Positions 1 to 64,000 of a DNA stretch of 64,000 nucleotides are shown one piece after another. Below the pieces are notes generated by a model that was not told the origin of the DNA, made no database searches, and was given only the letters and a program-made list of their open reading frames with translations. Both the position numbers and the translations under genes were made by a program. The stretch covers positions 7,628,749 through 7,692,748 of the forward strand of contig NZ_CP009241.1 in the NCBI RefSeq assembly GCF_000758525.1. The letters are read 5' to 3'. Every line of letters begins with the position of its first letter. Positions within the stretch are counted from its first letter, which is position 1. The DNA is from Paenibacillus sp. FSL H7-0357 (GTDB lineage Bacteria; Bacillota; Bacilli; Paenibacillales; Paenibacillaceae).

Positions 1-428
1 TTATAATAACCCGTCAACTTTCCTAAGTCGTCTGGATTTTTTTCAATGAGTAAGCAACCGATTCCGTACTTTGAAATAACGTCAAATGCGTCGGACAACA
101 TTATTTCCAAAGGATAATTTGTAATATCATCAAGATGAGCAGAAAAAGCTTTTGTATTTTGTTCAAATGCTTCCATGATCTCGTTATCTAAAGAATCAAA
201 TAGTTCGGATCGAATTGGCAATTCAAATTCCTGTGTAACAAACGCTGGTTCTATTGTTCCTTTCAGAAGAAAACTCAATATATCTCTTTTCCCTGTAAAG
301 TAGACATAAAGCATACCAGTTGACAAACCAATTTCTTTTGCGATGTCTTTCATTTGTGTCCGTGCATAACCTTTGTTGATAAATAATTGACTAGCCGCGT
401 CAAATATCAAATTCATTCTATTTTCCAT
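1..428 (-). CDS. TetR/AcrR family transcriptional regulator (partial, C-terminus off the window)
   Basis: Reading left from the ATG at 428 there is an open frame of 142 codons that runs off the window edge. The first 50 or so residues are a TetR_N helix-turn-helix: an AASQLFINKGYARTQ helix, then DIAKEIGLSTGMLYVYF, the classic recognition-helix pattern ending in Y-x-YF-x-K. The remainder would be the ligand-binding domain, which is divergent in this family, so the inducer cannot be told. The frame is AT-rich, unlike the GC-rich hydrolase remnant just to its right. It probably represses itself and a neighbour. The fold call is secure; the target is unknown. Confidence 0.85.
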   Translation of the reverse strand, partial: MENRMNLIFDAASQLFINKGYARTQMKDIAKEIGLSTGMLYVYFTGKRDILSFLLKGTIEPAFVTQEFELPIRSELFDSLDNEIMEAFEQNTKAFSAHLDDITNYPLEIMLSDAFDVISKYGIGCLLIEKNPDDLGKLTGYY

Positions 429-517
429 TGCGCTCACCCCTCTTACTGAACCGTTCATTTAATTATTATTGTATTACTTTTTTCCTCATTAATCAACCGA
501 TTTTCAGTACGAAATAA

Positions 518-1075
518 GGCGCGGCTACCTATCCGGAGGATGTACTCAGCTTCACCGCGATCGAGATGGGCCTACCTGGATTCGGCTTAGAAATGCTGGC
601 CGATGTCACACATGGTGGTACCTGGTACATCGGCGTTCTTGCTGCTCCGAACATCCCCGAGATGCTGCTCTCCGGACGCGAACGTGAGTTCCTTGGACAA
701 TTCGTATTCCCAACCATGAGCGCGACACCAAGGGCAATCACCGAAGCCGACATCGACGAGTTCGTACGCACCTACTCCCGTCCCAACGGTTGGCGCGGAG
801 CGATTGGCCTCTACCAGTCTATGCTTCAGGAGGGCGAAGACATTGCAGCTCTCGCCTCCGCCCACAAATTGAGTGTGCCCGTGCTAGCAATCGGAGCCGG
901 TGGAGGTGAGTTTACCTTTGCAACAATGAGCCAGGTAGCGTCGGGCGAAGTCCGGTCGGTTTCTCTTGATGGCGTCGGCCACTATGCAGCACTGGAGGCA
1001 CCTGAGAAGGTGGCAGTTGCTCTTCTCGAATTCTTTGATAGCATGGATACTGCATCACTCGAATCAGAGAAATAA
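518..1075 (+). pseudogene. Alpha/beta-hydrolase C-terminal remnant (epoxide hydrolase/haloalkane dehalogenase-like)
   Basis: The frame is open from a TAA just before 518 to the stop at 1075. It reads like the second half of an alpha/beta-hydrolase: a YPEDV segment followed by a cap domain, a late strand with VPVLAIGAGGG, and a terminal GVGHYAALEAPEKVA that would carry the catalytic histidine. The first half, with the oxyanion loop and the nucleophile elbow (G-x-[DS]-x-G), is absent, and no upstream frame supplies it. The first ATG is at 566 without a convincing ribosome binding site. GC content is higher than in the adjacent TetR gene. I read this as a truncated, non-functional remnant, probably transferred; an unusual short active protein is unlikely. 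Confidence 0.7.
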
Positions 1076-1325
1076 TTGTACTCCTGAATTGGTTTCGTCA
1101 AGCAAAATCATCTGAAAAAATCGTGCATCCCCCCATCATTGTCAGGGATATTTTTCATCGTTCCTTCATGAGTGCATGCTTAAATCCCTTATATATTTAT
1201 AAAGCAAATAATCCCGCAGAAGCCCGTTTACGCATCATTCCGACCGGAGTGTGACCTACCCTGCTCCTAACGTCGTCATGCTGCAAATACAGGCTCCTGC
1301 GAGCTTTTCTTCAAAAAACTTGCCG

Positions 1326-1805
1326 TTACTTGTGGTACGGTTCCCCCCGATTTATCTTCACCGCCCGATACACCTGCTCTACCAGCACCAGCCGCATGAG
1401 CTGATGGGGCAGCGTCATGCGGCCGAAGCTCATGCGCTGCTGGGCGCGGCGCAGGACCTCATCGGAGAGCCCGTGGCTGCCTCCGATGACGAAGGCGACA
1501 TGGCTCGTCCCGTAGGTGCCGAGCCGGTCGATCTCTGCGGCAAGCTCCTCGGAGCTCCAGAGCTTGCCGTCGATCGCGAGCGCAATAACATGCGCCTCGC
1601 TCTTGATGTGCGCGAGGATGCGTTCGCCTTCGCGTGCCTTAACCTGGACAACCTCTGCGGCGCTTAGGTTGTCGGGCGCTTTCTCATCGGCTACTTCGAT
1701 GAGCTGGAGCTTGAGGTACGGCGTCAGCCGCTTGGCATACTCCGCGATGCCGTCGGTCAGATATTTCTCCTTCAATTTGCCCACACCGATAATTTGAATT
1801 AACAT
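1326..1805 (-). CDS. rlmH: 23S rRNA (pseudouridine1915-N3)-methyltransferase RlmH
   Basis: The product is 159 residues, the usual length for this SPOUT-class enzyme, which methylates pseudouridine 1915 in helix 69 of 23S rRNA using S-adenosylmethionine. The N-terminus ([15 protein letters not shown]) and the C-terminal knot ([13 protein letters not shown], then [15 protein letters not shown] and YHK at the very end) are typical. The start at 1805 is chosen because GGAGG lies 5 bases upstream; an ATG 12 bases earlier overlaps that binding site. In Bacillus this gene follows htrC in the wal cluster; here about 21 kb separates them. Confidence 0.96.
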
Positions 1806-1898
1806 AATATCCTCCATATGCCGGCCTCCGGGCCGGCTGCTGTATTCTTCGTTGTATGATTAGCAAGGCATCCGCCAGCTATCAGTCTTAAATCAATT

Positions 1899-3692
1899 CT
1901 ATGCCCGAGGCTGCACCAGCTGCTCTTTCCTGCTCTTCTCTACGGCCTCGTCGCGGTCGCCCACCTGAAGCTTCAAATAAATCGCCGAAATATAGTTTCG
2001 GACGGTTCCCTCTGACAGATGCAGCTTTTGGGCAATCTGCTTATTGCGCAGCCCTTCCGTTAATTCTTGCAGAACCTCCAGCTCCCGCTCGGTCAGGTCA
2101 TACGGATTAAGTGAAGTATCCAACTGCTGATCCTGGAACAGCTGCTGGGCCACCTCCTGCGAGATCATCGTACCGCCTCCGTAGACCAGGCGGATCGTCG
2201 CCGCCAATTCCTTCGGATGGAGTGCCTTTAGCAGATAGCCCTCAGCGCCAAGCCGCAGTGCTTCCGCCGCATAGGTAATCTCCTCGAAGGTTGTAATGAT
2301 AATGACCCGGATCTCCGGCCACTTCTCCTTAAGCTGCCGGGTAGCCTCCAGGCCGTCCATTTCCGGCATGTGAATATCCATCAGGACAATATCCGGCTGC
2401 TCGGCGGCGCATTGCTCCAGTGCCTGCTTGCCACTCGCGGCAGTACGGATCCGGAAATCCTTCTCCTCTCCAAGCAGCAGCCTCAGACTCTCGCGGACCA
2501 GCGGCTGATCGTCAGCCAGCAGGATATCAATCCGCCGCTCCCCTTCCTGCGTCTGATTCGGGATCATACAGGTTACCAGCGTGCCGTCATTTTCCTGGGA
2601 ATCAATATATAGCTTGCCCTGCAATGCCGCTAGACGCTCCTTCATACCGGTGAGGCCGAAGCCGTAGCGCAGCTGAGCAGTTCCCTTGCCGTTATCCTGA
2701 ATCTGCAGCATGAGCTGGGCCGGATCATATTGCAGGACCACCCGGATGGCACTCGCCTGCCCATGCCTGCTGGCATTGGTCAGTGCCTCCTGCAGCGAAC
2801 GGCATAACGTATGTTTGGCCTGCTTAATCACCGCATAAGGCTCGCCCATCGTGCGGAACGACAATGCGACCCCCGTATTGGATTCGAACTGCCCGGCAAT
2901 CTGCATCAAAGCCCGGTCCAACGTCACCGGCTCCTCCAGCGGGTCCATCTGATGGACCTGCCGCCTCACATCTTCCAGCCCCTTGCGGGCTAGCTCCAGA
3001 ACACTCTGAAGCTTATGCTCTCCTTCCTCCGTGGCTACATGCGGCCTCAGCGTTTCCAGGCCCAGAATCATCGAAGTATAGCTGTGTCCAATCGTATCAT
3101 GCACTTCCCCGGCCATCCGGTAACGTTCCTCCAGCAGGGTCATGCGTTCAATCTGAGAGGAATACTGCTCCAGAATGGTATATTGCTCGTTGACTAGCGT
3201 CAGCTTTTGCCGGATCGCGTTGATTGACTTCGCTCCCATCTGCAATCCATATCCGGCTGCGTAGACGAACAACCCATCCGAGAGGCTCTTCCAGATCAGC
3301 GGGTGCGACAGTCCTTCCCCTATGGCGGGTCCGGCGCTTAAGCTGTACAGCAATAAGGTGATTGGAAGCGTATATAAGTGCGCCTTGCCCCGGGTATGGA
3401 AGGCAAGCATCATTACAGCAGGCAGGAATAATCGCGTTAAGCCAAAATAGTACGCCAGCGCGAACGCGATCCCGCCTGCGAATATAAATTCCAGAAGAAT
3501 ATACCGCGTCTTGAAATCCCGTCCAACCCATGAAGGAATTAAGCCGCCCAGCAATACCGCTGGCAGCACCAGCCAGAGCGGGAAATCCGGCTTATCCAGA
3601 TACATCAATATAACGACCGCTATGCTCCATAACAGGCGTAAGAGCAGAACGGTTAGATCTTGCCACGCCCGCCGGGCTTTATTTTTTTGCAT
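1899..3692 (-). CDS. Membrane sensor histidine kinase fused to a NarL/LuxR-type response regulator
   Basis: One uninterrupted frame of 597 codons holds a whole two-component system. Residues 10-150 form about five membrane segments. A HisKA_3 dimerisation domain follows, with the phospho-acceptor His near residue 199 (AGEVHDTIGHS), then an HATPase with N-box (LQEALTNASRHG) and G-box (DNGKG, YGFGLTGMKER). A receiver starts near 390 (ILLADDQPLVRES), with acceptor Asp near 440 (VLMDIHMPEMDG) and a conserved Lys near 490, and ends in a LuxR helix-turn-helix (LTERELEVLQ, then NKQIAQKLHLSEGTVRNYIS). These are normally two proteins of the DesK/LiaS type. Fusion tethers the DNA-binding domain to the membrane. 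It faces an ABC exporter across 167 bases, so that operon is its likely target. The ATG at 3692 is preferred over a TTG one codon earlier; GGAG lies 10 bases upstream. Confidence 0.9.
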   Translation of the reverse strand: MQKNKARRAWQDLTVLLLRLLWSIAVVILMYLDKPDFPLWLVLPAVLLGGLIPSWVGRDFKTRYILLEFIFAGGIAFALAYYFGLTRLFLPAVMMLAFHTRGKAHLYTLPITLLLYSLSAGPAIGEGLSHPLIWKSLSDGLFVYAAGYGLQMGAKSINAIRQKLTLVNEQYTILEQYSSQIERMTLLEERYRMAGEVHDTIGHSYTSMILGLETLRPHVATEEGEHKLQSVLELARKGLEDVRRQVHQMDPLEEPVTLDRALMQIAGQFESNTGVALSFRTMGEPYAVIKQAKHTLCRSLQEALTNASRHGQASAIRVVLQYDPAQLMLQIQDNGKGTAQLRYGFGLTGMKERLAALQGKLYIDSQENDGTLVTCMIPNQTQEGERRIDILLADDQPLVRESLRLLLGEEKDFRIRTAASGKQALEQCAAEQPDIVLMDIHMPEMDGLEATRQLKEKWPEIRVIIITTFEEITYAAEALRLGAEGYLLKALHPKELAATIRLVYGGGTMISQEVAQQLFQDQQLDTSLNPYDLTERELEVLQELTEGLRNKQIAQKLHLSEGTVRNYISAIYLKLQVGDRDEAVEKSRKEQLVQPRA

Positions 3693-3723
3693 CAATCAGC
3701 ATCTCCAATTCAGCTTGATCTGT

Positions 3724-3767
3724 TGTCACATCCAGCATATGACACGCAGTAACTGTTCAATATGACA
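3724..3767. promoter_or_regulatory. Repeated ATATGACA motif in a divergent promoter region
   Basis: Between the fused kinase-regulator and the ABC operon, ATATGACA occurs at 3737-3744 and again at 3760-3767, 23 bases apart (about two helical turns). A related inverted form, TTGTCACAT, lies at 3724-3732. Placement between divergent genes suggests a binding site for the fused regulator. This is inference; no consensus for this regulator is known to me. Confidence 0.35.
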
Positions 3768-3859
3768 GTCCGCTTGGTAGGTTATGGGCAGCGGGATTCA
3801 GCTAAGCGATATGCAGAATTATATCCTACTACAATCATTTGGAAAAGGGAGGGGTAGCT

Positions 3860-4771
3860 TTGCCGCTGCTTCAAATACGGGATCTGACCAAGGTCATTGG
3901 CCGCAAAACTCTTGTAGACCATGTATCACTGGAAATGGAAAAAGGAGAAATCATGGGCCTGCTGGGCCCCAACGGAGCTGGAAAAACAACGACAATCCGC
4001 ATGATCGTGGGACTGGTCTCCAAATCGGAAGGACAGGTCATTATTGACGGAATCGACACCCGGCAGCAATTCTCCGCAGCTATGGGCAAGGTTGGCGTTA
4101 TCGTGGAACAGCCCGATCTGTACAAATATTTATCCGGATATGACAATCTGATCCTCTTCTCAAGAATGAGTCCGGGCGTCACTGAGGACCGGCTGAAGGA
4201 GATTATCAAGCTTGTAGGACTGGAGCTGAGCATTTCTGCGAAAGTCAGTACCTACTCGCTGGGGATGCGGCAGCGTCTCGGCCTGGCTGTAGCGCTGATG
4301 CATAAGCCCTCTCTGCTGCTGCTGGATGAACCGACCAATGGCCTTGATCCGGCGGGCATCCACGAGCTGCGGGAGCATCTGAAGAATCTGGCCCGCCAGG
4401 AGAATGTCGGCATTCTGATCTCCAGCCATCTGATGTCGGAAATGGAGATGATGTGCGACCGCGTTGCCGTGCTCCAGCAAGGCAAGCTGATCGGAGTGCA
4501 TCGTTTGTCGGAGCTGGTTCAGGAGGATGACGCGCTCGTCCAGTTCGAGGTTGACCGGCCCGAGCTGGCGGTGCAAGTACTGCAAGCGTTCCTGTCAGGT
4601 GCGGAAATTACTGCCGGCCACAACCAGCTTCGTGTACGCCTACCCAAGAACCGCATTCCCGAAATCAGCCAGAAGCTGCTGGATTCAGGCATCAACGTAT
4701 ACGGGGTGAACACGGTGAAGCGGACGCTTGAAGACAAATACCTTGAGATTACAGGAGGACAAGGACATTGA
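3860..4771 (+). CDS. ABC transporter ATP-binding protein
   Basis: This is the ATPase of a two-gene ABC-2 exporter of the bacitracin/lantibiotic-resistance type. It has a Walker A (GPNGAGKT), a signature loop in the variant form YSLGMRQRLGLA, Walker B (LLLLDEPTNGLDP) and an H-loop (ISSHLMSEME). The C-terminal 80 residues form the DUF4162-like tail common in this group. The start is probably the TTG at 3860, which sits 5 bases after GGGAGGGG; an upstream TTG at 3839 would put the binding site inside the gene. Its stop overlaps the start of the permease, so the two are co-translated. The substrate is unknown; the divergent kinase-regulator suggests induction by an envelope-active compound. Confidence 0.93.
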   Translation: MPLLQIRDLTKVIGRKTLVDHVSLEMEKGEIMGLLGPNGAGKTTTIRMIVGLVSKSEGQVIIDGIDTRQQFSAAMGKVGVIVEQPDLYKYLSGYDNLILFSRMSPGVTEDRLKEIIKLVGLELSISAKVSTYSLGMRQRLGLAVALMHKPSLLLLDEPTNGLDPAGIHELREHLKNLARQENVGILISSHLMSEMEMMCDRVAVLQQGKLIGVHRLSELVQEDDALVQFEVDRPELAVQVLQAFLSGAEITAGHNQLRVRLPKNRIPEISQKLLDSGINVYGVNTVKRTLEDKYLEITGGQGH

Positions 4772-5709
4772 AGCTGATCAACTATATCCGAAATGAGAAT
4801 ATGAAGATTTACAAAAGAAAACGCACCTGGGTGCTCATTGCTCTCGTTGCAGTCTTCGTCATCCTTCAGATCATCAATGTGCGTGCTGGAGATGGGGGCA
4901 CCGCTGCGGCAGACTGGAGGTCGCAGCTTGAGCAGGAGAATCACCGGCTGGCAGAGGAAGCTGCCGAACCGGATGCGTTGCAGATTGAAATACGGCAAGC
5001 GGAGAAAAACATTTTGCTGAACGAGTACTCCCTGCAGCATAATTTGCCGCCTGAGACGAATGCCTGGAGCTTTGCGGGGGATCTTTCAGGAAACATTATA
5101 GTTGCCGTCTCGCTGATCTCAATCATTATTGCCGGAGAGATTGCAGCTGCCGAATTTGTGTCCGGCACGATCAAGCTGCTGCTGACCCGCTCGGCCAGCC
5201 GGACAGAGGTGTATACCGCCAAATATATTGCCGCGATCCTGTTCGGACTGGGGTTGACGCTGCTCGGCCTTCTGCTCTCCCTGCTGTTCGGGGGAATCAT
5301 GTTCGGCTGGGGCGGTCTTGGAGACAGCTATATGTATGTGCGGGATCACACCGTGCACCAAACGCCCATGCTGCTTTCAATCCTTGGCAGTTACTTGTTC
5401 CATCTGCCGTTTCTGTTGATTTCAGTTACATTGGCTTTTATGATATCTGCGGGTTTTCGCAGTCCTATCTTTGCTATCGTCATTCCCTTGTTCGTTTCCG
5501 TGGCCGGATTTGTCATTTCCATCGCCATGAACGGCTGGACGTGGACCCGTTTCTTTATTTTCTCCCATTCCGACCTTAGCGGTTATTTCTTGGGTGATCC
5601 GGCGGTGAAAGGCATGACGCTCGGCTTCTCTCTGGCTTTTATAGGACTTCATCTGGCAGTCATGCATCTTCTTTCGCACACCCTGTTCGTCAAACGTGAT
5701 GTCTCATAA
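4768..5709 (+). CDS. ABC-2 type transporter permease
   Basis: A 313-residue integral membrane protein. One N-terminal membrane helix (about residues 20-37) is followed by an extracellular stretch of roughly 65 charged residues, then five hydrophobic helices from about residue 105 on. This is the layout of bacitracin-type ABC-2 permeases. Translation starts at a TTG overlapping the ATPase stop (TTGA), with AGGAGGACAAG just upstream. It should form a homodimer with two copies of the ATPase. A lipoprotein gene follows after 47 bases with no terminator between, so all three are probably one operon. Confidence 0.9.
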   Translation: MKLINYIRNENMKIYKRKRTWVLIALVAVFVILQIINVRAGDGGTAAADWRSQLEQENHRLAEEAAEPDALQIEIRQAEKNILLNEYSLQHNLPPETNAWSFAGDLSGNIIVAVSLISIIIAGEIAAAEFVSGTIKLLLTRSASRTEVYTAKYIAAILFGLGLTLLGLLLSLLFGGIMFGWGGLGDSYMYVRDHTVHQTPMLLSILGSYLFHLPFLLISVTLAFMISAGFRSPIFAIVIPLFVSVAGFVISIAMNGWTWTRFFIFSHSDLSGYFLGDPAVKGMTLGFSLAFIGLHLAVMHLLSHTLFVKRDVS

Positions 5710-5756
5710 CGGTACACAATGCTCTTCCATATTAAATTTAGAAAAGGGGAATTCCA

Positions 5757-6449
5757 ATGCGCTGGACATGGAGATTATTAATCGTAGGTTGCCTGCTGCT
5801 AGTAACCGCTTGTAGCAAGGGCGCAGAAACATCGTCAACTCAGAAGCTTGAACTGCAGGCTGACAAGCTGACGAAGCTGGTTATAGATAACCGCAACGGA
5901 GAAATTGAAGTAAACGGTGCAGACACGGATACGATTGAAGTCACCGCCGTGGTCACCGCCAAAGGCATAAGTATGGATAAATTGAAGCTGAAGCTGCGGG
6001 CAGAAGAGGCTACTGCTTATTTGGATGCTTCCTTTGGCGGCCAGATGCTGGCTATGGGTTCCGGGGCCGTAGATCTGGAGATTACACTTCCGCGTGAACT
6101 CGCTGTGAAGCTGGACTCGCATAGAGATGGCAAACTTAAGGTTGCCGATCTCTCGGCTCCGCTGGAGGTGGACAACGTGAACGGAGATCTGGAGGTTATC
6201 GACACCAAAGGTCCGGTAACACTCTCCAGCCGGGACGGCGATATCACCGTGCGCAATATTGGTACCGATGTTGATATCGATAATATCAATGGACATGTTG
6301 TGGTAACCCAAGTAGAAGGTTCGGCCGAGGTTGCTGTCGGAGACGGGTCCCTGGATATGGATCACATTACGGGCGATGCCGTGATTTCCCAGACCGGGAA
6401 TGGTGAAATTAAGCTTGGAACCATTGGCGGAAACGTTAGCCGGAAATAG
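5757..6449 (+). CDS. DUF4097 family beta-helix lipoprotein
   Basis: The 230-residue product begins with a lipoprotein signal ending in LLVTAC, so cysteine 19 should be lipidated and the protein held on the outer face of the membrane. The rest is a run of short beta repeats rich in Asn, Gly and Asp (VIDNRNGEIEVNG, VDNVNGDLEVIDTKG, IDNINGHVVVTQVEG, and similar), the pattern of the DUF4097 right-handed beta-helix. The biochemical role of this family is not known; members often sit with two-component or envelope-stress genes, as here. SD AAAAGGGG is well placed. Its last 14 bases overlap the convergent kinase gene. Confidence 0.88.
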   Translation: MRWTWRLLIVGCLLLVTACSKGAETSSTQKLELQADKLTKLVIDNRNGEIEVNGADTDTIEVTAVVTAKGISMDKLKLKLRAEEATAYLDASFGGQMLAMGSGAVDLEITLPRELAVKLDSHRDGKLKVADLSAPLEVDNVNGDLEVIDTKGPVTLSSRDGDITVRNIGTDVDIDNINGHVVVTQVEGSAEVAVGDGSLDMDHITGDAVISQTGNGEIKLGTIGGNVSRK

Positions 6450-8211
6450 CAGCCGCCAGACCATCCCAAATAAGCCGGATTTCCGTTCCTTTGCCGGGGG
6501 CGGAACTCACGGTGATCTGTCCACCCATCGCCTCAACCAAGCCCTTGGAGATCGCCATGCCCAGACCCGAACCGTTCGTTGTGGAAGCCGTATCTCCCCC
6601 GCGGTAATACCGCTCGAATAAATTCGCCGCCGTCTGCTCATCCATCCCCTGGCCATTGTCGCGGAAAATAATAACCAATCCGCCGGTATCCATCGCACTC
6701 AGTGTTACGGTAAGCTGCGTATCCGAAGAATTATGCAGCAGCGCATTGGCCGTTAAATTGCCGACGACCCTCTCCATCCAAGGCCGATAGATCCTGGCGG
6801 TAATTTCTGTGTCAGGGGATTGATAAATGATCCGCCCCTCTCCATACTCCGGGTTGGCTGCGGCCTGTTCCAGCGCATTGCCAAGCCAGGCTCTCATCTC
6901 CACGGCCTCGGTCTGCGGGACATGAATACCCGACCTCAGCCGGTAGGTAATGGCCAAATCGCTGATCAGCGTATCCATATGCGCCGACTTCTCCAGCATG
7001 ATTGCAGAGAACTTGCGGACTTCTTCAGAGGACCAGTCATAAGTATCCTCGGCGAGCAAATGGGCATAGCCTTTAATGGAGGAGAGCGGGGTTTTCAAAT
7101 CATGGGTAATGCCGGTAATCCATTCTTCCCGCAGGGTCTCTGTCCGCTGCCGCCGGTCCTCGTCACGCCGCAGAATCTCAGTCAGCTGGTCCAATGACAG
7201 CATGACATCGGCAAAGATAGAATAACGCCGCTTCCACTTGCCTGACTTCAGCCGGCTGCGCGGACGGCCTTTGCGGTCCACCGGTTCGTCATAAGAGCCC
7301 TGCCCGAGGGAATCGAGCCAGGCCAGCATATGGAACATCGGAGCGCCGAAGCGGCGCGCGTTCAAGAAGGACAGAAGCGCAAAGATCAGCAGCGTCGCCC
7401 CCAGCATCCCGGCAATTCCAGTCAGTACAATACGCATTTCTGCGGAGATCAGGGGGGCCTTGGCCGATGACTTCGCCGCATCATTGGGCAAGCTTACCAC
7501 CCAGGTCTGGCCGGTATCTTCATTATAGTCAAACGCCATACGGTATCCGTATCTTCCCTCATACTTCGAGCGCAAGGCAAGCTCTTGTACAGTATATTTG
7601 GCTGGAGCAGAATCCGGCCGGTTAAAAGCCGCCACCTCACTGCCCTCCGGATTAAGCAGCTGCACATAACCGCCAAGCGCCTGGATCCGGCTTTCTGTCT
7701 TCGCTGAAAGCAGCAGCTTCCCCTCCGCATAGGAGGAAGGTTCTTCGCTGACCGCTTGCAATAGCGGCTTAAGCACCTCAGGCACCCCATAGAGAAGCGT
7801 GTACATTCTGCCGTGTTTCTCCTGAATCCAGAGGTAGACGTCATACGGGAAACCCTGCTGCTGCTGCTGCCAATAGGCGGCCAGCTCTCCCGGATTATAC
7901 TGCGCCGGAACATCAGAAGGCGTGTTGTAGGACTTCTCTACTTTTCCGTTCTCATCCAGACTTTGCAGCCAGCCTTTATTTTGCTTGACCTGCTCCAGCA
8001 GCTTCGGGTCGAAGATAATGCCGTCCGCTCCGAACTCGGAGGACTCAACCAGCCTTTCCAAACCCACAGAAACAAAATTATCGGTGAGATTAATCTCCGA
8101 AAGCCGCAGCAGCACCCACATGACGGTGATTGCCGCAATAAGCAGCACAACCATTCCGGCGATGGCCGAATGCAGCACGAACCGGAGGGTCAGACGCCTT
8201 TTCATCTTCAT
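6436..8211 (-). CDS. Sensor histidine kinase
   Basis: A 591-residue transmembrane kinase. The first helix is at about 14-36, an extracytoplasmic sensor of about 220 residues follows, and a second helix is at about 261-283. The HisKA domain contains GITHDLKTPLSS with acceptor His near 370. The ATPase has an N-box (GNLTANALLHN), G1 (DNGQGM) and a final GSGLGMAISKGLVEAMGG. The linker before HisKA is long and basic. Its ATG overlaps the regulator stop (ATGA), so the pair is co-translated, regulator first. The 3' end overlaps the DUF4097 gene. The signal is unknown; an envelope signal is likely given the neighbouring lipoproteins. Confidence 0.94.
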   Translation of the reverse strand: MKMKRRLTLRFVLHSAIAGMVVLLIAAITVMWVLLRLSEINLTDNFVSVGLERLVESSEFGADGIIFDPKLLEQVKQNKGWLQSLDENGKVEKSYNTPSDVPAQYNPGELAAYWQQQQQGFPYDVYLWIQEKHGRMYTLLYGVPEVLKPLLQAVSEEPSSYAEGKLLLSAKTESRIQALGGYVQLLNPEGSEVAAFNRPDSAPAKYTVQELALRSKYEGRYGYRMAFDYNEDTGQTWVVSLPNDAAKSSAKAPLISAEMRIVLTGIAGMLGATLLIFALLSFLNARRFGAPMFHMLAWLDSLGQGSYDEPVDRKGRPRSRLKSGKWKRRYSIFADVMLSLDQLTEILRRDEDRRQRTETLREEWITGITHDLKTPLSSIKGYAHLLAEDTYDWSSEEVRKFSAIMLEKSAHMDTLISDLAITYRLRSGIHVPQTEAVEMRAWLGNALEQAAANPEYGEGRIIYQSPDTEITARIYRPWMERVVGNLTANALLHNSSDTQLTVTLSAMDTGGLVIIFRDNGQGMDEQTAANLFERYYRGGDTASTTNGSGLGMAISKGLVEAMGGQITVSSAPGKGTEIRLIWDGLAAAISG

Positions 8212-9005
8212 ACCTGTCCCTTTTCCCTCCCGCTGCGCTGTACCAGCTTATATCCCAGTCCTCTAACGTTGACCAGATACACGGGATTGGCAGGCTCCAG
8301 CTCTATCCTTTCGCGTATACGGTGAATATGTACCATAACTGTATTATCGTCACTCAGCGCGGCCTCGCCCCATACCCGTTCGTACAGCTCGCTTTTGGTG
8401 AACAGCCGGTTCGGATGCTTGCAGAAAAATAACAGCAATTGAAACACCAGCGCCGGACAGGTGACCACTTCCCCCTCCACTCTCAGTTCGCCCGCCGTCT
8501 CATCCACCTGGAATCTTCCGAAATCATAGCTAATGTTCTGCTGAAGCGGCTGCCGCTCCTGCCTGGCATTTCCCTGGGGAGGCTGTCCGTGTTGCCCCTC
8601 TTTATTTTGAACAGGCTCCGGCCCGCCCGCGTCACCCAGATAACGGCGAAGCTGCGAACGGATCCGGGCCACCAGCTCCAGCGGATTGAACGGTTTCGTG
8701 ATATAATCATCGCCGCCGACCGCAAAACCGGTAAGCTTGTCAAAATCCGAAATACGCGCAGACAAAAATAGCACCGGCGCATTCGTCGTCTGCCGCAGGA
8801 AAGGGCAAATATCAATCCCGCTGCGCCCCGGCAGCATCACATCCAGCACAATCAGGTCATACACCTTGCTCTGGCAGGCCAGAATAGCAGCTTCACCCGT
8901 ACCCGCCGAATCTATATCCGTGAATCCTTCTTTATAAAGTACCGTCTTGATCAGCTCAACAATGGACGCCTCGTCATCGACGAGCAGAATGGCAGCATGG
9001 TTCAT
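8208..9005 (-). CDS. OmpR/PhoB family response regulator
   Basis: The 265-residue product has a receiver domain with acidic pocket (VDDE near 10-13), acceptor Asp 55 (LIVLDVMLPG) and conserved Lys 104 (YITKPFNPLEL). A winged-helix output domain runs from about residue 165 to the end (LFTKSELYERVWG, VMVHIHRIRERIE, VRGLGYKL). The linker between them is unusually long and rich in Gln, Gly and Pro (about 125-158). It is the first gene of a two-gene operon with the kinase. The divergent M23 lipoprotein gene has 11-bp direct repeats over its promoter that suit this class of regulator. Confidence 0.95.
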   Translation of the reverse strand: MNHAAILLVDDEASIVELIKTVLYKEGFTDIDSAGTGEAAILACQSKVYDLIVLDVMLPGRSGIDICPFLRQTTNAPVLFLSARISDFDKLTGFAVGGDDYITKPFNPLELVARIRSQLRRYLGDAGGPEPVQNKEGQHGQPPQGNARQERQPLQQNISYDFGRFQVDETAGELRVEGEVVTCPALVFQLLLFFCKHPNRLFTKSELYERVWGEAALSDDNTVMVHIHRIRERIELEPANPVYLVNVRGLGYKLVQRSGREKGQV

Positions 9006-9077
9006 GCCAGTTCCCCTTTCGATCTAGTAATCGCAACTATCATAACATGATTGGCTCCGCCAGACTGGCCGCACAAC

Positions 9078-9149
9078 CTTAACAATAGCTTAATTCGTCT
9101 GCCAAAACCGTTGTTCAAAGTTAAGCAACCGTTAATGCAGTGTTATACT
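9078..9149 (+). promoter_or_regulatory. Candidate response-regulator boxes and promoter of the M23 lipoprotein gene
   Basis: Two direct repeats with an 11-base period are visible: CTTAAcaatagCTTAA at 9078-9093 and GTTAAgcaaccGTTAA at 9120-9135. Eleven-base periodicity of TTAA-like half-sites is typical of PhoB/PhoP-type regulators. The second pair covers the -35 (TTAAGC, 9121-9126) of a promoter whose -10 is TATACT (9144-9149) at 17-base spacing, as expected for activation of a promoter with a poor -35. That the adjacent regulator binds here is inference. Confidence 0.5.
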
Positions 9150-9216
9150 GGCGGAAATACTGACTAGCTACAATAAAGAGACGATAAGACAACAGCACTG
9201 CCGGGAGGAAAAACAT

Positions 9217-10266
9217 ATGCGAAGCATCAGCAAAATGATGGCCGGTACGACGGTCTTGGCCGTCTTATTATCAGCCTGTGGAGGAGAGAATTCGATGAAT
9301 AACAGTCCGGAGGCATCAGCATCTGCCAGCCCCACAGAGGAGGTAGCACAAGTTACGCCTTCCGCATCCCCTGAAATCAGCAAAAGCGGACAACAGCCCG
9401 TACAGCCGGAGAATTTGGCCGGGGCCCTGTTAAGCGGCAATTTCAGCGGGATTTATGAGCGGTTCAGCCCTGAATTCAAGCAGCAAATCAGTGAAGATGA
9501 GGTCAAGGAGATGGGTTCGGCGTTTATTCAAGGGGTCACTGCCTTTGAGCCTTCCACCGTAATGCGGCTGAATGGCGCCGAACACCGGATATGGACAAGC
9601 GATGAGGGCGACAAGGGGATTATTGCTGTTTTTGATGAAGCGGGCGTCATTCACGGCCTGAACATCACGGAGCTGACCACCTATCCCGAGACAGATAAGG
9701 CATTGACCCTGACTGCCATGACGCTGCCGTTCCAAGGGGATTGGTTTGTATTCTGGGGCGGCAACAACGTGCTGAACAATTATCATTATGAGTACGAAAG
9801 CCAGCGCTACGCCTATGATTTCGTGCAGGAAGTGAATGGACTTTCATACGAAGGAGATCCGCTGCGCAATGAGAGCTACCATGCTTTCGGGAAGAATGTC
9901 ACCGCCCCTGCTGACGGAATCGTCACCGAAGTCATAAATGATATCCCCGATAATACCCCTGTGGGCGTGATGAATGAAAAAGAACCCCCAGGCAATCTGG
10001 TCGTGATTGACCATGGCGGGGAATACAGCTTTTTGGCCCATCTGAAGCAAGGTTCGGTCACCGTAAAAAAAGGCGATTCAGTCAAAACGGGCGATATCAT
10101 TGGGAAGCTTGGCAATTCCGGCAACTCCAGCGAGCCGCATCTGCATTACCAGGTATCGGACGGAGCCGACCTGTTCGGCTCCCGGTCCCTCCATATCCGG
10201 TGGAAGGACAATCTTAATCCGCTGAAGGGCCAGACTGTAACCGGCAAGGCCGCTGCAAACCGCTAA
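9217..10266 (+). CDS. M23 family metallopeptidase lipoprotein with DUF3887-like N-domain
   Basis: A 349-residue envelope protein with a lipoprotein signal (lipidated Cys 21 in VLLSAC) and a Ser/Ala/Glu-rich linker. A DUF3887-like domain (about 65-170) follows, then an M23 (LytM-type) endopeptidase fold, with ADGIVTEV, VVIDHGGEYSFLAHL, KKGDSVKTGDIIGKLGNSG and the zinc-binding HLH of EPHLHYQV. The first His/Asp pair is probably in NYHYEY and AYDF rather than the common HxGxD. It may cleave peptidoglycan cross-bridges, or be a lytic regulator. It is divergent from a two-component operon and followed by its own terminator. Confidence 0.9.
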   Translation: MRSISKMMAGTTVLAVLLSACGGENSMNNSPEASASASPTEEVAQVTPSASPEISKSGQQPVQPENLAGALLSGNFSGIYERFSPEFKQQISEDEVKEMGSAFIQGVTAFEPSTVMRLNGAEHRIWTSDEGDKGIIAVFDEAGVIHGLNITELTTYPETDKALTLTAMTLPFQGDWFVFWGGNNVLNNYHYEYESQRYAYDFVQEVNGLSYEGDPLRNESYHAFGKNVTAPADGIVTEVINDIPDNTPVGVMNEKEPPGNLVVIDHGGEYSFLAHLKQGSVTVKKGDSVKTGDIIGKLGNSGNSSEPHLHYQVSDGADLFGSRSLHIRWKDNLNPLKGQTVTGKAAANR

Positions 10267-10339
10267 CAGCTCAGGAAAAGAAGAATGAACATGATAGGAT
10301 ACGCCTGAGACAAGTACCTTAATCTGCATAGTATAAACT

Positions 10340-10369
10340 GGACCCTGCTGATGGCAGGGTTCTTTTTCC
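10340..10369 (+). terminator. Intrinsic terminator of the M23 lipoprotein gene
   Basis: ACCCTGC-TGATG-GCAGGGT forms a 7-bp stem and is followed by TCTTTTTCC on the plus strand, 75 bases after the stop codon. Confidence 0.85.
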
Positions 10370-10387
10370 TTCTATAGAAACAGCAAA

Positions 10388-10407
10388 AGGACGTGCTATG
10401 ACGTCCT
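10388..10407. terminator. Terminator, probably of the arsR-family gene
   Basis: AGGACGT-GCTATG-ACGTCCT hairpin with CTTTTT on the plus side and TTTTG on the minus side. It lies between two convergent genes and could act in both directions. Confidence 0.7.
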
Positions 10408-10448
10408 CTTTTTCATTTGTTGTGCAAAAGAATCCGAATGCTTGCCCT

Positions 10449-10799
10449 CTAGTGCTCTTCCGTCTTCTCCATAAACAGCAGCTTTGACTCACCAGCCGAT
10501 TCATAGGCCTCCAATATGGAATCCAGCAGGCCGGGGAACCGCTCTTCCAGGTCATCGGAGCGCAGCGACAGCAGGCGCTGTGTTCCCTGGGCACGGGTGT
10601 GGACGACTCCCGCCTCACGCAGCGTGCGGGCATGATGCGACATGGTCGATTTGGCGATAGGGACATTAAAGCTGTTGCAGGCCTGTTCACCATGCTTGCG
10701 GATTTCCGAAACAACATATAATCGAAGAGGATCGCTGAGCGCATACAATACCGAAGCAAGCTGAATGTCTTTACGGTCCGGATGATACAGTATCTTCAT
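10449..10799 (-). CDS. ArsR family winged-helix repressor
   Basis: The 116-residue product has the compact ArsR fold: ASVLYALSDPLRLYVVSEIRK, then a recognition helix in KSTMSHHARTLREAGVV and a wing (QGTQRLLSLR). No clear ArsR metal motif (ELCVC) is present; the only Cys is in EQACNSF, so the effector may be organic or redox-based. The start at 10799 follows AAGGGG at 9-base spacing; an ATG 36 bases upstream has none. It is divergent from an MFS exporter whose promoter carries an inverted repeat at the start site, the expected operator. Confidence 0.9.
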   Translation of the reverse strand: MKILYHPDRKDIQLASVLYALSDPLRLYVVSEIRKHGEQACNSFNVPIAKSTMSHHARTLREAGVVHTRAQGTQRLLSLRSDDLEERFPGLLDSILEAYESAGESKLLFMEKTEEH

Positions 10800-10854
10800 A
10801 GATAAATATCCCCTTTGTGGTGCAGATGGGTGCAAAATATTTTAAAATCCCTAA

Positions 10855-10908
10855 TTGCATTTTACCTTACTGCATGCTATATTTCAATTGTTCGTAAGTA
10901 ATCGAACT
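10855..10908 (+). promoter_or_regulatory. Promoter and operator of the MFS exporter gene
   Basis: TTGCAT (10855-10860), 17 bases, then TATATT (10878-10883) make a strong sigma-A promoter. Just downstream, GTTCG-N8-CGAAC (10890-10907) is an inverted repeat covering the expected transcription start. A repressor bound there would block initiation, as ArsR-family proteins do. Assignment to the divergent repressor is inference from position. Confidence 0.6.
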
Positions 10909-10935
10909 ATCAAACAATAAAGGAGTGGCCCTCAC

Positions 10936-12330
10936 ATGAGCTCAAGCTCTACATATCCACCTGCAGTGGACAGCTCAGCCTCTTCGGTGGAAGCCACTCT
11001 TCCACGGGAAGGGCTGCTGACCGTTCTGTTCAGTGTCGCCATTGTACTCGTTATAATGAATACCGCCATGTTCAACCTGGCATTGCCCGATGTGACTGAA
11101 ACATTCGGTATCACGGCTGCATCTGCTTCCTGGATCGTAACCGGGTATTCAATCATGTTCTCCATTGCCTCCATCACATTCAGCCGGCTCTCCGACTTCC
11201 TGCCGATTCGCAGGCTGCTTACTATAGGTCTGCTGACGCTTGGTCTGGCGGCGATTGCCGGCTTCTTCAGTTCGAATTTCGTATTTCTGCTGATTGTACG
11301 TATTGCGCAGGCCTCCGGTGCAGGCGCGGTGATGTCCCTGTCACTCGTGCTGTTCACCCGCTATGTCCCGCTGGCCCGCCGCGGCAAAGCAATGGCGACC
11401 ATCATGTCTGCGGTTTCGCTTGGCCTGGGTCTCGGTCCGGTGGCCGGCGGAAGTATCGTCGAATATCTCGGCTGGCACTGGCTGTTCGCCGTTACGGCCG
11501 CCATCCTGCTTCTGGTGCCGCTGTTTCTGGTGCTGTTGCCCAGAGAAGTGCCCCGCCGCGGTTCATTCGACGCGCTCGGCGGACTGTTTCTCGGCATTGG
11601 AACGACCGGCCTTCTGCTGTTTCTGACCGGCGGATACTGGATTGCGCTGATCGCCGGAGTGGCCTCCCTTGCCCTGTTCATCCGCCGCATTGGCAGCATT
11701 CCCGATCCGTTCGTAATGCCTGCACTGTTCCGTGACCGGTCCTATCTGGTCCTGTCGCTGGTCGGAATCGCTTCTTATTTATGCAGCTTTGCCACCTTGT
11801 TTCTGCTGCCGCAGATTCTGACCCACCGCTTCGGCTTCAGTGCAAGCCACGCCGGGCTGGTTATCTTTCCGGGGTCACTGCTGGCGATTATCGTCTCCCG
11901 GGGGGTAGGACGGATTATTGACCGATATGGCAATGGGGGCATTCTGCGATATGCGCCGCTCCTTGTGCTAACCGCCACCGTCCTGTTTGCTTTGCTCGCC
12001 GCGCACTCCTGGATTGCGGTCATGTTGACCTATATGATTATGAGCCTGTCCTTTACGGCGTTGTCCAGCAGTGTATCCAATGAAATCTCGCGGATTCTCC
12101 CTTCTGCCCAGATCGGCTCCGGTATGGGATTGTTTCAGCTGCTTCAGTTTTTCAGCGGGGCATTCAGCGTAGCTCTGGCAGCCAGCGCCCTGGAGTGGCA
12201 GCGCGGATTATCGCTTTCGTCCGCTTACTCTAACATCTACTGGGGACTTTCACTTGCCGCAGGAATTGCTATTCTTTCAGCCTTTATGTACCGCCGTAGC
12301 AGCCGGACCGGAGAACTGGCAGATGCTTAA
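10936..12330 (+). CDS. MFS drug/solute exporter (DHA2-like)
   Basis: A 464-residue membrane protein with at least 12 hydrophobic helices. It has the major-facilitator signatures: LALPDVTETFGITAASASW and TGYSIMFS in helices 1-2, SRLSDFLPIRR as the 2-3 loop motif A, and GLGLGPVAGGSIVEYLGWHW as motif C of proton-driven exporters. This group includes Tet(L)/Bmr-like efflux pumps. The start has SD AAAGGAG 9 bases upstream. It faces an ArsR repressor and ends at a strong bidirectional terminator, so it is monocistronic. The substrate cannot be read from the sequence. Confidence 0.93.
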   Translation: MSSSSTYPPAVDSSASSVEATLPREGLLTVLFSVAIVLVIMNTAMFNLALPDVTETFGITAASASWIVTGYSIMFSIASITFSRLSDFLPIRRLLTIGLLTLGLAAIAGFFSSNFVFLLIVRIAQASGAGAVMSLSLVLFTRYVPLARRGKAMATIMSAVSLGLGLGPVAGGSIVEYLGWHWLFAVTAAILLLVPLFLVLLPREVPRRGSFDALGGLFLGIGTTGLLLFLTGGYWIALIAGVASLALFIRRIGSIPDPFVMPALFRDRSYLVLSLVGIASYLCSFATLFLLPQILTHRFGFSASHAGLVIFPGSLLAIIVSRGVGRIIDRYGNGGILRYAPLLVLTATVLFALLAAHSWIAVMLTYMIMSLSFTALSSSVSNEISRILPSAQIGSGMGLFQLLQFFSGAFSVALAASALEWQRGLSLSSAYSNIYWGLSLAAGIAILSAFMYRRSSRTGELADA

Positions 12331-12349
12331 TTCCCTATATTTCCACAAA

Positions 12350-12390
12350 AAAGCACCGGGCCGCTTGTAACTACAGCAGCCCGGTGCTTT
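12350..12390. terminator. Bidirectional intrinsic terminator
   Basis: AAAGCACCGGGC and GCCCGGTGCTTT pair as a perfect 12-bp stem, with A-rich and T-rich flanks. It sits between the MFS gene and the convergent CxxH/CxxC gene and can serve both. Confidence 0.88.
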
Positions 12391-12421
12391 CTACTCTTGC
12401 CTGATTACTTATTGAAGGTCC

Positions 12422-12589
12422 CTAGACCACCAAATACTCCGCATTTTTCTCGCATTCCGCACATTTCGCCGGCGGGTCCCAGTCCGAGAACTCGGTTTCC
12501 TTCAGATCCACAATATCCGGTGCATCCTCGTACTCGTCTACAAACTTGTCGATGGCCAGCTCCACATGTTCCTTACACACTACGTACAT
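12422..12589 (-). CDS. CxxH/CxxC small zinc-binding protein (BA_5709 family)
   Basis: A 55-residue protein: MYVVCKEHVELAIDKF at the N-terminus gives the CxxH pair, an acidic middle follows, and AKCAECEKNAEYLVV at the C-terminus gives the CxxC pair. These four residues probably bind one zinc. The pattern matches the CxxH/CxxC family known from Bacillus, where it also lies near rlmH. The function is unknown. It lies 44 bases downstream of the M3 peptidase gene on the same strand and is probably co-transcribed with it. Confidence 0.85.
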   Translation of the reverse strand: MYVVCKEHVELAIDKFVDEYEDAPDIVDLKETEFSDWDPPAKCAECEKNAEYLVV

Positions 12590-12633
12590 TCAATCAAGCA
12601 TCCCTTTCTGTGCCGCTGCGGCGTATACTCCTT

Positions 12634-14448
12634 CTATTGTTCTACCACACTTCCCGGCAAAAAGGAACTACCTCTCCCAAACTGCAGGATATCCTCTGCA
12701 ATGAGAGCCAGCGCATCCCGCCAGAACTCCAGTGAATGCACATCAATGTCCATCAGTTCCGCGGCATCCGCGATGGTTGTTCTGCTGCTGGCTGCCAGGA
12801 AGGATTGATACTGGTTCACAAAATCCCCGCCCCGCTTCTTATACTGTGCATATAGTCCTTTGGAGAACAGCAGCCCGAACGAATAAGGGAAATTCAGAAA
12901 CTCGTTGCCTGTCATATAATATCCGGCTTTGCTGATCCACTGGTATGGATGAATCGATTCCGGAGCGACACTGTCACCATAAGCGGCAGTCATTGCCTCC
13001 AGCATCAGACTGTTAAGCTCCTCAACAGTTAACGCTCCTGATTTCCTTCTATTATACAGCCGGCTTTCGAACAGGTAGCGGGCGTAGAAATCAACGATAA
13101 AATATCCGGCGTCGGAAAGGCTCCGTTCCAGGATAGGCAGCATTTCTTCCTCCGGGGCAGACTGAAGCAGCGCCTGATGGATAAGACTCTCGCAAAAGAT
13201 CGATGCCGTCTCGGCAATTGGTATCGGATAATCGGTATTGACCATCGTCTCCCCGGCGAGGCAGCTGCTGTGGTACGCATGTCCAATTTCATGCGCCAGC
13301 ACGCTAACATCCATATAACTTCCGGTAAAACTTGTCATAATCCGGCTCTCTCCGATCGGAAAGATATCTACGCACAGGCCGTAATTCCCTTTCCCCGCTC
13401 TTGGCTCAGCATCAATCCAGCGCCGGGTGAACACTTTGCGGGCAAACTCTCCCAGTTCTGCACTGAACGTGCTGAATCCGGCTACAATAAGCTCCTGCGC
13501 TTGCGGATAGGTAATTCTGGAAGAAGACTCCCCGCCAACCGGAGCAAAGATATCATAGAACGGCAGCGGCCCCGTATGTCCCAGGAGCTTTGCTTTTTGG
13601 AGATAGTACTGCCCGAAGACCGGCAGGCTTTCCTCTATAGCCTGAAGCATGACTTCGAGCGTCTCTTGATCCATGCGCGAAGCTGCCAGCACCTTATGCA
13701 GCGGCGAAGCATACCCTCTCAGCTCATAGACTGCTGCCGCTTCTCCGCACACGGCATTGAGGCAGGCCGCACTCTGTTCCGCCACGCTCCGGCAAACCCC
13801 GGCCTCAGCCTCATACGCTGCTTTTCTAACCCGTGGATCACTGTCATAGACCAGATTTCGCAGTTCCGATAGAGACAAACTACGAATCGCACCTTCCATT
13901 TCCACATCCGCGCGCAATGTAGACAAGGTTCTCATATACAGCCTTTCCCAAGCTTTGGCGCCGGTATTCTGCATCCGGGCAATGACCGTCTCAGCCTCTT
14001 CACTGAGCAAATACTGTGACTGCCGCTGAAGCTGGCGCAGATAAAAGGCATGTCCGGCAAGATAATCGCTAGATTGTATGATGTTCTCCAGATCCTCCGC
14101 GCTCACTTGGGCCAGCCATTTGCTGAAGCTTACCAACGCTTCGCCGGCACCGGCTGCGGTATCCTCCAGTTCATCCATGCTATTCACTGCTTCTGCATTG
14201 CCGCTGTCACTGCTGAAGACCAGCTCCGCATAACTGAACAGGCAGAGATATACTCTTTTGAACGCATTGTAACGCTCCAGGAACTCTTCCGTTTGTTTGG
14301 CCGCATTATCGTTATCCTTTAAATGAAGAGCCGCCCATGCCTTGAGGCCGCTGGCAAGGGTCTCCGCAAGTTTAAGGTCCGCTTGAAATTGATCTGACTG
14401 GAATGAGGGGTACAGGCTCTCCAGGTCCCATGTTAAGTCCATCTGCAT
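12634..14448 (-). CDS. pepF: M3 family oligoendopeptidase (PepF-like)
   Basis: The 604-residue product is the full length of M3B oligoendopeptidases, cytoplasmic zinc metallopeptidases that cut short peptides. The catalytic helix is VLAHEIGHAYHSS (HExxH), and the downstream zinc-ligand Glu is in PIAETASIFCESL. The N-terminal opening TWDLESLYPSFQS is family-typical. The start has SD AAGGAG 5-6 bases upstream. The small CxxH/CxxC gene follows on the same strand. The likely role is peptide turnover or nutrition; F and B subgroups cannot be told apart by eye. Confidence 0.95.
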   Translation of the reverse strand: MQMDLTWDLESLYPSFQSDQFQADLKLAETLASGLKAWAALHLKDNDNAAKQTEEFLERYNAFKRVYLCLFSYAELVFSSDSGNAEAVNSMDELEDTAAGAGEALVSFSKWLAQVSAEDLENIIQSSDYLAGHAFYLRQLQRQSQYLLSEEAETVIARMQNTGAKAWERLYMRTLSTLRADVEMEGAIRSLSLSELRNLVYDSDPRVRKAAYEAEAGVCRSVAEQSAACLNAVCGEAAAVYELRGYASPLHKVLAASRMDQETLEVMLQAIEESLPVFGQYYLQKAKLLGHTGPLPFYDIFAPVGGESSSRITYPQAQELIVAGFSTFSAELGEFARKVFTRRWIDAEPRAGKGNYGLCVDIFPIGESRIMTSFTGSYMDVSVLAHEIGHAYHSSCLAGETMVNTDYPIPIAETASIFCESLIHQALLQSAPEEEMLPILERSLSDAGYFIVDFYARYLFESRLYNRRKSGALTVEELNSLMLEAMTAAYGDSVAPESIHPYQWISKAGYYMTGNEFLNFPYSFGLLFSKGLYAQYKKRGGDFVNQYQSFLAASSRTTIADAAELMDIDVHSLEFWRDALALIAEDILQFGRGSSFLPGSVVEQ

Positions 14449-14788
14449 TTTATCTCCTTATCATAAACGCAGCTGAAGCTATACGTATCCCGGCAACCAG
14501 CCATAAATACATATAGCGGGCTGCGTATAGTTGAATGTATTTTCAGAACTCTCTAACCTGCGGTTGCAACTCACATGCTTCCACCTCTTCCGATGTTTTA
14601 CAAGAAATTCATTCAAGTATATCACGCTTCCTCATGGTAAAATATGCGGTAAATAACTGGATATAACCCACTAACAGCGGTTCACAGAAAGGAAGATGGC
14701 GGATCTTCCATAAGATCATCAGGAAATATCAGGGTTAATGCGTTATGATAAGCTTAATTCTATTTATTCCCGCAAAGGAGTACCTATC
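14449..14788. other. Divergent intergenic region, 340 bases
   Basis: No gene is supported here. It must hold the promoters of pepF and the DUF2252 gene. A small hairpin (GGAAGAT-GGCGG-ATCTTCC near 14692) lies in the 5' leader of the DUF2252 gene and has no T-run. Confidence 0.5.
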
Positions 14789-16150
14789 ATGATCAATGAA
14801 TCCATAACCGAGGGTGTCATTCGTACCCGTACGAAACTCCGCAAAGATCTGCTAATCTCCATTTTTGACGAATTCGACGGCACCATTATGGGCCTGACTC
14901 CCTGGAAGCGGACAGAAAAGTACCTGAAGATGTCGCTCAGCCCTTTTTCATTCTACCGGGGCAGCTCTTATCTATTCTATTTTGACGCCACAAGGCAATA
15001 CTTTCCCTACCACACTTCGGCGGAGCGCCCGACCTGGATTCAAGGGGACCTGCATTTTGAGAATTTCGGGGCTTTCCGCAGCGAAGATGGCTCTATCGTA
15101 TATGACGTCAATGATTTCGATGAGGGTTATGTCGGCTCCTATCTGTACGATATATTGCGTATGGCAGGCAGTATTGCGCTTGTCGGGCGGCAGCTGGGGT
15201 ACGGGGAGGCAGAGCAGCTTAACGTAATCGAGGGTTTTGTGCAGGCCTATTCCAGAGGGATCCGCCGGTTCAGCCAAGGCAAGGACAACCCCGGCAACTT
15301 CGTACTGAATGAGAACGGGGCCAAAGGGCCGGTGAAGAAGCTGCTCCGCAAGCTGGAGAAACGCCGCCAGGGTCATTTTCTGGAAAAGGTTACGTCCCAA
15401 ATGCAGAGCGGCAGAGTATTTCTGGAGAACTCCGAGCTGGCTGTTCCAGAGGTAGAGGAGCAAACGTTGCTGGAGAAGGCCTGGAGTTTCTATATGCAGA
15501 CCATTGTCGCCCGCAGCTGGAATGACGATCATTACCGGATGAAGGACATTGCTGTCAAACATGGCTCGGGCACTGCATCCATCGGGCTGGACCGTTACTA
15601 TATATTGATCGAAGGCGGAAGCAGTCAAGAAGATACCGACGATACCATTTTGGAAGTAAAAGAGGTTCGTGTGCCAGTCCCGGCTTATTTCATGCCTTAT
15701 TCCGAGTCTTTCTGGAGCTCATTCGGACATCAAGGGAAACGTGTGGCGGCCACACAGCAGGCGATGCATCACAAAGCTGATCCCTATCTGGGCTTTCTGA
15801 CGATGGATGGCCGGGATTTTTATGTCCGCGAACGCTCCCCGTATAAAAAAAGCCTGAAGCTCAAAGACATCGCAACTGTAGACGATATGCTCCAGGTTGT
15901 TGAAGTCATGGGCAGCCTAACGGCCAAAATGCATGCCAGAGCCGACGCCGATGTGGACCAAGGAATCCTCTCCTACCACAGCGAGAAGGAAATTGCCAAA
16001 GCGATGGGCCCGGACCCTGATGCTTTTGCCCGCTATATTTCCCAATGGGCTTACGGTTATGCCACCCAGGTGGAGAAAGACTTCGTGATGTTTACAGAAT
16101 GGGTGAAGGAGCGGTTTGGAGAGGAAGCGGAAGTGCCTCAGGTGGAGTAG
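14789..16150 (+). CDS. DUF2252 family protein
   Basis: A 453-residue soluble protein of the DUF2252 family, which resembles aminoglycoside-phosphotransferase/kinase folds. Visible landmarks are FYRGSSYLFYFD, WIQGDLHFENFGAF (a GDLHxxNFG catalytic-loop-like motif), VYDVNDFDEGYVG (a possible metal-binding D-x-D loop) and YVRERSPYKKSLKL. No function has been proven for the family. The start at 14789 has AAAGGAG 8 bases upstream; the longer frame from 14738 lacks a binding site. It is monocistronic, ending at a bidirectional terminator. Confidence 0.88.
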   Translation: MINESITEGVIRTRTKLRKDLLISIFDEFDGTIMGLTPWKRTEKYLKMSLSPFSFYRGSSYLFYFDATRQYFPYHTSAERPTWIQGDLHFENFGAFRSEDGSIVYDVNDFDEGYVGSYLYDILRMAGSIALVGRQLGYGEAEQLNVIEGFVQAYSRGIRRFSQGKDNPGNFVLNENGAKGPVKKLLRKLEKRRQGHFLEKVTSQMQSGRVFLENSELAVPEVEEQTLLEKAWSFYMQTIVARSWNDDHYRMKDIAVKHGSGTASIGLDRYYILIEGGSSQEDTDDTILEVKEVRVPVPAYFMPYSESFWSSFGHQGKRVAATQQAMHHKADPYLGFLTMDGRDFYVRERSPYKKSLKLKDIATVDDMLQVVEVMGSLTAKMHARADADVDQGILSYHSEKEIAKAMGPDPDAFARYISQWAYGYATQVEKDFVMFTEWVKERFGEEAEVPQVE

Positions 16151-16212
16151 CTGCCCCGGCTGTAGGAAGCGAGAATCGCCAATAACGTGAAGCATATAAT
16201 TCTTATATTTTT

Positions 16213-16253
16213 AAAAAAGGCTCTTTCCCCCTCTTGGGTGGAAAGAGCCTTTT
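16213..16253. terminator. Bidirectional terminator between the DUF2252 gene and cydC
   Basis: AAGGCTCTTTCC (16217-16228) pairs with GGAAAGAGCCTT (16240-16251). A six-A run on the left gives the minus-strand T-run for cydC, and TTT on the right serves the plus strand. Confidence 0.88.
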
Positions 16254-16264
16254 CATATTCATCT

Positions 16265-18064
16265 CTATTCTCCTGCTGCCGTGTTCACGAACCCGCTTGG
16301 CCGGTCCAGCTCATACAGCTTGCGGTATCGCGGTTCCTTGTCCATCAGCTCGGCATGGGTGCCGCGCATTTCCACGAACCCGTTCTCCATAAAGATCACT
16401 TCGTCCATCTGCTCTGCACCGACAAGATGGTGGGTGACCCAGATCAGCGTCTTGCCCTCCATGGCCTCGAACATAGTAGCCAGCAGATCCCGCTCAGTAC
16501 GCGGGTCAAGCCCGACGGTTGGCTCGTCGAGTACAACTACCGGTGTATTCTGCAGCAGAATCCGTGCCAGGGCTATCCGCTGGCGTTCCCCGCCGGAGAA
16601 GCGCTGGCCCGCCTCGCGCACCGCTGTGTTATAGCCTTCCGGCAGCGATGAGATCAGTGTATCCAGCTTGGCCAGCTTGGCGGCCTGCTTAATGTCCTCA
16701 TCAGACGCATCAGGATTACCAAGCCGGATGTTATTGGCTACGGTAGTGTCGAACAAGTGCGGGCTCTGGTTCAGGACGGCAATAAGCTGCGGAATTCTCT
16801 CGCCATAAGCGGAAGCTTCAATCCCCTTAATCGTAGCCGAACCAACGGAAGGCGAAATGACGCCCTGAATCACCTTCAGCAGTGTCGATTTCCCTGCCCC
16901 GCTGCGCCCGATAACGGCAATCTTCCGGCCTTGCGGAATATCGAGCGTCAGATTGCGGATCGACCAGTCATCTCCCGCAGCATAGCGGTAACCGGCATTC
17001 TCCAGCCGGATAGGCGCCAGCCCGGTTTCCTTGATCGCCTTGACCGCAGCATCCACATGGCGCGCAGTGTCAGCCTTCCCCGAATCCGGTGCTGCCCCCG
17101 CCATACTTCCTTCCGCGGCTTCCACGCCGGACAGGCGCTCCAGCGAATTGCGGTATTGCGGGATCTTCTCTACCGCTTCCGAGACCGGCAGGAAAGCATC
17201 TGCTACCGGAAAGACCACCAGTACAAACGCTGCAATCAGCGTTCCGGCAATGGCCCCGTCCGCGAATTGGCCGGCGGCCCAGTACAGCATCGACAGCACG
17301 CCGATGCCGACAACCGCCTGCCCGATGAACATGCGCAGGCGCGCCCAGCGACGCAGCGCTCCGTCGGTGTGGGCGACAGCTCTCTCATCGGCCTCGTAGG
17401 TTTCCACGAATTGGCCCTGCCGTCCGCTGATCACCCAGTCGCCCATCCCCAGCACAGCATCCGTCAGCTTCTGGTAGAGGCGGTTGCGCTCCTGCTTCAC
17501 CTGACGCTGGCGTTTTTGCGTCAGCAGCAGGGAAATCAGCGGCAGCACAACTACCAGCACCAGCATATAGAGTCCCATCAGCAGAGCAAAAGCCACATCA
17601 AACGTGCCAATGGAAATTACCGCCGCCGCGTAGATCAGGAGGGCAATAATGCTTGGGAATACAGTGCGCAGATACACATTCTGCAAATATTCAATATCGT
17701 CGGCCAGCATGCCGAGAATATCCCCGGTACGGAACCGCGAAGATAGAAACAGCGCCTGCGGCTCCAGGATATTGTAGAGCCGGATCCGCATCTTCGAGAG
17801 AATCCGCAGGATCGTATCATGCGAGACCAGGCGTTCCGCATAGTGGATGACCGCCCGGCTCGTCCCGAACGTGCGCACGCCGACAATCGGCACATAGATC
17901 ATCAGTATATTTTCTGGCGGTATGGACGCCTTTGAGATCAGAAATCCCGAAGTGTACATCAGGGACGAAGCTGAGAAAATCGTCAACGCACCCAGCACGA
18001 TAATCAGCAAAAACCGCCAGAAATAAGGGGAGACATAGGGAGCAAACCATCCTTCACGTTTCAA
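16265..18064 (-). CDS. cydC: Thiol reductant ABC exporter subunit CydC
   Basis: A 599-residue half-transporter: six membrane helices in the first 300 residues, then an ATPase with Walker A (GRSGAGKST), signature FSGGERQRIALARI, Walker B (VVVLDEPTVGLD) and an H-loop (WVTHHLVG). CydC pairs with CydD to export cysteine/glutathione to the outside, which is needed for assembly of cytochrome bd. Translation starts at a TTG overlapping the cydD stop (TTGA). Last gene of the cydABDC operon, ending at a strong terminator. Confidence 0.95.
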   Translation of the reverse strand: MKREGWFAPYVSPYFWRFLLIIVLGALTIFSASSLMYTSGFLISKASIPPENILMIYVPIVGVRTFGTSRAVIHYAERLVSHDTILRILSKMRIRLYNILEPQALFLSSRFRTGDILGMLADDIEYLQNVYLRTVFPSIIALLIYAAAVISIGTFDVAFALLMGLYMLVLVVVLPLISLLLTQKRQRQVKQERNRLYQKLTDAVLGMGDWVISGRQGQFVETYEADERAVAHTDGALRRWARLRMFIGQAVVGIGVLSMLYWAAGQFADGAIAGTLIAAFVLVVFPVADAFLPVSEAVEKIPQYRNSLERLSGVEAAEGSMAGAAPDSGKADTARHVDAAVKAIKETGLAPIRLENAGYRYAAGDDWSIRNLTLDIPQGRKIAVIGRSGAGKSTLLKVIQGVISPSVGSATIKGIEASAYGERIPQLIAVLNQSPHLFDTTVANNIRLGNPDASDEDIKQAAKLAKLDTLISSLPEGYNTAVREAGQRFSGGERQRIALARILLQNTPVVVLDEPTVGLDPRTERDLLATMFEAMEGKTLIWVTHHLVGAEQMDEVIFMENGFVEMRGTHAELMDKEPRYRKLYELDRPSGFVNTAAGE

Positions 18065-19824
18065 TGGATTCCCTCCAATTGACTTTGAATAAGCTCATAA
18101 TAAGCACCGCGCCGGGCAACTAGCTCCGGATGGGTACCAACCTCGGCCACCTGTCCCTGCTGCATCACGACAATCAGATCCATATCGATCATCCAGTGCA
18201 GGCGGTGGGTGGCGAGAAACACAAGTTTCCCTGCAAATAGCGGCAGCATTGTTTGCTTCAGCTCGTATTCCGTCTCTATGTCCAGATGGGCGGTCGGCTC
18301 GTCGAGCAGCATGACCGGACGGCTGCTCAGCAGTGCGCGGGCCAGCGCGACGCGCTGTTCCTGACCGCCGCTGAGCGAACGGCCGCCGCCGCCGATCATT
18401 TCATCCAGTCCGCTTGGCAGCGACTCCACCAGCTTGGATAATCCAGCGGCGGCCATCACCGAAGCAACAGCTTCCGTCGAAGCTTCCGGATAATAGAAAC
18501 GCACATTATCCGCCAGCGTGCCGCTGAAAATATACGGCCGCTGCGGAATATATGAGGTCTGCTTGCGCCACTCCTCATCGGTAAGCGCACTGACACGGTT
18601 CCCGTTAATGCTTATGCTCCCTGAGGTAGGATGCAGAAAGCCGCCCAGGATATCGACCAGTGTGGATTTACCCGCGCCGCTCTCTCCGATAATTCCAATC
18701 TTCGCAGAACCCTTGAACTCCAGGTTAACGCCCTCCAGCGAGGCAATCCCGTCAGCTTCATATTTAACGCCAACCTGCTCCAGCTTCAGCACACTATCCT
18801 GCCGCCAAGTAAATACAGCGGCAGGAGACGGCGCGGCTGTAGAGGTTTCCGTTCCCCCAGCCTCCAATACCTCCGCTGTTACCGTATCCCGGTCGATAAT
18901 GTCCTTCATCGCTTCACCGGCTTCCTTGCCATCCAGCGTAGCATGGAAATCTGCTCCGACCAGCCGGACCGGCAGGAAATATTCCGGCGCCAGGATCAGA
19001 ATGGTTAACCCGGTAACCAGGGTCATCTGCTCATTGACCAGCCGCAGCCCCAGGCTTACAGCTACTGAGGCCACGGATAACATCGTGAAGAAGTCCATCG
19101 CGAAGGAAGACAGAAAAGCTACACGCAGCGTACGCATTGTAGCCGAACGGTAGCGGTCACTGACCTCGGCAATACTGTCACTATGACTGCGGCTGCGCCC
19201 GAGAAACTTCAGCGTCTCCAGCCCGCGCAGCGAATCAACAAAATGATTGGACAGCGTCCGGTAGGACTTCAGCTGGCGGTCCATTTGCTTGCGGGCAGTC
19301 ATTCCGATCAGAATCATAAAGACGATAATAATTGGCATCGTCAAGGTAAGAATAACACCGCTCGACGTATCCAGAGTATAGATGTATACCAGAAGCAAGA
19401 CCGGTGTTACCGCCATGCCTACCATCCGCGGAATAATAAGCTCTATATAGGTGCGGAACTTCGTTACTCCTTCAAGCACAAGCGTAACCAGATTTCCCGT
19501 GCCCCGGTCGCCCGCCAGCCTCGGTCCCAGCTGGAACAGCTTGTCCATCATTTGTCTCCGCATGCTGCTGCCGGTGTTCTCCGCGAAGCGGTAAGAGACG
19601 CGGCTCATCAGCATGGCGCAGGCATGGCGTACAAGAAACGCAAGAAGGAACAAGAGCATTGTCGCCCCTTGTTCCTTCAGCGGTTCTCCCGCAAACAGCG
19701 CAGAGACTACTTCTGCCAGCGACTTAGCCAGCAGAAGTATGGACAGGCTTTGCACCAGGGTAAGGAAGCCTACGATCAGAAAGACCGGCTTAACTCCTTT
19801 GTACCCAAGCAAATTTTTATCCAT
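18061..19824 (-). CDS. cydD: Thiol reductant ABC exporter subunit CydD
   Basis: The 587-residue partner half-transporter: membrane domain in residues 1-310, then Walker A (GESGAGKST), signature LSGGQEQRVALARALL, Walker B (VMLLDEPTAHLD) and a switch histidine (LATHRLHW). A FLGRSRSHSDSI intracellular loop is typical of CydD. Its ATG overlaps the cydB stop (TAATG), and its own stop overlaps cydC, so the transporter is translationally coupled to the oxidase it serves. Confidence 0.95.
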   Translation of the reverse strand: MDKNLLGYKGVKPVFLIVGFLTLVQSLSILLLAKSLAEVVSALFAGEPLKEQGATMLLFLLAFLVRHACAMLMSRVSYRFAENTGSSMRRQMMDKLFQLGPRLAGDRGTGNLVTLVLEGVTKFRTYIELIIPRMVGMAVTPVLLLVYIYTLDTSSGVILTLTMPIIIVFMILIGMTARKQMDRQLKSYRTLSNHFVDSLRGLETLKFLGRSRSHSDSIAEVSDRYRSATMRTLRVAFLSSFAMDFFTMLSVASVAVSLGLRLVNEQMTLVTGLTILILAPEYFLPVRLVGADFHATLDGKEAGEAMKDIIDRDTVTAEVLEAGGTETSTAAPSPAAVFTWRQDSVLKLEQVGVKYEADGIASLEGVNLEFKGSAKIGIIGESGAGKSTLVDILGGFLHPTSGSISINGNRVSALTDEEWRKQTSYIPQRPYIFSGTLADNVRFYYPEASTEAVASVMAAAGLSKLVESLPSGLDEMIGGGGRSLSGGQEQRVALARALLSSRPVMLLDEPTAHLDIETEYELKQTMLPLFAGKLVFLATHRLHWMIDMDLIVVMQQGQVAEVGTHPELVARRGAYYELIQSQLEGIH

Positions 19825-20840
19825 TAGTATTCAAGATGCTCCTTCTCGTGAACCCGTTTGTGGAAGATGAAATAACTCCAGATCTGATAACCGAGCACGA
19901 ACGGCAGCAGCGTCAGCGCTACAATCGACATCACCTTCAGTGAATACTGGCCCGAAGCCGCATTGGTGATCGTCAGATTAAACGCCTCATCAATAGAGCT
20001 GATCATAACCCGCGGGAACAGTCCCACAAATATCGACATCACCGACAAAGCCATAACCGCTCCGGTCATCCCGAATGCCCAGCTGTCCTTCTTCTTGGTC
20101 ATGAAATAGCCGGACAGAACGAAGGCGGCAATGCCTAGAATCACTAATACCAGCAGCAATGCACCACGTTGTTCAAACACATCTGTCATATAGTAAGTCA
20201 TAATTACAAAAGCAACCAGCAGCGCAGCCAGCGGGAACAATAACTTCTGCGCCAGCTTGCGCGCACGAACCTGCAGATCGCCAACCGTACGGAGCGTAGT
20301 GAACATCAAACCATGCACCAGGCAAAGCAGCACTACAGTAATCCCTGCGACTACGGTATACACATTCACGATGTCGAAGAATCCGGCATACATCTGCATG
20401 TCACCGTCAATCGGCAACCCCTTGATGAAGCTCGCGAACACTACTGCCAGCAGGAACGGCGGAAGGAAGCTGCCGAAGAAGATGCAGGCGTCCCAGGTTC
20501 TTTTCCAGGCCAGTGAATCGCGTTTGCCTCTGAATTCAAAGGCGACACCGCGGGCAATCAGCGCCAGCAGGGCAAAGACAAACGGGATATAGAATCCGCT
20601 GAACAGCGTTGCGTACCAGTTGGGGAAAGCAGCGAACATCGCGCCCGCACCCGTCAGCAGCCATACCTCATTCGCATCCCAGAACGGCCCGATCGAGTTG
20701 ATTAGCACCCGGCGTTCCGTATCATTCTTGGCCAGGAACTGCGTTTCCATTCCTACGCCGAAGTCGAAGCCTTCCAGGAAGAAAAATCCGATAAATAATA
20801 CCGCAATCAGCACAAACCACAATTCATTAAGAGAAAGCAT
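19824..20840 (-). CDS. cydB: Cytochrome bd ubiquinol oxidase subunit II
   Basis: A 338-residue membrane protein with about eight helices. The opening MLSLNELWFVLIAVLFIGFFFLEGFDFGVG is the CydB signature, followed by IGPFWDANEVWLLTGAGAMFAAFP. It is the second structural subunit of the bd-type terminal oxidase, which reduces oxygen with quinol at high affinity. The start at 20840 has AAGGAGG 6 bases upstream and lies inside the end of cydA; a longer upstream frame is not credible. Confidence 0.96.
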   Translation of the reverse strand: MLSLNELWFVLIAVLFIGFFFLEGFDFGVGMETQFLAKNDTERRVLINSIGPFWDANEVWLLTGAGAMFAAFPNWYATLFSGFYIPFVFALLALIARGVAFEFRGKRDSLAWKRTWDACIFFGSFLPPFLLAVVFASFIKGLPIDGDMQMYAGFFDIVNVYTVVAGITVVLLCLVHGLMFTTLRTVGDLQVRARKLAQKLLFPLAALLVAFVIMTYYMTDVFEQRGALLLVLVILGIAAFVLSGYFMTKKKDSWAFGMTGAVMALSVMSIFVGLFPRVMISSIDEAFNLTITNAASGQYSLKVMSIVALTLLPFVLGYQIWSYFIFHKRVHEKEHLEY

Positions 20841-22230
20841 GCGATCCCTCCTTACTATATGGATCATGCGACTCACCGTGATCGTTATCCATGGCATAAG
20901 GGCCTTTTTTGATAACTTTGATGAACAATCCGATCAGTACCGCTCCCAGAATAGCGTAGATCGCCGTAAAGGAGATCACCGAGAACAGCACCTGTCCAGC
21001 CGATATATTAGGAGACACACTGTCTTCTGTCGTCATTAATCCGAATACCGTCCAAGGCTGACGTCCGATCTCTGTCATGATCCAGCCTGCAGTATTGGCA
21101 ATTGGCGGAAGCAGCAGCCCCCAGAACATGAACCGCATAAACCAGGTGTTCGGACGTTCCATCTTTTTGCGCCACATCAGATACATCGCATACATGCCGA
21201 GCACAATCATCAGCGTGCCTGCGACCACCATGATCCGGAAGCTCCAGAAAGTCGTACGAACAGGCGGGATATAATCCCCCGGGCCGTACTTTTGTTCATA
21301 TTCCGCCTGCAGCGTGTTCATCCCTTTAACTTCACCGGAGAACTTACTGTAGGACAAGAAACTCAGCATATAAGGAATCTTGATTTCCCCGGAGTTTGAT
21401 TTATTGTCAGGATCGATAAAAGCACTGGCTGTCCAAGCCGCAGGGTCACCACTGTCCTCCCAAAGGGCTTCCGTAGCTGCCATCTTCATCGGCTGTGTCT
21501 CTACCAGATACTGCGCTTGGGCATGACCTGCAACGGCTACCCCCATGGAGGAGACAATGCCGACAATCGCCGCAATTTCGAACGATTTTCTAAAGAAAGG
21601 CACATCCTGCTTCTTGAGCATTTTATAGGCACTGATACCCGTTACCAGAAATGCCCCTGTAGCGTAAGCCGCGAGCACCGTATGCGGGAATTCCACCAGC
21701 AATTGTCCGTTTGTAATCAAAGCCAGGAAATCATTCATTTCGGCCCGGCCATTATTCATCGCAAAACCAACAGGGTGCTGCATAAAAGAATTGGCTGCGA
21801 GAATCCAGAATGCCGATAACATCGTTCCCAGCGCTACCATCCAGATGGACAGTAAATGAATCTTCTTGGAGACTTTGTCCCAGCCAAAAATCCATAAGCC
21901 GATAAAAGTAGACTCCAGGAAAAACGCCAGCAGCGCTTCAATCGCAAGTGGAGCCCCAAATACATCCCCGACAAAGCGGGAATAATCGGACCAGTTCATT
22001 CCGAACTGGAATTCCTGCAATATCCCTGTTACTACCCCTACTGCGAAGTTAATGAGAAATAGCTTTCCCCAAAACTGCGCCATTCTTTTGTACTCATCGT
22101 TGCCTTTTCGGACATACATCGTCTCCATGATCGCGATCAAGAGTGCAAGTCCAATAGATACCGGTACAAAGAAGTAATGAAAGATCGTCGTCGACGCAAA
22201 TTGTATACGCGACAGCATAACTGTATCCAT
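20827..22230 (-). CDS. cydA: Cytochrome bd ubiquinol oxidase subunit I
   Basis: The 467-residue subunit I carries the quinol site and hemes b558, b595 and d. Heme-ligand His near the N-terminus is in FASTTIFHYFFVPVSIGLAL; the second His and Met ligands lie in FPHTVLAAYATG and the later helices. The GRQPW motif (EIGRQPWTVFG) and a short Q-loop, as in Bacillus/Paenibacillus forms, are visible. First gene of cydABDC, with SD AAAGGGG before the ATG. Two TGTGA-N6-TCACA palindromes upstream point to redox control. Confidence 0.97.
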   Translation of the reverse strand: MDTVMLSRIQFASTTIFHYFFVPVSIGLALLIAIMETMYVRKGNDEYKRMAQFWGKLFLINFAVGVVTGILQEFQFGMNWSDYSRFVGDVFGAPLAIEALLAFFLESTFIGLWIFGWDKVSKKIHLLSIWMVALGTMLSAFWILAANSFMQHPVGFAMNNGRAEMNDFLALITNGQLLVEFPHTVLAAYATGAFLVTGISAYKMLKKQDVPFFRKSFEIAAIVGIVSSMGVAVAGHAQAQYLVETQPMKMAATEALWEDSGDPAAWTASAFIDPDNKSNSGEIKIPYMLSFLSYSKFSGEVKGMNTLQAEYEQKYGPGDYIPPVRTTFWSFRIMVVAGTLMIVLGMYAMYLMWRKKMERPNTWFMRFMFWGLLLPPIANTAGWIMTEIGRQPWTVFGLMTTEDSVSPNISAGQVLFSVISFTAIYAILGAVLIGLFIKVIKKGPYAMDNDHGESHDPYSKEGSHAFS

Positions 22231-22293
22231 GTTTCTTCCCCTTTCTTCTCCCCATTCGTTATGTCTATTCTGTCAAAAATTTAAGGCTTAAAG

Positions 22294-22362
22294 TGTGATA
22301 ATTATCACATTATACACCCGGATTCGGCCTAAAAAACAATAAATTTGTGACAAATATCACAA
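22294..22362 (-). promoter_or_regulatory. cydA promoter with two TGTGA-N6-TCACA operators (Rex or Fnr/CRP type)
   Basis: TGTGATAATTATCACA (22294-22309) is a perfect palindrome lying immediately downstream of a TATAAT -10 (22309-22314, minus strand), over the likely start site. A second site, TTGTGACAAATATCACAA (22345-22362), is centred 52 bases upstream of the first, about five helical turns away. Both fit Rex operators (TTGTGA...TCACAA) and Fnr/CRP sites (TGTGA-N6-TCACA). In B. subtilis cyd is Rex-repressed, so Rex is the leading guess. The -35 is poor, which suggests an activator as well. Confidence 0.7.
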
Positions 22363-22381
22363 TATTACGTTCGGAAAGCAA

Positions 22382-22407
22382 AAAAAATAAGACGGTTTTA
22401 CCGTCTT
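22382..22407 (-). terminator. Terminator of the ydjO-like gene
   Basis: On the minus strand AAGACGGT-AAA-ACCGTCTT is followed by ATTTTTTTT. It lies 48 bases past the stop codon and ahead of the cyd regulatory region. Confidence 0.85.
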
Positions 22408-22454
22408 GGATTTGTTCGTCGTTCTATAGAAAGCTTGACTCATAAAGGCATTGG

Positions 22455-22685
22455 TTAGGTAATCGAAATACCCTTCTTCAGCGATTTGAGATCGCCATTA
22501 GAATTAAGCAATTGCGGCAGCATCTTCATGCTGCGAACCATTGGGGCATGACAGAGACGGCAAGAAGGCGCATGTTCAAATGCGAAATTATCCCTCATCC
22601 ATCCGTTGCATCCATCATTGGTACAGGCCCAAATTGCGGTATTTTCTTCCGGTACTTCCTCTAAAGGCTTCTTCCGGTAGTTCAT
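22455..22685 (-). CDS. Cold-inducible YdjO-like zinc-ribbon protein
   Basis: The 76-residue product has four cysteines in the pattern CTNDGC...CRLC (IWACTNDGCNGWMRDNF and CRLCHAPMV), a small zinc ribbon as in B. subtilis YdjO, a protein induced by cold shock. SD AAGGGAGG lies upstream of the ATG. It sits beside a cold-shock protein gene, but each has its own terminator. The function is unknown. Confidence 0.82.
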   Translation of the reverse strand: MNYRKKPLEEVPEENTAIWACTNDGCNGWMRDNFAFEHAPSCRLCHAPMVRSMKMLPQLLNSNGDLKSLKKGISIT

Positions 22686-22840
22686 TGCCGTTCCTCCCTT
22701 CCTTTATGTTACAAGTTGAGAAACAAGTAAAAAAGCATCCAATTATATTCTTTCTAAGATGCTTACAAATCCTTCATTTGCAGTTGCTCTACTTCAAGAT
22801 CATGTTGTGGTTTCATGATGATATAGCAGTTGATCTTATA

Positions 22841-22877
22841 AAAAAAGACCGTCCCAACTTGCAAAAGCGGGGACGGT
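22841..22877 (-). terminator. Terminator of the cold-shock protein gene
   Basis: On the minus strand ACCGTCCC and GGGACGGT pair around a 14-base loop. The run of A at 22841-22847 gives seven U after the stem. Confidence 0.85.
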
Positions 22878-22887
22878 GCTTCTATTA

Positions 22888-23088
22888 TTACAGTTTTACA
22901 ACGTTTTCGGCTTGTGGTCCGCGGTTGCCTTGAACAACGTTGAATTCAACGCGTTGGCCTTCGTCCAAAGTTTTGAAGCCGTCGCCAGTGATTGCGCTGA
23001 AGTGAACGAATACGTCGCTTCCGCCTTCAACTTCGATGAAACCGAATCCTTTTTCTGCGTTGAACCATTTAACTGTACCTGTTTGCAT
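22888..23088 (-). CDS. cspB: CspA-family cold-shock protein
   Basis: A 66-residue single-domain RNA chaperone. RNP1 is KGFGFIE and RNP2 is VFVHFSAI, on the five-stranded CSD beta barrel; [14 protein letters not shown] is the standard N-terminus. The start at 23088 has GGAGG 8 bases upstream; an extra five residues in the longer frame would swallow that site. The promoter at 23166-23194 leaves a leader of about 70 bases, as is usual for cold-regulated csp mRNAs. Which Bacillus paralogue it matches cannot be settled by eye. Confidence 0.95.
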
Positions 23089-23165
23089 GTGTGTTACCTC
23101 CACAAATTTAAATTAATATGTTCTTTTTATCTTCAAACAAAGAAAAAATTCACACATTGAAAAAG

Positions 23166-23194
23166 GTTGTATTTGCATTGACAGCCCTTTTCAA
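23166..23194 (-). promoter_or_regulatory. Promoter of the cold-shock protein gene
   Basis: On the minus strand TTGAAA (23194-23189), 17 bases, then TACAAC (23171-23166). No other well-spaced pair lies closer to the start codon. Confidence 0.55.
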
Positions 23195-23476
23195 TACGAG
23201 AATTAGGTATCAAATGTATGATTAATCTCATGTTACCACACCGGAGTTACAAAGGCAAGCCAACATCCGAATATATCCGTATTTCCCCTTATAAGGTGTT
23301 GTTCCCAATGTAAGGGCTACCAGTCTTTATAAAAAGGGGGATTTGCATCCATATTAAGTAATATACCCAGATGATTTGACTTCGAAACGGATGCCGTCCT
23401 TAATTTTATAATAAGGACGGCTGGGCCGTCTCGCTTATCTTGACTGCCACATTATTATATACGGCTGACGCCGCTT
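23195..23476. other. Intergenic region between csp and htrA with an inverted repeat
   Basis: No gene is supported. GCCGTCCTTA and TAAGGACGGC (23393-23402 and 23412-23421) form a perfect 10-bp inverted repeat. A competing GACGGC/GCCGTC hairpin overlaps it. Neither has a T-run on the htrA side, so termination there is uncertain. Confidence 0.5.
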
Positions 23477-24724
23477 TTATTCCTTTTGTTTTTCAAGAAG
23501 TTTCACTGTCACCTGTTTTACCTCTCCGTTGCGGTAATAAGTAATCTTCAGATCATCTCCGATTTTGGTGTGATCATACAGATACTTGCGCAGCGAAAGG
23601 GTCGATGTGATCGGTTCATTGTCAAACTTGGTAATCACATCATTGAACTGCAGTCCTGCATCCTTGGCCGGCCCTACCGCATCCAGCACAACTACTCCGT
23701 CTTTAACGGTCGTTGGCAGATTAAGCTCCTTGCGCTGATCTTCTGCGAGCGGCACATAAGGGTTATTCAAATCTACGGAATACACTCCCAGATAAGAGCG
23801 GGCAATCTTCCCGTTAGCCTCAAGCTCACCCGCCGTTTCCATAACATGATTGGCCGGGATGGCAAAACCAAGTCCCTCCACGCCTGTATCGGAAATCTTC
23901 ATTGTATTAATACCAATCACCTTGCCGTTCAGATCGACCAGCGCGCCTCCGCTATTGCCCTCGTTAATTGCAGCATCCGTCTGAATGACTTCTTGTTCCC
24001 AGTCATAGACACCGTCCTGGTTCAGTGATACGGGAATGGTCCGTTCTGTGTAGCTGACAATCCCCGAGGTCAAGCTATCGCCGAGTCCCAGCGGATTGCC
24101 GATAGCAATGACCGTCTCCCCAAACCGCAGCTTGGAGGAATCACCAATCTGGGCTACTGTGGTAATGCCTTTAGCATCAATGGAGAGCACCGCGATATCA
24201 CTTACTTTATCCGTACCCACAAGTGTTGCCTTGCGTGTCTCACCATCTACCGTAACCACTTCCAGCTTGCCGAAGCCCTCGATCACATGATTATTGGTAA
24301 TAATAAAGGCCTTGTTATCGTCCTTCTTATAGATCACTCCCGAGCCAAGTGCCGACTCGTCGAGAATGTTAAGTTCCTTGTTATCTTCTTTATGATTAAT
24401 TATGCTCACAACGGCCGGTCGGACAAGAGCCGCAGCCTGAACAATCCGTTCATACGGGTCACCGCTGCTTGCAGTCACCTTCTCAATCACTTTCGGCTGC
24501 TCCGCCTTCTCCTGTGTCAACTGACCTGTAGCCAGACTGAACAGAAGTACTGCAACCACCGCACTGATCACTGAGCTAATGACAGACACCTGCCAAGTTG
24601 CCAGGCTCCGCCGTGATTTGCGGGCAGACCAATTCCGGCTCGTTAAGACCTTAGAGGGTTCCTGCCCTCTGCCTTCGCGCCGCGGTACCTTGGTTGAATA
24701 AAAATCATCATCAAACAGTCCCAC
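23477..24724 (-). CDS. htrC: Membrane-anchored HtrA-type serine protease (HtrC/YyxA-like)
   Basis: A 415-residue S1C protease with a cytoplasmic N-terminus, one membrane helix (about residues 43-65), a trypsin-like domain outside and a C-terminal PDZ domain (about 310-405). The triad is His in ITNNHVIEG, Asp in KVSDIAVLSID and Ser in NEGNSGGALVD. It degrades misfolded envelope proteins. The start is a GTG with GAGAGG 8 bases upstream. It follows walJ in the same orientation, as in Bacillus, but here a small plus-strand gene separates them, so it has its own promoter. Confidence 0.95.
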   Translation of the reverse strand: MGLFDDDFYSTKVPRREGRGQEPSKVLTSRNWSARKSRRSLATWQVSVISSVISAVVAVLLFSLATGQLTQEKAEQPKVIEKVTASSGDPYERIVQAAALVRPAVVSIINHKEDNKELNILDESALGSGVIYKKDDNKAFIITNNHVIEGFGKLEVVTVDGETRKATLVGTDKVSDIAVLSIDAKGITTVAQIGDSSKLRFGETVIAIGNPLGLGDSLTSGIVSYTERTIPVSLNQDGVYDWEQEVIQTDAAINEGNSGGALVDLNGKVIGINTMKISDTGVEGLGFAIPANHVMETAGELEANGKIARSYLGVYSVDLNNPYVPLAEDQRKELNLPTTVKDGVVVLDAVGPAKDAGLQFNDVITKFDNEPITSTLSLRKYLYDHTKIGDDLKITYYRNGEVKQVTVKLLEKQKE

Positions 24725-24807
24725 CGTTACATCCTCTCCCCTCTATTGCCACTGCATCCATGACCTGAACGCCAAGCAACCACGCCCGAGCTTTCCGCTT
24801 TATCTCT

Positions 24808-24836
24808 TAGACTCCTGAAAGCTCTAAAAGGTTTCA
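24808..24836 (-). promoter_or_regulatory. Candidate ECF-sigma promoter of htrC
   Basis: On the minus strand TGAAAC-CTTTT (from 24836) is followed after about 17 bases by GTCTAA (24813-24808). AAC/GTC elements at this spacing resemble envelope-stress ECF promoters (SigW/SigM/SigX type). The -10 lacks the leading C of the usual CGTC. It would give a leader of about 75 bases. Confidence 0.4.
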
Positions 24837-25100
24837 CTTCATTCATTCACCACAAATGTGTGTGTTATAAGCGCAAGGGGTCTCCTATTCTTGCAACATA
24901 TTAAAAAAGGATAAGCTTCAATCCGGAATATTTTCCAACTTAAAAGACTACAATAATAGAAGTACTATTTAAACTCAGGCTTAATTCTGCTCTTTATGAT
25001 TGTATCACAGGCGGGGCTAGCACCCACGTTTTTTCTGACGTAAAAACCCTACAAATTTTTTACAGATCAGCTTTCATTTAGCTCAGAAGGAGGAATAAAT

Positions 25101-25307
25101 ATGGAATCTTTTTCAACAAGTATGGATCTGGTGCAATTTATCGGCAAACTCGGTGACCTGAAGGATGAACACTATCATCTGATCCTGGTTCAAAGCGCCA
25201 TGATCGAGCTGCTGATTGATAAAGGGCTTTTCTCACGCCAAGAATTGGAACGTAAAATTACGGAGGTAGACCAGCTTATGACTGGCTCACCTTATCCCAC
25301 GGCGTAG
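25101..25307 (+). CDS. Small conserved-looking hypothetical protein, 68 residues
   Basis: I do not recognise a family. The frame starts at an ATG 8 bases after AGAAGGAGG, an excellent binding site, which argues that it is real. The product is soluble and helical (MDLVQFIGKLGDLKDEHYH, then SAMIELLIDKGLFSRQELE), with no Cys and no membrane segment. IELLIDKGLFSRQEL looks like a small helix-turn-helix or coiled segment. It runs against the wal genes, and its last 32 bases overlap the 3' end of walJ tail to tail. Confidence 0.72.
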   Translation: MESFSTSMDLVQFIGKLGDLKDEHYHLILVQSAMIELLIDKGLFSRQELERKITEVDQLMTGSPYPTA

Positions 25308-26082
25308 GCTGGTCATAATAGGTATCGCACAATCTGAACTCACTGTCTCTGAAGAAGCAGCCCCGGTCTTCCATTGCCCCGCGCACCGACATTTTGGCCA
25401 AATCCATCATATTGTGATCCCGGCTTAAGTGAGCCAGATAGGTCCGTTTGGTCCGTCCGGTAAGAATCTCGCTTAGTGCCGCTCCCGCCGCCTCATTGGA
25501 GAGATGGCCTAAATCGCCCAGAATCCGCCGTTTCGTATTCCACGGATAACGCCCCATTCTCAGCATCTCTATATCGTGGTTGGCCTCCAGTACCAGCACA
25601 TCCGAATCGGCAATCGCCGTCCGCACTTTATCACTGACATACCCAAGATCCGTAGCAACACAAAGCTTCTCCTTGCCGTCATAAAAATTGTACCCTACCG
25701 GTTCAGCCGCATCATGGGAGATTGCAAATGACTCTACCCGCAGACTGCCGAAATCCCTGTGCTGTCCGGTCTCCATAATAATCCGGTTATGCTCGGCAAT
25801 AGTGCCGATCCCCTTCTCAATCGCCCCCCAGGTATTGGAGTTGGCGTAGATCGGAAGATCGTATTTGCGGGCCATGGCTCCAAGTCCCTTGATATGGTCC
25901 GAGTGCTCATGCGTAACCAGTATTCCGTCTATCTCCTTGCCCGTCATCTCACGCATCGCGAGCAGCTCGTCGATCCGTTTGGCGCTGAGGCCCGCGTCGA
26001 TCATAAGCGCCGTTTCCCCGTTTCGCACCACTGTTACGTTGCCGGTAGAACCGCTGGACAGTACCGTAAATGAAATCCCCAT
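25276..26082 (-). CDS. walJ: MBL-fold hydrolase WalJ (YycJ)
   Basis: The 268-residue metallo-beta-lactamase-fold protein has the metal site THEHSDHIKGL (HxHxDH), a downstream LEANHD and HLSRDH. It opens with FTVLSSGSTGNVTVV, as YycJ proteins do. These are double-strand 5'-3' DNA exonucleases with proposed roles in mismatch repair and replication-wall coordination. It is the last gene of the walRKHIJ run, 18 bases after walI. Confidence 0.95.
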   Translation of the reverse strand: MGISFTVLSSGSTGNVTVVRNGETALMIDAGLSAKRIDELLAMREMTGKEIDGILVTHEHSDHIKGLGAMARKYDLPIYANSNTWGAIEKGIGTIAEHNRIIMETGQHRDFGSLRVESFAISHDAAEPVGYNFYDGKEKLCVATDLGYVSDKVRTAIADSDVLVLEANHDIEMLRMGRYPWNTKRRILGDLGHLSNEAAGAALSEILTGRTKRTYLAHLSRDHNMMDLAKMSVRGAMEDRGCFFRDSEFRLCDTYYDQPTPWDKVSQS

Positions 26083-26100
26083 ATCTCTCTCCTGCTCCTT

Positions 26101-26844
26101 CTACTCTGTTGTCTTCGGACTGATGATGTCCGCACTGATGGCATCGACGTAATAGGCGTTGCCGTTCTCCAGCATAAAGCGCCACATTGGCGAAGCCACC
26201 TGGCTTTCAGAGTTGAACAATTCCCCATAATAGCCAAGCTCAATCTCTTTAACTACCGAATCCGCCGGAAAATATTTCTCAATCAGGCTGCTGAGTGCCT
26301 GTGAGGCCGGAAGCACCTTCTGGATATCTTCGTCACTGCTTGTAGCTCCGATTTCAATCTTCGGCCAACGGTAGGCCACAATTTTTTGATCACTGTTGAT
26401 CAGCTCAAGCCGCACTCTGAACAAAGACCATTTATGGTCGACCAGTGGATGAAGTACAAATTTGCCTACCTCGCTCTCCTGAGAATCAAAGCGATAATTG
26501 GCGATGTCTGTGATCTGGTCTGCCAGTGAACTGCTCAGTTCGGCAAATGATGAATAAATCAGCTTGCTGTCTATCGGCACCTTCAGTTCAACCGGTTCCT
26601 CATTCTGCTCTTCCCCGGAGTAGCGGTAAGTGATATCGGGCAGCTGCGGAGTGGCAGCCGGAATGGGACACAACACACGAATCCCCTTCTGTTCCATCAC
26701 CGCCTGCGTTTCTGCGGATAGGGAAGTGAAATCCAGATTGGCACTGGCCTGATCGCGCAAGTCCATCCAGAGCTGATAACAAAGCAGCAGATTCAATACC
26801 AGAAAGGCGTAAATCAGCACATTTTTGGCTCTTCCCCAGTCCAT
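26101..26844 (-). CDS. walI: Two-component regulatory protein WalI (YycI)
   Basis: A 247-residue bitopic membrane protein: a helix at about 8-26 (VLIYAFLVLNLLLCYQLW) and an outside YycH-like domain. With WalH it restrains the kinase WalK in the membrane. The ATG at 26844 has AAGGAGG before it; the frame stays open 93 bases further into a repeat, but that extension lacks a binding site and encodes repeat sequence. Confidence 0.93.
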   Translation of the reverse strand: MDWGRAKNVLIYAFLVLNLLLCYQLWMDLRDQASANLDFTSLSAETQAVMEQKGIRVLCPIPAATPQLPDITYRYSGEEQNEEPVELKVPIDSKLIYSSFAELSSSLADQITDIANYRFDSQESEVGKFVLHPLVDHKWSLFRVRLELINSDQKIVAYRWPKIEIGATSSDEDIQKVLPASQALSSLIEKYFPADSVVKEIELGYYGELFNSESQVASPMWRFMLENGNAYYVDAISADIISPKTTE

Positions 26845-26862
26845 ACCGCTCCTCCTTAAAGT

Positions 26863-26959
26863 TTTGTGAGCATTCACTTCGTTGATTCTGCTTCGAACAA
26901 AACTAGCTTCGGAAGCATCCGCTTCGTTTGTGAGCATTCACTTCGTTGATTCTGCTTCG
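26863..26959. repeat. Two 33-bp direct repeats between walH and walI
   Basis: A 33-base sequence beginning TTTGTGAGCATTCACTTCG is present exactly at 26863-26895 and again at 26927-26959, a 64-base period. The 31-base spacer holds small palindromes (GAAGC-GGAT-GCTTC and GCTTC-C-GAAGC on the minus strand). It nearly fills the only sizeable gap in an otherwise coupled operon. I saw no third copy in the window. It looks like a short mobile or amplified intergenic element. Confidence 0.85.
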
Positions 26960-26987
26960 TCGTGTGAATTCCCGCGCGTCTATTACT

Positions 26988-28265
26988 CTAGTTCAGTGTA
27001 AGGAAAGTGCCGTCACGGAGCGTCACCCGCCATACCGGCAGGAGCTTCAGCTTCTCCCCGTTTACTGAAGCAACATAGGCCGGGGTCAAATCCTTCACAG
27101 GCGAAGCTTCGCTGAATTGGGCCAGCTTAGCCCGCAGCTCATCGCCACCGGGAAGCTCCACAATCTGTTTAACGGCTTTTCCCTCTTCTGTATACATCAG
27201 CGATCGCTCATAGGAGGATACTGTGCCCTGCTGCAACTCCAGGTTAATAGCGCCATACTGCAGCTTCGGCTTGCTCATAATCGGATAAGAACCGTAGTAC
27301 TGCTGGAAGGAAACGGTCCGCTCCTGGTTGCCCTCCTCCGTTGATGCCAGACGGTATGTACCGTTCCATCCACCATGCTTGTTGACAAAATCCACCGCTT
27401 CCAGGGCATCCTTCGCAGGTGTACTTTCACCCGCAGGAAGTGCAGCCGGATCGCTATAGCTCATCCAGTTCTGTTCCTGATCAACCTGCAGGCTGCGTTT
27501 GCTGTCTGTATAAATCTTTGAGCCATCCTTCTCTGGAATATATCTGGTGCTGCCGGCATCAAAGAATAGATTGTTCTGCATTTGTTCAATGGTGTACATG
27601 CCGGAGGGAATTTCCACCTCAACCAGCGATATTTTTTCTTCCGGCACATAATAATCGCCATTCACTGCGGTATATGGCGTCCAATTCATACCGAAATCCA
27701 CATGCTGCTGCACGTCCTGAACAGTCAAATCCGCCTTAGCCGCTTCATATACGATATCACCTCTAGTGCTGAAAAAGACGGCATGTGCCTTGGAATCATT
27801 TTTAACATTGTAAATCCAGATCCGGTCAATGCTTTCTCCCTGGAACAGCGAATCGGGAGCAAGCTGCATTACCCGCTGCAGCAAGGTTACCGGAATGCCG
27901 GCACCGAAGGACAGCTCAATGCCCGAATTCTCACTGCGGATCTTGTCCCAATCGAAATCCTGCACCGAGCGCCGCTGAAAGCTCTCAAACCCGCGTCCTT
28001 TCAGCCGGTTCATGATCAGGTCATAGAAGGTGGAGCCGGGATAAAACAGCGTATGCTTGTCCTCCCCCATATGAATGATCATTTTATCAGGGTAGAGCAG
28101 ATTCTCAACTTTTTCTTCGGGCCCCATATTATCTGTCTTCACATACAAGTTCTCTGACATCACCGCTGAGTCGCTCCCCGGCAGCCGGTAGATCAGATAA
28201 TAGCTCTCTACAAGACTTCCGCAAACGAGCAGGGCAAGTATCCATGACTTGATTGTTTCCTTCAC
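26988..28265 (-). CDS. walH: Two-component regulatory protein WalH (YycH)
   Basis: A 425-residue protein with one N-terminal membrane helix (ILALLVCGSLVESYYLIY) and a large outer three-domain YycH region (NLYVKTDNMGPEEK..., VVSSYERSLMYTEEGKAV). It binds WalI and WalK within the membrane and lowers WalK activity. Translation starts at GTG overlapping the walK stop (GTGA), so it is coupled to the kinase. Confidence 0.94.
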   Translation of the reverse strand: MKETIKSWILALLVCGSLVESYYLIYRLPGSDSAVMSENLYVKTDNMGPEEKVENLLYPDKMIIHMGEDKHTLFYPGSTFYDLIMNRLKGRGFESFQRRSVQDFDWDKIRSENSGIELSFGAGIPVTLLQRVMQLAPDSLFQGESIDRIWIYNVKNDSKAHAVFFSTRGDIVYEAAKADLTVQDVQQHVDFGMNWTPYTAVNGDYYVPEEKISLVEVEIPSGMYTIEQMQNNLFFDAGSTRYIPEKDGSKIYTDSKRSLQVDQEQNWMSYSDPAALPAGESTPAKDALEAVDFVNKHGGWNGTYRLASTEEGNQERTVSFQQYYGSYPIMSKPKLQYGAINLELQQGTVSSYERSLMYTEEGKAVKQIVELPGGDELRAKLAQFSEASPVKDLTPAYVASVNGEKLKLLPVWRVTLRDGTFLTLN

Positions 28266-30094
28266 AATACACTCCCCCTTTGCTCTTTCAGAGGCAGTGT
28301 GAAGGTTACCAGCGAGCCTTCATTAAGCTCTGACTGCAGGGAAATTGACCCTCCATGCGCTTTGACAATTTCCCGGGCAATGGACAGCCCGAGTCCGGTG
28401 CCGCCCATATTGCGCGAGCGGGCTTTATCAACCCGGTAAAAACGTTCAAAAATCCGTTCGATATCCTTCTTGGGAATCCCAATCCCGGAATCACGTACAG
28501 AAACGGCCAGCATTCCATCTTCGGTTTTGAGTGCCTCCAATTGAATGGTCCCGCCTTCCGGCGTATATTTCAGCGCATTGGAGACCAAATTGCCCAGCAC
28601 CTGATCAATTTGATCGCGGTCCAGCCAGGCCGTGGCGACTTCCTTGCGCACTCTTGTGCTGATATGAATTCGTTTCTGGCGAATCTGGAAGGAGAAGCGG
28701 TCCGCCACATCCTCCAGCATCTCGGAGATATCCGTCTGCTGAATGCGCAGGCTCGATTCCCTCGAATCCAGCCGCGAGAGATGCAGCAGATCCGTAACAA
28801 GCCGGATCATCCGTTCTGTCTCATTGCGGATGACTCCGACAAACCGCGCAGCAAGCTGCGGATCATCGAGCGCACCATCATCAAGCGCCTCAACATAGCT
28901 CTTGATCGTCGTCAGTGGAGTCCGCAGCTCATGCGAGACATTCGCCACGAACTCCCGCCGCGATTCCTCCAGATTCTCCTGTTCGGTGACATCCTGCAGC
29001 ACCGCAATGGTTCCGGCAATCCCTCCGCCTTCACGGCGGTGAATCGGGGTGAAGGTGACCCGGACGATATTGGGATCGCCTCCGCCCATTGGCGAGAGAT
29101 GAAGCATCGCTGATTGGGCGTTGCCTTGCGCCAGCGACCCCGACTGCTCATGATCGAGACCGAGCAGCTCATCGAGCGGTGCCCCTTCCGGAAGCGGGCC
29201 TTCCGCTCCCAGCATATCTGCTGCCCGGGTATTCATCAGAATCACCACGCCGCTTTCATCAGTAGCTACCACGCCGTCACTCATATTGGTCAGGATGGAA
29301 GCAAGCTTCTCCTTCTCCTCTTCATTCTGCGACAGCGCTTCGCGGAGCCTTCCTGTCATGTAGTTGAACGCCTGACTGAGCTGCCCAATTTCATCATTGC
29401 CGAACACAGGCATCTTACGGTTGAACCGGCCCTCAGCAACCGCTGTGGCATGCCGGGTCATCTCCTTGATAGGATGGGTGATCGTATGGGCGAGAATGAC
29501 ACACAGAACGGCCGTCAGGGCGAGCGCCAGCAGCAGACCGGAGAGGAACACGCTGTTAATCCGGCTCATCGTGGCGTATAAATCTTTCATATCGGCAGCA
29601 ATATAAATCGCGCCTACCACTTTGTCGCCGGAGAGAACCGGCTTGGCGACCACCTTCTTGCGCACATTATCATCGGCAATGATATATTCCTCGTTATCGC
29701 TGATGCCTTGCAGGGCACGGCTGACCACGGTTTGTGTGTTCCGCTGCCCGACATAATCATTTTGCGAAGGGACAGATGTCGTAATAATTTTACCGCTCGC
29801 ATCCAGTACCTGAATTTCAGCTCCGCTGATATACAGATTATTGACCATTCCGCGCAGACTCTCCACTGCAGTCTCTTCACCGGCAGTTCCGGCTTCGCTG
29901 CCTAGTTTATCTGCCGTAAGGATCGACAACATTTCTGCCCGCGCCTTTAAATCTTTGGTGAAGTTATCAGTTAGTGAATTCTTCATCGAGCTGACAAAAT
30001 ATACACCGATCAGCTGCATCGCGATCAGAATCAGCAGCACGTAAATAATGATAAGCTTGGCCTGAATCGTCCGGAAAAAGGACCGCCCTTTCAT
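28262..30094 (-). CDS. walK: Cell-wall metabolism sensor histidine kinase WalK
   Basis: A kinase of about 610 residues with the full WalK plan: helix 1 (about 14-32), an outer Cache/PAS-like domain, helix 2 (about 183-203), HAMP, a cytoplasmic PAS (ILTNMSDGVVATDESG), HisKA with acceptor His in FVANVSHELRTPLTT, and HATPase (N-box NLVSNALKYTP, DSGIGIP, GTGLGLS). It senses lipid II/cross-bridge state and controls autolysin genes through WalR. An ATG overlaps the walR stop (TGATG); a GTG one codon earlier is possible. Confidence 0.97.
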   Translation of the reverse strand: MKGRSFFRTIQAKLIIIYVLLILIAMQLIGVYFVSSMKNSLTDNFTKDLKARAEMLSILTADKLGSEAGTAGEETAVESLRGMVNNLYISGAEIQVLDASGKIITTSVPSQNDYVGQRNTQTVVSRALQGISDNEEYIIADDNVRKKVVAKPVLSGDKVVGAIYIAADMKDLYATMSRINSVFLSGLLLALALTAVLCVILAHTITHPIKEMTRHATAVAEGRFNRKMPVFGNDEIGQLSQAFNYMTGRLREALSQNEEEKEKLASILTNMSDGVVATDESGVVILMNTRAADMLGAEGPLPEGAPLDELLGLDHEQSGSLAQGNAQSAMLHLSPMGGGDPNIVRVTFTPIHRREGGGIAGTIAVLQDVTEQENLEESRREFVANVSHELRTPLTTIKSYVEALDDGALDDPQLAARFVGVIRNETERMIRLVTDLLHLSRLDSRESSLRIQQTDISEMLEDVADRFSFQIRQKRIHISTRVRKEVATAWLDRDQIDQVLGNLVSNALKYTPEGGTIQLEALKTEDGMLAVSVRDSGIGIPKKDIERIFERFYRVDKARSRNMGGTGLGLSIAREIVKAHGGSISLQSELNEGSLVTFTLPLKEQRGSVL

Positions 30095-30825
30095 CACAGC
30101 CCCCCGCTTTTGGGGCTATGCATCAAATAACCGAGTCCGCGCCGGGTGAAGATATATTCCGGCTTGCTGGGATTCTCCTCAATTTTTTCTCTCAGCCGGC
30201 GGATCGTGACATCCACGGTCCGCACATCCCCGAAATATTCGAAGCCCCATACCGCCTGCAGCAGATGCTCCCGGGTCATTACTTTGCCGGCGTGGCGAAT
30301 CATATAATAGAGCAGCTCATACTCACGATGTGTTAAATCGAGCGGCTCTCCGTCTTTATAAACCATGTACATGTCGGTATCAACGAACAGGCCGAAATGA
30401 TTGACGCCCTGTTTGCTCTCCGCTCTTTCACTAAGCATTTCGGACGGCGATGGCTTATGCTGGCGCCGCATTTGAGCTTTGACTCTGGCCAGCAGCTCGC
30501 GCGTGCTGAAAGGCTTGGTCACATAATCATCCGCACCCAATTCCAGACCCAGCACTTTGTCGATCTCACCGTCTTTGGCTGTCAGCATGATGATCGGGAT
30601 GTCCAAATGCGCAGAGCGCACTTCGCGGCAGACATCCATGCCATCCTTGCCGGGAAGCATCAGATCAAGCAGCATCAGATCGGGCCGTCTGGACAGAGCC
30701 AGCTCCACAGCACTGTTGCCGTCAAAGGCACAGATTACCTCATAGCCCTCTTTTTCGAGATTAAACTTTAATATATCAGCAATAGGCTGTTCATCGTCTA
30801 CTACCAGAATCGTTCCCATCTGCAT
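30094..30825 (-). CDS. walR: Cell-wall metabolism response regulator WalR
   Basis: A 243-residue OmpR-family regulator, essential in most Firmicutes. The receiver has [21 protein letters not shown], the acceptor Asp in [13 protein letters not shown] and the very conserved [25 protein letters not shown] block. The winged helix ends in [16 protein letters not shown] and RGLGYLM. First gene of walRKHIJ. Either the first Met or the third (MQMGT) could be used; AAGGTGA is about 10 bases before the first. Confidence 0.98.
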
Positions 30826-30870
30826 ATGCTCAGCTTCACCTTTCTAAGCGTACTAATCACTCATTCTCTT

Positions 30871-30879
30871 ATTTTAACA
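30871..30879 (-). promoter_or_regulatory. Extended -10 promoter element of the wal operon
   Basis: On the minus strand TGTTAAAAT gives a TGn extension plus TAAAAT, five of six matches to consensus, 46 bases before walR. The -35 region is poor (TGTGAC at 16-base spacing). Confidence 0.4.
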
Positions 30880-30968
30880 TACCTGCACTGGCGTCACATC
30901 CTACGAAGTGGGGATAGAAATATACTTTCATCCAGTTCATCAATATATTTTTAGCTTTAAAAGATAAA

Positions 30969-30990
30969 GCCGCCCGAAAACTCGGACGGC
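30969..30990 (-). terminator. Terminator of the LysM-G5-M23 gene
   Basis: On the minus strand GCCGTCCGA and TCGGGCGGC pair with one G-U. A loose T-rich tail (TTTATCTTTT) follows. It separates this gene from the wal operon. Confidence 0.65.
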
Positions 30991-31007
30991 TGATTATAAC
31001 CTATGGA

Positions 31008-32561
31008 TTATTTCAGATATCTCAGCGGATTGACCGCTGTGCCGTTCTTGCGGATCTCAAAATGCAGGTGGGTACCGGTTGAACGCCCCGTGTTGCCCAT
31101 AACACCAATGCCGGCTCCCTGCTCCAGCCGCTGGCCGACAGATACTGAGATGCTTCTCAGATGGCCGTAGTAGGTGACATATCCGTTTTTGTGATCCACA
31201 ATGACCACATTGCCGTAGCCGCTCTGTACACCTGCAAAAGTAACCGTCCCGGCATCCGCAGCTGTTATGGTCCGGTTACCGGATACGAGATCGACTCCTT
31301 TATGGCTTCGTCCCCAGCGCTGGCCAAAGCTGCTGGAGAGGCTTGCCCGGCTGACCGGCCAGGCGAACATGCCCGTTCCTTCGCCGACTACCTTCGTGCC
31401 GCGATAGACCACCTCAGGCAAGGAAGCCTTCAGAACCGTCTGGCCCATCCATTCTTCCTTCACTACGAGACCATTTTCCTTGGTCACCCGGTACTGCATC
31501 TGTTTCAGGCCGGTCTGTCCTGCCCGGACCACCTTGCTCTTGCCTGCTGCCAGCTCATCGCTCTTGCGGACAATCACTTCCGGCTCAGTGACAAGCTGCT
31601 CCGATACCTGCTCTACGGTTACTACAGTAAGCTCTGGCTGTGGTACGGTCAATTGCAGCTCGTCTCCAATTTGCAGGGTCAGCTCTTTCACCGACGGATT
31701 GTTGCGGAAAATATCAGCCTGCGTAATCTCAAAACGTTTGGCAATCCCAGAGACGGTATCGCCTTCCTGAACCGCATAAACAAGCGGCTCCTCTTTCCCT
31801 TCGGTAAGCACCTCAACCGCTTCCTCGACGCTCAGCACCTGGGTGGGGTCCGCCTTGACAGGAACAACGGCAACGTCCTCCTGAATGGCAACCGATTCTA
31901 CCTTGTCTGCATTTGCCGGTGCAGCCGCCTTCGCAGAACGCGTAGCTGCTGTCCTCTTGAGCTGGGTGCCCGTTGAAACCGCGGCAACTGGAACGTAGTG
32001 TTCTTTCACACTCTGCAGGACGGCATTCGCTGTCTCCTGATCTTTGACAATTCCCACAGCTTTGCCATCCACCGTCAGCTGCACACCCACTGCATAAGCT
32101 TTAAGCATGCCATCCAGCTTGTCCAGCGTAGCCGCACTGTCTATTTCCGGTTTATACGCTTTTTCCGCCTCTGTCGTAATGCCGCTTGTTTGCAGCACCA
32201 TCACTGAATCGGGATACTTGAGCTGATATTCCTGCTGCTTCTCTTCGAACAGCCGATCCAGCTCTGTTTCCTCGCTGATCTTTCCGATTTCCTCACCCTT
32301 AACCAGCACCTTATAATAGGTTACCGTGTTCGCGGTCACATATTTCTTCTCTACCCCGATTGAAAAGGTCGCCAGAAGCACCAGACCGGCAGAAGCTGCT
32401 ATCCAGGACCGCCGGAATCTCCGAGGTTTGGTTTCTTGATAAAAGACGTTAGTTTCGCTAGAGGCACAACTGCCCTTTTGACTTTCTGCGCTGAATTCTG
32501 CGGATGTCTCTGCTTTGTCCCGCAGTTTCCCCATCCCGCGCATGAACTTAAATCCTTTCAT
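31008..32561 (-). CDS. Membrane-anchored LysM-G5-M23 peptidoglycan endopeptidase
   Basis: A 517-residue protein with a basic cytoplasmic tail, one membrane helix (about 55-72) and a long outer region. A LysM (YAVQEGDTVSGIAKRFEIT) is followed by a G5 domain (TVEQVSEQLVTEPEVIVRKSDE). The C-terminal M23 domain carries SHKGVDLVSG for the first zinc His/Asp and HLHFEIRK for the HxH. It should cut peptide stems or cross-bridges at the cell surface. The start at 32561 has AAGGGAG 6-7 bases upstream. It lies directly upstream of walRKHIJ, so a WalR-linked role is plausible, but I see no clear WalR box pair before it. Confidence 0.93.
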   Translation of the reverse strand: MKGFKFMRGMGKLRDKAETSAEFSAESQKGSCASSETNVFYQETKPRRFRRSWIAASAGLVLLATFSIGVEKKYVTANTVTYYKVLVKGEEIGKISEETELDRLFEEKQQEYQLKYPDSVMVLQTSGITTEAEKAYKPEIDSAATLDKLDGMLKAYAVGVQLTVDGKAVGIVKDQETANAVLQSVKEHYVPVAAVSTGTQLKRTAATRSAKAAAPANADKVESVAIQEDVAVVPVKADPTQVLSVEEAVEVLTEGKEEPLVYAVQEGDTVSGIAKRFEITQADIFRNNPSVKELTLQIGDELQLTVPQPELTVVTVEQVSEQLVTEPEVIVRKSDELAAGKSKVVRAGQTGLKQMQYRVTKENGLVVKEEWMGQTVLKASLPEVVYRGTKVVGEGTGMFAWPVSRASLSSSFGQRWGRSHKGVDLVSGNRTITAADAGTVTFAGVQSGYGNVVIVDHKNGYVTYYGHLRSISVSVGQRLEQGAGIGVMGNTGRSTGTHLHFEIRKNGTAVNPLRYLK

Positions 32562-32813
32562 GAAACTCTCCCTTTCAGTCCGCTTAGAAGCGGCCAACCT
32601 TGTTATTCGACCCCTTTTATATATGCTGCTGCATCTATTTACTATGTGCGTTAGTGTACCTGCATTTCGTTTCCGTCCAAAATATAAGCATAAAGTATGA
32701 GGTAAAATTCGCACTTTTCTTATATTTAAAAAGGTTACAAAAAATTAACCCCTTATAGTCCTTTTTTACTGTACCATAGACGGCAGAAAAATTTCAACTT
32801 TACCCCAAAGACA

Positions 32814-32836
32814 AAACCCGCGATAATCGCGGGTTT
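32814..32836 (-). terminator. Terminator of the 32.9-33.5 kb gene
   Basis: AAACCCGCGAT and its near-perfect mirror AATCGCGGGTTT form a long stem, with GTTTTGTCTTT following on the minus strand. Confidence 0.8.
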
Positions 32837-32890
32837 CTTCCATGATTTTGACATTTTAACATCAAGAACGTGTCCAAAAAATGACAATTT

Positions 32891-33535
32891 TTAGTTTGTG
32901 GTACTCTCAGTTGAATTTGGTGTAAGCATTTTCATTAATGTGTCATATTCATCAGGATTCACATACTTGGCAATGACTTGCTGCAGTTCCTTCACTTCAT
33001 TCTCCGTCAACCCATCCTCCATCGCCGTTGAGATTTTCTGCATCTCCTCCTGCGGAAGCTTGGTCATCAGGATATTGAAAATATTGGATTTCTCATCCAT
33101 GGGCAAACTGTCCTTGAGCTCACCCATCGCTTCCGGTGTCATCACCAGCTGCTGGTCCAGTGCACTGTCACTTTGTTCTTCCTCTCCGGAAGCCTCTCCC
33201 ATTACAGCCAAAGCATCCTCAGGCACCTTTTCCTCCACGGACTTCTCCGTTTTTTGTTCTGGTGTGTCCACCGTTTCACTTTTACTGTCTTTCTTTGCAC
33301 CGGGGGCATCTTTAACATCCTCAGCTACATTTTTGGCGTTATCTGTGGCTCCCATTCCCGTGAGGCTCTTGATAAAACCGCCGATGCCCGGTGACGGCCC
33401 CTCCAGCTTTATATCAAAACTGGCCAACACCGACTGTATATACGTATTGACGACGAATGCCGTGGTCAGAACCGAAAGTGCGCTGGCCAGTACGACAATC
33501 AGGCAGACTCCAAGTGCACGTCTTACTATCTTCAT
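32891..33535 (-). CDS. Hypothetical secreted or membrane-anchored acidic protein
   Basis: I do not recognise a family with certainty. The product is about 214 residues: a basic N-terminus, one hydrophobic helix (GVCLIVVLASALSVLTTAFVV), a low-complexity Lys/Glu/Ser linker (about 70-120) and a helical C-terminal domain (MDEKSNIFNILMTKLPQEE, ISTAMEDGLTENEVKEL). No Cys beyond the membrane segment and no catalytic motif are visible. The start at 33535 has AAGGGAG 8 bases upstream; a GTG/ATG pair 6-9 bases earlier is too close to it. It lies between purA and the LysM-G5-M23 gene with its own terminator. Confidence 0.8.
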   Translation of the reverse strand: MKIVRRALGVCLIVVLASALSVLTTAFVVNTYIQSVLASFDIKLEGPSPGIGGFIKSLTGMGATDNAKNVAEDVKDAPGAKKDSKSETVDTPEQKTEKSVEEKVPEDALAVMGEASGEEEQSDSALDQQLVMTPEAMGELKDSLPMDEKSNIFNILMTKLPQEEMQKISTAMEDGLTENEVKELQQVIAKYVNPDEYDTLMKMLTPNSTESTTN

Positions 33536-33663
33536 CTTCATCACTCCCTTGCGCCCTGTTCATATTCAATCTCCGGAGGATCAGTGCGTTATTGCTTTCA
33601 TCCTCCCAGTATTGACTAGAACCGGCTCCGGGAAACCAAAATATTACATAATTGTTGAAGCGC

Positions 33664-33693
33664 AAAAAAAAGAGACCCACATAGGGGGCCCCT
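33664..33693 (-). terminator. purA terminator
   Basis: On the minus strand AGGGGCCC and GGGTCTCT pair with two G-U pairs around CCTATGT, then eight T follow. Confidence 0.78.
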
Positions 33694-33710
33694 TTACTCA
33701 CAGGAATCAC

Positions 33711-35036
<1,326 letters not shown>

Positions 35037-35121
35037 TCATAATATGGGCTCTGTACAGCGTTCTTATGTACGCAGCCCTCCGGACGCCAAAGCAGTTTTA
35101 ACCCGCTAAAGCACAATAACC

Positions 35122-35150
35122 AGTGTAACAGCGGTACTTTTTAAAGTCAA
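35122..35150 (-). promoter_or_regulatory. purA promoter
   Basis: On the minus strand TTGACT (35150-35145), 17 bases, TACACT (35127-35122). No PurR box or purine riboswitch is apparent between it and the start codon. Confidence 0.72.
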
Positions 35151-35153
35151 ATA

Positions 35154-35191
35154 AAAACGAACGATCACACAAGGAAATGTGCAATCGTTCG
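35154..35191 (-). terminator. dnaB terminator
   Basis: On the minus strand CGAACGAT and ATCGTTCG, extended by GTGTG/CACAT-like pairs, form the stem, followed by TTTTTATTTG. It lies just upstream of the purA promoter. Confidence 0.8.
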
Positions 35192-35210
35192 GGAATTGTG
35201 AATAAATGAT

Positions 35211-36572
35211 CTACCCTGCAAAAGGTTCAGAGTGTGCCCGCTCGTAGTTGACGAACTTGTTGAAATTTTTCAGGAACACAAGCTCTACAGTGCCGACAGG
35301 GCCGTTACGCTGTTTGGCAATAATAATTTCAATGATATTTTTCTTTTCGGTATCCTGGTTATAGTAGTCATCACGATACAGGAAGGCTACGATATCGGCA
35401 TCCTGCTCAATGGAACCGGATTCCCGAAGGTCACTCATCATCGGACGCTTGTCCTGCCGCTGCTCCACACCCCGGCTGAGCTGGGAAAGGGCAATGACCG
35501 GAACATCAAGCTCACGGGCAATCTGCTTCAGGGTACGGGAAATCTCGGATACCTCCTGCTGGCGGTTCTCCCCGCCCTTGCCGCGGCCCTGAATGAGCTG
35601 CAAGTAGTCGATGACGATCATGCCGAGGCCTTTTTCCTTCTTGAGCCTGCGGCATTTCGCCCGGATATCTGTAACCGTGATCCCGGGAGTATCATCAATA
35701 TAGATTTCTGCTTCCGATAAGGACTGAATCCCCATCGTAAGCTTCGACCAATCATCATCACTTTTGAAATCACCGGTACGCATAATGTTGGCATCGAGGT
35801 TGGCTTCCGCGCAGATCATACGCTGTACCAGCTGCGGCGCCGACATTTCCAGACTGAAGATGGCTACGGTCTCTTTGGCACGAACCGCTACATTCTGGGC
35901 AATATTCAGTGCGAATGCCGTCTTCCCTACGGATGGACGGGCCGCCACAATAATCAGGTCATTGCGCTGGAAGCCGTTGGTCATATGATCAAGGTCGGCA
36001 AAGCCGGTGGGGATCCCGGAGGTGCCCCCCTTATTCTGATGAAGCAGCTCCACACGGTCGAAGACCTGCATGAGCACATCACGGATGGCGATGAAGCCGC
36101 TGCCGCTCCGGCGGTTGGAGATCTCCAGGATCCGCCGCTCGGCATCGCTCAGCATATCGGCTACATCCTCACCGCCGGTGTACCCTTCACTGACGATCTG
36201 CGTCGCTGTACGGATCAGCCGCCGCAGCATCGCCTTCTCTTCAATAATCTGCGCATAATATTCCACGTTGGCCGCAGTCGGCACAGCATGCGCCAGCTTA
36301 GCCAAATAGCTGACACCGCCGATATCCTCAAGCTGTCCCTTGTCCTGCAGTCTGGACGTCAGCGTAACCAGATCAATCGGCTGGCTCTCTTCTCCGAGCT
36401 GCACCATCGCCTCAAAAATCATTTGATGCGGTTTATCGTAGAAGTCTTCGGTATTCACCCGCTCCATCGCGGTAACCAGCGCTTCATCCTGCAGCAGAAC
36501 AGCACCGATTACAGCCTGCTCTGCCTCCAGGTTCTGCGGGGGAATCCGATCGAAAAAGAGATCTCCACCCAT
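35211..36572 (-). CDS. dnaB: Replicative DNA helicase DnaB
   Basis: A 453-residue hexameric 5'-3' helicase of the replication fork (DnaC in B. subtilis naming). The N-terminal domain (RIPPQNLEAEQAVIGAVL) binds primase. The RecA-like domain has Walker A (ARPSVGKTAFALN), FSLEMSAPQLVQRM, Walker B (MIVIDYLQLI) and the DRRESGSIEQDAD-like arginine-finger region. SD GGAGGAG precedes the ATG. It follows rplI by one base, as in Bacillus. Confidence 0.98.
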   Translation of the reverse strand: MGGDLFFDRIPPQNLEAEQAVIGAVLLQDEALVTAMERVNTEDFYDKPHQMIFEAMVQLGEESQPIDLVTLTSRLQDKGQLEDIGGVSYLAKLAHAVPTAANVEYYAQIIEEKAMLRRLIRTATQIVSEGYTGGEDVADMLSDAERRILEISNRRSGSGFIAIRDVLMQVFDRVELLHQNKGGTSGIPTGFADLDHMTNGFQRNDLIIVAARPSVGKTAFALNIAQNVAVRAKETVAIFSLEMSAPQLVQRMICAEANLDANIMRTGDFKSDDDWSKLTMGIQSLSEAEIYIDDTPGITVTDIRAKCRRLKKEKGLGMIVIDYLQLIQGRGKGGENRQQEVSEISRTLKQIARELDVPVIALSQLSRGVEQRQDKRPMMSDLRESGSIEQDADIVAFLYRDDYYNQDTEKKNIIEIIIAKQRNGPVGTVELVFLKNFNKFVNYERAHSEPFAG

Positions 36573-36573
36573 C

Positions 36574-37020
36574 TTACTCCTCCGTTACCTGCACCGTAAG
36601 GTTAGCCTTTACTTCAGTATGCAGCTTCACACTTACCTGAAACGTACCTACATGGCGAATGGGATCACTCAGCTCAATTTTGCGCTTGTCGATTACGATC
36701 CCTTGTGTTTCCACCAAAGTTTCGGCGATCTGCTTGCTTGTAATAGCGCCGAAGAGACGGCCGCCTTCACCCGATTTTGCTTTCAGGGTCAACGTCAGCT
36801 CGTCCAGCTTCTTACCCAGCTGCTGCGCTTCCTCTTTCTCCTGGTCCTTGCGGCGCTGCTCGGCTGCTGCCTGATTCTCCAGAGTTTTCACATTGCCGTC
36901 TGTGGCCGGGCGTACCAAGCCGCGCGGCAGCAGGAAGTTCGCTGCATAGCCTTCCGATACCTCTTTCACTTGCCCCTTCTTGCCTTGACCTTTAACATCC
37001 TTTATAAAAATGACCTTCAT
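36574..37020 (-). CDS. rplI: 50S ribosomal protein L9
   Basis: The 148-residue protein has the N-terminal 23S-binding domain ([30 protein letters not shown]), the long central helix ([26 protein letters not shown]) and the C-terminal domain ([14 protein letters not shown]). Its ATG overlaps the gdpP stop (ATGA). Confidence 0.98.
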
Positions 37021-39023
37021 TCGAATAGCCCCTCTTTCGCTTCAATTTCAGCCAGAACTTCCATTAGTCTGGCTTCTGCTTGCTTGCATGTTCCCTCGAG
37101 CTGCACCGCTGCGTTGGACAAATGCCCTCCGCCGCCGAGCTTCTCCATGACCACCTGCACATTCATTCGTCCGAGTGACCGGGCACTGATGCCGATGAGG
37201 CCGTCAGGCCGCTCACTGATCACGAATGAAGCCACCACATTCGTCATTCCAAGCAGCGTATCCGCTGTCTGGGCAATTAAGAGCTGTGGAATTTTCATTC
37301 CCGGTGAGGTTACAACGAGTGCAATATGATCATACACCATCCGGGCATGTTTGATAATTTCCGCTTTGGAAATGTACTCCTGCAAATCCTCTTTCAGCAT
37401 ACGCTGGATAAGGATCGTGTCCGCGCCGATCCGCCGCAGAAACCCTGCCGCTTCAAAGGTTCGCGAGCCGGTATGCAACGCGAAATGCTTCGTGTCGACC
37501 GTAATTCCCGCGAGCAGCATGGTAGCCTCCAGCGGACTGAGCTTAATCTTGTCATGAATGTACTGCAGCAGCTCTGTTACCAGCTCGCAGGTGGAGGAGG
37601 CATAGGGCTCCAGATAGACCAGCACCGCATCATTAATGAACTCCTCACCCCGGCGATGATGGTCAACAACAACAATGCGGCTGGCGTACTGCACGAGACG
37701 CGGCTCCATCGTCATGGAGGCCTTGTGCGTATCCACGACAATCAGCAGCGTATGTTCAGTCATCATCTGGAGTGCCTGCTCTGTAGTAACAAAGGTTTTG
37801 TACAGCTCATCATCGCGGCGGATCTGCTCCATCATTCTAGTGATGGACGGATTAGGCGTCTCCATCACGATGTTAGCTTCCACATTGTACATCTGTGCCG
37901 CCTTAAGCAGCCCAATAGCGGCCCCTACGGCATCAATATCGGGGACCCGGTGACCCATAATCAGCACTCTGTCGCTCTCCTGCATCAGGTCACGCAGCGC
38001 ATGCGCAATGACCCGCGCCCGGACTCTCGTGCGCTTCTCCGCCGCGTTGCTCTTGCCTCCATAGAAGGAGAGCCTCTGGCCCGCCTTAACAGCTGCCTGA
38101 TCCCCGCCGCGGCCCAGCGCCATGTCCAGACTGGATTGCGCCAGCGCTCCGAGCTCACTGGCGGACTCTGAACCATAGGCAAGGCCTATGCTCAGCGTCA
38201 TCGGCACCTTGAGGTCGGCCGTCATTTCGCGCACTTCGTCGAGTACAACGAACCGGCTCTCTTCCAGCGCCTGCAGGCTGCGGTGATTCAGCAGCATCAG
38301 GTAGCGCTCTGAGGACAACCGCCGCAAGTATACTTCAAACTGCTTGCTCCACTCCGTAATCTCACTGGCTACCTTGGCGATCAGCGAAGTGCGCTGCTGA
38401 TCATCCATGCCTTGGGCTGCTTCATCGAGATTGTCCATCATCACAATACCGATGGCCAGCTTCTCTTCTTCATACCTTTCCCGCAGAACCACAAGCTCGG
38501 TAATGTCATACAAATAGAGCAGACGCTCGCTGGGTATGGCCACAACCTGATAATACCGGTCATCCACTGAAATTTCCTGTCTGATGTCCTTGAGCACGCC
38601 CTCTTTGGCCGGGTCCCGCTTGACCGGCACATTTCCCGTCAGAGAGGACATCATCTCAGGCAGCAGCTCCTGCAGCGCTTCGCCTACCAGGGACTTCCGG
38701 GAAAAGATATCCCCGGCATTGCGGTTGTTCCACTCCACCGTGCGGTCTTCGCTATACAGGATAATGCCGAGCGGAAGCATGCTGACCGCCTCACCTTCCA
38801 CCCGCTTGATGCGGAAAGAAAGCCCGTTGATATATTCCACCAGGTTGCGCCGGAATGAGATCTCCGCTTGCAGCATGGAGAAACATAAAGTGCCGGCCAG
38901 AAACAGGCTGGCAATCCCCAGAGCCCAGTTATAGATACTGACGACTATAATAAGGACCAGCAGCAGCAGGAACGCCCATACGGTATGATAGCCGTGCCAG
39001 CGTCTTTGCAGAAATTTAGGCAT
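37017..39023 (-). CDS. gdpP: Cyclic-di-AMP phosphodiesterase GdpP
   Basis: A 668-residue enzyme that hydrolyses c-di-AMP to pApA. Two membrane helices at the N-terminus (about 12-50) are followed by a PAS-like heme/NO domain, a degenerate GGDEF domain (about 180-310), then DHH ([31 protein letters not shown]) and DHHA1 ([16 protein letters not shown]). Metal ligands are visible in [11 protein letters not shown] and DHH. It is coupled to rplI and dnaB. A CBS-domain gene of the CbpB type, a likely c-di-AMP receptor, lies 1.5 kb upstream on the same strand. Confidence 0.96.
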
Positions 39024-39034
39024 GAGCTCTCACC

Positions 39035-39952
39035 CTATCGTTTCGATTTCTTCACTAGCTCTCGCAGTGGGAACGCCATATCGATAATACCGATAATCCA
39101 TAATCCCGGCAGCCAAATAACCGGCAGTGCCAGCAGTATCGCCACAATCTTGCTCCATTTACGCTCGTAGACCACGAAGAACAGGAATCCGATAGTCTGG
39201 ATTTTAAATACAATTTGCAGCAATGGCAGCAGATTGGCCGAGATCATCAGCATAAAGCTGTTGTCTGAATTGCCAAACAGCAGGTTAATTACGACTCCCA
39301 ACAGATAGTACCAGATAAATGATCTTGAAAGTCTCCATTCACGCGCAGGCTTCAGCTTGGGAACCGCATATTCCATGCTGTTAAGGATGGGGCGGACAAT
39401 GGAGTGGGTGATTACAGCCATCATAAATGAGCTCAGAATCAGCGTCATAGGAATAACCTGTATGGTCATATGACTGATTGTATTTACATCCTCAGATGTA
39501 AGATTGAACTCGGTCATCAGCGGATTGCCCGTGCCCAGATCAGAGAGCGGGGACGTAACCATCTGCATCATATCATTGACATAACTGGAGAGATCAAAAT
39601 TGAACAGCGCCGTACCGATGACCAGCAGCAGCAGAAACTCACCTAAAATCGTAACGGTTCCCGCAAGGATGGTGGACAGCGCCGAAGCGCGTTTCTTGTA
39701 CCATCGTCCCATAACTATTGCCGGGATTAAGAAATAGAGCGCTAACACTACGTAAACAGGCGTAATCAGGCCTACAATCAGCAGTACTGGCAGTAGATGT
39801 ACAATAAACTGTTTAGTACTCAGAGTAGTGAATAGCACTACAGCCGGAATAATCAAGAAAAGGGTAGTGATAATGAGCAGCGGGGTTGATAAGGATAGCA
39901 GCAGCAGCAAGTAGACGATGCTCCATGCCACAGATGTCCAGCGAAATTTCAA
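39035..39952 (-). CDS. yybS: YybS family (DUF2232) membrane protein
   Basis: A 305-residue membrane protein with about eight helices and little soluble mass, the DUF2232 pattern. It is found directly upstream of gdpP-rplI-dnaB in many Firmicutes. The start is a TTG with AGAGGTGA upstream. Its function is unknown; ECF-transporter S-component-like topology has been suggested for the family, but nothing here proves it. Confidence 0.88.
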   Translation of the reverse strand: MKFRWTSVAWSIVYLLLLLSLSTPLLIITTLFLIIPAVVLFTTLSTKQFIVHLLPVLLIVGLITPVYVVLALYFLIPAIVMGRWYKKRASALSTILAGTVTILGEFLLLLVIGTALFNFDLSSYVNDMMQMVTSPLSDLGTGNPLMTEFNLTSEDVNTISHMTIQVIPMTLILSSFMMAVITHSIVRPILNSMEYAVPKLKPAREWRLSRSFIWYYLLGVVINLLFGNSDNSFMLMISANLLPLLQIVFKIQTIGFLFFVVYERKWSKIVAILLALPVIWLPGLWIIGIIDMAFPLRELVKKSKR

Positions 39953-39958
39953 CAGTAT

Positions 39959-40270
39959 TCACCTCTTACGCATATGTTCTTCTAACGCAGATATATCCTG
40001 GTACCATTCTTCAAGCTGATGCCCTTCCTGCCTGTGCTTTCTAAGCTTTTCGATTAATAAATCATCCAGCTCTCGATAGGGAATACCCAGTCTGCGCCCC
40101 AGAATATATGAGCTCATAATCAGGCTGGCCAGACTGTCGCCCACACGGGCGGTGCTGCCTTCCCACAATGCCTTGAACAGCCTTGAGACTTGATCAATTA
40201 CTTCGGTTTTTAACCACTCAATTACCTTGGCGCGTTTGGCCACATCCAAATCCTTCGGCACATTGGGCAT
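39959..40270 (-). CDS. MazG-like family protein
   Basis: A 103-residue helical protein: RAKVIEWLKTEVIDQVSRLFKALW, STARVGDSLASLIMSSYILGRRLGI and YRELDDLLIEKLRKHR. This matches the small all-alpha MazG-like proteins that neighbour yybS in Paenibacillus. Typical MazG nucleotide pyrophosphohydrolases have ExxE and ExxD metal motifs; only a weak equivalent (ELDDLLIEK) is visible, so catalysis is doubtful. The start at 40270 has GGAGG 9 bases upstream. Confidence 0.75.
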   Translation of the reverse strand: MPNVPKDLDVAKRAKVIEWLKTEVIDQVSRLFKALWEGSTARVGDSLASLIMSSYILGRRLGIPYRELDDLLIEKLRKHRQEGHQLEEWYQDISALEEHMRKR

Positions 40271-40488
40271 GTCTCTTAACCTCCGGCAAAAAGCATTATT
40301 CTCCATTATAGCATAAATATTTCCCAGCCACACGGGACGTCAGCCCCCCGGAAAGAGCCCTGCTTGTCTCCAGACAATAGGCCCGTTAACACCGCTTCTA
40401 CGGGCCATCCCTCTTCAAAAAAGGCCCGCATTCCGTTTGTTGCCGGAAATACAGGCCTTGCTGCATTTGCATCTGATGCATCAATAAA

Positions 40489-40914
40489 TTATAACGATTC
40501 CTGCGATTGCCGCGAAACAACCTTCTCACAATATTCAATAATTTGACTCCGGCGGACAATACCGATAAATCGGTTCATATCGTCGACCACCGGCACAAAG
40601 TTCTGCACCTTGGCCAGATTAATCAAATCCTCCATATCGGCGTCGATCGATACCGGCAGATTGTTCATCCGCAGCGGCACATCTTTAAGCAAATATTTTG
40701 AAGCATTTTCAAACGTAACCGCCCCGCCCGAGTCCTTCATGTACCAGAGCAAATCGCCTTCTGTTACGGTTCCGGCATATTCCCCGTTCCGGTTCAGGAT
40801 CGGTACAGCAGTATAGCGGTGAAATTCCATCCGTTCCAGAGTCTGCCGCAGCGTTGAATCCAGTGTCACGCACGCGACCTCCTGCTTCGGAAGTAAAAAA
40901 AACGCAATATTCAT
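40489..40914 (-). CDS. cbpB: CBS-domain protein, CbpB/DarB-like (candidate c-di-AMP receptor)
   Basis: The 141-residue product is almost entirely two CBS motifs: LRQTLERMEFHRYTAVPILNRNGEYAGTV and DLINLAKVQNFVPVVDDMNRFIGIV, with RRSQIIEYC at the end. Stand-alone double-CBS proteins of this size in Firmicutes (YkuL/DarB, CbpB) bind c-di-AMP and control the (p)ppGpp synthetase Rel. The start at 40914 has GAGGAGG 8-9 bases upstream. It lies on the same strand as the c-di-AMP hydrolase gdpP. The ligand is inferred from family and context only. Confidence 0.75.
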   Translation of the reverse strand: MNIAFFLLPKQEVACVTLDSTLRQTLERMEFHRYTAVPILNRNGEYAGTVTEGDLLWYMKDSGGAVTFENASKYLLKDVPLRMNNLPVSIDADMEDLINLAKVQNFVPVVDDMNRFIGIVRRSQIIEYCEKVVSRQSQESL

Positions 40915-41036
40915 CTCTTGATCCTCCTCAAAGAGTTCCGAAGGAATTAACACTTACCTTCCCCTTGTTACAGGGCCATTGTAGTTATACGCCTACGCGA
41001 GCAATAAGTTCCATCTCATTATACCATGAAGACAGT

Positions 41037-41077
41037 AAGCAGCAGCCACTAACCTTGCACATGGCTGCTGCTTTTTT
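41037..41077. terminator. Strong hairpin between the LCP and cbpB genes
   Basis: AAGCAGCAGCCA and TGGCTGCTGCTT form a perfect 12-bp stem around 13 bases. The run of six T is on the plus-strand side; the minus-strand tail is TTACTGTCTTC. Genes on both sides read minus, so it probably ends the LCP transcript despite the weaker tail. Confidence 0.6.
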
Positions 41078-41104
41078 AAGGATATTATATTGGTCCTGAC
41101 CGTT

Positions 41105-42136
41105 CTATTGTGCTTGAGCTGTAGCCTTAGGCTCCAGCGCGTTCTCCGCTTTGCCCGGCTCAATCAGCTGATCAACCGGTGTGCTGGCACTCATCCAATT
41201 GTCGATCAAGGCCTTCGCTTCCTTCAAGTCTTCTTCATCAATGATATCGTAATACAATCCGTTGATACGCTCCCCTTCACCCATCACGGTAAAGCTGGAA
41301 ATATCCATGTCTTTGCCGCTCATGAATTTCTTGGCCAGGCTAATAATGGTGGACGGCTCGATATCGGTCTTGAAATTTTCACCCATAATGTCCAGCAGCT
41401 CAGGGATCTTGCCGATTTGACTGATTGATAACATTTTATTCGCAACCACATCAATAAAGACCTGTTGCCGCTTGGTCCGGTTAAAATCACTGTCCTCCCG
41501 GTAACGGGTATAATTGAGTGCTTCTTCCCCATCGTAGTTCGGTTTGCCGCCCTCAATCGTAAATTTCTCATGATCCTTGCCTTTGTTTACGATATCCTTC
41601 TTAATCGGCAGCGGTACGCCTCCAATGGCATTCACCGCATCCTTGAGGCCTTGGAAATTAATTGTGGCATAATATTGAATATCGTGCCCCAGCAGCGCCT
41701 CCAGCGTATCCTTAGCCATTTGCTGGCCGCCAAATGCGTAAGCATGTGTGATTTTGTCTTTCTTGTTGTCATTATGCCCGATGATTTCGGTGTACGTATC
41801 ACGCGGTATGGAAATGAGCAGCATCTTGTAATCCTCTGGACGAATGACCGCATAGATCATCGTATCGGATCGCGCCGTTTCATTTTCACGCTGGTCCGTA
41901 CCCAGAAGCATGAGAGAGAACGGGTCGCTTTTATAAACAACCGGCTCCGGTTTGACTTTGTTGTCGTTCAGCGGCTGATAAGATTCTTCCGCCAATGTTT
42001 TTTCGACCCGGTCTGACAGGAAAAGATCAAAAGCCACGACGGCCAGCTGTTTTTGAAACAGAAAACCCCCGGCGAGGATGACTACAAGTGCTATAAGGGC
42101 AATATACCTTTTTTTCATTTTTTTCTTTTTCATCAT
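41105..42136 (-). CDS. LytR-CpsA-Psr (LCP) family glycopolymer ligase
   Basis: A 343-residue bitopic protein: basic N-terminus, one helix (IALIALVVILAGGFLF), then an outer LCP domain. Family residues are visible in LLGTDQRENETARSDTMI, LLISIPRDTYTEI, KITHAYAFGG and GGKPNYDGEEALNYTRYREDSDFNRTKRQQ (the conserved Arg/Asp active site). LCP enzymes move teichoic acids or other polymers from a lipid carrier to peptidoglycan. It is monocistronic. Confidence 0.95.
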   Translation of the reverse strand: MMKKKKMKKRYIALIALVVILAGGFLFQKQLAVVAFDLFLSDRVEKTLAEESYQPLNDNKVKPEPVVYKSDPFSLMLLGTDQRENETARSDTMIYAVIRPEDYKMLLISIPRDTYTEIIGHNDNKKDKITHAYAFGGQQMAKDTLEALLGHDIQYYATINFQGLKDAVNAIGGVPLPIKKDIVNKGKDHEKFTIEGGKPNYDGEEALNYTRYREDSDFNRTKRQQVFIDVVANKMLSISQIGKIPELLDIMGENFKTDIEPSTIISLAKKFMSGKDMDISSFTVMGEGERINGLYYDIIDEEDLKEAKALIDNWMSASTPVDQLIEPGKAENALEPKATAQAQ

Positions 42137-42516
42137 TGGATTCCTTCTTTATGGTGGAATATACACAGGATTGCTTGAAGATCTATTTACAATGCTTGCC
42201 TGCTGCTTACCAGACAGTCATGACTGGGTGTCTTTTGTTGAACATGCTCTCTGCCCCTATTCAGTCTTAGTGTTCCCCCTTTCAGGAATTAGGGTCAATC
42301 TAATTGTTGAATAAACCTGGAAAACAACTTTGACACAGAAACAATATTTCTATTGTAATCACTTGACGCATAAAAAGAAACAACAAATACCGACATCATT
42401 TGTGCTGCAGCAACTTGTAATCCATAAAGTATATGACGAGCAAAACTCTATTTTGTTATGCAGCTTGACAAATAAATATTTAAAAACCTGCTGACAGCTT
42501 AGGCTTTAACACCAAA
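42137..42516. other. Gene-free stretch, 380 bases
   Basis: No frame with a credible start is present. It should hold the LCP gene promoter. Several AT-rich TTGACA-like matches are visible (for example near 42363 and 42466 on the plus strand), but none has a clear partner and gene, so I do not call one. Confidence 0.5.
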
Positions 42517-42561
42517 AGACCGCAACCTCCGCGATCTCTTGGGATGCGGTTTTTGCGGTCT
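42513..42561 (-). terminator. Terminator of the peptide-binding protein gene
   Basis: AGACCGCAA (42517-42525) and TTGCGGTCT (42553-42561) pair around a 27-base loop that itself contains a CCGC/GCGG pair. TTTTGG follows on the minus strand. Confidence 0.65.
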
Positions 42562-42568
42562 CAAATGT

Positions 42569-44284
42569 CTAATCGATATCCTTAATCCACCACTTCTGCG
42601 GCTCCACAATATTGCTTATAGCATTCACTCTTACGCCCTGAAGTCGATGATTAACAGCAGTAATATTGGCCCGTTCGGCAAAAAAGATCATCGGAACCTC
42701 TTCGTTAATCAGCTTCTGCCACTCATAATACACCTGCTTGCGATGCTCCTTGTCATACGATTTGGTGCCCACACCCTCACGGATCAGTTCTTCGCTGCGT
42801 GTTGAATACCAGCGCGAATAATTCCACAGATCCGATGAGCGCCACAAGCCTGACGGATCCGGGTCACTGGCTAGTCCCCATACCCCGTTAAACAGCTCGA
42901 CCGAAGGATCATCGTTCTCTACCGCTTCGTAGAACGTATTCAGCTCTTTCAGACTTCCGCCGTTTAGCTGTACATCTAGGCCGACCTTCCGCCAATTCTG
43001 CAGAATCGCCTGCGTGCGCGGCGCTGAGGTCTTGCTGCCGTTCATGGCATCATAGTGAATGATGAATTTAGCTCCCTTGGGGTCCTCGCGCAAGCCGTCG
43101 CCATCCACATCCACATATCCCGCTTCATCAAGCAATGACCTGGCAAGTTCAGGGTTATAGGGATAGGTAATAATTTCTGAATCGGCAATTTTGGCCCAGC
43201 TTGTACTGGGGACCGGAGTTTCAATCAGCGTTCCCAGCCCATTGGAGAATTTATTGATAATACCTTGACGGTCCAGTGCGTAATACATAGCTTTGCGCAA
43301 GCGCTTGTCTGCAAACTTGGGGTTATCCATGACATTTTGTTGTGTTACATCATCCCAATGTCCAAATTTGAAGCCTATGTATTCGTAGGAGAGCTCCGGT
43401 GACTGCAGAACCTCAATATTATCCAAGTCCTTTATGGCTGCAAAGTTATCCCGCGGAACCGTTCCAATATCGATCATGCCTTCCTCGAACTGGGGAGAAA
43501 GGCTCTCAGGATCCACTACCTTATATACAACAGCGTCAAGCAACGCCTTTCCCCGGTGATAATGGTCAAATCGCTTCATTTCCACAAGCTGCCCCGGCTG
43601 AATTTGCGTTACCTCGAAGGGGCCAATGCCAATTGGGTTTTTCCGCACCTGATCACTTTCCGGCATATCTTTAACAGCCACTCCGCTATAATATTTCTTG
43701 TTCATCGGATAAGGCCACAAATTGTCAATTGTATTCACGCGTGCGGCATTTACCGTAATTCTCAGCCGATATGGATCAATGACTTTGATTCCGGAGATTT
43801 CCTTCGCTTTTCCGCTATGATAATCTTCTACTCCCTTAATCATTTCCACGCTGTAATACCTTGAACCTGTGTAGTCAGGGCTGGCAATTGTCTCAAGTGC
43901 AAATTTCCAGTCTTCCACCGTCAGCTCATCGCCGTTATGCCAGCGGACACCGGGTTTAATGCTGAATGTGAACACGGTATGATCTTCGGATTCCTGCCAG
44001 GAAGCAATATTCGGTACGGTTGTCAGGTCATCCTCGACGGTAAACATAGCCTCCGTAATGAAATCAAGAACATTGGAATCATCATCTCCTTCAAAAAAAG
44101 CGGGTTCAAACAATCCCTGGAACGGAGAGGTGTAGCCATAGGTAACGGTACCCCCTGCCTTTGCTTCATCAGCCGTTTTGCTGAAGGATATTGTATTTGA
44201 ATTATTGCTTAAGCCTAAACCGCTGCATGCTGAAAGTAGAAAAGCCATGAGCATCAGCATTCCGCCAAGTTTACGTTTATGCAT
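42569..44284 (-). CDS. ABC transporter peptide-binding lipoprotein (SBP family 5)
   Basis: The 571-residue lipoprotein has a signal ending in AFLLSAC with the lipidated Cys near residue 20. An SBP_bac_5 body follows: GGTVTYGYTSPFQGLFEP, SIKPGVRWHNGDELTVEDWKFALE, VRKNPIGIGPFEV, LRKAMYYALDRQGI, and a C-terminal YYEWQKLINEEVPMIFFAERANITAVNHRLQGV. It binds oligopeptides or nickel-type ligands for an Opp/App/Dpp importer. No permease or ATPase genes are beside it, so it is an orphan receptor or feeds a transporter elsewhere. Confidence 0.93.
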   Translation of the reverse strand: MHKRKLGGMLMLMAFLLSACSGLGLSNNSNTISFSKTADEAKAGGTVTYGYTSPFQGLFEPAFFEGDDDSNVLDFITEAMFTVEDDLTTVPNIASWQESEDHTVFTFSIKPGVRWHNGDELTVEDWKFALETIASPDYTGSRYYSVEMIKGVEDYHSGKAKEISGIKVIDPYRLRITVNAARVNTIDNLWPYPMNKKYYSGVAVKDMPESDQVRKNPIGIGPFEVTQIQPGQLVEMKRFDHYHRGKALLDAVVYKVVDPESLSPQFEEGMIDIGTVPRDNFAAIKDLDNIEVLQSPELSYEYIGFKFGHWDDVTQQNVMDNPKFADKRLRKAMYYALDRQGIINKFSNGLGTLIETPVPSTSWAKIADSEIITYPYNPELARSLLDEAGYVDVDGDGLREDPKGAKFIIHYDAMNGSKTSAPRTQAILQNWRKVGLDVQLNGGSLKELNTFYEAVENDDPSVELFNGVWGLASDPDPSGLWRSSDLWNYSRWYSTRSEELIREGVGTKSYDKEHRKQVYYEWQKLINEEVPMIFFAERANITAVNHRLQGVRVNAISNIVEPQKWWIKDID

Positions 44285-44510
44285 GTATTCCTTCCTTTCT
44301 TCTGTTCCTCTAATCCTATATGGAAGCGTTTTCTAATGTTTATTTTACTGAATTTATTATTAAAATTTAGATGTCATTCCAATTTAAGCTATATATATCA
44401 TATAATGCGTAAAATTTTTAAAACACGGTTTTGATAAACCACATTATAGAGGATATACAATATTCTCCGTAAAGAAAAGACCATATTTGTAACCTTTGTG
44501 CGGCGGACAC

Positions 44511-44538
44511 AAAAAGGCCTGCCTTTTCGGGGCAGACC
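44511..44538 (-). terminator. Terminator of the mutS2-like gene
   Basis: On the minus strand AGGTCTGCC and GGCAGGCCT pair with one mismatch, followed by TTTTTGTG. Confidence 0.75.
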
Positions 44539-44556
44539 TCCGTTCAGAATTTATGC

Positions 44557-46539
44557 CTATTGTTCCTCATCCGTATGGATGATCGTCACGCCTTCAACAT
44601 GTCTTTTTCGCATCAGCTTGCGCTTTTTACGGGTATCCTTGCTCTCGAAAATAATATCAAAATCATAATCGTCAGGATACAGCTCCTCTTTGGAGAGGTA
44701 GGGTTTCAGGCGTTTATGATTTATTTGCATTTTTTGCTTTTGAATCATGATCCCAACCATTCCCAAGTCATTTCGCTTCTCATACACAATTCCCGTTCTT
44801 CCAAGGGAGCTGACATACACCGCATCCCCTACCTCAAAACTTACGGCCTGCTTCTTGCTGTTTGCTTCCTCCGCAGAGTCAATCTGTTCTCCGCCTTCTT
44901 GTGTCCGCTCTTTGTCCTCTTCATTCGATTCAACGGACACTCTCACTCCGTCAGTCTTGTGCCCTGTGTGCCCGGCATTAGGGCTGCTCCAGACCACTCT
45001 CCCGCCCTGTTGTTCCCGCTGCTGGGCTACAAGCTGCTGCGAGCGCTGAATGACATTGCCCGGGATACCCAGCTTCTCAGCGATTTGCAGCGCATAGCTT
45101 TCACCCGCTTCGCCAATGGTCAGCTTATAGAGCGGCCGGAGTGTCTCTTTATCGAACTCCATCCGCGCATTCTGGAATCCCCGGGTTGAAGCAGCAAACA
45201 CTTTTAGCTCATTAAAATGAGTAGTGACAATGATATTCGCCCCTTTGCGGTTCAGTTCCTCAAGAATAGCTATCGAGAGAGCAAAACCTTCACCGGGATC
45301 TGTCCCTGCCGCCAGCTCATCAATCAGCAGCAGTACCCCTTTGCCGGCATCCTGCAGCATTCCCTCAATGCTCTTCATCTGGGCAGAAAAAGTGCTCAGC
45401 GACTGCGTCAGGCTCTGTCCGTCTCCAATAACACTGATTACATCGCTGAACACAGTAAAGTCACAGCCCTCCTCTACAGGAACCAGCATTCCGGAATGCA
45501 CCATTAAGGTCAGTAGGCCCAGCGTTTTGAGCACAACTGTTTTCCCGCCAGTATTGGGGCCTGTTACAATCAAAGACTTATAGCCCTTGCCAAACTCCAG
45601 GCTGACCGGCACCATATTCCTTAGCTTCGGATGCCTGCCGCCGTTCATCCTCAAGTAACCACGATCATTCAAAGCCACTCTCCTCGCCCCAAGTGTGCGG
45701 GCGTACTTAGCTTTGGCAAAGATGAAATCATACGTGCCGGTCACATCGATATTGACCCGCAAGGCTTCCTGCTCCTGTTCCACCATGCCGCTGAGCATGC
45801 TTAGAATCATTCCCTCTTCCCGTGCCTCGTCAGCAGCCAGCAGCTCCAGCTCTCCCTGTAGGGCGGCTATATCATAAGGCTCGACGAAGACGGTCTGTCC
45901 GCTGGTGGATTGATCCAGCACTGAGCCTTTCACCTGCTTGTGATATTCGCGTTTTACAGGAATAACATAACGCCCGCCGCGCATGCTGACCAGATTCTCC
46001 TGGAGGATAGACTGGTGCTTGGACATAATGCTCTCCAGCTTCCTGTTCAGCCGCTCTTTAGCCACTGCCAAACGCTTGCGCACTCTCTCCAGCCCTTTAC
46101 TCGCCTGGTCTTCTATGACCCCAAACCGGATACAGCGTTCAATTTCCTCTCTGACATGCCTCAATTCCTGCAGAGAAGCTCCGTAGGCGGCGATCCGCGG
46201 CGCACTTTGCTCCTTAGAGGCCATATACTTGCGCAGCTGACTGCAGCTGTTCAGAAAGGTGCATACCGACATAAGATCCTGCTCGTTATACATATATCCG
46301 GTACCCAGCAGTGACATGATCGACTCGATTCCCTCCAGAGAAGGCAACGGAACACTTGCCCCTCTTCCCAGCAGCTCATAGGCTTCATCCGTTTCATCCA
46401 ATGCCCGGTGGATTGCCGGCAGGTAAGTCATCGGTGCCAGCTCATTTACATATCTTCTTCCTTCATAGGATACTGCATGCCGTGCCAAATCCTGTTTGAT
46501 CTCTTCGTATTCAAGGGTATTCAAACTTTGCAGATTCAA
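44557..46539 (-). CDS. MutS2-like ATPase lacking the Smr nuclease domain
   Basis: The 660-residue protein follows the MutS2 plan: an N-terminal opening (LNTLEYEEIKQDLARHA), lever and clamp helices, then the ATPase with Walker A (VTGPNTGGKTVVLKTLG), TFSAQMKSIEG, Walker B (VLLLIDELAAGTDPGEG) and TTHFNELK. After a coiled region a KOW-like segment appears (FEVGDAVYVSSLGRTGIVYE). MutS2 proteins run to about 780-790 residues and end in a Smr domain with LDLRG; here the chain stops after a basic KKRKLMRKRH stretch with no Smr. MutS2 in B. subtilis acts on collided ribosomes. The start is a TTG after GAGGAGGAG. A leader with a small ORF and two terminators precedes it, suggesting inducible expression. 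Confidence 0.88.
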   Translation of the reverse strand: MNLQSLNTLEYEEIKQDLARHAVSYEGRRYVNELAPMTYLPAIHRALDETDEAYELLGRGASVPLPSLEGIESIMSLLGTGYMYNEQDLMSVCTFLNSCSQLRKYMASKEQSAPRIAAYGASLQELRHVREEIERCIRFGVIEDQASKGLERVRKRLAVAKERLNRKLESIMSKHQSILQENLVSMRGGRYVIPVKREYHKQVKGSVLDQSTSGQTVFVEPYDIAALQGELELLAADEAREEGMILSMLSGMVEQEQEALRVNIDVTGTYDFIFAKAKYARTLGARRVALNDRGYLRMNGGRHPKLRNMVPVSLEFGKGYKSLIVTGPNTGGKTVVLKTLGLLTLMVHSGMLVPVEEGCDFTVFSDVISVIGDGQSLTQSLSTFSAQMKSIEGMLQDAGKGVLLLIDELAAGTDPGEGFALSIAILEELNRKGANIIVTTHFNELKVFAASTRGFQNARMEFDKETLRPLYKLTIGEAGESYALQIAEKLGIPGNVIQRSQQLVAQQREQQGGRVVWSSPNAGHTGHKTDGVRVSVESNEEDKERTQEGGEQIDSAEEANSKKQAVSFEVGDAVYVSSLGRTGIVYEKRNDLGMVGIMIQKQKMQINHKRLKPYLSKEELYPDDYDFDIIFESKDTRKKRKLMRKRHVEGVTIIHTDEEQ

Positions 46540-46594
46540 TGTTTCTCCTCCTCTATTGTCGACCTGAATGTATCAGGCGTGATTGTTCCTAACG

Positions 46595-46634
46595 CAAAAA
46601 AGGGCAAAGACTGCCACTACGGCAGTCCTTGCCC
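46595..46634 (-). terminator. Second intrinsic terminator ahead of the mutS2-like gene
   Basis: On the minus strand GGGCAAGGACTGCC and GGCAGTCTTTGCCC form a 14-bp stem (with G-U pairs) around GTAGT, then TTTTTT. It lies 63 bases before the TTG start, so it would stop all read-through unless bypassed. Confidence 0.88.
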
Positions 46635-46662
46635 TCATTTATATGGTGTTGTCTCTGAAAAC

Positions 46663-46691
46663 AGAAAAAACCGTGCTGCAAGAGCACGGTT
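46663..46691 (-). terminator. First intrinsic terminator of the leader RNA
   Basis: On the minus strand AACCGTGCT and AGCACGGTT pair around CTTGC, followed by TTTTTT. It ends the structured leader region. Confidence 0.88.
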
Positions 46692-46864
46692 AATTACAAA
46701 GAGAACAACAGCCGTAAAGAGGCCATCGTGACGCTTCGTGTGTTCTTAACTAAATCATTCACCTTCAACAACCAGAGCATGTCGCGGGACAGACTCAAAC
46801 AGAGCACACGTATCGCCTAATCCGATACCTGGCGCAGCTAATTGTTCAGGTAATATGAAATTGC

Positions 46865-46888
46865 TTAGTTAAGAACGCTCACCAACAT
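46865..46888 (-). CDS. Putative seven-codon leader peptide (MLVSVLN)
   Basis: ATG TTG GTG AGC GTT CTT AAC TAA, with AAGGGG 8 bases upstream. Its last four codons, stop included, are exactly the proximal arm of the 12-bp inverted repeat. A ribosome paused here would cover that arm. No homologue is known to me; the evidence is the binding site and the geometry. Confidence 0.5.
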   Translation of the reverse strand: MLVSVLN

Positions 46889-46919
46889 CAAAATTTCCCC
46901 TTTAGTTTAGGATAACTGT

Positions 46920-46948
46920 AATTTACTACATTCTGTGACATCCGTCAA
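46920..46948 (-). promoter_or_regulatory. Promoter of the leader RNA and mutS2-like gene
   Basis: On the minus strand TTGACG (46948-46943), 17 bases, TAAATT (46925-46920). It overlaps the stop codon of the VOC gene. Confidence 0.68.
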
Positions 46949-47319
46949 TTGGCAACAAAACAGTTCAATACCCAACTAATTCTATTCTTACTATCTGCAA
47001 CTTGTCCATGAAGAGCGCCGAAGAAAGTCTTTTGCAGCTCAACCAGGACTTGACCGCCATCAGCAATCAGTTTGTCATAAATGCCGCGCAGCTGTTCCTC
47101 ACTGTCCAGCCCCATAATAATGCTGACATTTTCCGTCTTGGCGCCTTTCCCGTAATCATCGGAGAAATGGATCAGACTCTGGCCCAGATGCAGCTCTGCA
47201 TGCAGCCATTTGCCTTTATGCTCATTCAAAATCTTAATTTCCCCGCCAAACACGCTCTGATAATATTCTACCGATTCCTGTACATTCTCAATGACTACAA
47301 AGGGGCTTGCACTGACCAT
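46945..47319 (-). CDS. VOC superfamily (PhnB/glyoxalase-like) protein
   Basis: A protein of about 124 residues with the paired beta-alpha-beta-beta-beta modules of the vicinal oxygen chelate fold: PFVVIENVQESVEYYQSVFGGEIKIL, LHAELHLGQSLIHFSDD, and FFGALHGQVADSKNRISWVLNC at the end. It is closest in pattern to PhnB-like proteins, which resemble antibiotic-binding or dioxygenase members. The substrate is unknown. The third of three tandem ATG codons is best spaced (7 bases) from GGAGG; a frame extending 48 bases upstream is less likely. Confidence 0.85.
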   Translation of the reverse strand: MVSASPFVVIENVQESVEYYQSVFGGEIKILNEHKGKWLHAELHLGQSLIHFSDDYGKGAKTENVSIIMGLDSEEQLRGIYDKLIADGGQVLVELQKTFFGALHGQVADSKNRISWVLNCFVAN

Positions 47320-47511
47320 CATCATGCCTCCAAGAATTAAATTATGCGGCTGTTTAGCTTCCGTCATTTCTTAATCATTATATACAATTAAGTATTTATG
47401 ACCAAGCGAGCATACTTTGACCGCAGCCGTCCTGCTATCATTTGGTTTTATCCGTCTTTCTTCTATTTAGCTGAGGCCAGTTAATGCGGGAGGGGGTCGT
47501 TTAGGAGCAAA

Positions 47512-47540
47512 TAAAAAAGCAGCCGGTTGCCCGGCTGCTT
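47512..47540 (-). terminator. rpsF-ssb-rpsR operon terminator
   Basis: AAGCAGCCGG and CCGGCTGCTT form a 10-bp stem with a GTTG-centred loop; TTTTTTAT follows on the minus strand, 13 bases past rpsR. Confidence 0.9.
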
Positions 47541-47553
47541 TGTATAAAACGTC

Positions 47554-47826
47554 CTATTCCGTTGTGTAAGGCAGCAGCGCGATTTGACGCGAGCGTTTTA
47601 CAGCAATGGTCAGAGCGCGTTGGTATTTTGCACTTGTACCTGTTACACGACGCGGCAAAATCTTTCCGCGTTCGCTGATGAACTTCTTAAGAAGCTCAGT
47701 GTCTTTATAATCAATGTGAGTAATTTTGTTCACAGTGAAGTAGCACACTTTTTTGCGCTTGTTGCGTCCACCACGACGTGCCGGTCTTTTGTCGTTGTCT
47801 CCGCCTTCTCTTTGTTTGAAAGCCAT
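47554..47826 (-). CDS. rpsR: 30S ribosomal protein S18
   Basis: A 90-residue basic protein with [62 protein letters not shown] features in order, as S18 always shows. The N-terminal extension ([19 protein letters not shown]) is longer than in E. coli. It binds S6 on the platform of the small subunit. Third gene of rpsF-ssb-rpsR. Confidence 0.98.
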
Positions 47827-47847
47827 GTTCAGTTCAGTCCTTCCTTA

Positions 47848-48354
47848 TTAAAATGGCAAATCATCGTCCGATATATCGATCGGTTTTCCATCGCCCGAAA
47901 AAGGATCTTGATTATTGTTGTTGTTACGCGTGAAATTATTGCTATTTCCGCGTCCACTGTTACCGCCGCCACCGCCATAGGCTGGTTCTTCAGGAGTACC
48001 TGCACCACTTGGTGTATTTCCGCCTTCACGGTTCTGCGAAGATTCCAGGAAACGGACATTATCGGCAATGACTTCGGTTACGTATACACGTTTACCTTCG
48101 TTATTCTCGTAATTCCGTACTTGGATGCGTCCTTCCACGGCTGCCAGTCGTCCTTTGCGCAAGTAATTGGCACAGGTCTCAGCCAGCTGTCTCCAGGTTA
48201 CTACCGGGATGAAGTCCGCCTCGCGTTCACCGTTCTGGCCCGTAAAGTTGCGGTCTACAGCAAGTGTAAACTGCGTTACGGCAACACCAGCGGGAGTATA
48301 ACGAAGTTCCGGGTCACGGGTCAACCGACCGATCAGAATGATACGGTTCAACAA
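47848..48354 (-). CDS. ssb: Single-stranded DNA-binding protein
   Basis: A 168-residue SSB: OB fold in residues 1-105 (LNRIILIGRLTRDPELRYTPAG, ADFIPVVTWRQLAETCANYL), then a Gly/Asn-rich flexible tail ending in the acidic IDISDDDLPF tip that recruits partner proteins. The start is TTG (read as MLNRI) after GGAGGGG; a longer frame upstream is not supported. It lies in the ribosomal S6-S18 operon, as in all Bacilli. Confidence 0.98.
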   Translation of the reverse strand: MLNRIILIGRLTRDPELRYTPAGVAVTQFTLAVDRNFTGQNGEREADFIPVVTWRQLAETCANYLRKGRLAAVEGRIQVRNYENNEGKRVYVTEVIADNVRFLESSQNREGGNTPSGAGTPEEPAYGGGGGNSGRGNSNNFTRNNNNNQDPFSGDGKPIDISDDDLPF

Positions 48355-48401
48355 TTCAATCCCCTCCTTTAACGCGATCAATTACAAAGCTTGTCAACAT
48401 C

Positions 48402-48686
48402 TTAGGCAACGTCGTTCGTAATGAGATAACGAATTACTTCGTCGGAAATCTTCATGAGACGTTCCAATTCGGTAACTACTGCAGGTTCTGCATTGAAGTT
48501 AACCAAAACATAAACGCCATCACGGAATTTCTTGATCTCATACGCAAGACGGCGTTTACCTTGCACATCGTGCTTTGTAATTTCTCCGCCGTTGGAGATG
48601 ATGCCTTGGAATTTTTCGACTGCTGCTTGAACGGCTTCTTGTTCAATGTCAGGACGAATAATGTACATGACTTCATATTTGCGCAT
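48402..48686 (-). CDS. rpsF: 30S ribosomal protein S6
   Basis: The 94-residue protein opens MRKYEVMYIIRPDIEQEAV and has LAYEIKKFRDGVYVLVNFNAEPA, the standard S6 body, without a Glu tail. The start at 48686 has AAGGAGG 8 bases upstream. First gene of the operon, preceded by a candidate S6:S18 autoregulatory hairpin. Confidence 0.98.
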   Translation of the reverse strand: MRKYEVMYIIRPDIEQEAVQAAVEKFQGIISNGGEITKHDVQGKRRLAYEIKKFRDGVYVLVNFNAEPAVVTELERLMKISDEVIRYLITNDVA

Positions 48687-48709
48687 AATTTTCACCTCCT
48701 TATGGTCTG

Positions 48710-48731
48710 CGGCCCCTGATCACGTCAGGAG
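48710..48731 (-). promoter_or_regulatory. Candidate S6:S18-binding leader hairpin
   Basis: In the rpsF leader the minus strand reads CTCCTGA-CGTGA-TCAGGGG followed at once by CCG. Known S6:S18 leader motifs are a stem with a CCG in an internal loop bound by the S6:S18 dimer. The match is partial, by eye only. Confidence 0.45.
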
Positions 48732-48767
48732 CAAGGAACGAGCACAAACATAGACTCGCACCATATT

Positions 48768-48796
48768 AATATACCAAATAGTTCTGACGAGTGCAA
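48768..48796 (-). promoter_or_regulatory. rpsF operon promoter
   Basis: On the minus strand TTGCAC (48796-48791), 17 bases, TATATT (48773-48768). Confidence 0.72.
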
Positions 48797-48901
48797 GCAA
48801 TATTAATCAATGCCATTTCCAGGTACTTTTTAGCTACATGAACAACCCCACGAGTGCGCACAATATAACTGTATTCACCACTCTAGAGAAGGAGGGATAT
48901 C

Positions 48902-49099
48902 ATGGGCGAACAGACGGAATATGAAAAAGGCGACAAAGCACCTAACCCCGGTGTCTACATGGAAGTAGGCGAAGCACGCAGCTTCCACACACAGATCAGT
49001 AATCCGAAACGGATTGAAATGGAAAAGGGTGATACCTTCCCCGAAACCACCAACAAAAACCGCAAATGGAAAAAGGTCGAGAAAGCGCGGGTCCATTAA
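48902..49099 (+). CDS. yjzC: YjzC family small protein
   Basis: A 65-residue hydrophilic protein with KGDKAPNPGVYMEVGE, then KGDTFPETTNKNRKWKKVEK, the YjzC pattern (a KGxxxPxxGxY motif and a KGDxFP motif). SD AGAAGGAGG precedes the ATG. The function is unknown; in Bacillus these small proteins are linked to sporulation. A plus-strand terminator at 49346 probably ends its transcript. Confidence 0.85.
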   Translation: MGEQTEYEKGDKAPNPGVYMEVGEARSFHTQISNPKRIEMEKGDTFPETTNKNRKWKKVEKARVH

Positions 49100-49177
49100 T
49101 TTTTGAGCACCATGTATAAAAGAGTCGATCCTGTCCCATAATAAACTCAGGCAGTACAAAAGAGAGGTGTGGTTCCG

Positions 49178-49246
49178 TTGGACGTCGTAGACGAACACAA
49201 TCACTGGGATTCTGATTCAGCAACTATTGTAACCCGGGAAGAGTAA
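49178..49246 (+). CDS. Possible 22-residue peptide
   Basis: TTG-initiated frame reading MDVVDEHNHWDSDSATIVTREE, with GAGAGGTG 8 bases upstream. It lies on the presumed yjzC transcript. Only the binding site and position support it; it may be chance. Confidence 0.3.
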   Translation: MDVVDEHNHWDSDSATIVTREE

Positions 49247-49345
49247 GGGCTGGGCTCCTAAAAAAAGTTCAGTTTCAGCACAACCCAATCACTTTAGCGG
49301 CTTTACACAGAGAAATTCCGAACATCATTGATGTACTGCCTCTGG

Positions 49346-49374
49346 AGAGGGACCCGAAAGGGTTCCTCTTTTTG
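49346..49374 (+). terminator. Terminator of the yjzC transcript
   Basis: AGAGGGACCC-GAAA-GGGTTCCTCT with a GNRA-type loop, followed by TTTTTG. It shows that plus-strand transcription runs about 250 bases past yjzC. Confidence 0.85.
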
Positions 49375-49393
49375 TTGTTGATCAAGTACAAAT

Positions 49394-49422
49394 AAAAAAA
49401 CCTCCGCCTATCAGCGAAGGTT
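49394..49422 (-). terminator. Terminator of tRNA-Ser
   Basis: On the minus strand AACCTTCGC-TGATAG-GCGGAGGTT, then TTTTTTATTTG, 27 bases after the tRNA end. Confidence 0.82.
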
Positions 49423-49448
49423 GGATTAACGATTATAAAATGCTGTAG

Positions 49449-49539
49449 TGGCGGAGAGGGTGGGATTCGAACCCACGCACGCTGTGACACGCCTAACTGA
49501 TTTCGAGTCAGCCCCCTTGGGCCTCTTGGGTACCTCTCC
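49449..49539 (-). tRNA. tRNA-Ser (anticodon CGA)
   Basis: The acceptor stem is GGAGAGG/CCTCTCC with discriminator G and an encoded CCA. The anticodon loop is CTCGAAA, so the anticodon is CGA, reading UCG. A long variable arm (TTAGGCGTGTCACAGCGTGC region), typical of class II serine tRNA, precedes the T arm with GGTTCGAATCC. Confidence 0.95.
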
Positions 49540-49586
49540 GCAGCAAAATTTATTGTATCATGATGCAGCTTGCTTTGCAAGCTTAA

Positions 49587-49793
49587 TTATTCAAGGCCGC
49601 TTTCCGCTGCACGCAGAACCTTTTTCATGTTCTTCTCGAATTTTGCACGGGGAATCAGGACACTATGCTGGCAGCCGATGCACTTAATACGGATGTCCAT
49701 ACCCATGCGGATAATCTCCATTTCATTAGTGCCGCAAGGATGCGGCTTCTTCATCTGCACAACATCACCCAACTGGAAAACCTTACGTTCCAT
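49587..49793 (-). CDS. yyzM: DUF951 family protein (YyzM-like)
   Basis: A 68-residue protein: FQLGDVVQMKKPHPCGTNEMEIIRMGMDIRIKCIGCQHSVLIPRAKFEK. The PHPCG and CxxC cysteines probably bind zinc. It is conserved next to the mscS-like gene in Bacilli. The ATG overlaps the upstream stop (TGATG). The function is unknown. Confidence 0.9.
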   Translation of the reverse strand: MERKVFQLGDVVQMKKPHPCGTNEMEIIRMGMDIRIKCIGCQHSVLIPRAKFEKNMKKVLRAAESGLE

Positions 49794-50824
49794 CACTCTT
49801 CCCCCTCTTCGCCTTCTCTTTCCTGAGCCGCAGCGACTTGCCTTATCGGGTTAATCCCCTCGGTTTCCCGGGCTCTGCGTGCCGCTTCAAGCGCCTCGGC
49901 TTCCGCTGACCGAGCCTCGCGCTCCGCCAGTTCACGCGCTTCCTGCTCGGCCTTAGCCGCCTCCAGACTAGTCTGCTTCTCCAGCGCCTGTTTGATATCG
50001 CTCTGGATCTGCCGTTCTGCCGATTCTCTGGCGTTAGAGAGACAGTTCGCCGCTACACGAATCACATATTCTGAAGTGCTCATGGACTGAATACCCAGTA
50101 TATTCGGGTACCCGAGTACATTTGAATTACGTTCCTCGATTCCCACAAGCGCCTCACCAATCAATGAAAGAGTGCCTTCAAGCCCCCGCTCTATTTTCAC
50201 CGGAACATCCACCACCGCCAAAGCGTTGGCAAGGGAATAGTTGGTCACATTGATAATGGTACCATTCGGGATGATATGAACCTCACCGGTAGTGCTCAGC
50301 AGTCTTGTCGTTCTGAGACCGATCATCTCTACAGTCCCTTTATAAGTACCGGTCTGGATTACATCACCTACCGCGAACTGATCCTCAAAAATGATAAAGA
50401 ATCCGGTAATTACATCCTTGACCAAACTCTGCGCTCCAAAACCAATAGCAAGCCCCACTACCCCGGCTCCTGCCAGCAGCGGGCCCAAATTAAAATTGAA
50501 TTCAGCGAGAATTATCATGATCATTACAAAATTACAGATAAACGTAACCACATTCTTCAGCAGTCCCCCAACGGTTGAGAACCGGCGGCTGTTCACCAGT
50601 ATTCTGCCACGGGTCTCCCGTTCCATTGAACGGTCAATGATCTTGGATACCACTTTTATAATGACCCGGGTCAGAATGAAAATGATAAGAATCCGCAAGC
50701 CTGAAAACAGTACATTGGCCCACATTTCCGTGTTGGTGAAAAACTCCCACACCTTATCACTAAGAGTATATGCAGCTTTCAATGGATCTGTAGGTTCTTC
50801 TGCATTCAACATCCACTTATTCAT
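49793..50824 (-). CDS. MscS family small-conductance mechanosensitive channel
   Basis: A 343-residue channel: three membrane helices (about 38-58, 80-108, 112-132), the pore helix GAGVVGLAIGFGAQSLVKDVITGFFIIFEDQ, then the beta domain (VGDVIQTGTYKGTVEMIGLRTTRL, HIIPNGTIINVTNYS). The C-terminal 70 residues are an Ala/Glu/Arg-rich coiled coil (EARELAEREARSAEAEALEAARRARE), longer than usual. It opens under hypo-osmotic tension. It overlaps both neighbours, so the three genes are coupled. Confidence 0.95.
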   Translation of the reverse strand: MNKWMLNAEEPTDPLKAAYTLSDKVWEFFTNTEMWANVLFSGLRILIIFILTRVIIKVVSKIIDRSMERETRGRILVNSRRFSTVGGLLKNVVTFICNFVMIMIILAEFNFNLGPLLAGAGVVGLAIGFGAQSLVKDVITGFFIIFEDQFAVGDVIQTGTYKGTVEMIGLRTTRLLSTTGEVHIIPNGTIINVTNYSLANALAVVDVPVKIERGLEGTLSLIGEALVGIEERNSNVLGYPNILGIQSMSTSEYVIRVAANCLSNARESAERQIQSDIKQALEKQTSLEAAKAEQEARELAEREARSAEAEALEAARRARETEGINPIRQVAAAQEREGEEGEE

Positions 50825-51092
50825 CTACTCCCTCCCCTTCGGTGATAAGTGTATAACCTCTTCCTTTATTGTCCTTGCCATAGATCCCGCGGATTTCAAC
50901 GTCCTGCTCCGCTATAATCTTCCGCACTTCGCCGATTGCTCCCCGAAAGAACTGAATAGACATTGCACAGCCTGCTGTAATTTCTTTGGGAGTCGGGAAG
51001 ATATCAATTTCGATTTCCGCGTATTCCAGCAGCATTTCGGCACGCAGCGCCTGCTGCGTAGAATCAAAAGCAATCAGCAGCTCTTCCTCCAT
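50817..51092 (-). CDS. DUF3343 / putative Se/S carrier-like protein
   Basis: A 91-residue protein with LIAFDSTQQALRAEMLLEYAEIEIDIFPTPKEITAGCAMSIQF, a ferredoxin-like fold with one conserved Cys in the AGCAMSI motif. The family is named a putative Se/S carrier because it co-occurs with selenium or sulfur genes. A cysteine desulfurase lies 1.3 kb away. The start at 51092 has GAGGGAGG upstream, and a forespore-type promoter for yyaC lies beyond it. Confidence 0.82.
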   Translation of the reverse strand: MEEELLIAFDSTQQALRAEMLLEYAEIEIDIFPTPKEITAGCAMSIQFFRGAIGEVRKIIAEQDVEIRGIYGKDNKGRGYTLITEGEGVDE

Positions 51093-51138
51093 CTCCACGC
51101 CTCCCTCTGGGTTAAACGTCCTATCTCTTGCCCCTGTA

Positions 51139-51168
51139 GTATAAAAAATCTCTTTCATCCATATACTA
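51139..51168 (+). promoter_or_regulatory. Candidate SigG/SigF-type promoter of yyaC
   Basis: GTATA (51139-51143), 18 bases, TATACTA (51162-51168). Forespore consensus is GNATR with CATNNTA at about 18 bases; six of seven -10 positions match. Confidence 0.5.
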
Positions 51169-51244
51169 GGATCATCAGCAACCTTTCAACTGAAAGACAA
51201 AGCTGCTGATATTTTCGTAGAGTCCCCTCAGAAAGGAAGATTAT

Positions 51245-51853
51245 ATGAATTCTTCTTCTAAAGCTGCACCACTGCAAGAACCATCCTGTTTAAAAATATC
51301 ACATGCCGATCCCAATATCTATTCTGCCATTACTCACCGTCTGCTTTTTCACTTTTCCCGCACCCGTCCCGATACACCGATTGTAATCGTCTGTATAGGC
51401 ACGGACCGTTCAACCGGAGATTCACTTGGGCCGCTGGTCGGAACAGCCCTGGCGCGGTTCCACAGCCCTCTGTTCCACCTGTATGGAACACTGGACGAGC
51501 CTGTGCATGCCGTTAATCTGGAAGAAACACTTACCCTCATCCGAGAGAAGTATAATAACCCTTTTATCATTGGTATAGATGCCTGCCTGGGCCATTCTAC
51601 GAGTGTCGGCTGTATTCAGGTCGTGGATGGACCTTTAAAGCCCGGAGCGGGCGTAAACAAGCAACTCCCCCCTGTTGGCGATATCCATCTGACTGGCATC
51701 GTTAATGTAGGCGGCTTTATGGAGTACTTCGTATTACAAAACACAAGATTGAGCCTTGTAATGCGGTTATCTGATATTATTGCTGTCAGCCTCTATTCTG
51801 CCTTGAAACAGTGGAATCTCCATGCTAAATCTGCTGCAACGCGAGAGCAATAA
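51245..51853 (+). CDS. yyaC: Spore protease YyaC (DUF1256)
   Basis: A 202-residue protein related to the germination protease fold: PIVIVCIGTDRSTGDSLGPLVGTAL, then IIGIDACLGHSTSVGCIQV, GPLKPGAGVNKQLPPVGDIHLTGIVNVGGFMEY. This matches YyaC of Bacillus, of unknown precise role in spores. SD AAAGGAAG precedes the ATG. Its 3' end overlaps the convergent DUF4446 gene by 29 bases. Confidence 0.93.
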   Translation: MNSSSKAAPLQEPSCLKISHADPNIYSAITHRLLFHFSRTRPDTPIVIVCIGTDRSTGDSLGPLVGTALARFHSPLFHLYGTLDEPVHAVNLEETLTLIREKYNNPFIIGIDACLGHSTSVGCIQVVDGPLKPGAGVNKQLPPVGDIHLTGIVNVGGFMEYFVLQNTRLSLVMRLSDIIAVSLYSALKQWNLHAKSAATREQ

Positions 51854-52325
51854 CTTCCTTCTCTTCCGGAGACAAAGGATATTGGGATTCTCCCGCTTCA
51901 AGCGGTTTGGAATAGATATAGGAGTTCTCACGATTATGAAGACTGGTGAGCACAATTCCGCTGCGATTATCATCCACTATTGCCAGCGAAAAGCTCAGGT
52001 CATTTCCGCGTTCACCGAAGGCATTATATCGCTTCATGGCCATTTTTGACTTCATGCCGCGCATTTTAGCCTGAGCAGCTTCAATCAAAGCCTTGTGCTC
52101 CTTCTGCTCCTCTTCCAGCATATCGCCTTGATTCTTAAGATCAATTAACAAGCTTTCCAGATCTTCCACACCACTACCGCTCATCATCGTTTCATATCTG
52201 CGCCGCATCTTGCCAAGCTTGCTGCCCTGAAGAATCAACACTATAGCCATTATTATAACCACAACGGTGAACGCAATAACAAACCAGGATAATTGCTCAT
52301 TTATTAACTGATTCAATTCTGACAT
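51825..52325 (-). CDS. DUF4446 family membrane protein (YyaB-like)
   Basis: A 166-residue protein with one N-terminal helix (FVIAFTVVVIIMAIVLIL), a coiled coil (about 50-90) and a C-terminal domain with MKRYNAFGERGNDLSFSLAIVDDNRSGIVLTSLHNREN and YSKPLEAGESQYPLSPEEKEVI, the DUF4446 signature. It is conserved near parB in Bacilli. The function is unknown. Confidence 0.9.
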   Translation of the reverse strand: MSELNQLINEQLSWFVIAFTVVVIIMAIVLILQGSKLGKMRRRYETMMSGSGVEDLESLLIDLKNQGDMLEEEQKEHKALIEAAQAKMRGMKSKMAMKRYNAFGERGNDLSFSLAIVDDNRSGIVLTSLHNRENSYIYSKPLEAGESQYPLSPEEKEVIALALQQI

Positions 52326-52345
52326 ATATGGACCATCCTTCGTAT

Positions 52346-53509
52346 TTATCTGCTGCGGGCAAAGCCATATAGTTCCTCCATGGCGACCAGCATTCTGTTT
52401 ATATCATGTTCTGTGGAGCTGACTCCTACACTTGCCCGTACAGCACCGCTCTCCAGTGTCTCCGCCGCTTTATGGGCCAACGGAGTACAGTGCATACCGG
52501 CACGCACAGCAATGTTATACTCCCGGTCCAGCCGATGTGCAATCTCTGCCGACTCCTGCCCTTCTATTGTAAACGAAACAATCCCGCTGCGCGAAACACC
52601 AATTTCAGGCCCAAGCAACCTCATACCAGGAATGCCGGACAAGCCTTCCATTAGTTTCTGTGTCAGCAACCATTCCTGCCGGTGAATATTCGCCGGGCCT
52701 AAAGACTTAATCTTTCTCAAGCCTGCAAGCAGCCCGGCTATCCCCACAGCGTTCTGTGTCCCCGCTTCATACCGGTCAGGCCGAACAGTAGGCTGCTCAC
52801 TGTTTTCAGACTGGCTGCCTGTCCCTCCATGCATCAATGGCTCTAAATCAAGGTTTGGAGCAATATATAGTCCTCCTGTCCCCTGCGGTCCAAGCAGCCC
52901 TTTATGACCAGGAAATGCAAGCAAATCAATATTCATTTGGGCTACATCTATTTCCAGCGTCCCGGCACTTTGCGCAGCATCCACCAGAAATACCGCTCCG
53001 TGAGACTTTGCGATGTCGCCAATTTCTCCGATCGGTAGAATACTGCCCAGCAGATTGGAACTATGATTGCAGATCACCATTTTAGTATTGCGTCTTAATG
53101 ATTTTTGAAGTTCCAGCAAATCGACCTGGCCTTTAGAATCGACGCGCAAATAATCCACTTCTACTTCTAAAGTCCGGCGTAAATACTCCAGCGGCCTACG
53201 AACGGAATTATGTTCTGTCATCGTTGAGATGACATGATCCCCCCGTTGCAGTGTACCCTTAATGGCCATATTTAGCCCCATTGTTGTATTGTGGGTAAAG
53301 GCAATATCCTGTGCGTTGGAGATAGAAAAAAGTTCAGCAAGCATGCTTCGCGCTCTCACCAGCACCCTGCCTGTCCCAATGGCCAGCGAGTGATTACCAC
53401 GGCCAGCATTCGCACCGGAGTGTTGCAGGGCATCCAGCATCGCGGCAGCCACCTCAGGGGGCTTAGGCCATGAAGTTGCCGCATGATCTAAATAAACCAA
53501 TTTCTCCAT
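52346..53509 (-). CDS. Cysteine desulfurase family protein (class V aminotransferase)
   Basis: A 387-residue PLP enzyme. The PLP Lys is in FPGHKGLLGPQGTGGLYI, the cofactor Asp in LVDAAQSAG, and the active-site Cys in GMHCTPLAHKAAET. The N-terminus YLDHAATSWPKPPEV and AFTHNTTMGLN are those of the EF2568-type subgroup. It removes sulfur (or selenium) from cysteine (or selenocysteine). The start at 53509 uses GGAG close before the ATG. The nearby Se/S carrier-like gene makes a sulfur relay plausible. Confidence 0.92.
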   Translation of the reverse strand: MEKLVYLDHAATSWPKPPEVAAAMLDALQHSGANAGRGNHSLAIGTGRVLVRARSMLAELFSISNAQDIAFTHNTTMGLNMAIKGTLQRGDHVISTMTEHNSVRRPLEYLRRTLEVEVDYLRVDSKGQVDLLELQKSLRRNTKMVICNHSSNLLGSILPIGEIGDIAKSHGAVFLVDAAQSAGTLEIDVAQMNIDLLAFPGHKGLLGPQGTGGLYIAPNLDLEPLMHGGTGSQSENSEQPTVRPDRYEAGTQNAVGIAGLLAGLRKIKSLGPANIHRQEWLLTQKLMEGLSGIPGMRLLGPEIGVSRSGIVSFTIEGQESAEIAHRLDREYNIAVRAGMHCTPLAHKAAETLESGAVRASVGVSSTEHDINRMLVAMEELYGFARSR

Positions 53510-53603
53510 CTCTCCACCCTCACTTTTTCTCATTTAAAAAACACACCCCTCCATATCCGCTAAAGGATATCTCAGGATATGTTTTCGGGCACAGATATCC
53601 AAA

Positions 53604-54446
53604 TCAGTTTCCCAATAGTTCCAATAATCTTTCCAAGTCTTGGGCACTGTAATAATTGATTTCAATTTTGCCTTTTTCTTTACCTTGTTTAATCTTCACC
53701 GTTGTTTTGAATCGCTCGCGCAATCCTTCCTCAACATTATCAATGTATGGATCACGTTTAACAACTTTCGCTTTTATGCCATTGGCAGGTTTACGGTCCA
53801 GGTTCTTTACAACCTCTTCTAACTGTCTGACATTCCAATGCTGTTCCACACATTGATCGGCTAACTGTTTCACCGTCTCCGGATCTTTCAAGGCAACGAT
53901 TGCCCGAGCATGTCCCATAGAAATTGTTCCACGTGAAACATATTCCTTCACTTCTTCCGGCAAAGTCAGCAGTCGTAAAAAATTAGCGATATGCGATCTT
54001 GATTTACCTACCTTCAGTGAAAGCTCCTCTTGGGTAAGCGAAAATTGATCCATTAGCCCTTGATAAGCAACTGCGATTTCCATCGCGTTTAAATTTTCCC
54101 GCTGCAGATTTTCAATCAGGGCAATTTCCATAACTTGCTGGTCGCTAAGACTTCGCACAACAGCAGGAATGGTTGCTTTTCCACAATATTGCGAAGCTCG
54201 GAATCTGCGTTCACCAGCGATGATTTCATAACCTTTTAGCACAGCGCGAACAATAATCGGTTGGATTACACCATGTTGTCTTATGGATTCAGCCAACTCC
54301 TGTATGGCTTCCTCATTAAAGTCCTTACGGGGCTGATAAGGGTTAGCGCGCAATTGCCCTAAAGGTATCTCCACAACCTTATCGTCTTCATTAATAGACA
54401 AGGATGGAATTAACGCATCGAGACCTTTCCCTAAACGCTTACTCAT
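53604..54446 (-). CDS. parB: Chromosome-partitioning protein ParB (Spo0J)
   Basis: A 280-residue CTPase and DNA clamp: N-terminal arm (RLGKGLDALIP), LRANPYQPRKDFNEEAIQELAESI, the CTP-binding GERRFRASQY, IALIENLQRENLNAMEIA, a KorB-like helix-turn-helix (TQEELSLKVGKSRSHIANFLRLL) and a C-terminal dimer domain. It loads at parS and spreads. Its ATG lies inside the end of parA. The gene itself contains a parS site. Confidence 0.98.
   Translation of the reverse strand: MSKRLGKGLDALIPSLSINEDDKVVEIPLGQLRANPYQPRKDFNEEAIQELAESIRQHGVIQPIIVRAVLKGYEIIAGERRFRASQYCGKATIPAVVRSLSDQQVMEIALIENLQRENLNAMEIAVAYQGLMDQFSLTQEELSLKVGKSRSHIANFLRLLTLPEEVKEYVSRGTISMGHARAIVALKDPETVKQLADQCVEQHWNVRQLEEVVKNLDRKPANGIKAKVVKRDPYIDNVEEGLRERFKTTVKIKQGKEKGKIEINYYSAQDLERLLELLGN
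53925..53940. promoter_or_regulatory. parS site within parB
   Basis: TGTTCCACGTGAAACA, one base off the perfect 16-bp palindrome TGTTTCACGTGAAACA. B. subtilis carries a parS inside spo0J too. Confidence 0.95.
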
Positions 54447-55200
54447 AAGAGATCACTTCCTTTGCCAGCTCTAAGTACACTTCCGCTCCCTTGGAACGGG
54501 TATCATAAGTAATAATGGATTGCCCATGGGAAGGCGCTTCACTCAATCGTACATTGCGTGGAATGATCGTTTTGTAAACTTTTTCCTGGAAATACTTTTT
54601 CACTTCTTCAATGACTTGGATCCCCAGATTAGTCCGGGCATCAAGCATGGTTAACAATACCCCTTCAATCTTCAAATGCGGGTTGAGGTTCTTTTGCACG
54701 AGCCGTACAGTATTAAGCAGCTGGCTTAATCCTTCAAGGGCATAATATTCACACTGGATAGGAATAATCACTGAATCTGCAGCCGTCAGTGAATTAATGG
54801 TAAGGATGCCCAATGATGGAGGACAATCAATGATAATATAATCATAATTGCTCTTCACCGCATTAAGCGCCTTCTTCAGCTTCAACTCTCTGGAAATTGT
54901 AGATACCAATTCAATCTCCGCACCCGCCAATTGAATCGTTGCCGGGATAATATGAAGCCCCTCAATTTGTGTTTCCAATATCGTTTCCTGAGGATTCACT
55001 TCATTAATAAGGATATCATAAATGCAATTTGCTACATCCGCTTTGTTGACGCCAACGCCGCTGGTAGTGTTGCCTTGCGGATCAATATCGACAAGAAGCA
55101 CTCTTTTCCCTAAAGTAGCCATACCGGCACCAAGGTTCACAGAGGTTGTCGTTTTACCGACTCCACCTTTTTGATTTGCTATGGCAATAATCTTGGACAC
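54439..55200 (-). CDS. parA: Chromosome-partitioning ATPase ParA (Soj)
   Basis: The 253-residue ATPase has the deviant Walker A (ANQKGGVGKTTTSVNLG), the Asp of LLVDIDPQGN and IIIDCPPSLGILTINSL. It binds DNA as an ATP dimer, is stimulated by ParB and regulates DnaA. The start is GTG after GAGGTGA. It is in one operon with parB. Confidence 0.98.
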   Translation of the reverse strand: MSKIIAIANQKGGVGKTTTSVNLGAGMATLGKRVLLVDIDPQGNTTSGVGVNKADVANCIYDILINEVNPQETILETQIEGLHIIPATIQLAGAEIELVSTISRELKLKKALNAVKSNYDYIIIDCPPSLGILTINSLTAADSVIIPIQCEYYALEGLSQLLNTVRLVQKNLNPHLKIEGVLLTMLDARTNLGIQVIEEVKKYFQEKVYKTIIPRNVRLSEAPSHGQSIITYDTRSKGAEVYLELAKEVISYE

Positions 55201-55367
55201 TTATTTCACCTCGAATTGTTAGGAAGAATCATCTTGTAGGTCGTGAGTTGTTTTACGGCGCAATCGTAAATTGAATACGGCATCACTTTTTGCGAGAAAT
55301 ATAGACAAATATACAAGTATCATTTCATTTCTGTCTTATGTGATATACTCCGGTTCAAGTCACAGAA

Positions 55368-55396
55368 AAGGCGGCCAATCACCTCAGGGCCGCCTT
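55368..55396 (-). terminator. noc terminator
   Basis: AAGGCGGCC and GGCCGCCTT form a 9-bp stem around 11 bases; the minus-strand tail is CTTTTCTGTG, only moderately U-rich. Confidence 0.7.
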
Positions 55397-55412
55397 CAGC
55401 TTTTAAAACGAA

Positions 55413-56228
55413 TTATCTTTTTGGGATTTGAATCACGATCTCGTAATGGTCACCGCGGTCATTTTCCGAGGTTTTAATCTCCATTCCAGAACCCGATACC
55501 ATATCTATGGATTGACGAATTGTATTTAGAGCGAGCCGGACATCCTTTGTATAGGAAACCCGTTTGGATTTTTTGGTTTGATTCACAGCTTTATAAAATG
55601 CGATCCTTGCCTCTGTCTGCTTAACATTTAAGCCTTTAGAAATAATCTCCGCAAGCACCTTCAACTGCATTTCCACACTGTCTAGAGATAATAAGGAACG
55701 GGCATGCCGTTCTGTAATTTGGCGCTCCATAAGTGAAGTTTTAACCTGTTCAGGTAATTGCAGCAAGCGGATTTTATTCGCGATTGTTGACTGGCTTTTA
55801 CCGAGACGCTGTGCCAAGCTTTCTTGAGTCAATTGGTGAAGATCAATCAATTTCTGATAAGCGATAGCTTCTTCAATTGAGGTTAAACCTTCACGCTGCA
55901 AATTCTCGATTAAGGCAATAGATGCAGCCTGTGAATCATTGAACTCACGAACAATAGCCGGAATTGTCTCCAGACCAAGCTTCTTCACAGCCCGCCAGCG
56001 ACGTTCACCTGCGATAATCTCATACTGGGAATCGCGCATCCGCACGACAATAGGCTGGATCACACCGTGAGTTTTGATAGTCTGACAGAGCTCGTCTATC
56101 TTATCGTCATCAAAAATAGTCCGTGGCTGATAAGGACTGCTGATGACCTCATGAACCGGGATTTGTTTGATCTCTTCTCCGCTGCTCCGCTCGGTAAATC
56201 CAAAAAGCTTGGTGAATTGTTCTTTCAT
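55413..56228 (-). CDS. noc: Nucleoid occlusion protein Noc
   Basis: The 271-residue ParB paralogue begins MKEQFTKLFGFTER, the amphipathic membrane-binding helix typical of Noc. Then come SPYQPRTIFDDDKIDELCQTI, GERRWRAVKKLG, ALIENLQREGLTSIEEA and a helix-turn-helix (TQESLAQRLGKSQSTIANKIRLL). It binds NBS sites and blocks division over the nucleoid. The third possible Met is chosen because it gives the known N-terminal helix; AGGTGG lies about 11 bases upstream. Confidence 0.95.
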   Translation of the reverse strand: MKEQFTKLFGFTERSSGEEIKQIPVHEVISSPYQPRTIFDDDKIDELCQTIKTHGVIQPIVVRMRDSQYEIIAGERRWRAVKKLGLETIPAIVREFNDSQAASIALIENLQREGLTSIEEAIAYQKLIDLHQLTQESLAQRLGKSQSTIANKIRLLQLPEQVKTSLMERQITERHARSLLSLDSVEMQLKVLAEIISKGLNVKQTEARIAFYKAVNQTKKSKRVSYTKDVRLALNTIRQSIDMVSGSGMEIKTSENDRGDHYEIVIQIPKR

Positions 56229-56243
56229 TCCGTTCATTACCAC

Positions 56244-56540
56244 CTAATTTCGTTATAGTACGATCGCCTTGACCCTGTCTAGCGAAAAGCTTATCGTATC
56301 GTACAGCAAAAAGAAAGCTTCTATTGATTTCATTCCAAAAGATATTGCAGTTCTTTCGGTGGCGGTTCCCGGCGCAAAAATCTCTTTCCAGATGAAAAAT
56401 CTGCAAAATCGGGAGTGCAACCCTTCCTAAAAGTCTTACTATATTATTCTATCACTTTTTCGCTCATAATCCTATTCTCCATATGGACCTATTTTTCCTG
56501 CAATGTATGCCACGAATAAAGCTATGGAGAAACACAAGTG
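56244..56540. other. Gene-free stretch upstream of noc
   Basis: About 300 bases without a credible gene; it should carry the noc promoter. A short AT-rich run (CTTACTATATTATTCTATC near 56435) is the likely core region, but I cannot fix the elements. Confidence 0.4.
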
Positions 56541-56641
56541 GAAACGGCTTTGCCGTCCTTTTTAAGGACGGTACCGTTTCAGCGAGAAATAGAAGGATAA
56601 GTTATCGTGTGAAACATATAAATTCTTATATTTTAAAAAAA
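56541..56641. repeat. Nested inverted repeat with an AT-rich tail (candidate dispersed element)
   Basis: GAAACGG (56541-56547) pairs with CCGTTTC (56574-56580), and inside it CCGTCCTT (56553-56560) pairs with AAGGACGG (56564-56571), a two-tier cruciform. A 60-base tail follows, ending CATATAAATTCTTATATTTTAAAAAA. The tail closely resembles 16183-16218, downstream of cydC. Both abut terminator T-runs. Confidence 0.6.
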
Positions 56642-56673
56642 GATCAAGCCCTAAGGTATAAGGACTTGATCTT
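56635..56673 (-). terminator. rsmG terminator
   Basis: On the minus strand AAGATCAAG and CTTGATCTT pair around 16 bases, then TTTTTTT. Confidence 0.85.
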
Positions 56674-56697
56674 TACAACATTTATTCTCTTAAACGA

Positions 56698-56713
56698 TGT
56701 TTCACGTGAAACA
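56698..56713. promoter_or_regulatory. parS site between noc and rsmG
   Basis: TGTTTCACGTGAAACA, an exact match to the parS consensus, one base after the rsmG stop on the window strand. Confidence 0.98.
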
Positions 56714-56714
56714 A

Positions 56715-57437
56715 TCAGATCAAAGGAGATTTGGCCGGAATTCCCGCTTTACGCGGATATTTTGCTGGTGTGGCTCCTGTCTTGCGAATAATAACGATAT
56801 GTCTGGCAGATTCCTCTACGGGTAAACTGAAGGATTCAACCTTTTGCAGTTCAGCGCGAAGCTCCTTGAAACTAAACTTCGCCTCCTTTAGTTCCTCAGC
56901 AGGATCACTACCCTTCATTGCTGCAAACACACCCTCTTTTTTCGTAAAAGGAAGACAGAATTCATTCAACAGGGATAAACGGGCAACCGCCCGGGCCGTA
57001 ACTATATCATAGGCATCACGATGAACAAATTGTCGGGATACATCCTCTGCCCGGCCATGAATCAATTGAACATTTTCTAATCCCAGTGTATCGCATACAT
57101 GCTGGAGAAAGGAAATTCGTTTGCTTAGTGAATCAACAATTGTCAGCTTCAAATGCGGGAAACAAATCTTAAGCGGAATCCCTGGGAAGCCGGCTCCTGA
57201 TCCTATATCAGCCAAGCTTTTCGCATCATCCATCTTTAAATAGAAAGCAAGTGAAAGGGAATCATAAAAGTGTTTGGTATATACCTGATCCCGTTCGGTA
57301 ATTCCGGTGAGATTCATTTTTTCATTCCAGGAAACCAGTTCCTGATAATAAAGCTCAAATTGCTTAAGCTGCTCCGGGTTCAGCTTGATTCCCTGTTCCT
57401 GAAGTAGAGCCGTAAACTGTGCTACAGTATTATCCAT
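56715..57437 (-). CDS. rsmG: 16S rRNA (guanine527-N7)-methyltransferase RsmG
   Basis: A 240-residue SAM-dependent enzyme: LADIGSGAGFPGIPLKICFPHLKLTIVDSLSKRISFLQHV (the SAM site), VQLIHGRAEDVSRQ and DIVTARAVARLSLLNEFCLPFTKKEG. Loss of this methyl gives low-level streptomycin resistance. It lies 4 bases after mnmG. Confidence 0.98.
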   Translation of the reverse strand: MDNTVAQFTALLQEQGIKLNPEQLKQFELYYQELVSWNEKMNLTGITERDQVYTKHFYDSLSLAFYLKMDDAKSLADIGSGAGFPGIPLKICFPHLKLTIVDSLSKRISFLQHVCDTLGLENVQLIHGRAEDVSRQFVHRDAYDIVTARAVARLSLLNEFCLPFTKKEGVFAAMKGSDPAEELKEAKFSFKELRAELQKVESFSLPVEESARHIVIIRKTGATPAKYPRKAGIPAKSPLI

Positions 57438-57440
57438 AGA

Positions 57441-59327
57441 TTATCCTTTCGCTGCCGTCACACGATTGAAATGCTCCAAATGTACAAGGAGAATCGAAAT
57501 ATCTGCTGGTGTTACCCCAGCTATCCGCGAAGCCTGCCCGATTGAGATTGGAGCAATCTTAGTCAGCTTCTGCCGCGCTTCCATTGCCAATCCATGAATT
57601 TCGTTATAGTTGATACTCTCAGGAATCTTCTTCTTCTCCATCTTTTGCAGTTTTTCCACATGCTGCAGCTGTTTTTCAATATATCCGGCATATTTAATCT
57701 GAATTTCAACCTGCTCCTTCATCTCTTCGTCCAGTGCTTCAGGAGAAGGAGAAACCTGGTCCACGAAACTATACGTAAGCTCAGGGCGACGCATCAGGGT
57801 AAGCATGTTGCTTCCATCTACGATTGGGGCAGACTCATAACCCGCAAGCGCATCATTGACCTCCACTGGTTTCACCTTAGTTTCCTGGAGCCGGACGATT
57901 TCACGTTCAACACGCTCTTTTTTATCCAGGAAAGCCGCATACCGCTGCTCTGGGATCAGACCAATATCATGTCCGATAGGCGTCAGACGCAGGTCAGCAT
58001 TATCATGGCGAAGCAGCAGACGGTATTCCGCACGCGAGGTAAGCAGACGATATGGTTCATTAGTTCCTTTGGTCACCAGATCATCAATCAGTACGCCAAT
58101 ATAACCTTGTGACCGATCAAGTACTACCGGTTCTTTATCCTGAACTTTCCGCGCTGCATTAATACCTGCCATAACCCCCTGCCCTGCTGCCTCTTCATAG
58201 CCGGAGGTTCCATTGATTTGACCGGCAGTGAACAGCCCAGGCAAACGTTTGGTTTCCAGCGAAGGCCATAACTGTGTAGGAACCATGGCATCATATTCAA
58301 TCGCATAACCATTACGCATCATTTCGACCTTTTCCATCCCTGGAATCGAACGGAGAACCGCCAGCTGAACATCTTCAGGAAGACTGGTGGAAAGTCCTTG
58401 TACATAGTATTCCGATGTGTTTTTCCCTTCCGGTTCAAGGAATATCTGGTGTTTGGATTTATCGCTGAAACGGACAACTTTATCTTCTATAGAAGGGCAA
58501 TAACGGGGTCCTGTTCCTTCAATTATTCCAGTAAACATCGGCGCCCGGTGAAGATTGTCATTAATGATCTGATGAGTCACTTCAGAGGTATAGGTGAGCC
58601 AGCAAGGAAGCTGCTCATTCTGCGACGACTTCGTTTCAAATGAGAAGAACTTAGGTTTGTCATCGCCCGGCTGAATTTCTGTTTTGGAAAAATCAATCGT
58701 ATCCTTATGCACACGTGGGGGTGTCCCCGTCTTAAAGCGCACCAGATCAAAACCAAGCTCACGCAAATTTTCGGACAACCGTACTGAAGGCTGCTGATTA
58801 TTCGGCCCGCTCTCATATGTCAGCTCACCCATAATCACTTTGCCCCGCAAATAAGTTCCAGTCGTCAGAATAACCGTCTTGCTGCGGTACACCGTACCTG
58901 TCTTCGTAATTACACCCACACAGCGGCCGTCTTCAACGATAAGCTCCTCCACCATGCCCTGGCGCAGCGATAGGTTAGGGGTTTTCTCCATCGTTTCTTT
59001 CATCGCATGCTGATACAGGAATTTATCCGCTTGCGCGCGCAAGGCGTGGACTGCGGGTCCTTTACCTGTATTAAGCATACGCAATTGAATGTATGTCTTA
59101 TCAATGTTGCGGCCCATTTCACCGCCGAGGGCATCAATTTCGCGCACTACATGGCCCTTGGCTGGTCCGCCAATGGACGGATTGCAGGGCATAAACGCTA
59201 CCATATCCAGGTTTATCGTAATCATCAACGTATTGCAGCCCATGCGTGCAGCCGCCAGAGCAGCCTCGCAACCGGCATGTCCGGCGCCTATGACAACAAC
59301 GTCATAGCTGCCTCCTTCATAACTCAT
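57441..59327 (-). CDS. mnmG: tRNA uridine-5-carboxymethylaminomethyl modification enzyme MnmG
   Basis: The 628-residue FAD protein opens [22 protein letters not shown], has [25 protein letters not shown] and [13 protein letters not shown], and closes with the helical [19 protein letters not shown]. With MnmE it installs cmnm5U at tRNA position 34. SD GGAGGAAC precedes the ATG. Confidence 0.98.
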
Positions 59328-59421
59328 GTCTTGTTCCTCCCCAAAGGCTGCGTTTCAATCGCAGTAATATGATGAACATGATCTGCAATAACTCAGTAAT
59401 GAATCATTCGCAAGAAGCATG

Positions 59422-60798
59422 TTATTTGCCTAAACAGAATTGCGAGAAAATTTGATCCAGCAGAGAATCGGCAGCAGTATCCCCGATAATTTCTCCAAGC
59501 TGCTCCCAAGCCAACCTTACATCGATCTGGATCATATCAATTGGAATATGCATCTCCGCAGCCTCGTACGCATCCTGAAGCGACCTATGCGCTTTTTTGA
59601 GCAGTGCGATATGGCGTACATTACTTACATAGGTCAAATCGCCCGATTCCAGCTTGCCGCCAAAAAAGAGCTCCGAAATAGCTTCTTCCAGTTTATCCAG
59701 GCCTTCCTCTTCCAGTACCGACATTGGGACAATGCTGGCCTCGCTAAAATATTCGTGCAGCTTGGCTTTATCCAGGCGTGCCGGTAAGTCCATTTTATTC
59801 ATGATGACTAAGGCTTGTCTACCGTGGATTTGTTCCATAAGTTCCAGCTCATCTTCATGAAGCTCTTCATTTGCATTCAGCACCAGCAGAATCAGGTCGG
59901 CATCACTAAAAGCTGCTTTGGAACGCTCTACCCCGATTCTTTCCACCACATCCATGGTTTCACGAATCCCTGCTGTATCCAGCAGCTTCAACGGTATATT
60001 ATTAATCGTTACAAATTCCTCTATAACATCACGCGTTGTTCCTGGAATATCCGTTACAATCGCTTTGTTATCGCGAGCCAGTGCGTTCAGCAGGGATGAT
60101 TTACCGACATTGGGACGGCCCACAATAGCTGTCGTAATGCCTTCACGCAAAATTTTACCTTCATTAGCAGTCTTGAGCAGCTTATTAATGCCGTCCATTA
60201 CTTCACTGCTCTTGTCTTTAATAAACTCGGCGGTTAAGGATTCCACATCATGTTCGGGATAATCAATATTCACTTCAATATGCGCCAGCGTCTCGATAAG
60301 GGTATGGCGCAGGGAGTGGATACGCTGGGACAAAGAACCGCTAACCTGCTTCAGCGCAACGGAAAAAGCCCGGTCCGACTTGGAACGGATCAAATCAATC
60401 ACCGCTTCTGCCTGGGAAAGGTCAATTCGTCCGCCCAAAAAAGCACGCTTGGTGAATTCACCCGGCTCAGCCAATCGGATATCCTGCTGCAACAGCAGAT
60501 CCATCACTCTTCTGACCGAAATCACCCCGCCATGGGCACTGATCTCCACTACATCCTCTGTTGTAAAAGAACGCGGTCCCTTCATCACAGTTACCAGCAC
60601 TTCTTCCATTCGTTCACCGTCAGCCGGACTTATAATATGGCCGTAATGAACGGTATGTGATTCCGCTTCGGTCAGCGGAACCCGGCTGTGGAATAAGGGT
60701 GCGACCTGGGAGATGGCCTGTGGGCCGCTCACCCGGATGATCGCAATTCCCCCTTCGCCTAATGCTGTCGATACGGCAGCGATGGTGTCACTAAGCAT
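59422..60798 (-). CDS. mnmE: tRNA modification GTPase MnmE
   Basis: A 458-residue protein: N-terminal folate-binding domain (DTIAAVSTALGEGGIAIIRVSG), a helical domain with an inserted G domain (GRPNVGKSSLLNALA, DIPGTTRDVIEE, DTAGIRE, NKMD) and the C-terminal FCLGK, whose Cys is the catalytic residue. It partners MnmG. The start at 60798 has GAGGTGA about 9 bases upstream. Confidence 0.97.
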   Translation of the reverse strand: MLSDTIAAVSTALGEGGIAIIRVSGPQAISQVAPLFHSRVPLTEAESHTVHYGHIISPADGERMEEVLVTVMKGPRSFTTEDVVEISAHGGVISVRRVMDLLLQQDIRLAEPGEFTKRAFLGGRIDLSQAEAVIDLIRSKSDRAFSVALKQVSGSLSQRIHSLRHTLIETLAHIEVNIDYPEHDVESLTAEFIKDKSSEVMDGINKLLKTANEGKILREGITTAIVGRPNVGKSSLLNALARDNKAIVTDIPGTTRDVIEEFVTINNIPLKLLDTAGIRETMDVVERIGVERSKAAFSDADLILLVLNANEELHEDELELMEQIHGRQALVIMNKMDLPARLDKAKLHEYFSEASIVPMSVLEEEGLDKLEEAISELFFGGKLESGDLTYVSNVRHIALLKKAHRSLQDAYEAAEMHIPIDMIQIDVRLAWEQLGEIIGDTAADSLLDQIFSQFCLGK

Positions 60799-60840
60799 GC
60801 TGTTATTCACCTCGATATAATCTATACTTTCTTCTATTTT

Positions 60841-60882
60841 AAAAAAAGCAATGACCCCTTACATTGGTCAAGGAGTCATTGC
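60841..60882 (-). terminator. Terminator of the yidC-jag transcript
   Basis: On the minus strand GCAATGACTCC and GGGGTCATTGC form the stem, followed by TTTTTTTAAAATAG. It separates jag from mnmE. Confidence 0.85.
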
Positions 60883-60896
60883 GGCAATATTAGTCT

Positions 60897-61631
60897 CTAC
60901 TTCAATGTTATAACGACACGGCGATTCGGTTCTTCACCCTTACTAAGGGTGTTGACCTGCCGGTGATCCTGCAGCCTGGCATGTATAATCTTCCGTTCCT
61001 GCGGTGACATCGGCTCCAGCACGACCTCTTTACGGGTTCGAACTACCCGTCCCGCAAGCCGGTCAGCCAGTTCTTCCAATGTCTTTTTGCGGCGTTCGCG
61101 AAAATTCTCCGCATCCAGCACCAGCCGGATGAAACTGTCAGAATAACGGTTGGCCACAATATTAGCCAAATATTGCAAAGCATCGAGAGTTTGTCCTCTT
61201 CTGCCGATCAGCAGCCCCAGATCCGGACCGGAAATTTGCAGAATGGTCGATTCCTTTGTATGAACGATTTCCACTTCTACCTCAAGCCCCATACTCTTGG
61301 CGACATCCACGATGAAATGAACGGCTTCTTGGTATGCTTCCTCCACCGGTTGTCCGGAATCTTGGCGCGGCACGCCGCCGACAGCCTCCTGTTTGCTCTC
61401 TCTAGATGACTGCTGAGGCATTGACGGAGCACTCGCCGCTGATGCCGGTGCGGCCTCGGCAATTAAGGTTAATTCAACCTTGGCATCCTTCGCACCGATC
61501 AATCCAAGGAATCCTCTTGACGGCTGTTCAAGTACGTTGACCGTGACCCGGTCCTTTTGAACTCCAAGCTGGTTAAGTCCCCGTTCTACAGCTTCTTCAA
61601 TGGTTTTCCCTGTTGCGACGATTTTGCTCAT
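60897..61631 (-). CDS. jag: RNA-binding protein Jag (KhpB, SpoIIIJ-associated)
   Basis: A 244-residue protein: Jag_N domain (VATGKTIEEAVERGLNQLG, GFLGLIGAKDAKVEL), a low-complexity linker, KH domain (DLGLLIGRRGQTLDALQYLANI) and R3H (PMSPQERKIIHARLQDHRQV). It is an RNA chaperone that works with KhpA in cell-wall control. The ATG overlaps the yidC stop. Confidence 0.96.
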   Translation of the reverse strand: MSKIVATGKTIEEAVERGLNQLGVQKDRVTVNVLEQPSRGFLGLIGAKDAKVELTLIAEAAPASAASAPSMPQQSSRESKQEAVGGVPRQDSGQPVEEAYQEAVHFIVDVAKSMGLEVEVEIVHTKESTILQISGPDLGLLIGRRGQTLDALQYLANIVANRYSDSFIRLVLDAENFRERRKKTLEELADRLAGRVVRTRKEVVLEPMSPQERKIIHARLQDHRQVNTLSKGEEPNRRVVITLK

Positions 61632-62515
61632 TTTGACTTTTTGGCCCCCTTCGATCCTTTGTTTCCATTGCTTTTCGTAGCGGAAGCAGGATTCTTGCTC
61701 TTCACAAGGTTAACTTCACTGCTGCTACCGGCACCTGCAACAGCCAATTTGGTCTTATCGTTGTTGCGGTATAAGAAGTAGTTCTGAATAATGGTGTAAA
61801 GGTTACTGTAGAACCAGTACAGTGGAAGTGCTGAAGGGAAATTGTAGGACATGATGAAAATCAGAACCGGATATACCATCATCATGAACTGCATAGGGCC
61901 CTGCTGTTGAACCGGATTCATCTTGGTCATCATTCTGGTCTGCAGGAATGTAGTAGCTGCAGCCAGCAACGGCAGGATGAACAGATGATCGGGTTTGCCG
62001 AGCTGGAGCCACAAGAACGAATGCTCCCGCAGAGCAGGGTTGTAATAGATCGAGTTGTAAAGAGCGATAAAAATCGGCATTTGCACAATCAGCGGCAGAC
62101 AGCCGGAAATCGGATTCACCTTATTCTCCTGGAACAGGCGCATCGTTTCTTGCTGTACTTTTTCAGGCTGATCTTTATATTTTTTCTGGATCTTTTGGAG
62201 TTCCGGTTGAATGGCCTGCATCGCACGCGAGCTCCTTACCTGCTTCATGGTAAGCGGCAAAATTAACGTGCGGACGATCAAAACCATTACAAGTACGGCT
62301 AGTCCATACTGTCCATCAAACCATTTTGCGAAAGTATCGAGCGCTATGGCGAAATAATAAACGACATTACTTTGCCAAAAGCTTCCGTTCTTCAAATCCT
62401 CCGTAGTGTGCGTAACCGCTGATGATGGAGCGCACCCTGACAGAACAGCAATCATCAGTACCATTAGGCCGAGGAGAAGAAATTGTTTTCCTCGTCTAGT
62501 CTTCAATAGAGACAC
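61628..62515 (-). CDS. yidC: Membrane protein insertase YidC (SpoIIIJ/OxaA)
   Basis: The 295-residue lipoprotein insertase has a signal ending in IAVLSGC, five helices, the substrate-groove Arg in LILPLTMKQVRSSRAMQ, the LQKKYK-like coiled loop (IQPELQKIQKKYKDQPEKVQQET) and NPISGCLPLIVQMPIFIALYNSIY. It inserts proteins into the membrane alone or with Sec. A GTG at 62515 with GAGGGG 7 bases upstream gives the best start; the ATG at 62548 has none. Confidence 0.96.
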   Translation of the reverse strand: MSLLKTRRGKQFLLLGLMVLMIAVLSGCAPSSAVTHTTEDLKNGSFWQSNVVYYFAIALDTFAKWFDGQYGLAVLVMVLIVRTLILPLTMKQVRSSRAMQAIQPELQKIQKKYKDQPEKVQQETMRLFQENKVNPISGCLPLIVQMPIFIALYNSIYYNPALREHSFLWLQLGKPDHLFILPLLAAATTFLQTRMMTKMNPVQQQGPMQFMMMVYPVLIFIMSYNFPSALPLYWFYSNLYTIIQNYFLYRNNDKTKLAVAGAGSSSEVNLVKSKNPASATKSNGNKGSKGAKKSK

Positions 62516-62590
62516 TTCAAAACCCCTCTCATAAACATTCCATTGCACCGTAAATCATACCATAATTATGAATACAAATAAACAAGCCCC

Positions 62591-62941
62591 TTACTTGCGT
62601 GAAGCCTTGAGCAGCTTGGCTTTGCGCAGCACATGAAGCGCACTTTTCTCCAGCTCGGCGTAATCCATGGAAAGTGCTCCTTTACGAACGATGAAGACCA
62701 TGTCCAGCCCGCCGGCAATTTCCGGTTCATGATGGCGGATAATTTCCTTCACCAGTCGTCTCATCCGGTTACGGACGACGGCGTTTCCGACCTTTTTGCT
62801 AACCGACACACCCAACCGGAACCGCTCCACCTCTTTTCTGCTGAACCAATACACTACAAATTGATGATTCGCAAATGACTTCCCATGGCGATATACGCGA
62901 CTGAAGTCGGCACGGTTTCGTAATCGTAATCTTTTGTGCAC
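62591..62941 (-). CDS. rnpA: Ribonuclease P protein component
   Basis: A 116-residue basic protein with LRNRADFSRVYRHGKSFANHQFVVYW and the RNR motif in KVGNAVVRNRMRRLVKEIIR. It supports RNase P RNA in 5' tRNA maturation. The start is GTG after AGGAG. Confidence 0.98.
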   Translation of the reverse strand: MHKRLRLRNRADFSRVYRHGKSFANHQFVVYWFSRKEVERFRLGVSVSKKVGNAVVRNRMRRLVKEIIRHHEPEIAGGLDMVFIVRKGALSMDYAELEKSALHVLRKAKLLKASRK

Positions 62942-63238
62942 GGGAATCTCCTATTCAAAGACCGGACACGATGAGCTCCGGAATTTTTCTTCTAATTAGT
63001 ATAGTCATCCGGCTGCCGCCATAAACGGTTAAGTCCGGACATATGGCTTATTCCTTCATTTACATCCGCATACATTAAAAAGCCCCGCAAAGTATAGCCA
63101 ACATCCTCTGCAGAGCTTAACAAATATTCATGCACTCGTGAAAAACGGAAACCTCCTCCATTATAAAGGGCGATATCCGTTTCTCAGGCTATATAAGGAA
63201 GCGAATCAGATGATCCACCTGTCCAGCCCCCTTATATT
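62942..63238 (-). other. rpmH-rnpA spacer with a second hairpin
   Basis: No gene is supported. On the minus strand AGCTCTGC and GCGGGGCT (63117-63110 and 63088-63081) pair with two G-U pairs and run into TTTT, a likely terminator or attenuator between rpmH and rnpA. Confidence 0.55.
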
Positions 63239-63264
63239 TAAAAAAGGACCACCGCAGTGGTCCT
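63239..63264 (-). terminator. rpmH terminator
   Basis: AGGACCAC and GTGGTCCT form an 8-bp stem around CGCA, with TTTTTT following on the minus strand. Confidence 0.85.
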
Positions 63265-63277
63265 TAAGTGGCCTAAC

Positions 63278-63412
63278 TTACGCACTCAAAACTTTTCTGC
63301 CTTTCAAGCGGCGGGCTGCCAGCACTTTGCGGCCGTTTTTCGTGCTCATTCTTTTGCGGAAACCATGCACCTTCTTGCGTTTGCTCACATTCGGTTTGAA
63401 CGTCGGTCTCAT
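63278..63412 (-). CDS. rpmH: 50S ribosomal protein L34
   Basis: A 44-residue highly basic protein ([18 protein letters not shown], then [19 protein letters not shown]), exactly the L34 length. SD GGGAGG lies 8-9 bases before the ATG. It is the first gene left of oriC, as in nearly all Firmicutes. Confidence 0.98.
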
Positions 63413-63622
63413 GTATTGCACCTCCCTTACAGGAACTTAATTACTGTCATATTAGCAGAAACGGACTAAGCCGCTCTTTTGAGTAGGGACAGTATCTACA
63501 AGTATTGTCATTATAATTTGAAGACATATCCTCACAGAAAACACCTTTATATATTTAAACACATAATGTGCGAAAAAGTCAACCTTGTCTCTCCAACCTT
63601 ACTCCCCCTCATTTAAATCCGC

Positions 63623-63970
63623 TTATCCACAATCCACCGATCCAAAAATTTAATCCACAGCGTTTTACAGTTATCCACCTGTGCGCAAAAAATGAAGTCG
63701 ACTAATCACACATGCGCACAACCTGTGTATAAAAAAATCGAAGTCATGACGGAAACTGTCGAACGGTAAACAAATTATCAACAATATGTAGTGTTGTTCT
63801 TAAAAATTATACACAAGTGCTTGAATTTGTGGATAAAATGGCGTCGCTCATTGAAAAATAAGGGGGCATTTGCTATGATGGTATTACTTTTGAATGTGAA
63901 TAGATTTGTTTGTTCTATATATTATCAACAAGCTGTGGATAAAGTTGTGAACAATTCAAATTTATCCATA
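63623..63970. other. oriC: Chromosomal origin region with DnaA boxes
   Basis: DnaA boxes (TTATCCACA type) appear at 63623-63631 (exact), 63651-63659 (one off), 63671-63679 (one off), 63724-63732 (inverted TTATACACA), 63807-63815 (TTATACACA), 63828-63836 and 63934-63942 (inverted, exact), and 63962-63970 (TTATCCATA). The region is AT-rich and lies between rpmH and where dnaA begins. The unwinding element may lie partly on the other side of dnaA, outside the window. Confidence 0.93.
63851..63879 (+). promoter_or_regulatory. dnaA promoter
   Basis: TTGAAA (63851-63856), 17 bases, TATGAT (63874-63879), within a cluster of DnaA boxes on both sides, so DnaA autoregulation is likely. dnaA itself lies beyond the right edge. 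Confidence 0.8.
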
Positions 63971-64000
63971 TTTTTTTGTCTCTTGATATTGCATATTGGG

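Follow-up and report, generated by a model that had tools for sequence, protein, structure and literature searches.

A conserved leader ahead of an Smr-less MutS2 paralogue in Paenibacillus, a probable ribosome-mediated transcription attenuator

How is a MutS2-like ATPase gene of Paenibacillus sp. FSL H7-0357 controlled, and to which signal would its leader respond? The window, the whole stretch of DNA analysed, spans 64,000 nt (GCF_000758525.1, NZ_CP009241.1, 7,628,749-7,692,748, forward strand), with leader and gene elements all located on its minus strand (Table 1). A promoter, a Shine-Dalgarno sequence, an MLVSVLN upstream ORF (uORF), a perfect 12-bp repeat and two terminators, described in a first-pass annotation, are each found in place when the sequence is read. 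The promoter shares bases with the stop-codon end of a VOC-protein gene lying upstream (46945-47367), and the predicted antiterminator encloses smaller helices. Both repeat arms occur at proper spacing at a single place in the window's genome, where all other covariance-model matches have E above 1, revealing no extra leader copies. Scanning of the leader and gene stretch returned six terminator-like sites on both strands versus 0.5 expected by chance, and one promoter-like site versus 1.0 expected; the promoter match alone therefore means little, and conservation in relatives settles whether the leader elements are real.

Table 1. Features of the leader and gene in the window (window coordinates)
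Feature	Position	Strand	Basis
Promoter TTGACG-17-TAAATT	46920..46948	-	Scan; one such site expected by chance
Shine-Dalgarno AAAGGGG of the leader ORF	46897..46903	-	Sequence; aligned across 74 diverse leaders
Leader ORF ATGTTGGTGAGCGTTCTTAACTAA, MLVSVLN-stop	46865..46888	-	Conservation
5' arm of the anti-antiterminator helix (codons V-L-N-stop)	46865..46876	-	Perfect 12-bp repeat with 46753-46742
Candidate pause hairpin (46828-46823 with 46815-46810), then CTGTTTGAG	46794..46828	-	Window sequence
3' arm: partner of the 5' arm or, with the 5' arm occupied, part of the antiterminator	46742..46753	-	Folding, covariation
Predicted antiterminator	46679..46748	-	TAAGA + CAC (46748-46744, 46742-46740) with GTG + TCTTG (46687-46685, 46683-46679)
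Terminator 1, AACCGTGCTCTTGCAGCACGGTT + U run (hairpin 46691-46669)	46663..46691	-	Terminator scan
Terminator 2 hairpin, ~60 nt 5' of the gene	46600..46636	-	Terminator scan
Smr-less MutS2 paralogue, 660 aa	44557..46539	-	NCBIfam, Pfam, alignment

The uORF is present as MxxxVLN-stop in 96 of the 97 upstream regions of the ATPase gene fetched from the same genus, in the exception (L045), consecutive N characters cover the uORF and the 3' arm and terminator 1 are retained. Of 186 distinct upstreams, 162 contain a -35-like TTGAC or TTGCC, compared with 7 when the sequences are shuffled; 157 of these 162 motifs lie 58-64 nt 5' of the uORF start. In a census of 199 leaders, gathered by matches centred on the window stretch so that the counts are partly selected, the peptide retains V5 in 198, L6 in 198 and N7 in 196 and varies at positions 2-4. 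Alignment of 74 diverse leaders places the uORF and its Shine-Dalgarno sequence at a fixed position. The covariance search that the first-pass annotation had suggested, run with a model of 74 sequences, detects the leader in 33 of 49 genera and 307 of 392 genomes of the order; many of the model's sequences were drawn from those same genomes. Outside the order, the model yields 11 matches in a 398-genome sample of the phylum, all 11 shortly 5' of a defence-type gene. The 3' arm or the terminator 1 hairpin could not be placed in 6 of the 199 leaders; the others give 144 distinct pairs, and a second strong hairpin with a U run follows terminator 1 in 133 of these. TTNTTT occupies the aligned pause-hairpin place in 39 of the 74 diverse leaders versus 4.1 expected from shuffling; the window has a degenerate form only, with no exact motif.

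The 12-bp helix is paired in 96.7% of alignment cells. Two-sided cells number 14 versus 2.5 after shuffling, more than in any of 500 shuffles; pairs with two-sided change number three, a count reached in 16 of 500 shuffles, and the value for further pair types is reached by 154 of 500. These last two, out of five covariation measures, do not clearly exceed the shuffled values, and the related leaders entering these statistics are not independent. Further paired changes also occur outside the model's training set. Outside the order, the longest leader-to-downstream helix is matched by shuffles in 0-3 of 100 cases for five leaders (L388, L389, L391, L392 and L393) and reached in 6, 20, 23, 29 and 50 of 100 for L394, L387, L395, L386 and L385, respectively, with L386 lacking the usual arm pairing.

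Ensemble folding of the window leader gives a probability of 0.56 that the 5' half of terminator 1 pairs upstream with the 3' arm free, 0.00 with the arm removed and 0.32 after shuffling of the arm, a value of 0.56 being reached in 10% of 20 shuffles. Across the 144 distinct leaders, freeing the arm rather than removing it raises the upstream pairing of this half by over 0.05 in 127 and lowers it in 2, and the real arm gives higher upstream pairing than a shuffled one in 99 and lower in 8, with no gain for L083 and L312. The bare duplex between 3' arm and terminator 1, considered as proof of the antiterminator, was dropped: its mean of -8.2 kcal/mol versus -7.3 kcal/mol for shuffles is a modest margin, as in another version of the test, with 13 of 144 leaders at p up to 0.05, 41 above 0.5 and the window's own contact no better than shuffles. 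We therefore rely on ensemble folding with controls. The competing pairing originally proposed, AGAACA with TGTTCT, is not kept by the family as a whole, though the window and near relatives have it; pairing of the 3' arm with terminator 1, over its 5' half and loop, is better supported as the conserved alternative. By folding and terminator scan, antiterminator and intrinsic terminator are predicted to be mutually exclusive. Computation shows the attenuator architecture, its conservation, the helix covariation and the predicted switch, as well as the sharing of the leader and the domains of the product; the earlier assignment as a leader-ORF attenuator is supported.

From these features we infer stalling and read-through: the leader is probably a transcription attenuator worked by ribosomes, its regulon would respond to translation inhibitors, and the ATPase would act on stalled or collided ribosomes. 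By default, ribosomes would complete the seven-codon ORF and depart, leaving the ORF end to pair with the 3' arm as an anti-antiterminator; with the arms paired, terminator 1 would form and transcription would stop. A translation inhibitor holding a ribosome on the leader ORF would free the 3' arm to join the 5' half of terminator 1, allowing RNA polymerase to read through into the gene. With stalling at the start codon alone, the ribosome would cover only ~4 bases of the 12-bp arm, and the proposed switch would account for read-through at terminator 1, not terminator 2.

The 660-aa product matches NCBIfam mutS2 at 590.8 bits over residues 4-510 and carries the MutS lever/clamp core, the ATPase and the Walker motifs, with Pfam reporting MutS_V only. 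The nearest solved MutS2 chains are 9a5o_B and 7qv3_w, compared mainly over residues 1-513. Pfam detects no Smr domain in this protein or in its relative L312, whereas a genuine MutS2 with a Pfam Smr match of 90.1 bits is encoded elsewhere in the genome by a 789-codon frame. At the KOW/SH3 (MSSS) region, a five-stranded barrel is predicted at 573-613 and there is a weak alignment to MutS2 residues 630-682; Pfam MSSS is unreported for the window protein and L312, and profile comparison aligns only the first ~500 residues. Of 19 relatives read to their ends, 17 carry the family tail, with the consensus ELYPEDYDxDIIFESKENRKKRKLMxRKHVEGL in an alignment of 18, and L153 and L280 stop short of it. 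Judged by sequence, the gene encodes not MutS2 but an Smr-less paralogue of it that ends in a tail of its own, which corrects the earlier reading. The ATPase would be expected to act, as MutS2 does, on ribosomes that have collided or been stalled by an antibiotic. It may also, in the manner of MsrD, clear its own leader of ribosomes, which would make its synthesis self-limited.

The leader is portable and shared: besides MutS2-like genes, related copies precede BpsA-like, GNAT acetyltransferase (two types) and APH-like genes, and in distant Firmicutes they lie 5' of ABC-F ribosome-protection proteins and ABC exporters. A few recurring gene families follow it in nearly all classified loci, which argues against a stand-alone small RNA with an incidental uORF. 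Although termination would leave a leader RNA of some 250 nt to accumulate, that reading is highly improbable, given the fixed uORF and Shine-Dalgarno sequence and an Rfam release 15 search in which no family, 6S RNA included, matches at the gathering score (strongest weak match, an Hfq-regulated sRNA at 24.4 bits versus a threshold of 52). A 6S match had been named beforehand as grounds against the attenuator, as had a lack of conservation in leader ORF and compensatory changes; both are conserved.

Three ABC-F proteins score 501.6, 463.1 and 447.9 bits against NCBIfam NF000355 (cut-off 380), placing them in this family with a predicted role in ribosome protection; two compared with solved structures match 8buu best, and the leaders before ABC-F genes are weak model matches (E 0.003-0.0055). 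One leader family serves several genes of translation-defence type. The link to translation inhibitors, including the earlier claim that the ATPase is made when translation is inhibited, is one of association, through the ABC-F, exporter and acetyltransferase genes behind the same leader. Paenilamicin-type drugs, an idea raised by the acetyltransferases, were set aside as the specific inducer, no sequence link to PamZ being found.

The nearly invariant Val-Leu-Asn codons could suggest starvation attenuation read through these codons, which we consider the least probable reading: no amino-acid biosynthetic gene lies directly behind the leader in the classified loci, and frame-shifted variants lose the codons. 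SpeFL and the eukaryotic MAGDIS uORF are models for arrest peptides sensing polyamine-type metabolites, and one regulated family here is BpsA-like (BpsA_C, PF01861, 147.5 bits versus a threshold of 27 in the one protein scanned; NCBIfam names no BpsA-like protein behind the leader). Such metabolite sensing, with which the near-invariance of VLN-stop in the 199 partly selected leaders would also agree, is improbable, since variants alter or frame-shift the peptide with the RNA arm kept or little changed (VLNS, VLNF, VLI, LFLTK, MIKGVLK, MFIRS) and most genes that follow the leader fall outside polyamine metabolism; the window's genome has no match for the BpsA-like gene, an emptiness that shows little. 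The peptide's variability at positions 2-4 and its occasional replacement indicate that drug-specific nascent-peptide sensing is not needed. The same attenuator might instead read general ribosome slowing or collision (cold, starvation, damage) with no specific antibiotic class, as would suit MutS2 working on collided ribosomes (PMC10897456). This we regard as unlikely, though less so than the other alternatives, the ABC-F, exporter, acetyltransferase and APH-like genes behind the leader suiting drug defence better.

Among the best-ranked matches of a full-text literature search covering few subscription journals, none describes an MLVSVLN leader or a MutS2 paralogue under leader control, and the main text of a survey of new RNA motifs holds no match for Paenibacillus or mutS (PMC11109978). 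The leader would add an RNA family without a match in Rfam release 15, and as one conserved probe it makes any gene behind it a candidate for translation defence. The candidates for an inducible response to ribosome-inhibiting drugs that it singles out are a subfamily of MutS2, a BpsA-like enzyme, an APH-like protein and acetyltransferases of two types. Whether an Smr-less MutS2 splits antibiotic-stalled ribosomes becomes a directly testable question. The leader, which probably senses stalled ribosomes, lies before the gene of a trimmed-down rescue ATPase and, in many related bacteria, before other likely antibiotic-defence genes; this pattern points to an inducible defence, so far uncharted, against translation-blocking drugs. 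More tentatively, with slightly less than even credence, the homologous portable attenuator RNA may mark out a regulon, unrecognised so far, with which Firmicutes at large counter ribosome-targeting antibiotics, with the Smr-less MutS2 as a new ribosome-splitting resistance class and the BpsA-like enzyme as a second, chemically new one.

The closest known systems include leaders of resistance genes. The Listeria hflXr leader (rli80), of the attenuator kind and induced by translation inhibitors, likewise combines a small ORF with alternative RNA folds before a paralogue of a ribosome-splitting factor; it differs in its 14-codon ORF with an RLR motif and in controlling HflXr, a ribosome-splitting HflX homologue rather than a MutS-type ATPase (PMC6310831). 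The B. subtilis vmlR leader shares a very short uORF inside an anti-antiterminator, a NusG TTNTTT pause, an intrinsic terminator and transcription attenuation, and differs in its three-codon MIN uORF, its additional translation attenuation and its sequence (PMC9226507). In msrDL-msrD, a short hydrophobic leader peptide, a stop codon, TTNTTT and a terminator recur, and the msrD product exerts negative feedback; the MYLIFM peptide undergoes macrolide-specific arrest, its sequence being decisive there and apparently not in the window leader (PMC10314930). Among resistance genes compared elsewhere, the leader peptide varies with the gene (MIN, MR[I/M], MK[L/Q], MAGN) (PMC10201436). PamZ, the paenilamicin self-resistance acetyltransferase of Paenibacillus larvae, resembles the 273-aa GNAT protein behind the leader of locus L233 in length, with no relation found by sequence, making it an analogy only (PMC9054821). 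B. subtilis MutS2 shares the MutS core and ATPase with the paralogue, which has no Smr domain and a tail of its own; loss of B. subtilis MutS2 sensitises cells to chloramphenicol, tetracycline and erythromycin, the ATPase mattering most and KOW and Smr mutants being only modestly erythromycin-sensitive (PMC10897456). Because Smr mutations, like KOW mutations, lower its ribosome binding and rescue activity (PMC10897456), the loss of Smr in the paralogue is a real difference between the two proteins.

The leader, comprising a seven-codon upstream ORF (uORF) with its Shine-Dalgarno sequence, a 12-bp helix whose 5' arm is the end of the uORF (V-L-N-stop codons), and two terminators (T1 and T2), precedes the gene of a 660-residue, Smr-less MutS2-like ATPase. 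The layout proposed in the first-pass annotation, from promoter, Shine-Dalgarno and MLVSVLN through both arms and both terminators to the gene, is exact at its minus-strand positions.

Elements of the leader and its gene in the window
Feature	Position	Strand	Basis
Promoter	46948-46920	-	sequence
Shine-Dalgarno	between promoter and leader ORF	-	sequence
Seven-codon leader ORF (MLVSVLN)	46888-46865	-	sequence
111-nt loop with small hairpin	between leader ORF and 3' arm	-	sequence
3' arm	46753-46742	-	sequence
T1, followed by U run	46691-46669	-	sequence
T2	46636-46600	-	sequence
660-aa ATPase gene	46539-44557	-	sequence

The stop end of a VOC/glyoxalase-family gene (46945-47367, minus strand) overlaps the -35 region of the leader promoter, so that transcription continuing from upstream could reach the leader. 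Shortly upstream, also on the minus strand, are ORFs resembling rpsR, ssb and rpsF by eye (47554-48695) and a tRNA-Ser(CGA) gene (49449-49539).

A search with the window protein covered 100 same-genus genomes, among them its own, and 97 paralogue loci, a few with partial matches, were compared upstream; G025, G034 and G061 were left out at this stage, their best matches (E 1.7e-103, 7.4e-109 and 1.4e-108) lying at true-MutS2 level. The uORF, MxxxVLN-stop with its last 12 nt nearly invariant, is present in 96/97 upstream regions, all with the downstream arm and, in a simple scan, all except L095 with a terminator. At the 97th locus, L045, a run of N covers the uORF, and the 3' arm and T1 are retained. 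In G061 a leader (L171) precedes a paralogue in broken pieces; G034 lacks the paralogue and retains an orphan leader (L146) with a changed arm codon, VFN replacing VLN; G025 gave no match to a 35-nt leader pattern or the covariance model. The next genes after the orphan leader resemble an rRNA methyltransferase and a pseudouridine synthase by eye.

Beyond the genus, the 35-nt pattern (≤3 mismatches) matched 244/394 family genomes in 13/19 genera, with no reversed-pattern match among the rows listed. The covariance search that the first-pass annotation suggested for Paenibacillus was extended to the order and the phylum: a model trained on 74 diverse leaders matched 307/392 order genomes (E ≤0.01; 33/49 genera), from which many of its training sequences come, and 17/398 genomes of a phylum sample, six of the 17 inside the order. 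The exact arm-gap-arm pattern occurs in at least 119 stretches of named genomes, among them Brevibacillus, Aneurinibacillus, Cohnella, Fontibacillus, Rossellomorea, Fictibacillus, Robertmurraya, Shimazuella, Pseudalkalibacillus, Petroclostridium and a Clostridium. Arm conservation in these loci is selected, since the pattern requires the arms; Shine-Dalgarno, start codon and terminators were not selected by it.

Downstream of 86 pattern-found loci (L101-L186, eight places included twice), 82 genes match two families, 62 ATPase and 20 BpsA-like; the other four comprise an ATPase gene (L112), a GNAT gene (L136), the orphan L146 and a contig end (L180). The best 30 model loci of the order search precede 29 ATPase genes and one BpsA-like gene. 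Forty further loci, chosen as second or weak leader copies, precede 18 ATPase, 10 BpsA-like, 6 GNAT, 3 APH-like and 1 other GNAT gene, and 2 lack a matching gene. One protein per new kind was scanned, scoring 69.9 (GNAT), 49.6 (other GNAT) and 22.5 bits (APH-like, slightly below the threshold of 23.2). At L249 (G485), leader and GNAT gene lie ~2 kb apart, and the intervening sequence may be an insertion. The 119 named loci listed, compared on both strands, comprise 88 ATPase, 21 BpsA-like, 1 APH-like, 1 GNAT and 8 unmatched cases, seven of the latter within ~360 nt of a locus edge and the eighth, L336, probably from the genome of L112, an ATPase case.

Eleven model matches outside the order precede 4 ATPase genes, 4 ABC exporters, each followed by a second exporter gene, and 3 ABC-F proteins. 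The one exporter scanned (L399) has MsbA-type resemblance, with no curated cut-off shown passed; the ABC-F proteins (501.6, 463.1 and 447.9) exceed the NCBIfam ribosome-protection cut-off of 380. The best solved relative of two of the three is 8buu, which we take to show VmlR2, with 6ha8, presumably VmlR, second and third. An excerpt of the VmlR2/Ard1/CplR paper gives 8buu as its deposition (PMC10201436). The ABC-F leaders score weakly (E 0.003-0.0055), yet a spurious match would not be expected to lie shortly ahead of such genes.

Across the 74 leaders, the 12 helix pairs are formed in 96.7% of cells, versus 94.5% when shuffled and 24-54% when slid. Two-sided cells (14 versus a shuffled mean of 2.5) and the covariation score (0.083 versus 0.042) were matched by 0/500 shuffles each; three pairs show two-sided change (reached by 16/500), and the count of further pair types is unremarkable (154/500). 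Replacement of A-U by C-G or G-C within the stop codon accounts for most two-sided cells. RNAalifold predicts 10/12 pairs. Outside the training set other pairs change, from U-A to G-C (L392), C-G to U-A (L393) and C-G to A-U (L388, L389 and L391). Many pairs are nearly invariant, consistent with two roles for the 3' arm.

Among 199 leaders, V5, L6 and N7 hardly ever change, and codons 2-4 are variable. GNAT leaders of another family have a displaced start and encode LFLTK or LILTK, and they retain GTTCTTAAC or a near form; exporter leaders encode MIKGVLK, one ABC-F leader MFIRS, and some leaders carry one extra codon ahead of the stop (VLNS, VLNF). The arm thus persists or changes little where the peptide is changed or frame-shifted, making the RNA arm the more constant feature. 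Since the two arms are reverse complements of each other, M/L-I-S-x-V-L-N-stop can be read on the opposite strand of some leaders too (L303, L300); weak antisense model matches also occur.

A ribosome occupying the uORF would free the 3' arm to join the 5' half of T1 as antiterminator. Folding from the 3' arm to the T1 loop, the state before terminator completion, gave mean upstream-pairing probabilities for this half of 0.62 (arm free), 0.33 (removed) and 0.49 (shuffled) over 144 distinct leaders, which are related and hence not independent. The free arm exceeds the removed arm by over 0.05 in 127/144 (lower in 2) and the shuffled arm in 99/144 (lower in 8), and is higher than 95% or more of 20 shuffles in 61/144. 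The window gives 0.56, 0.00 and 0.32, its 0.56 being reached by 10% of shuffles; L083 and L312, among six leaders inspected singly, show no gain over the shuffled arm. CGGA follows the arm in 27/30 distinct leaders whose T1 starts with ATCCG, and 18/45 occurrences of CGGA go with other T1 starts; the link is confounded with descent. TTNTTT, the NusG pause motif of vmlR and msrD in excerpts of two reports (PMC9226507, PMC10314930), occupies one aligned place in 39/74 leaders (4.1 expected); the window leader has a degenerate form only. A T2-type terminator is kept in 133/144 distinct leaders; no antiterminator dedicated to it is apparent in the window (46600-46636) or relatives.

The window ends a single-contig genome of 7.69 Mb encoding one true MutS2 (789-codon frame, 39% identity with the window protein where the two align), together with one more distant MutS-type match. 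Against KamC, a reactivase ATPase, the window protein (44557-46539) scores 206.5 bits, below the cut-off of 300. The ATPase may well rescue or split stalled ribosomes. Judged from its sequence, the leader is very probably a ribosome-mediated transcription attenuator, and its inducers are likely to be translation inhibitors. This regulatory kind is already known; what is new is that one homologous leader precedes many unrelated genes in different Firmicutes, and that a MutS2 subfamily is under predicted control of this type.
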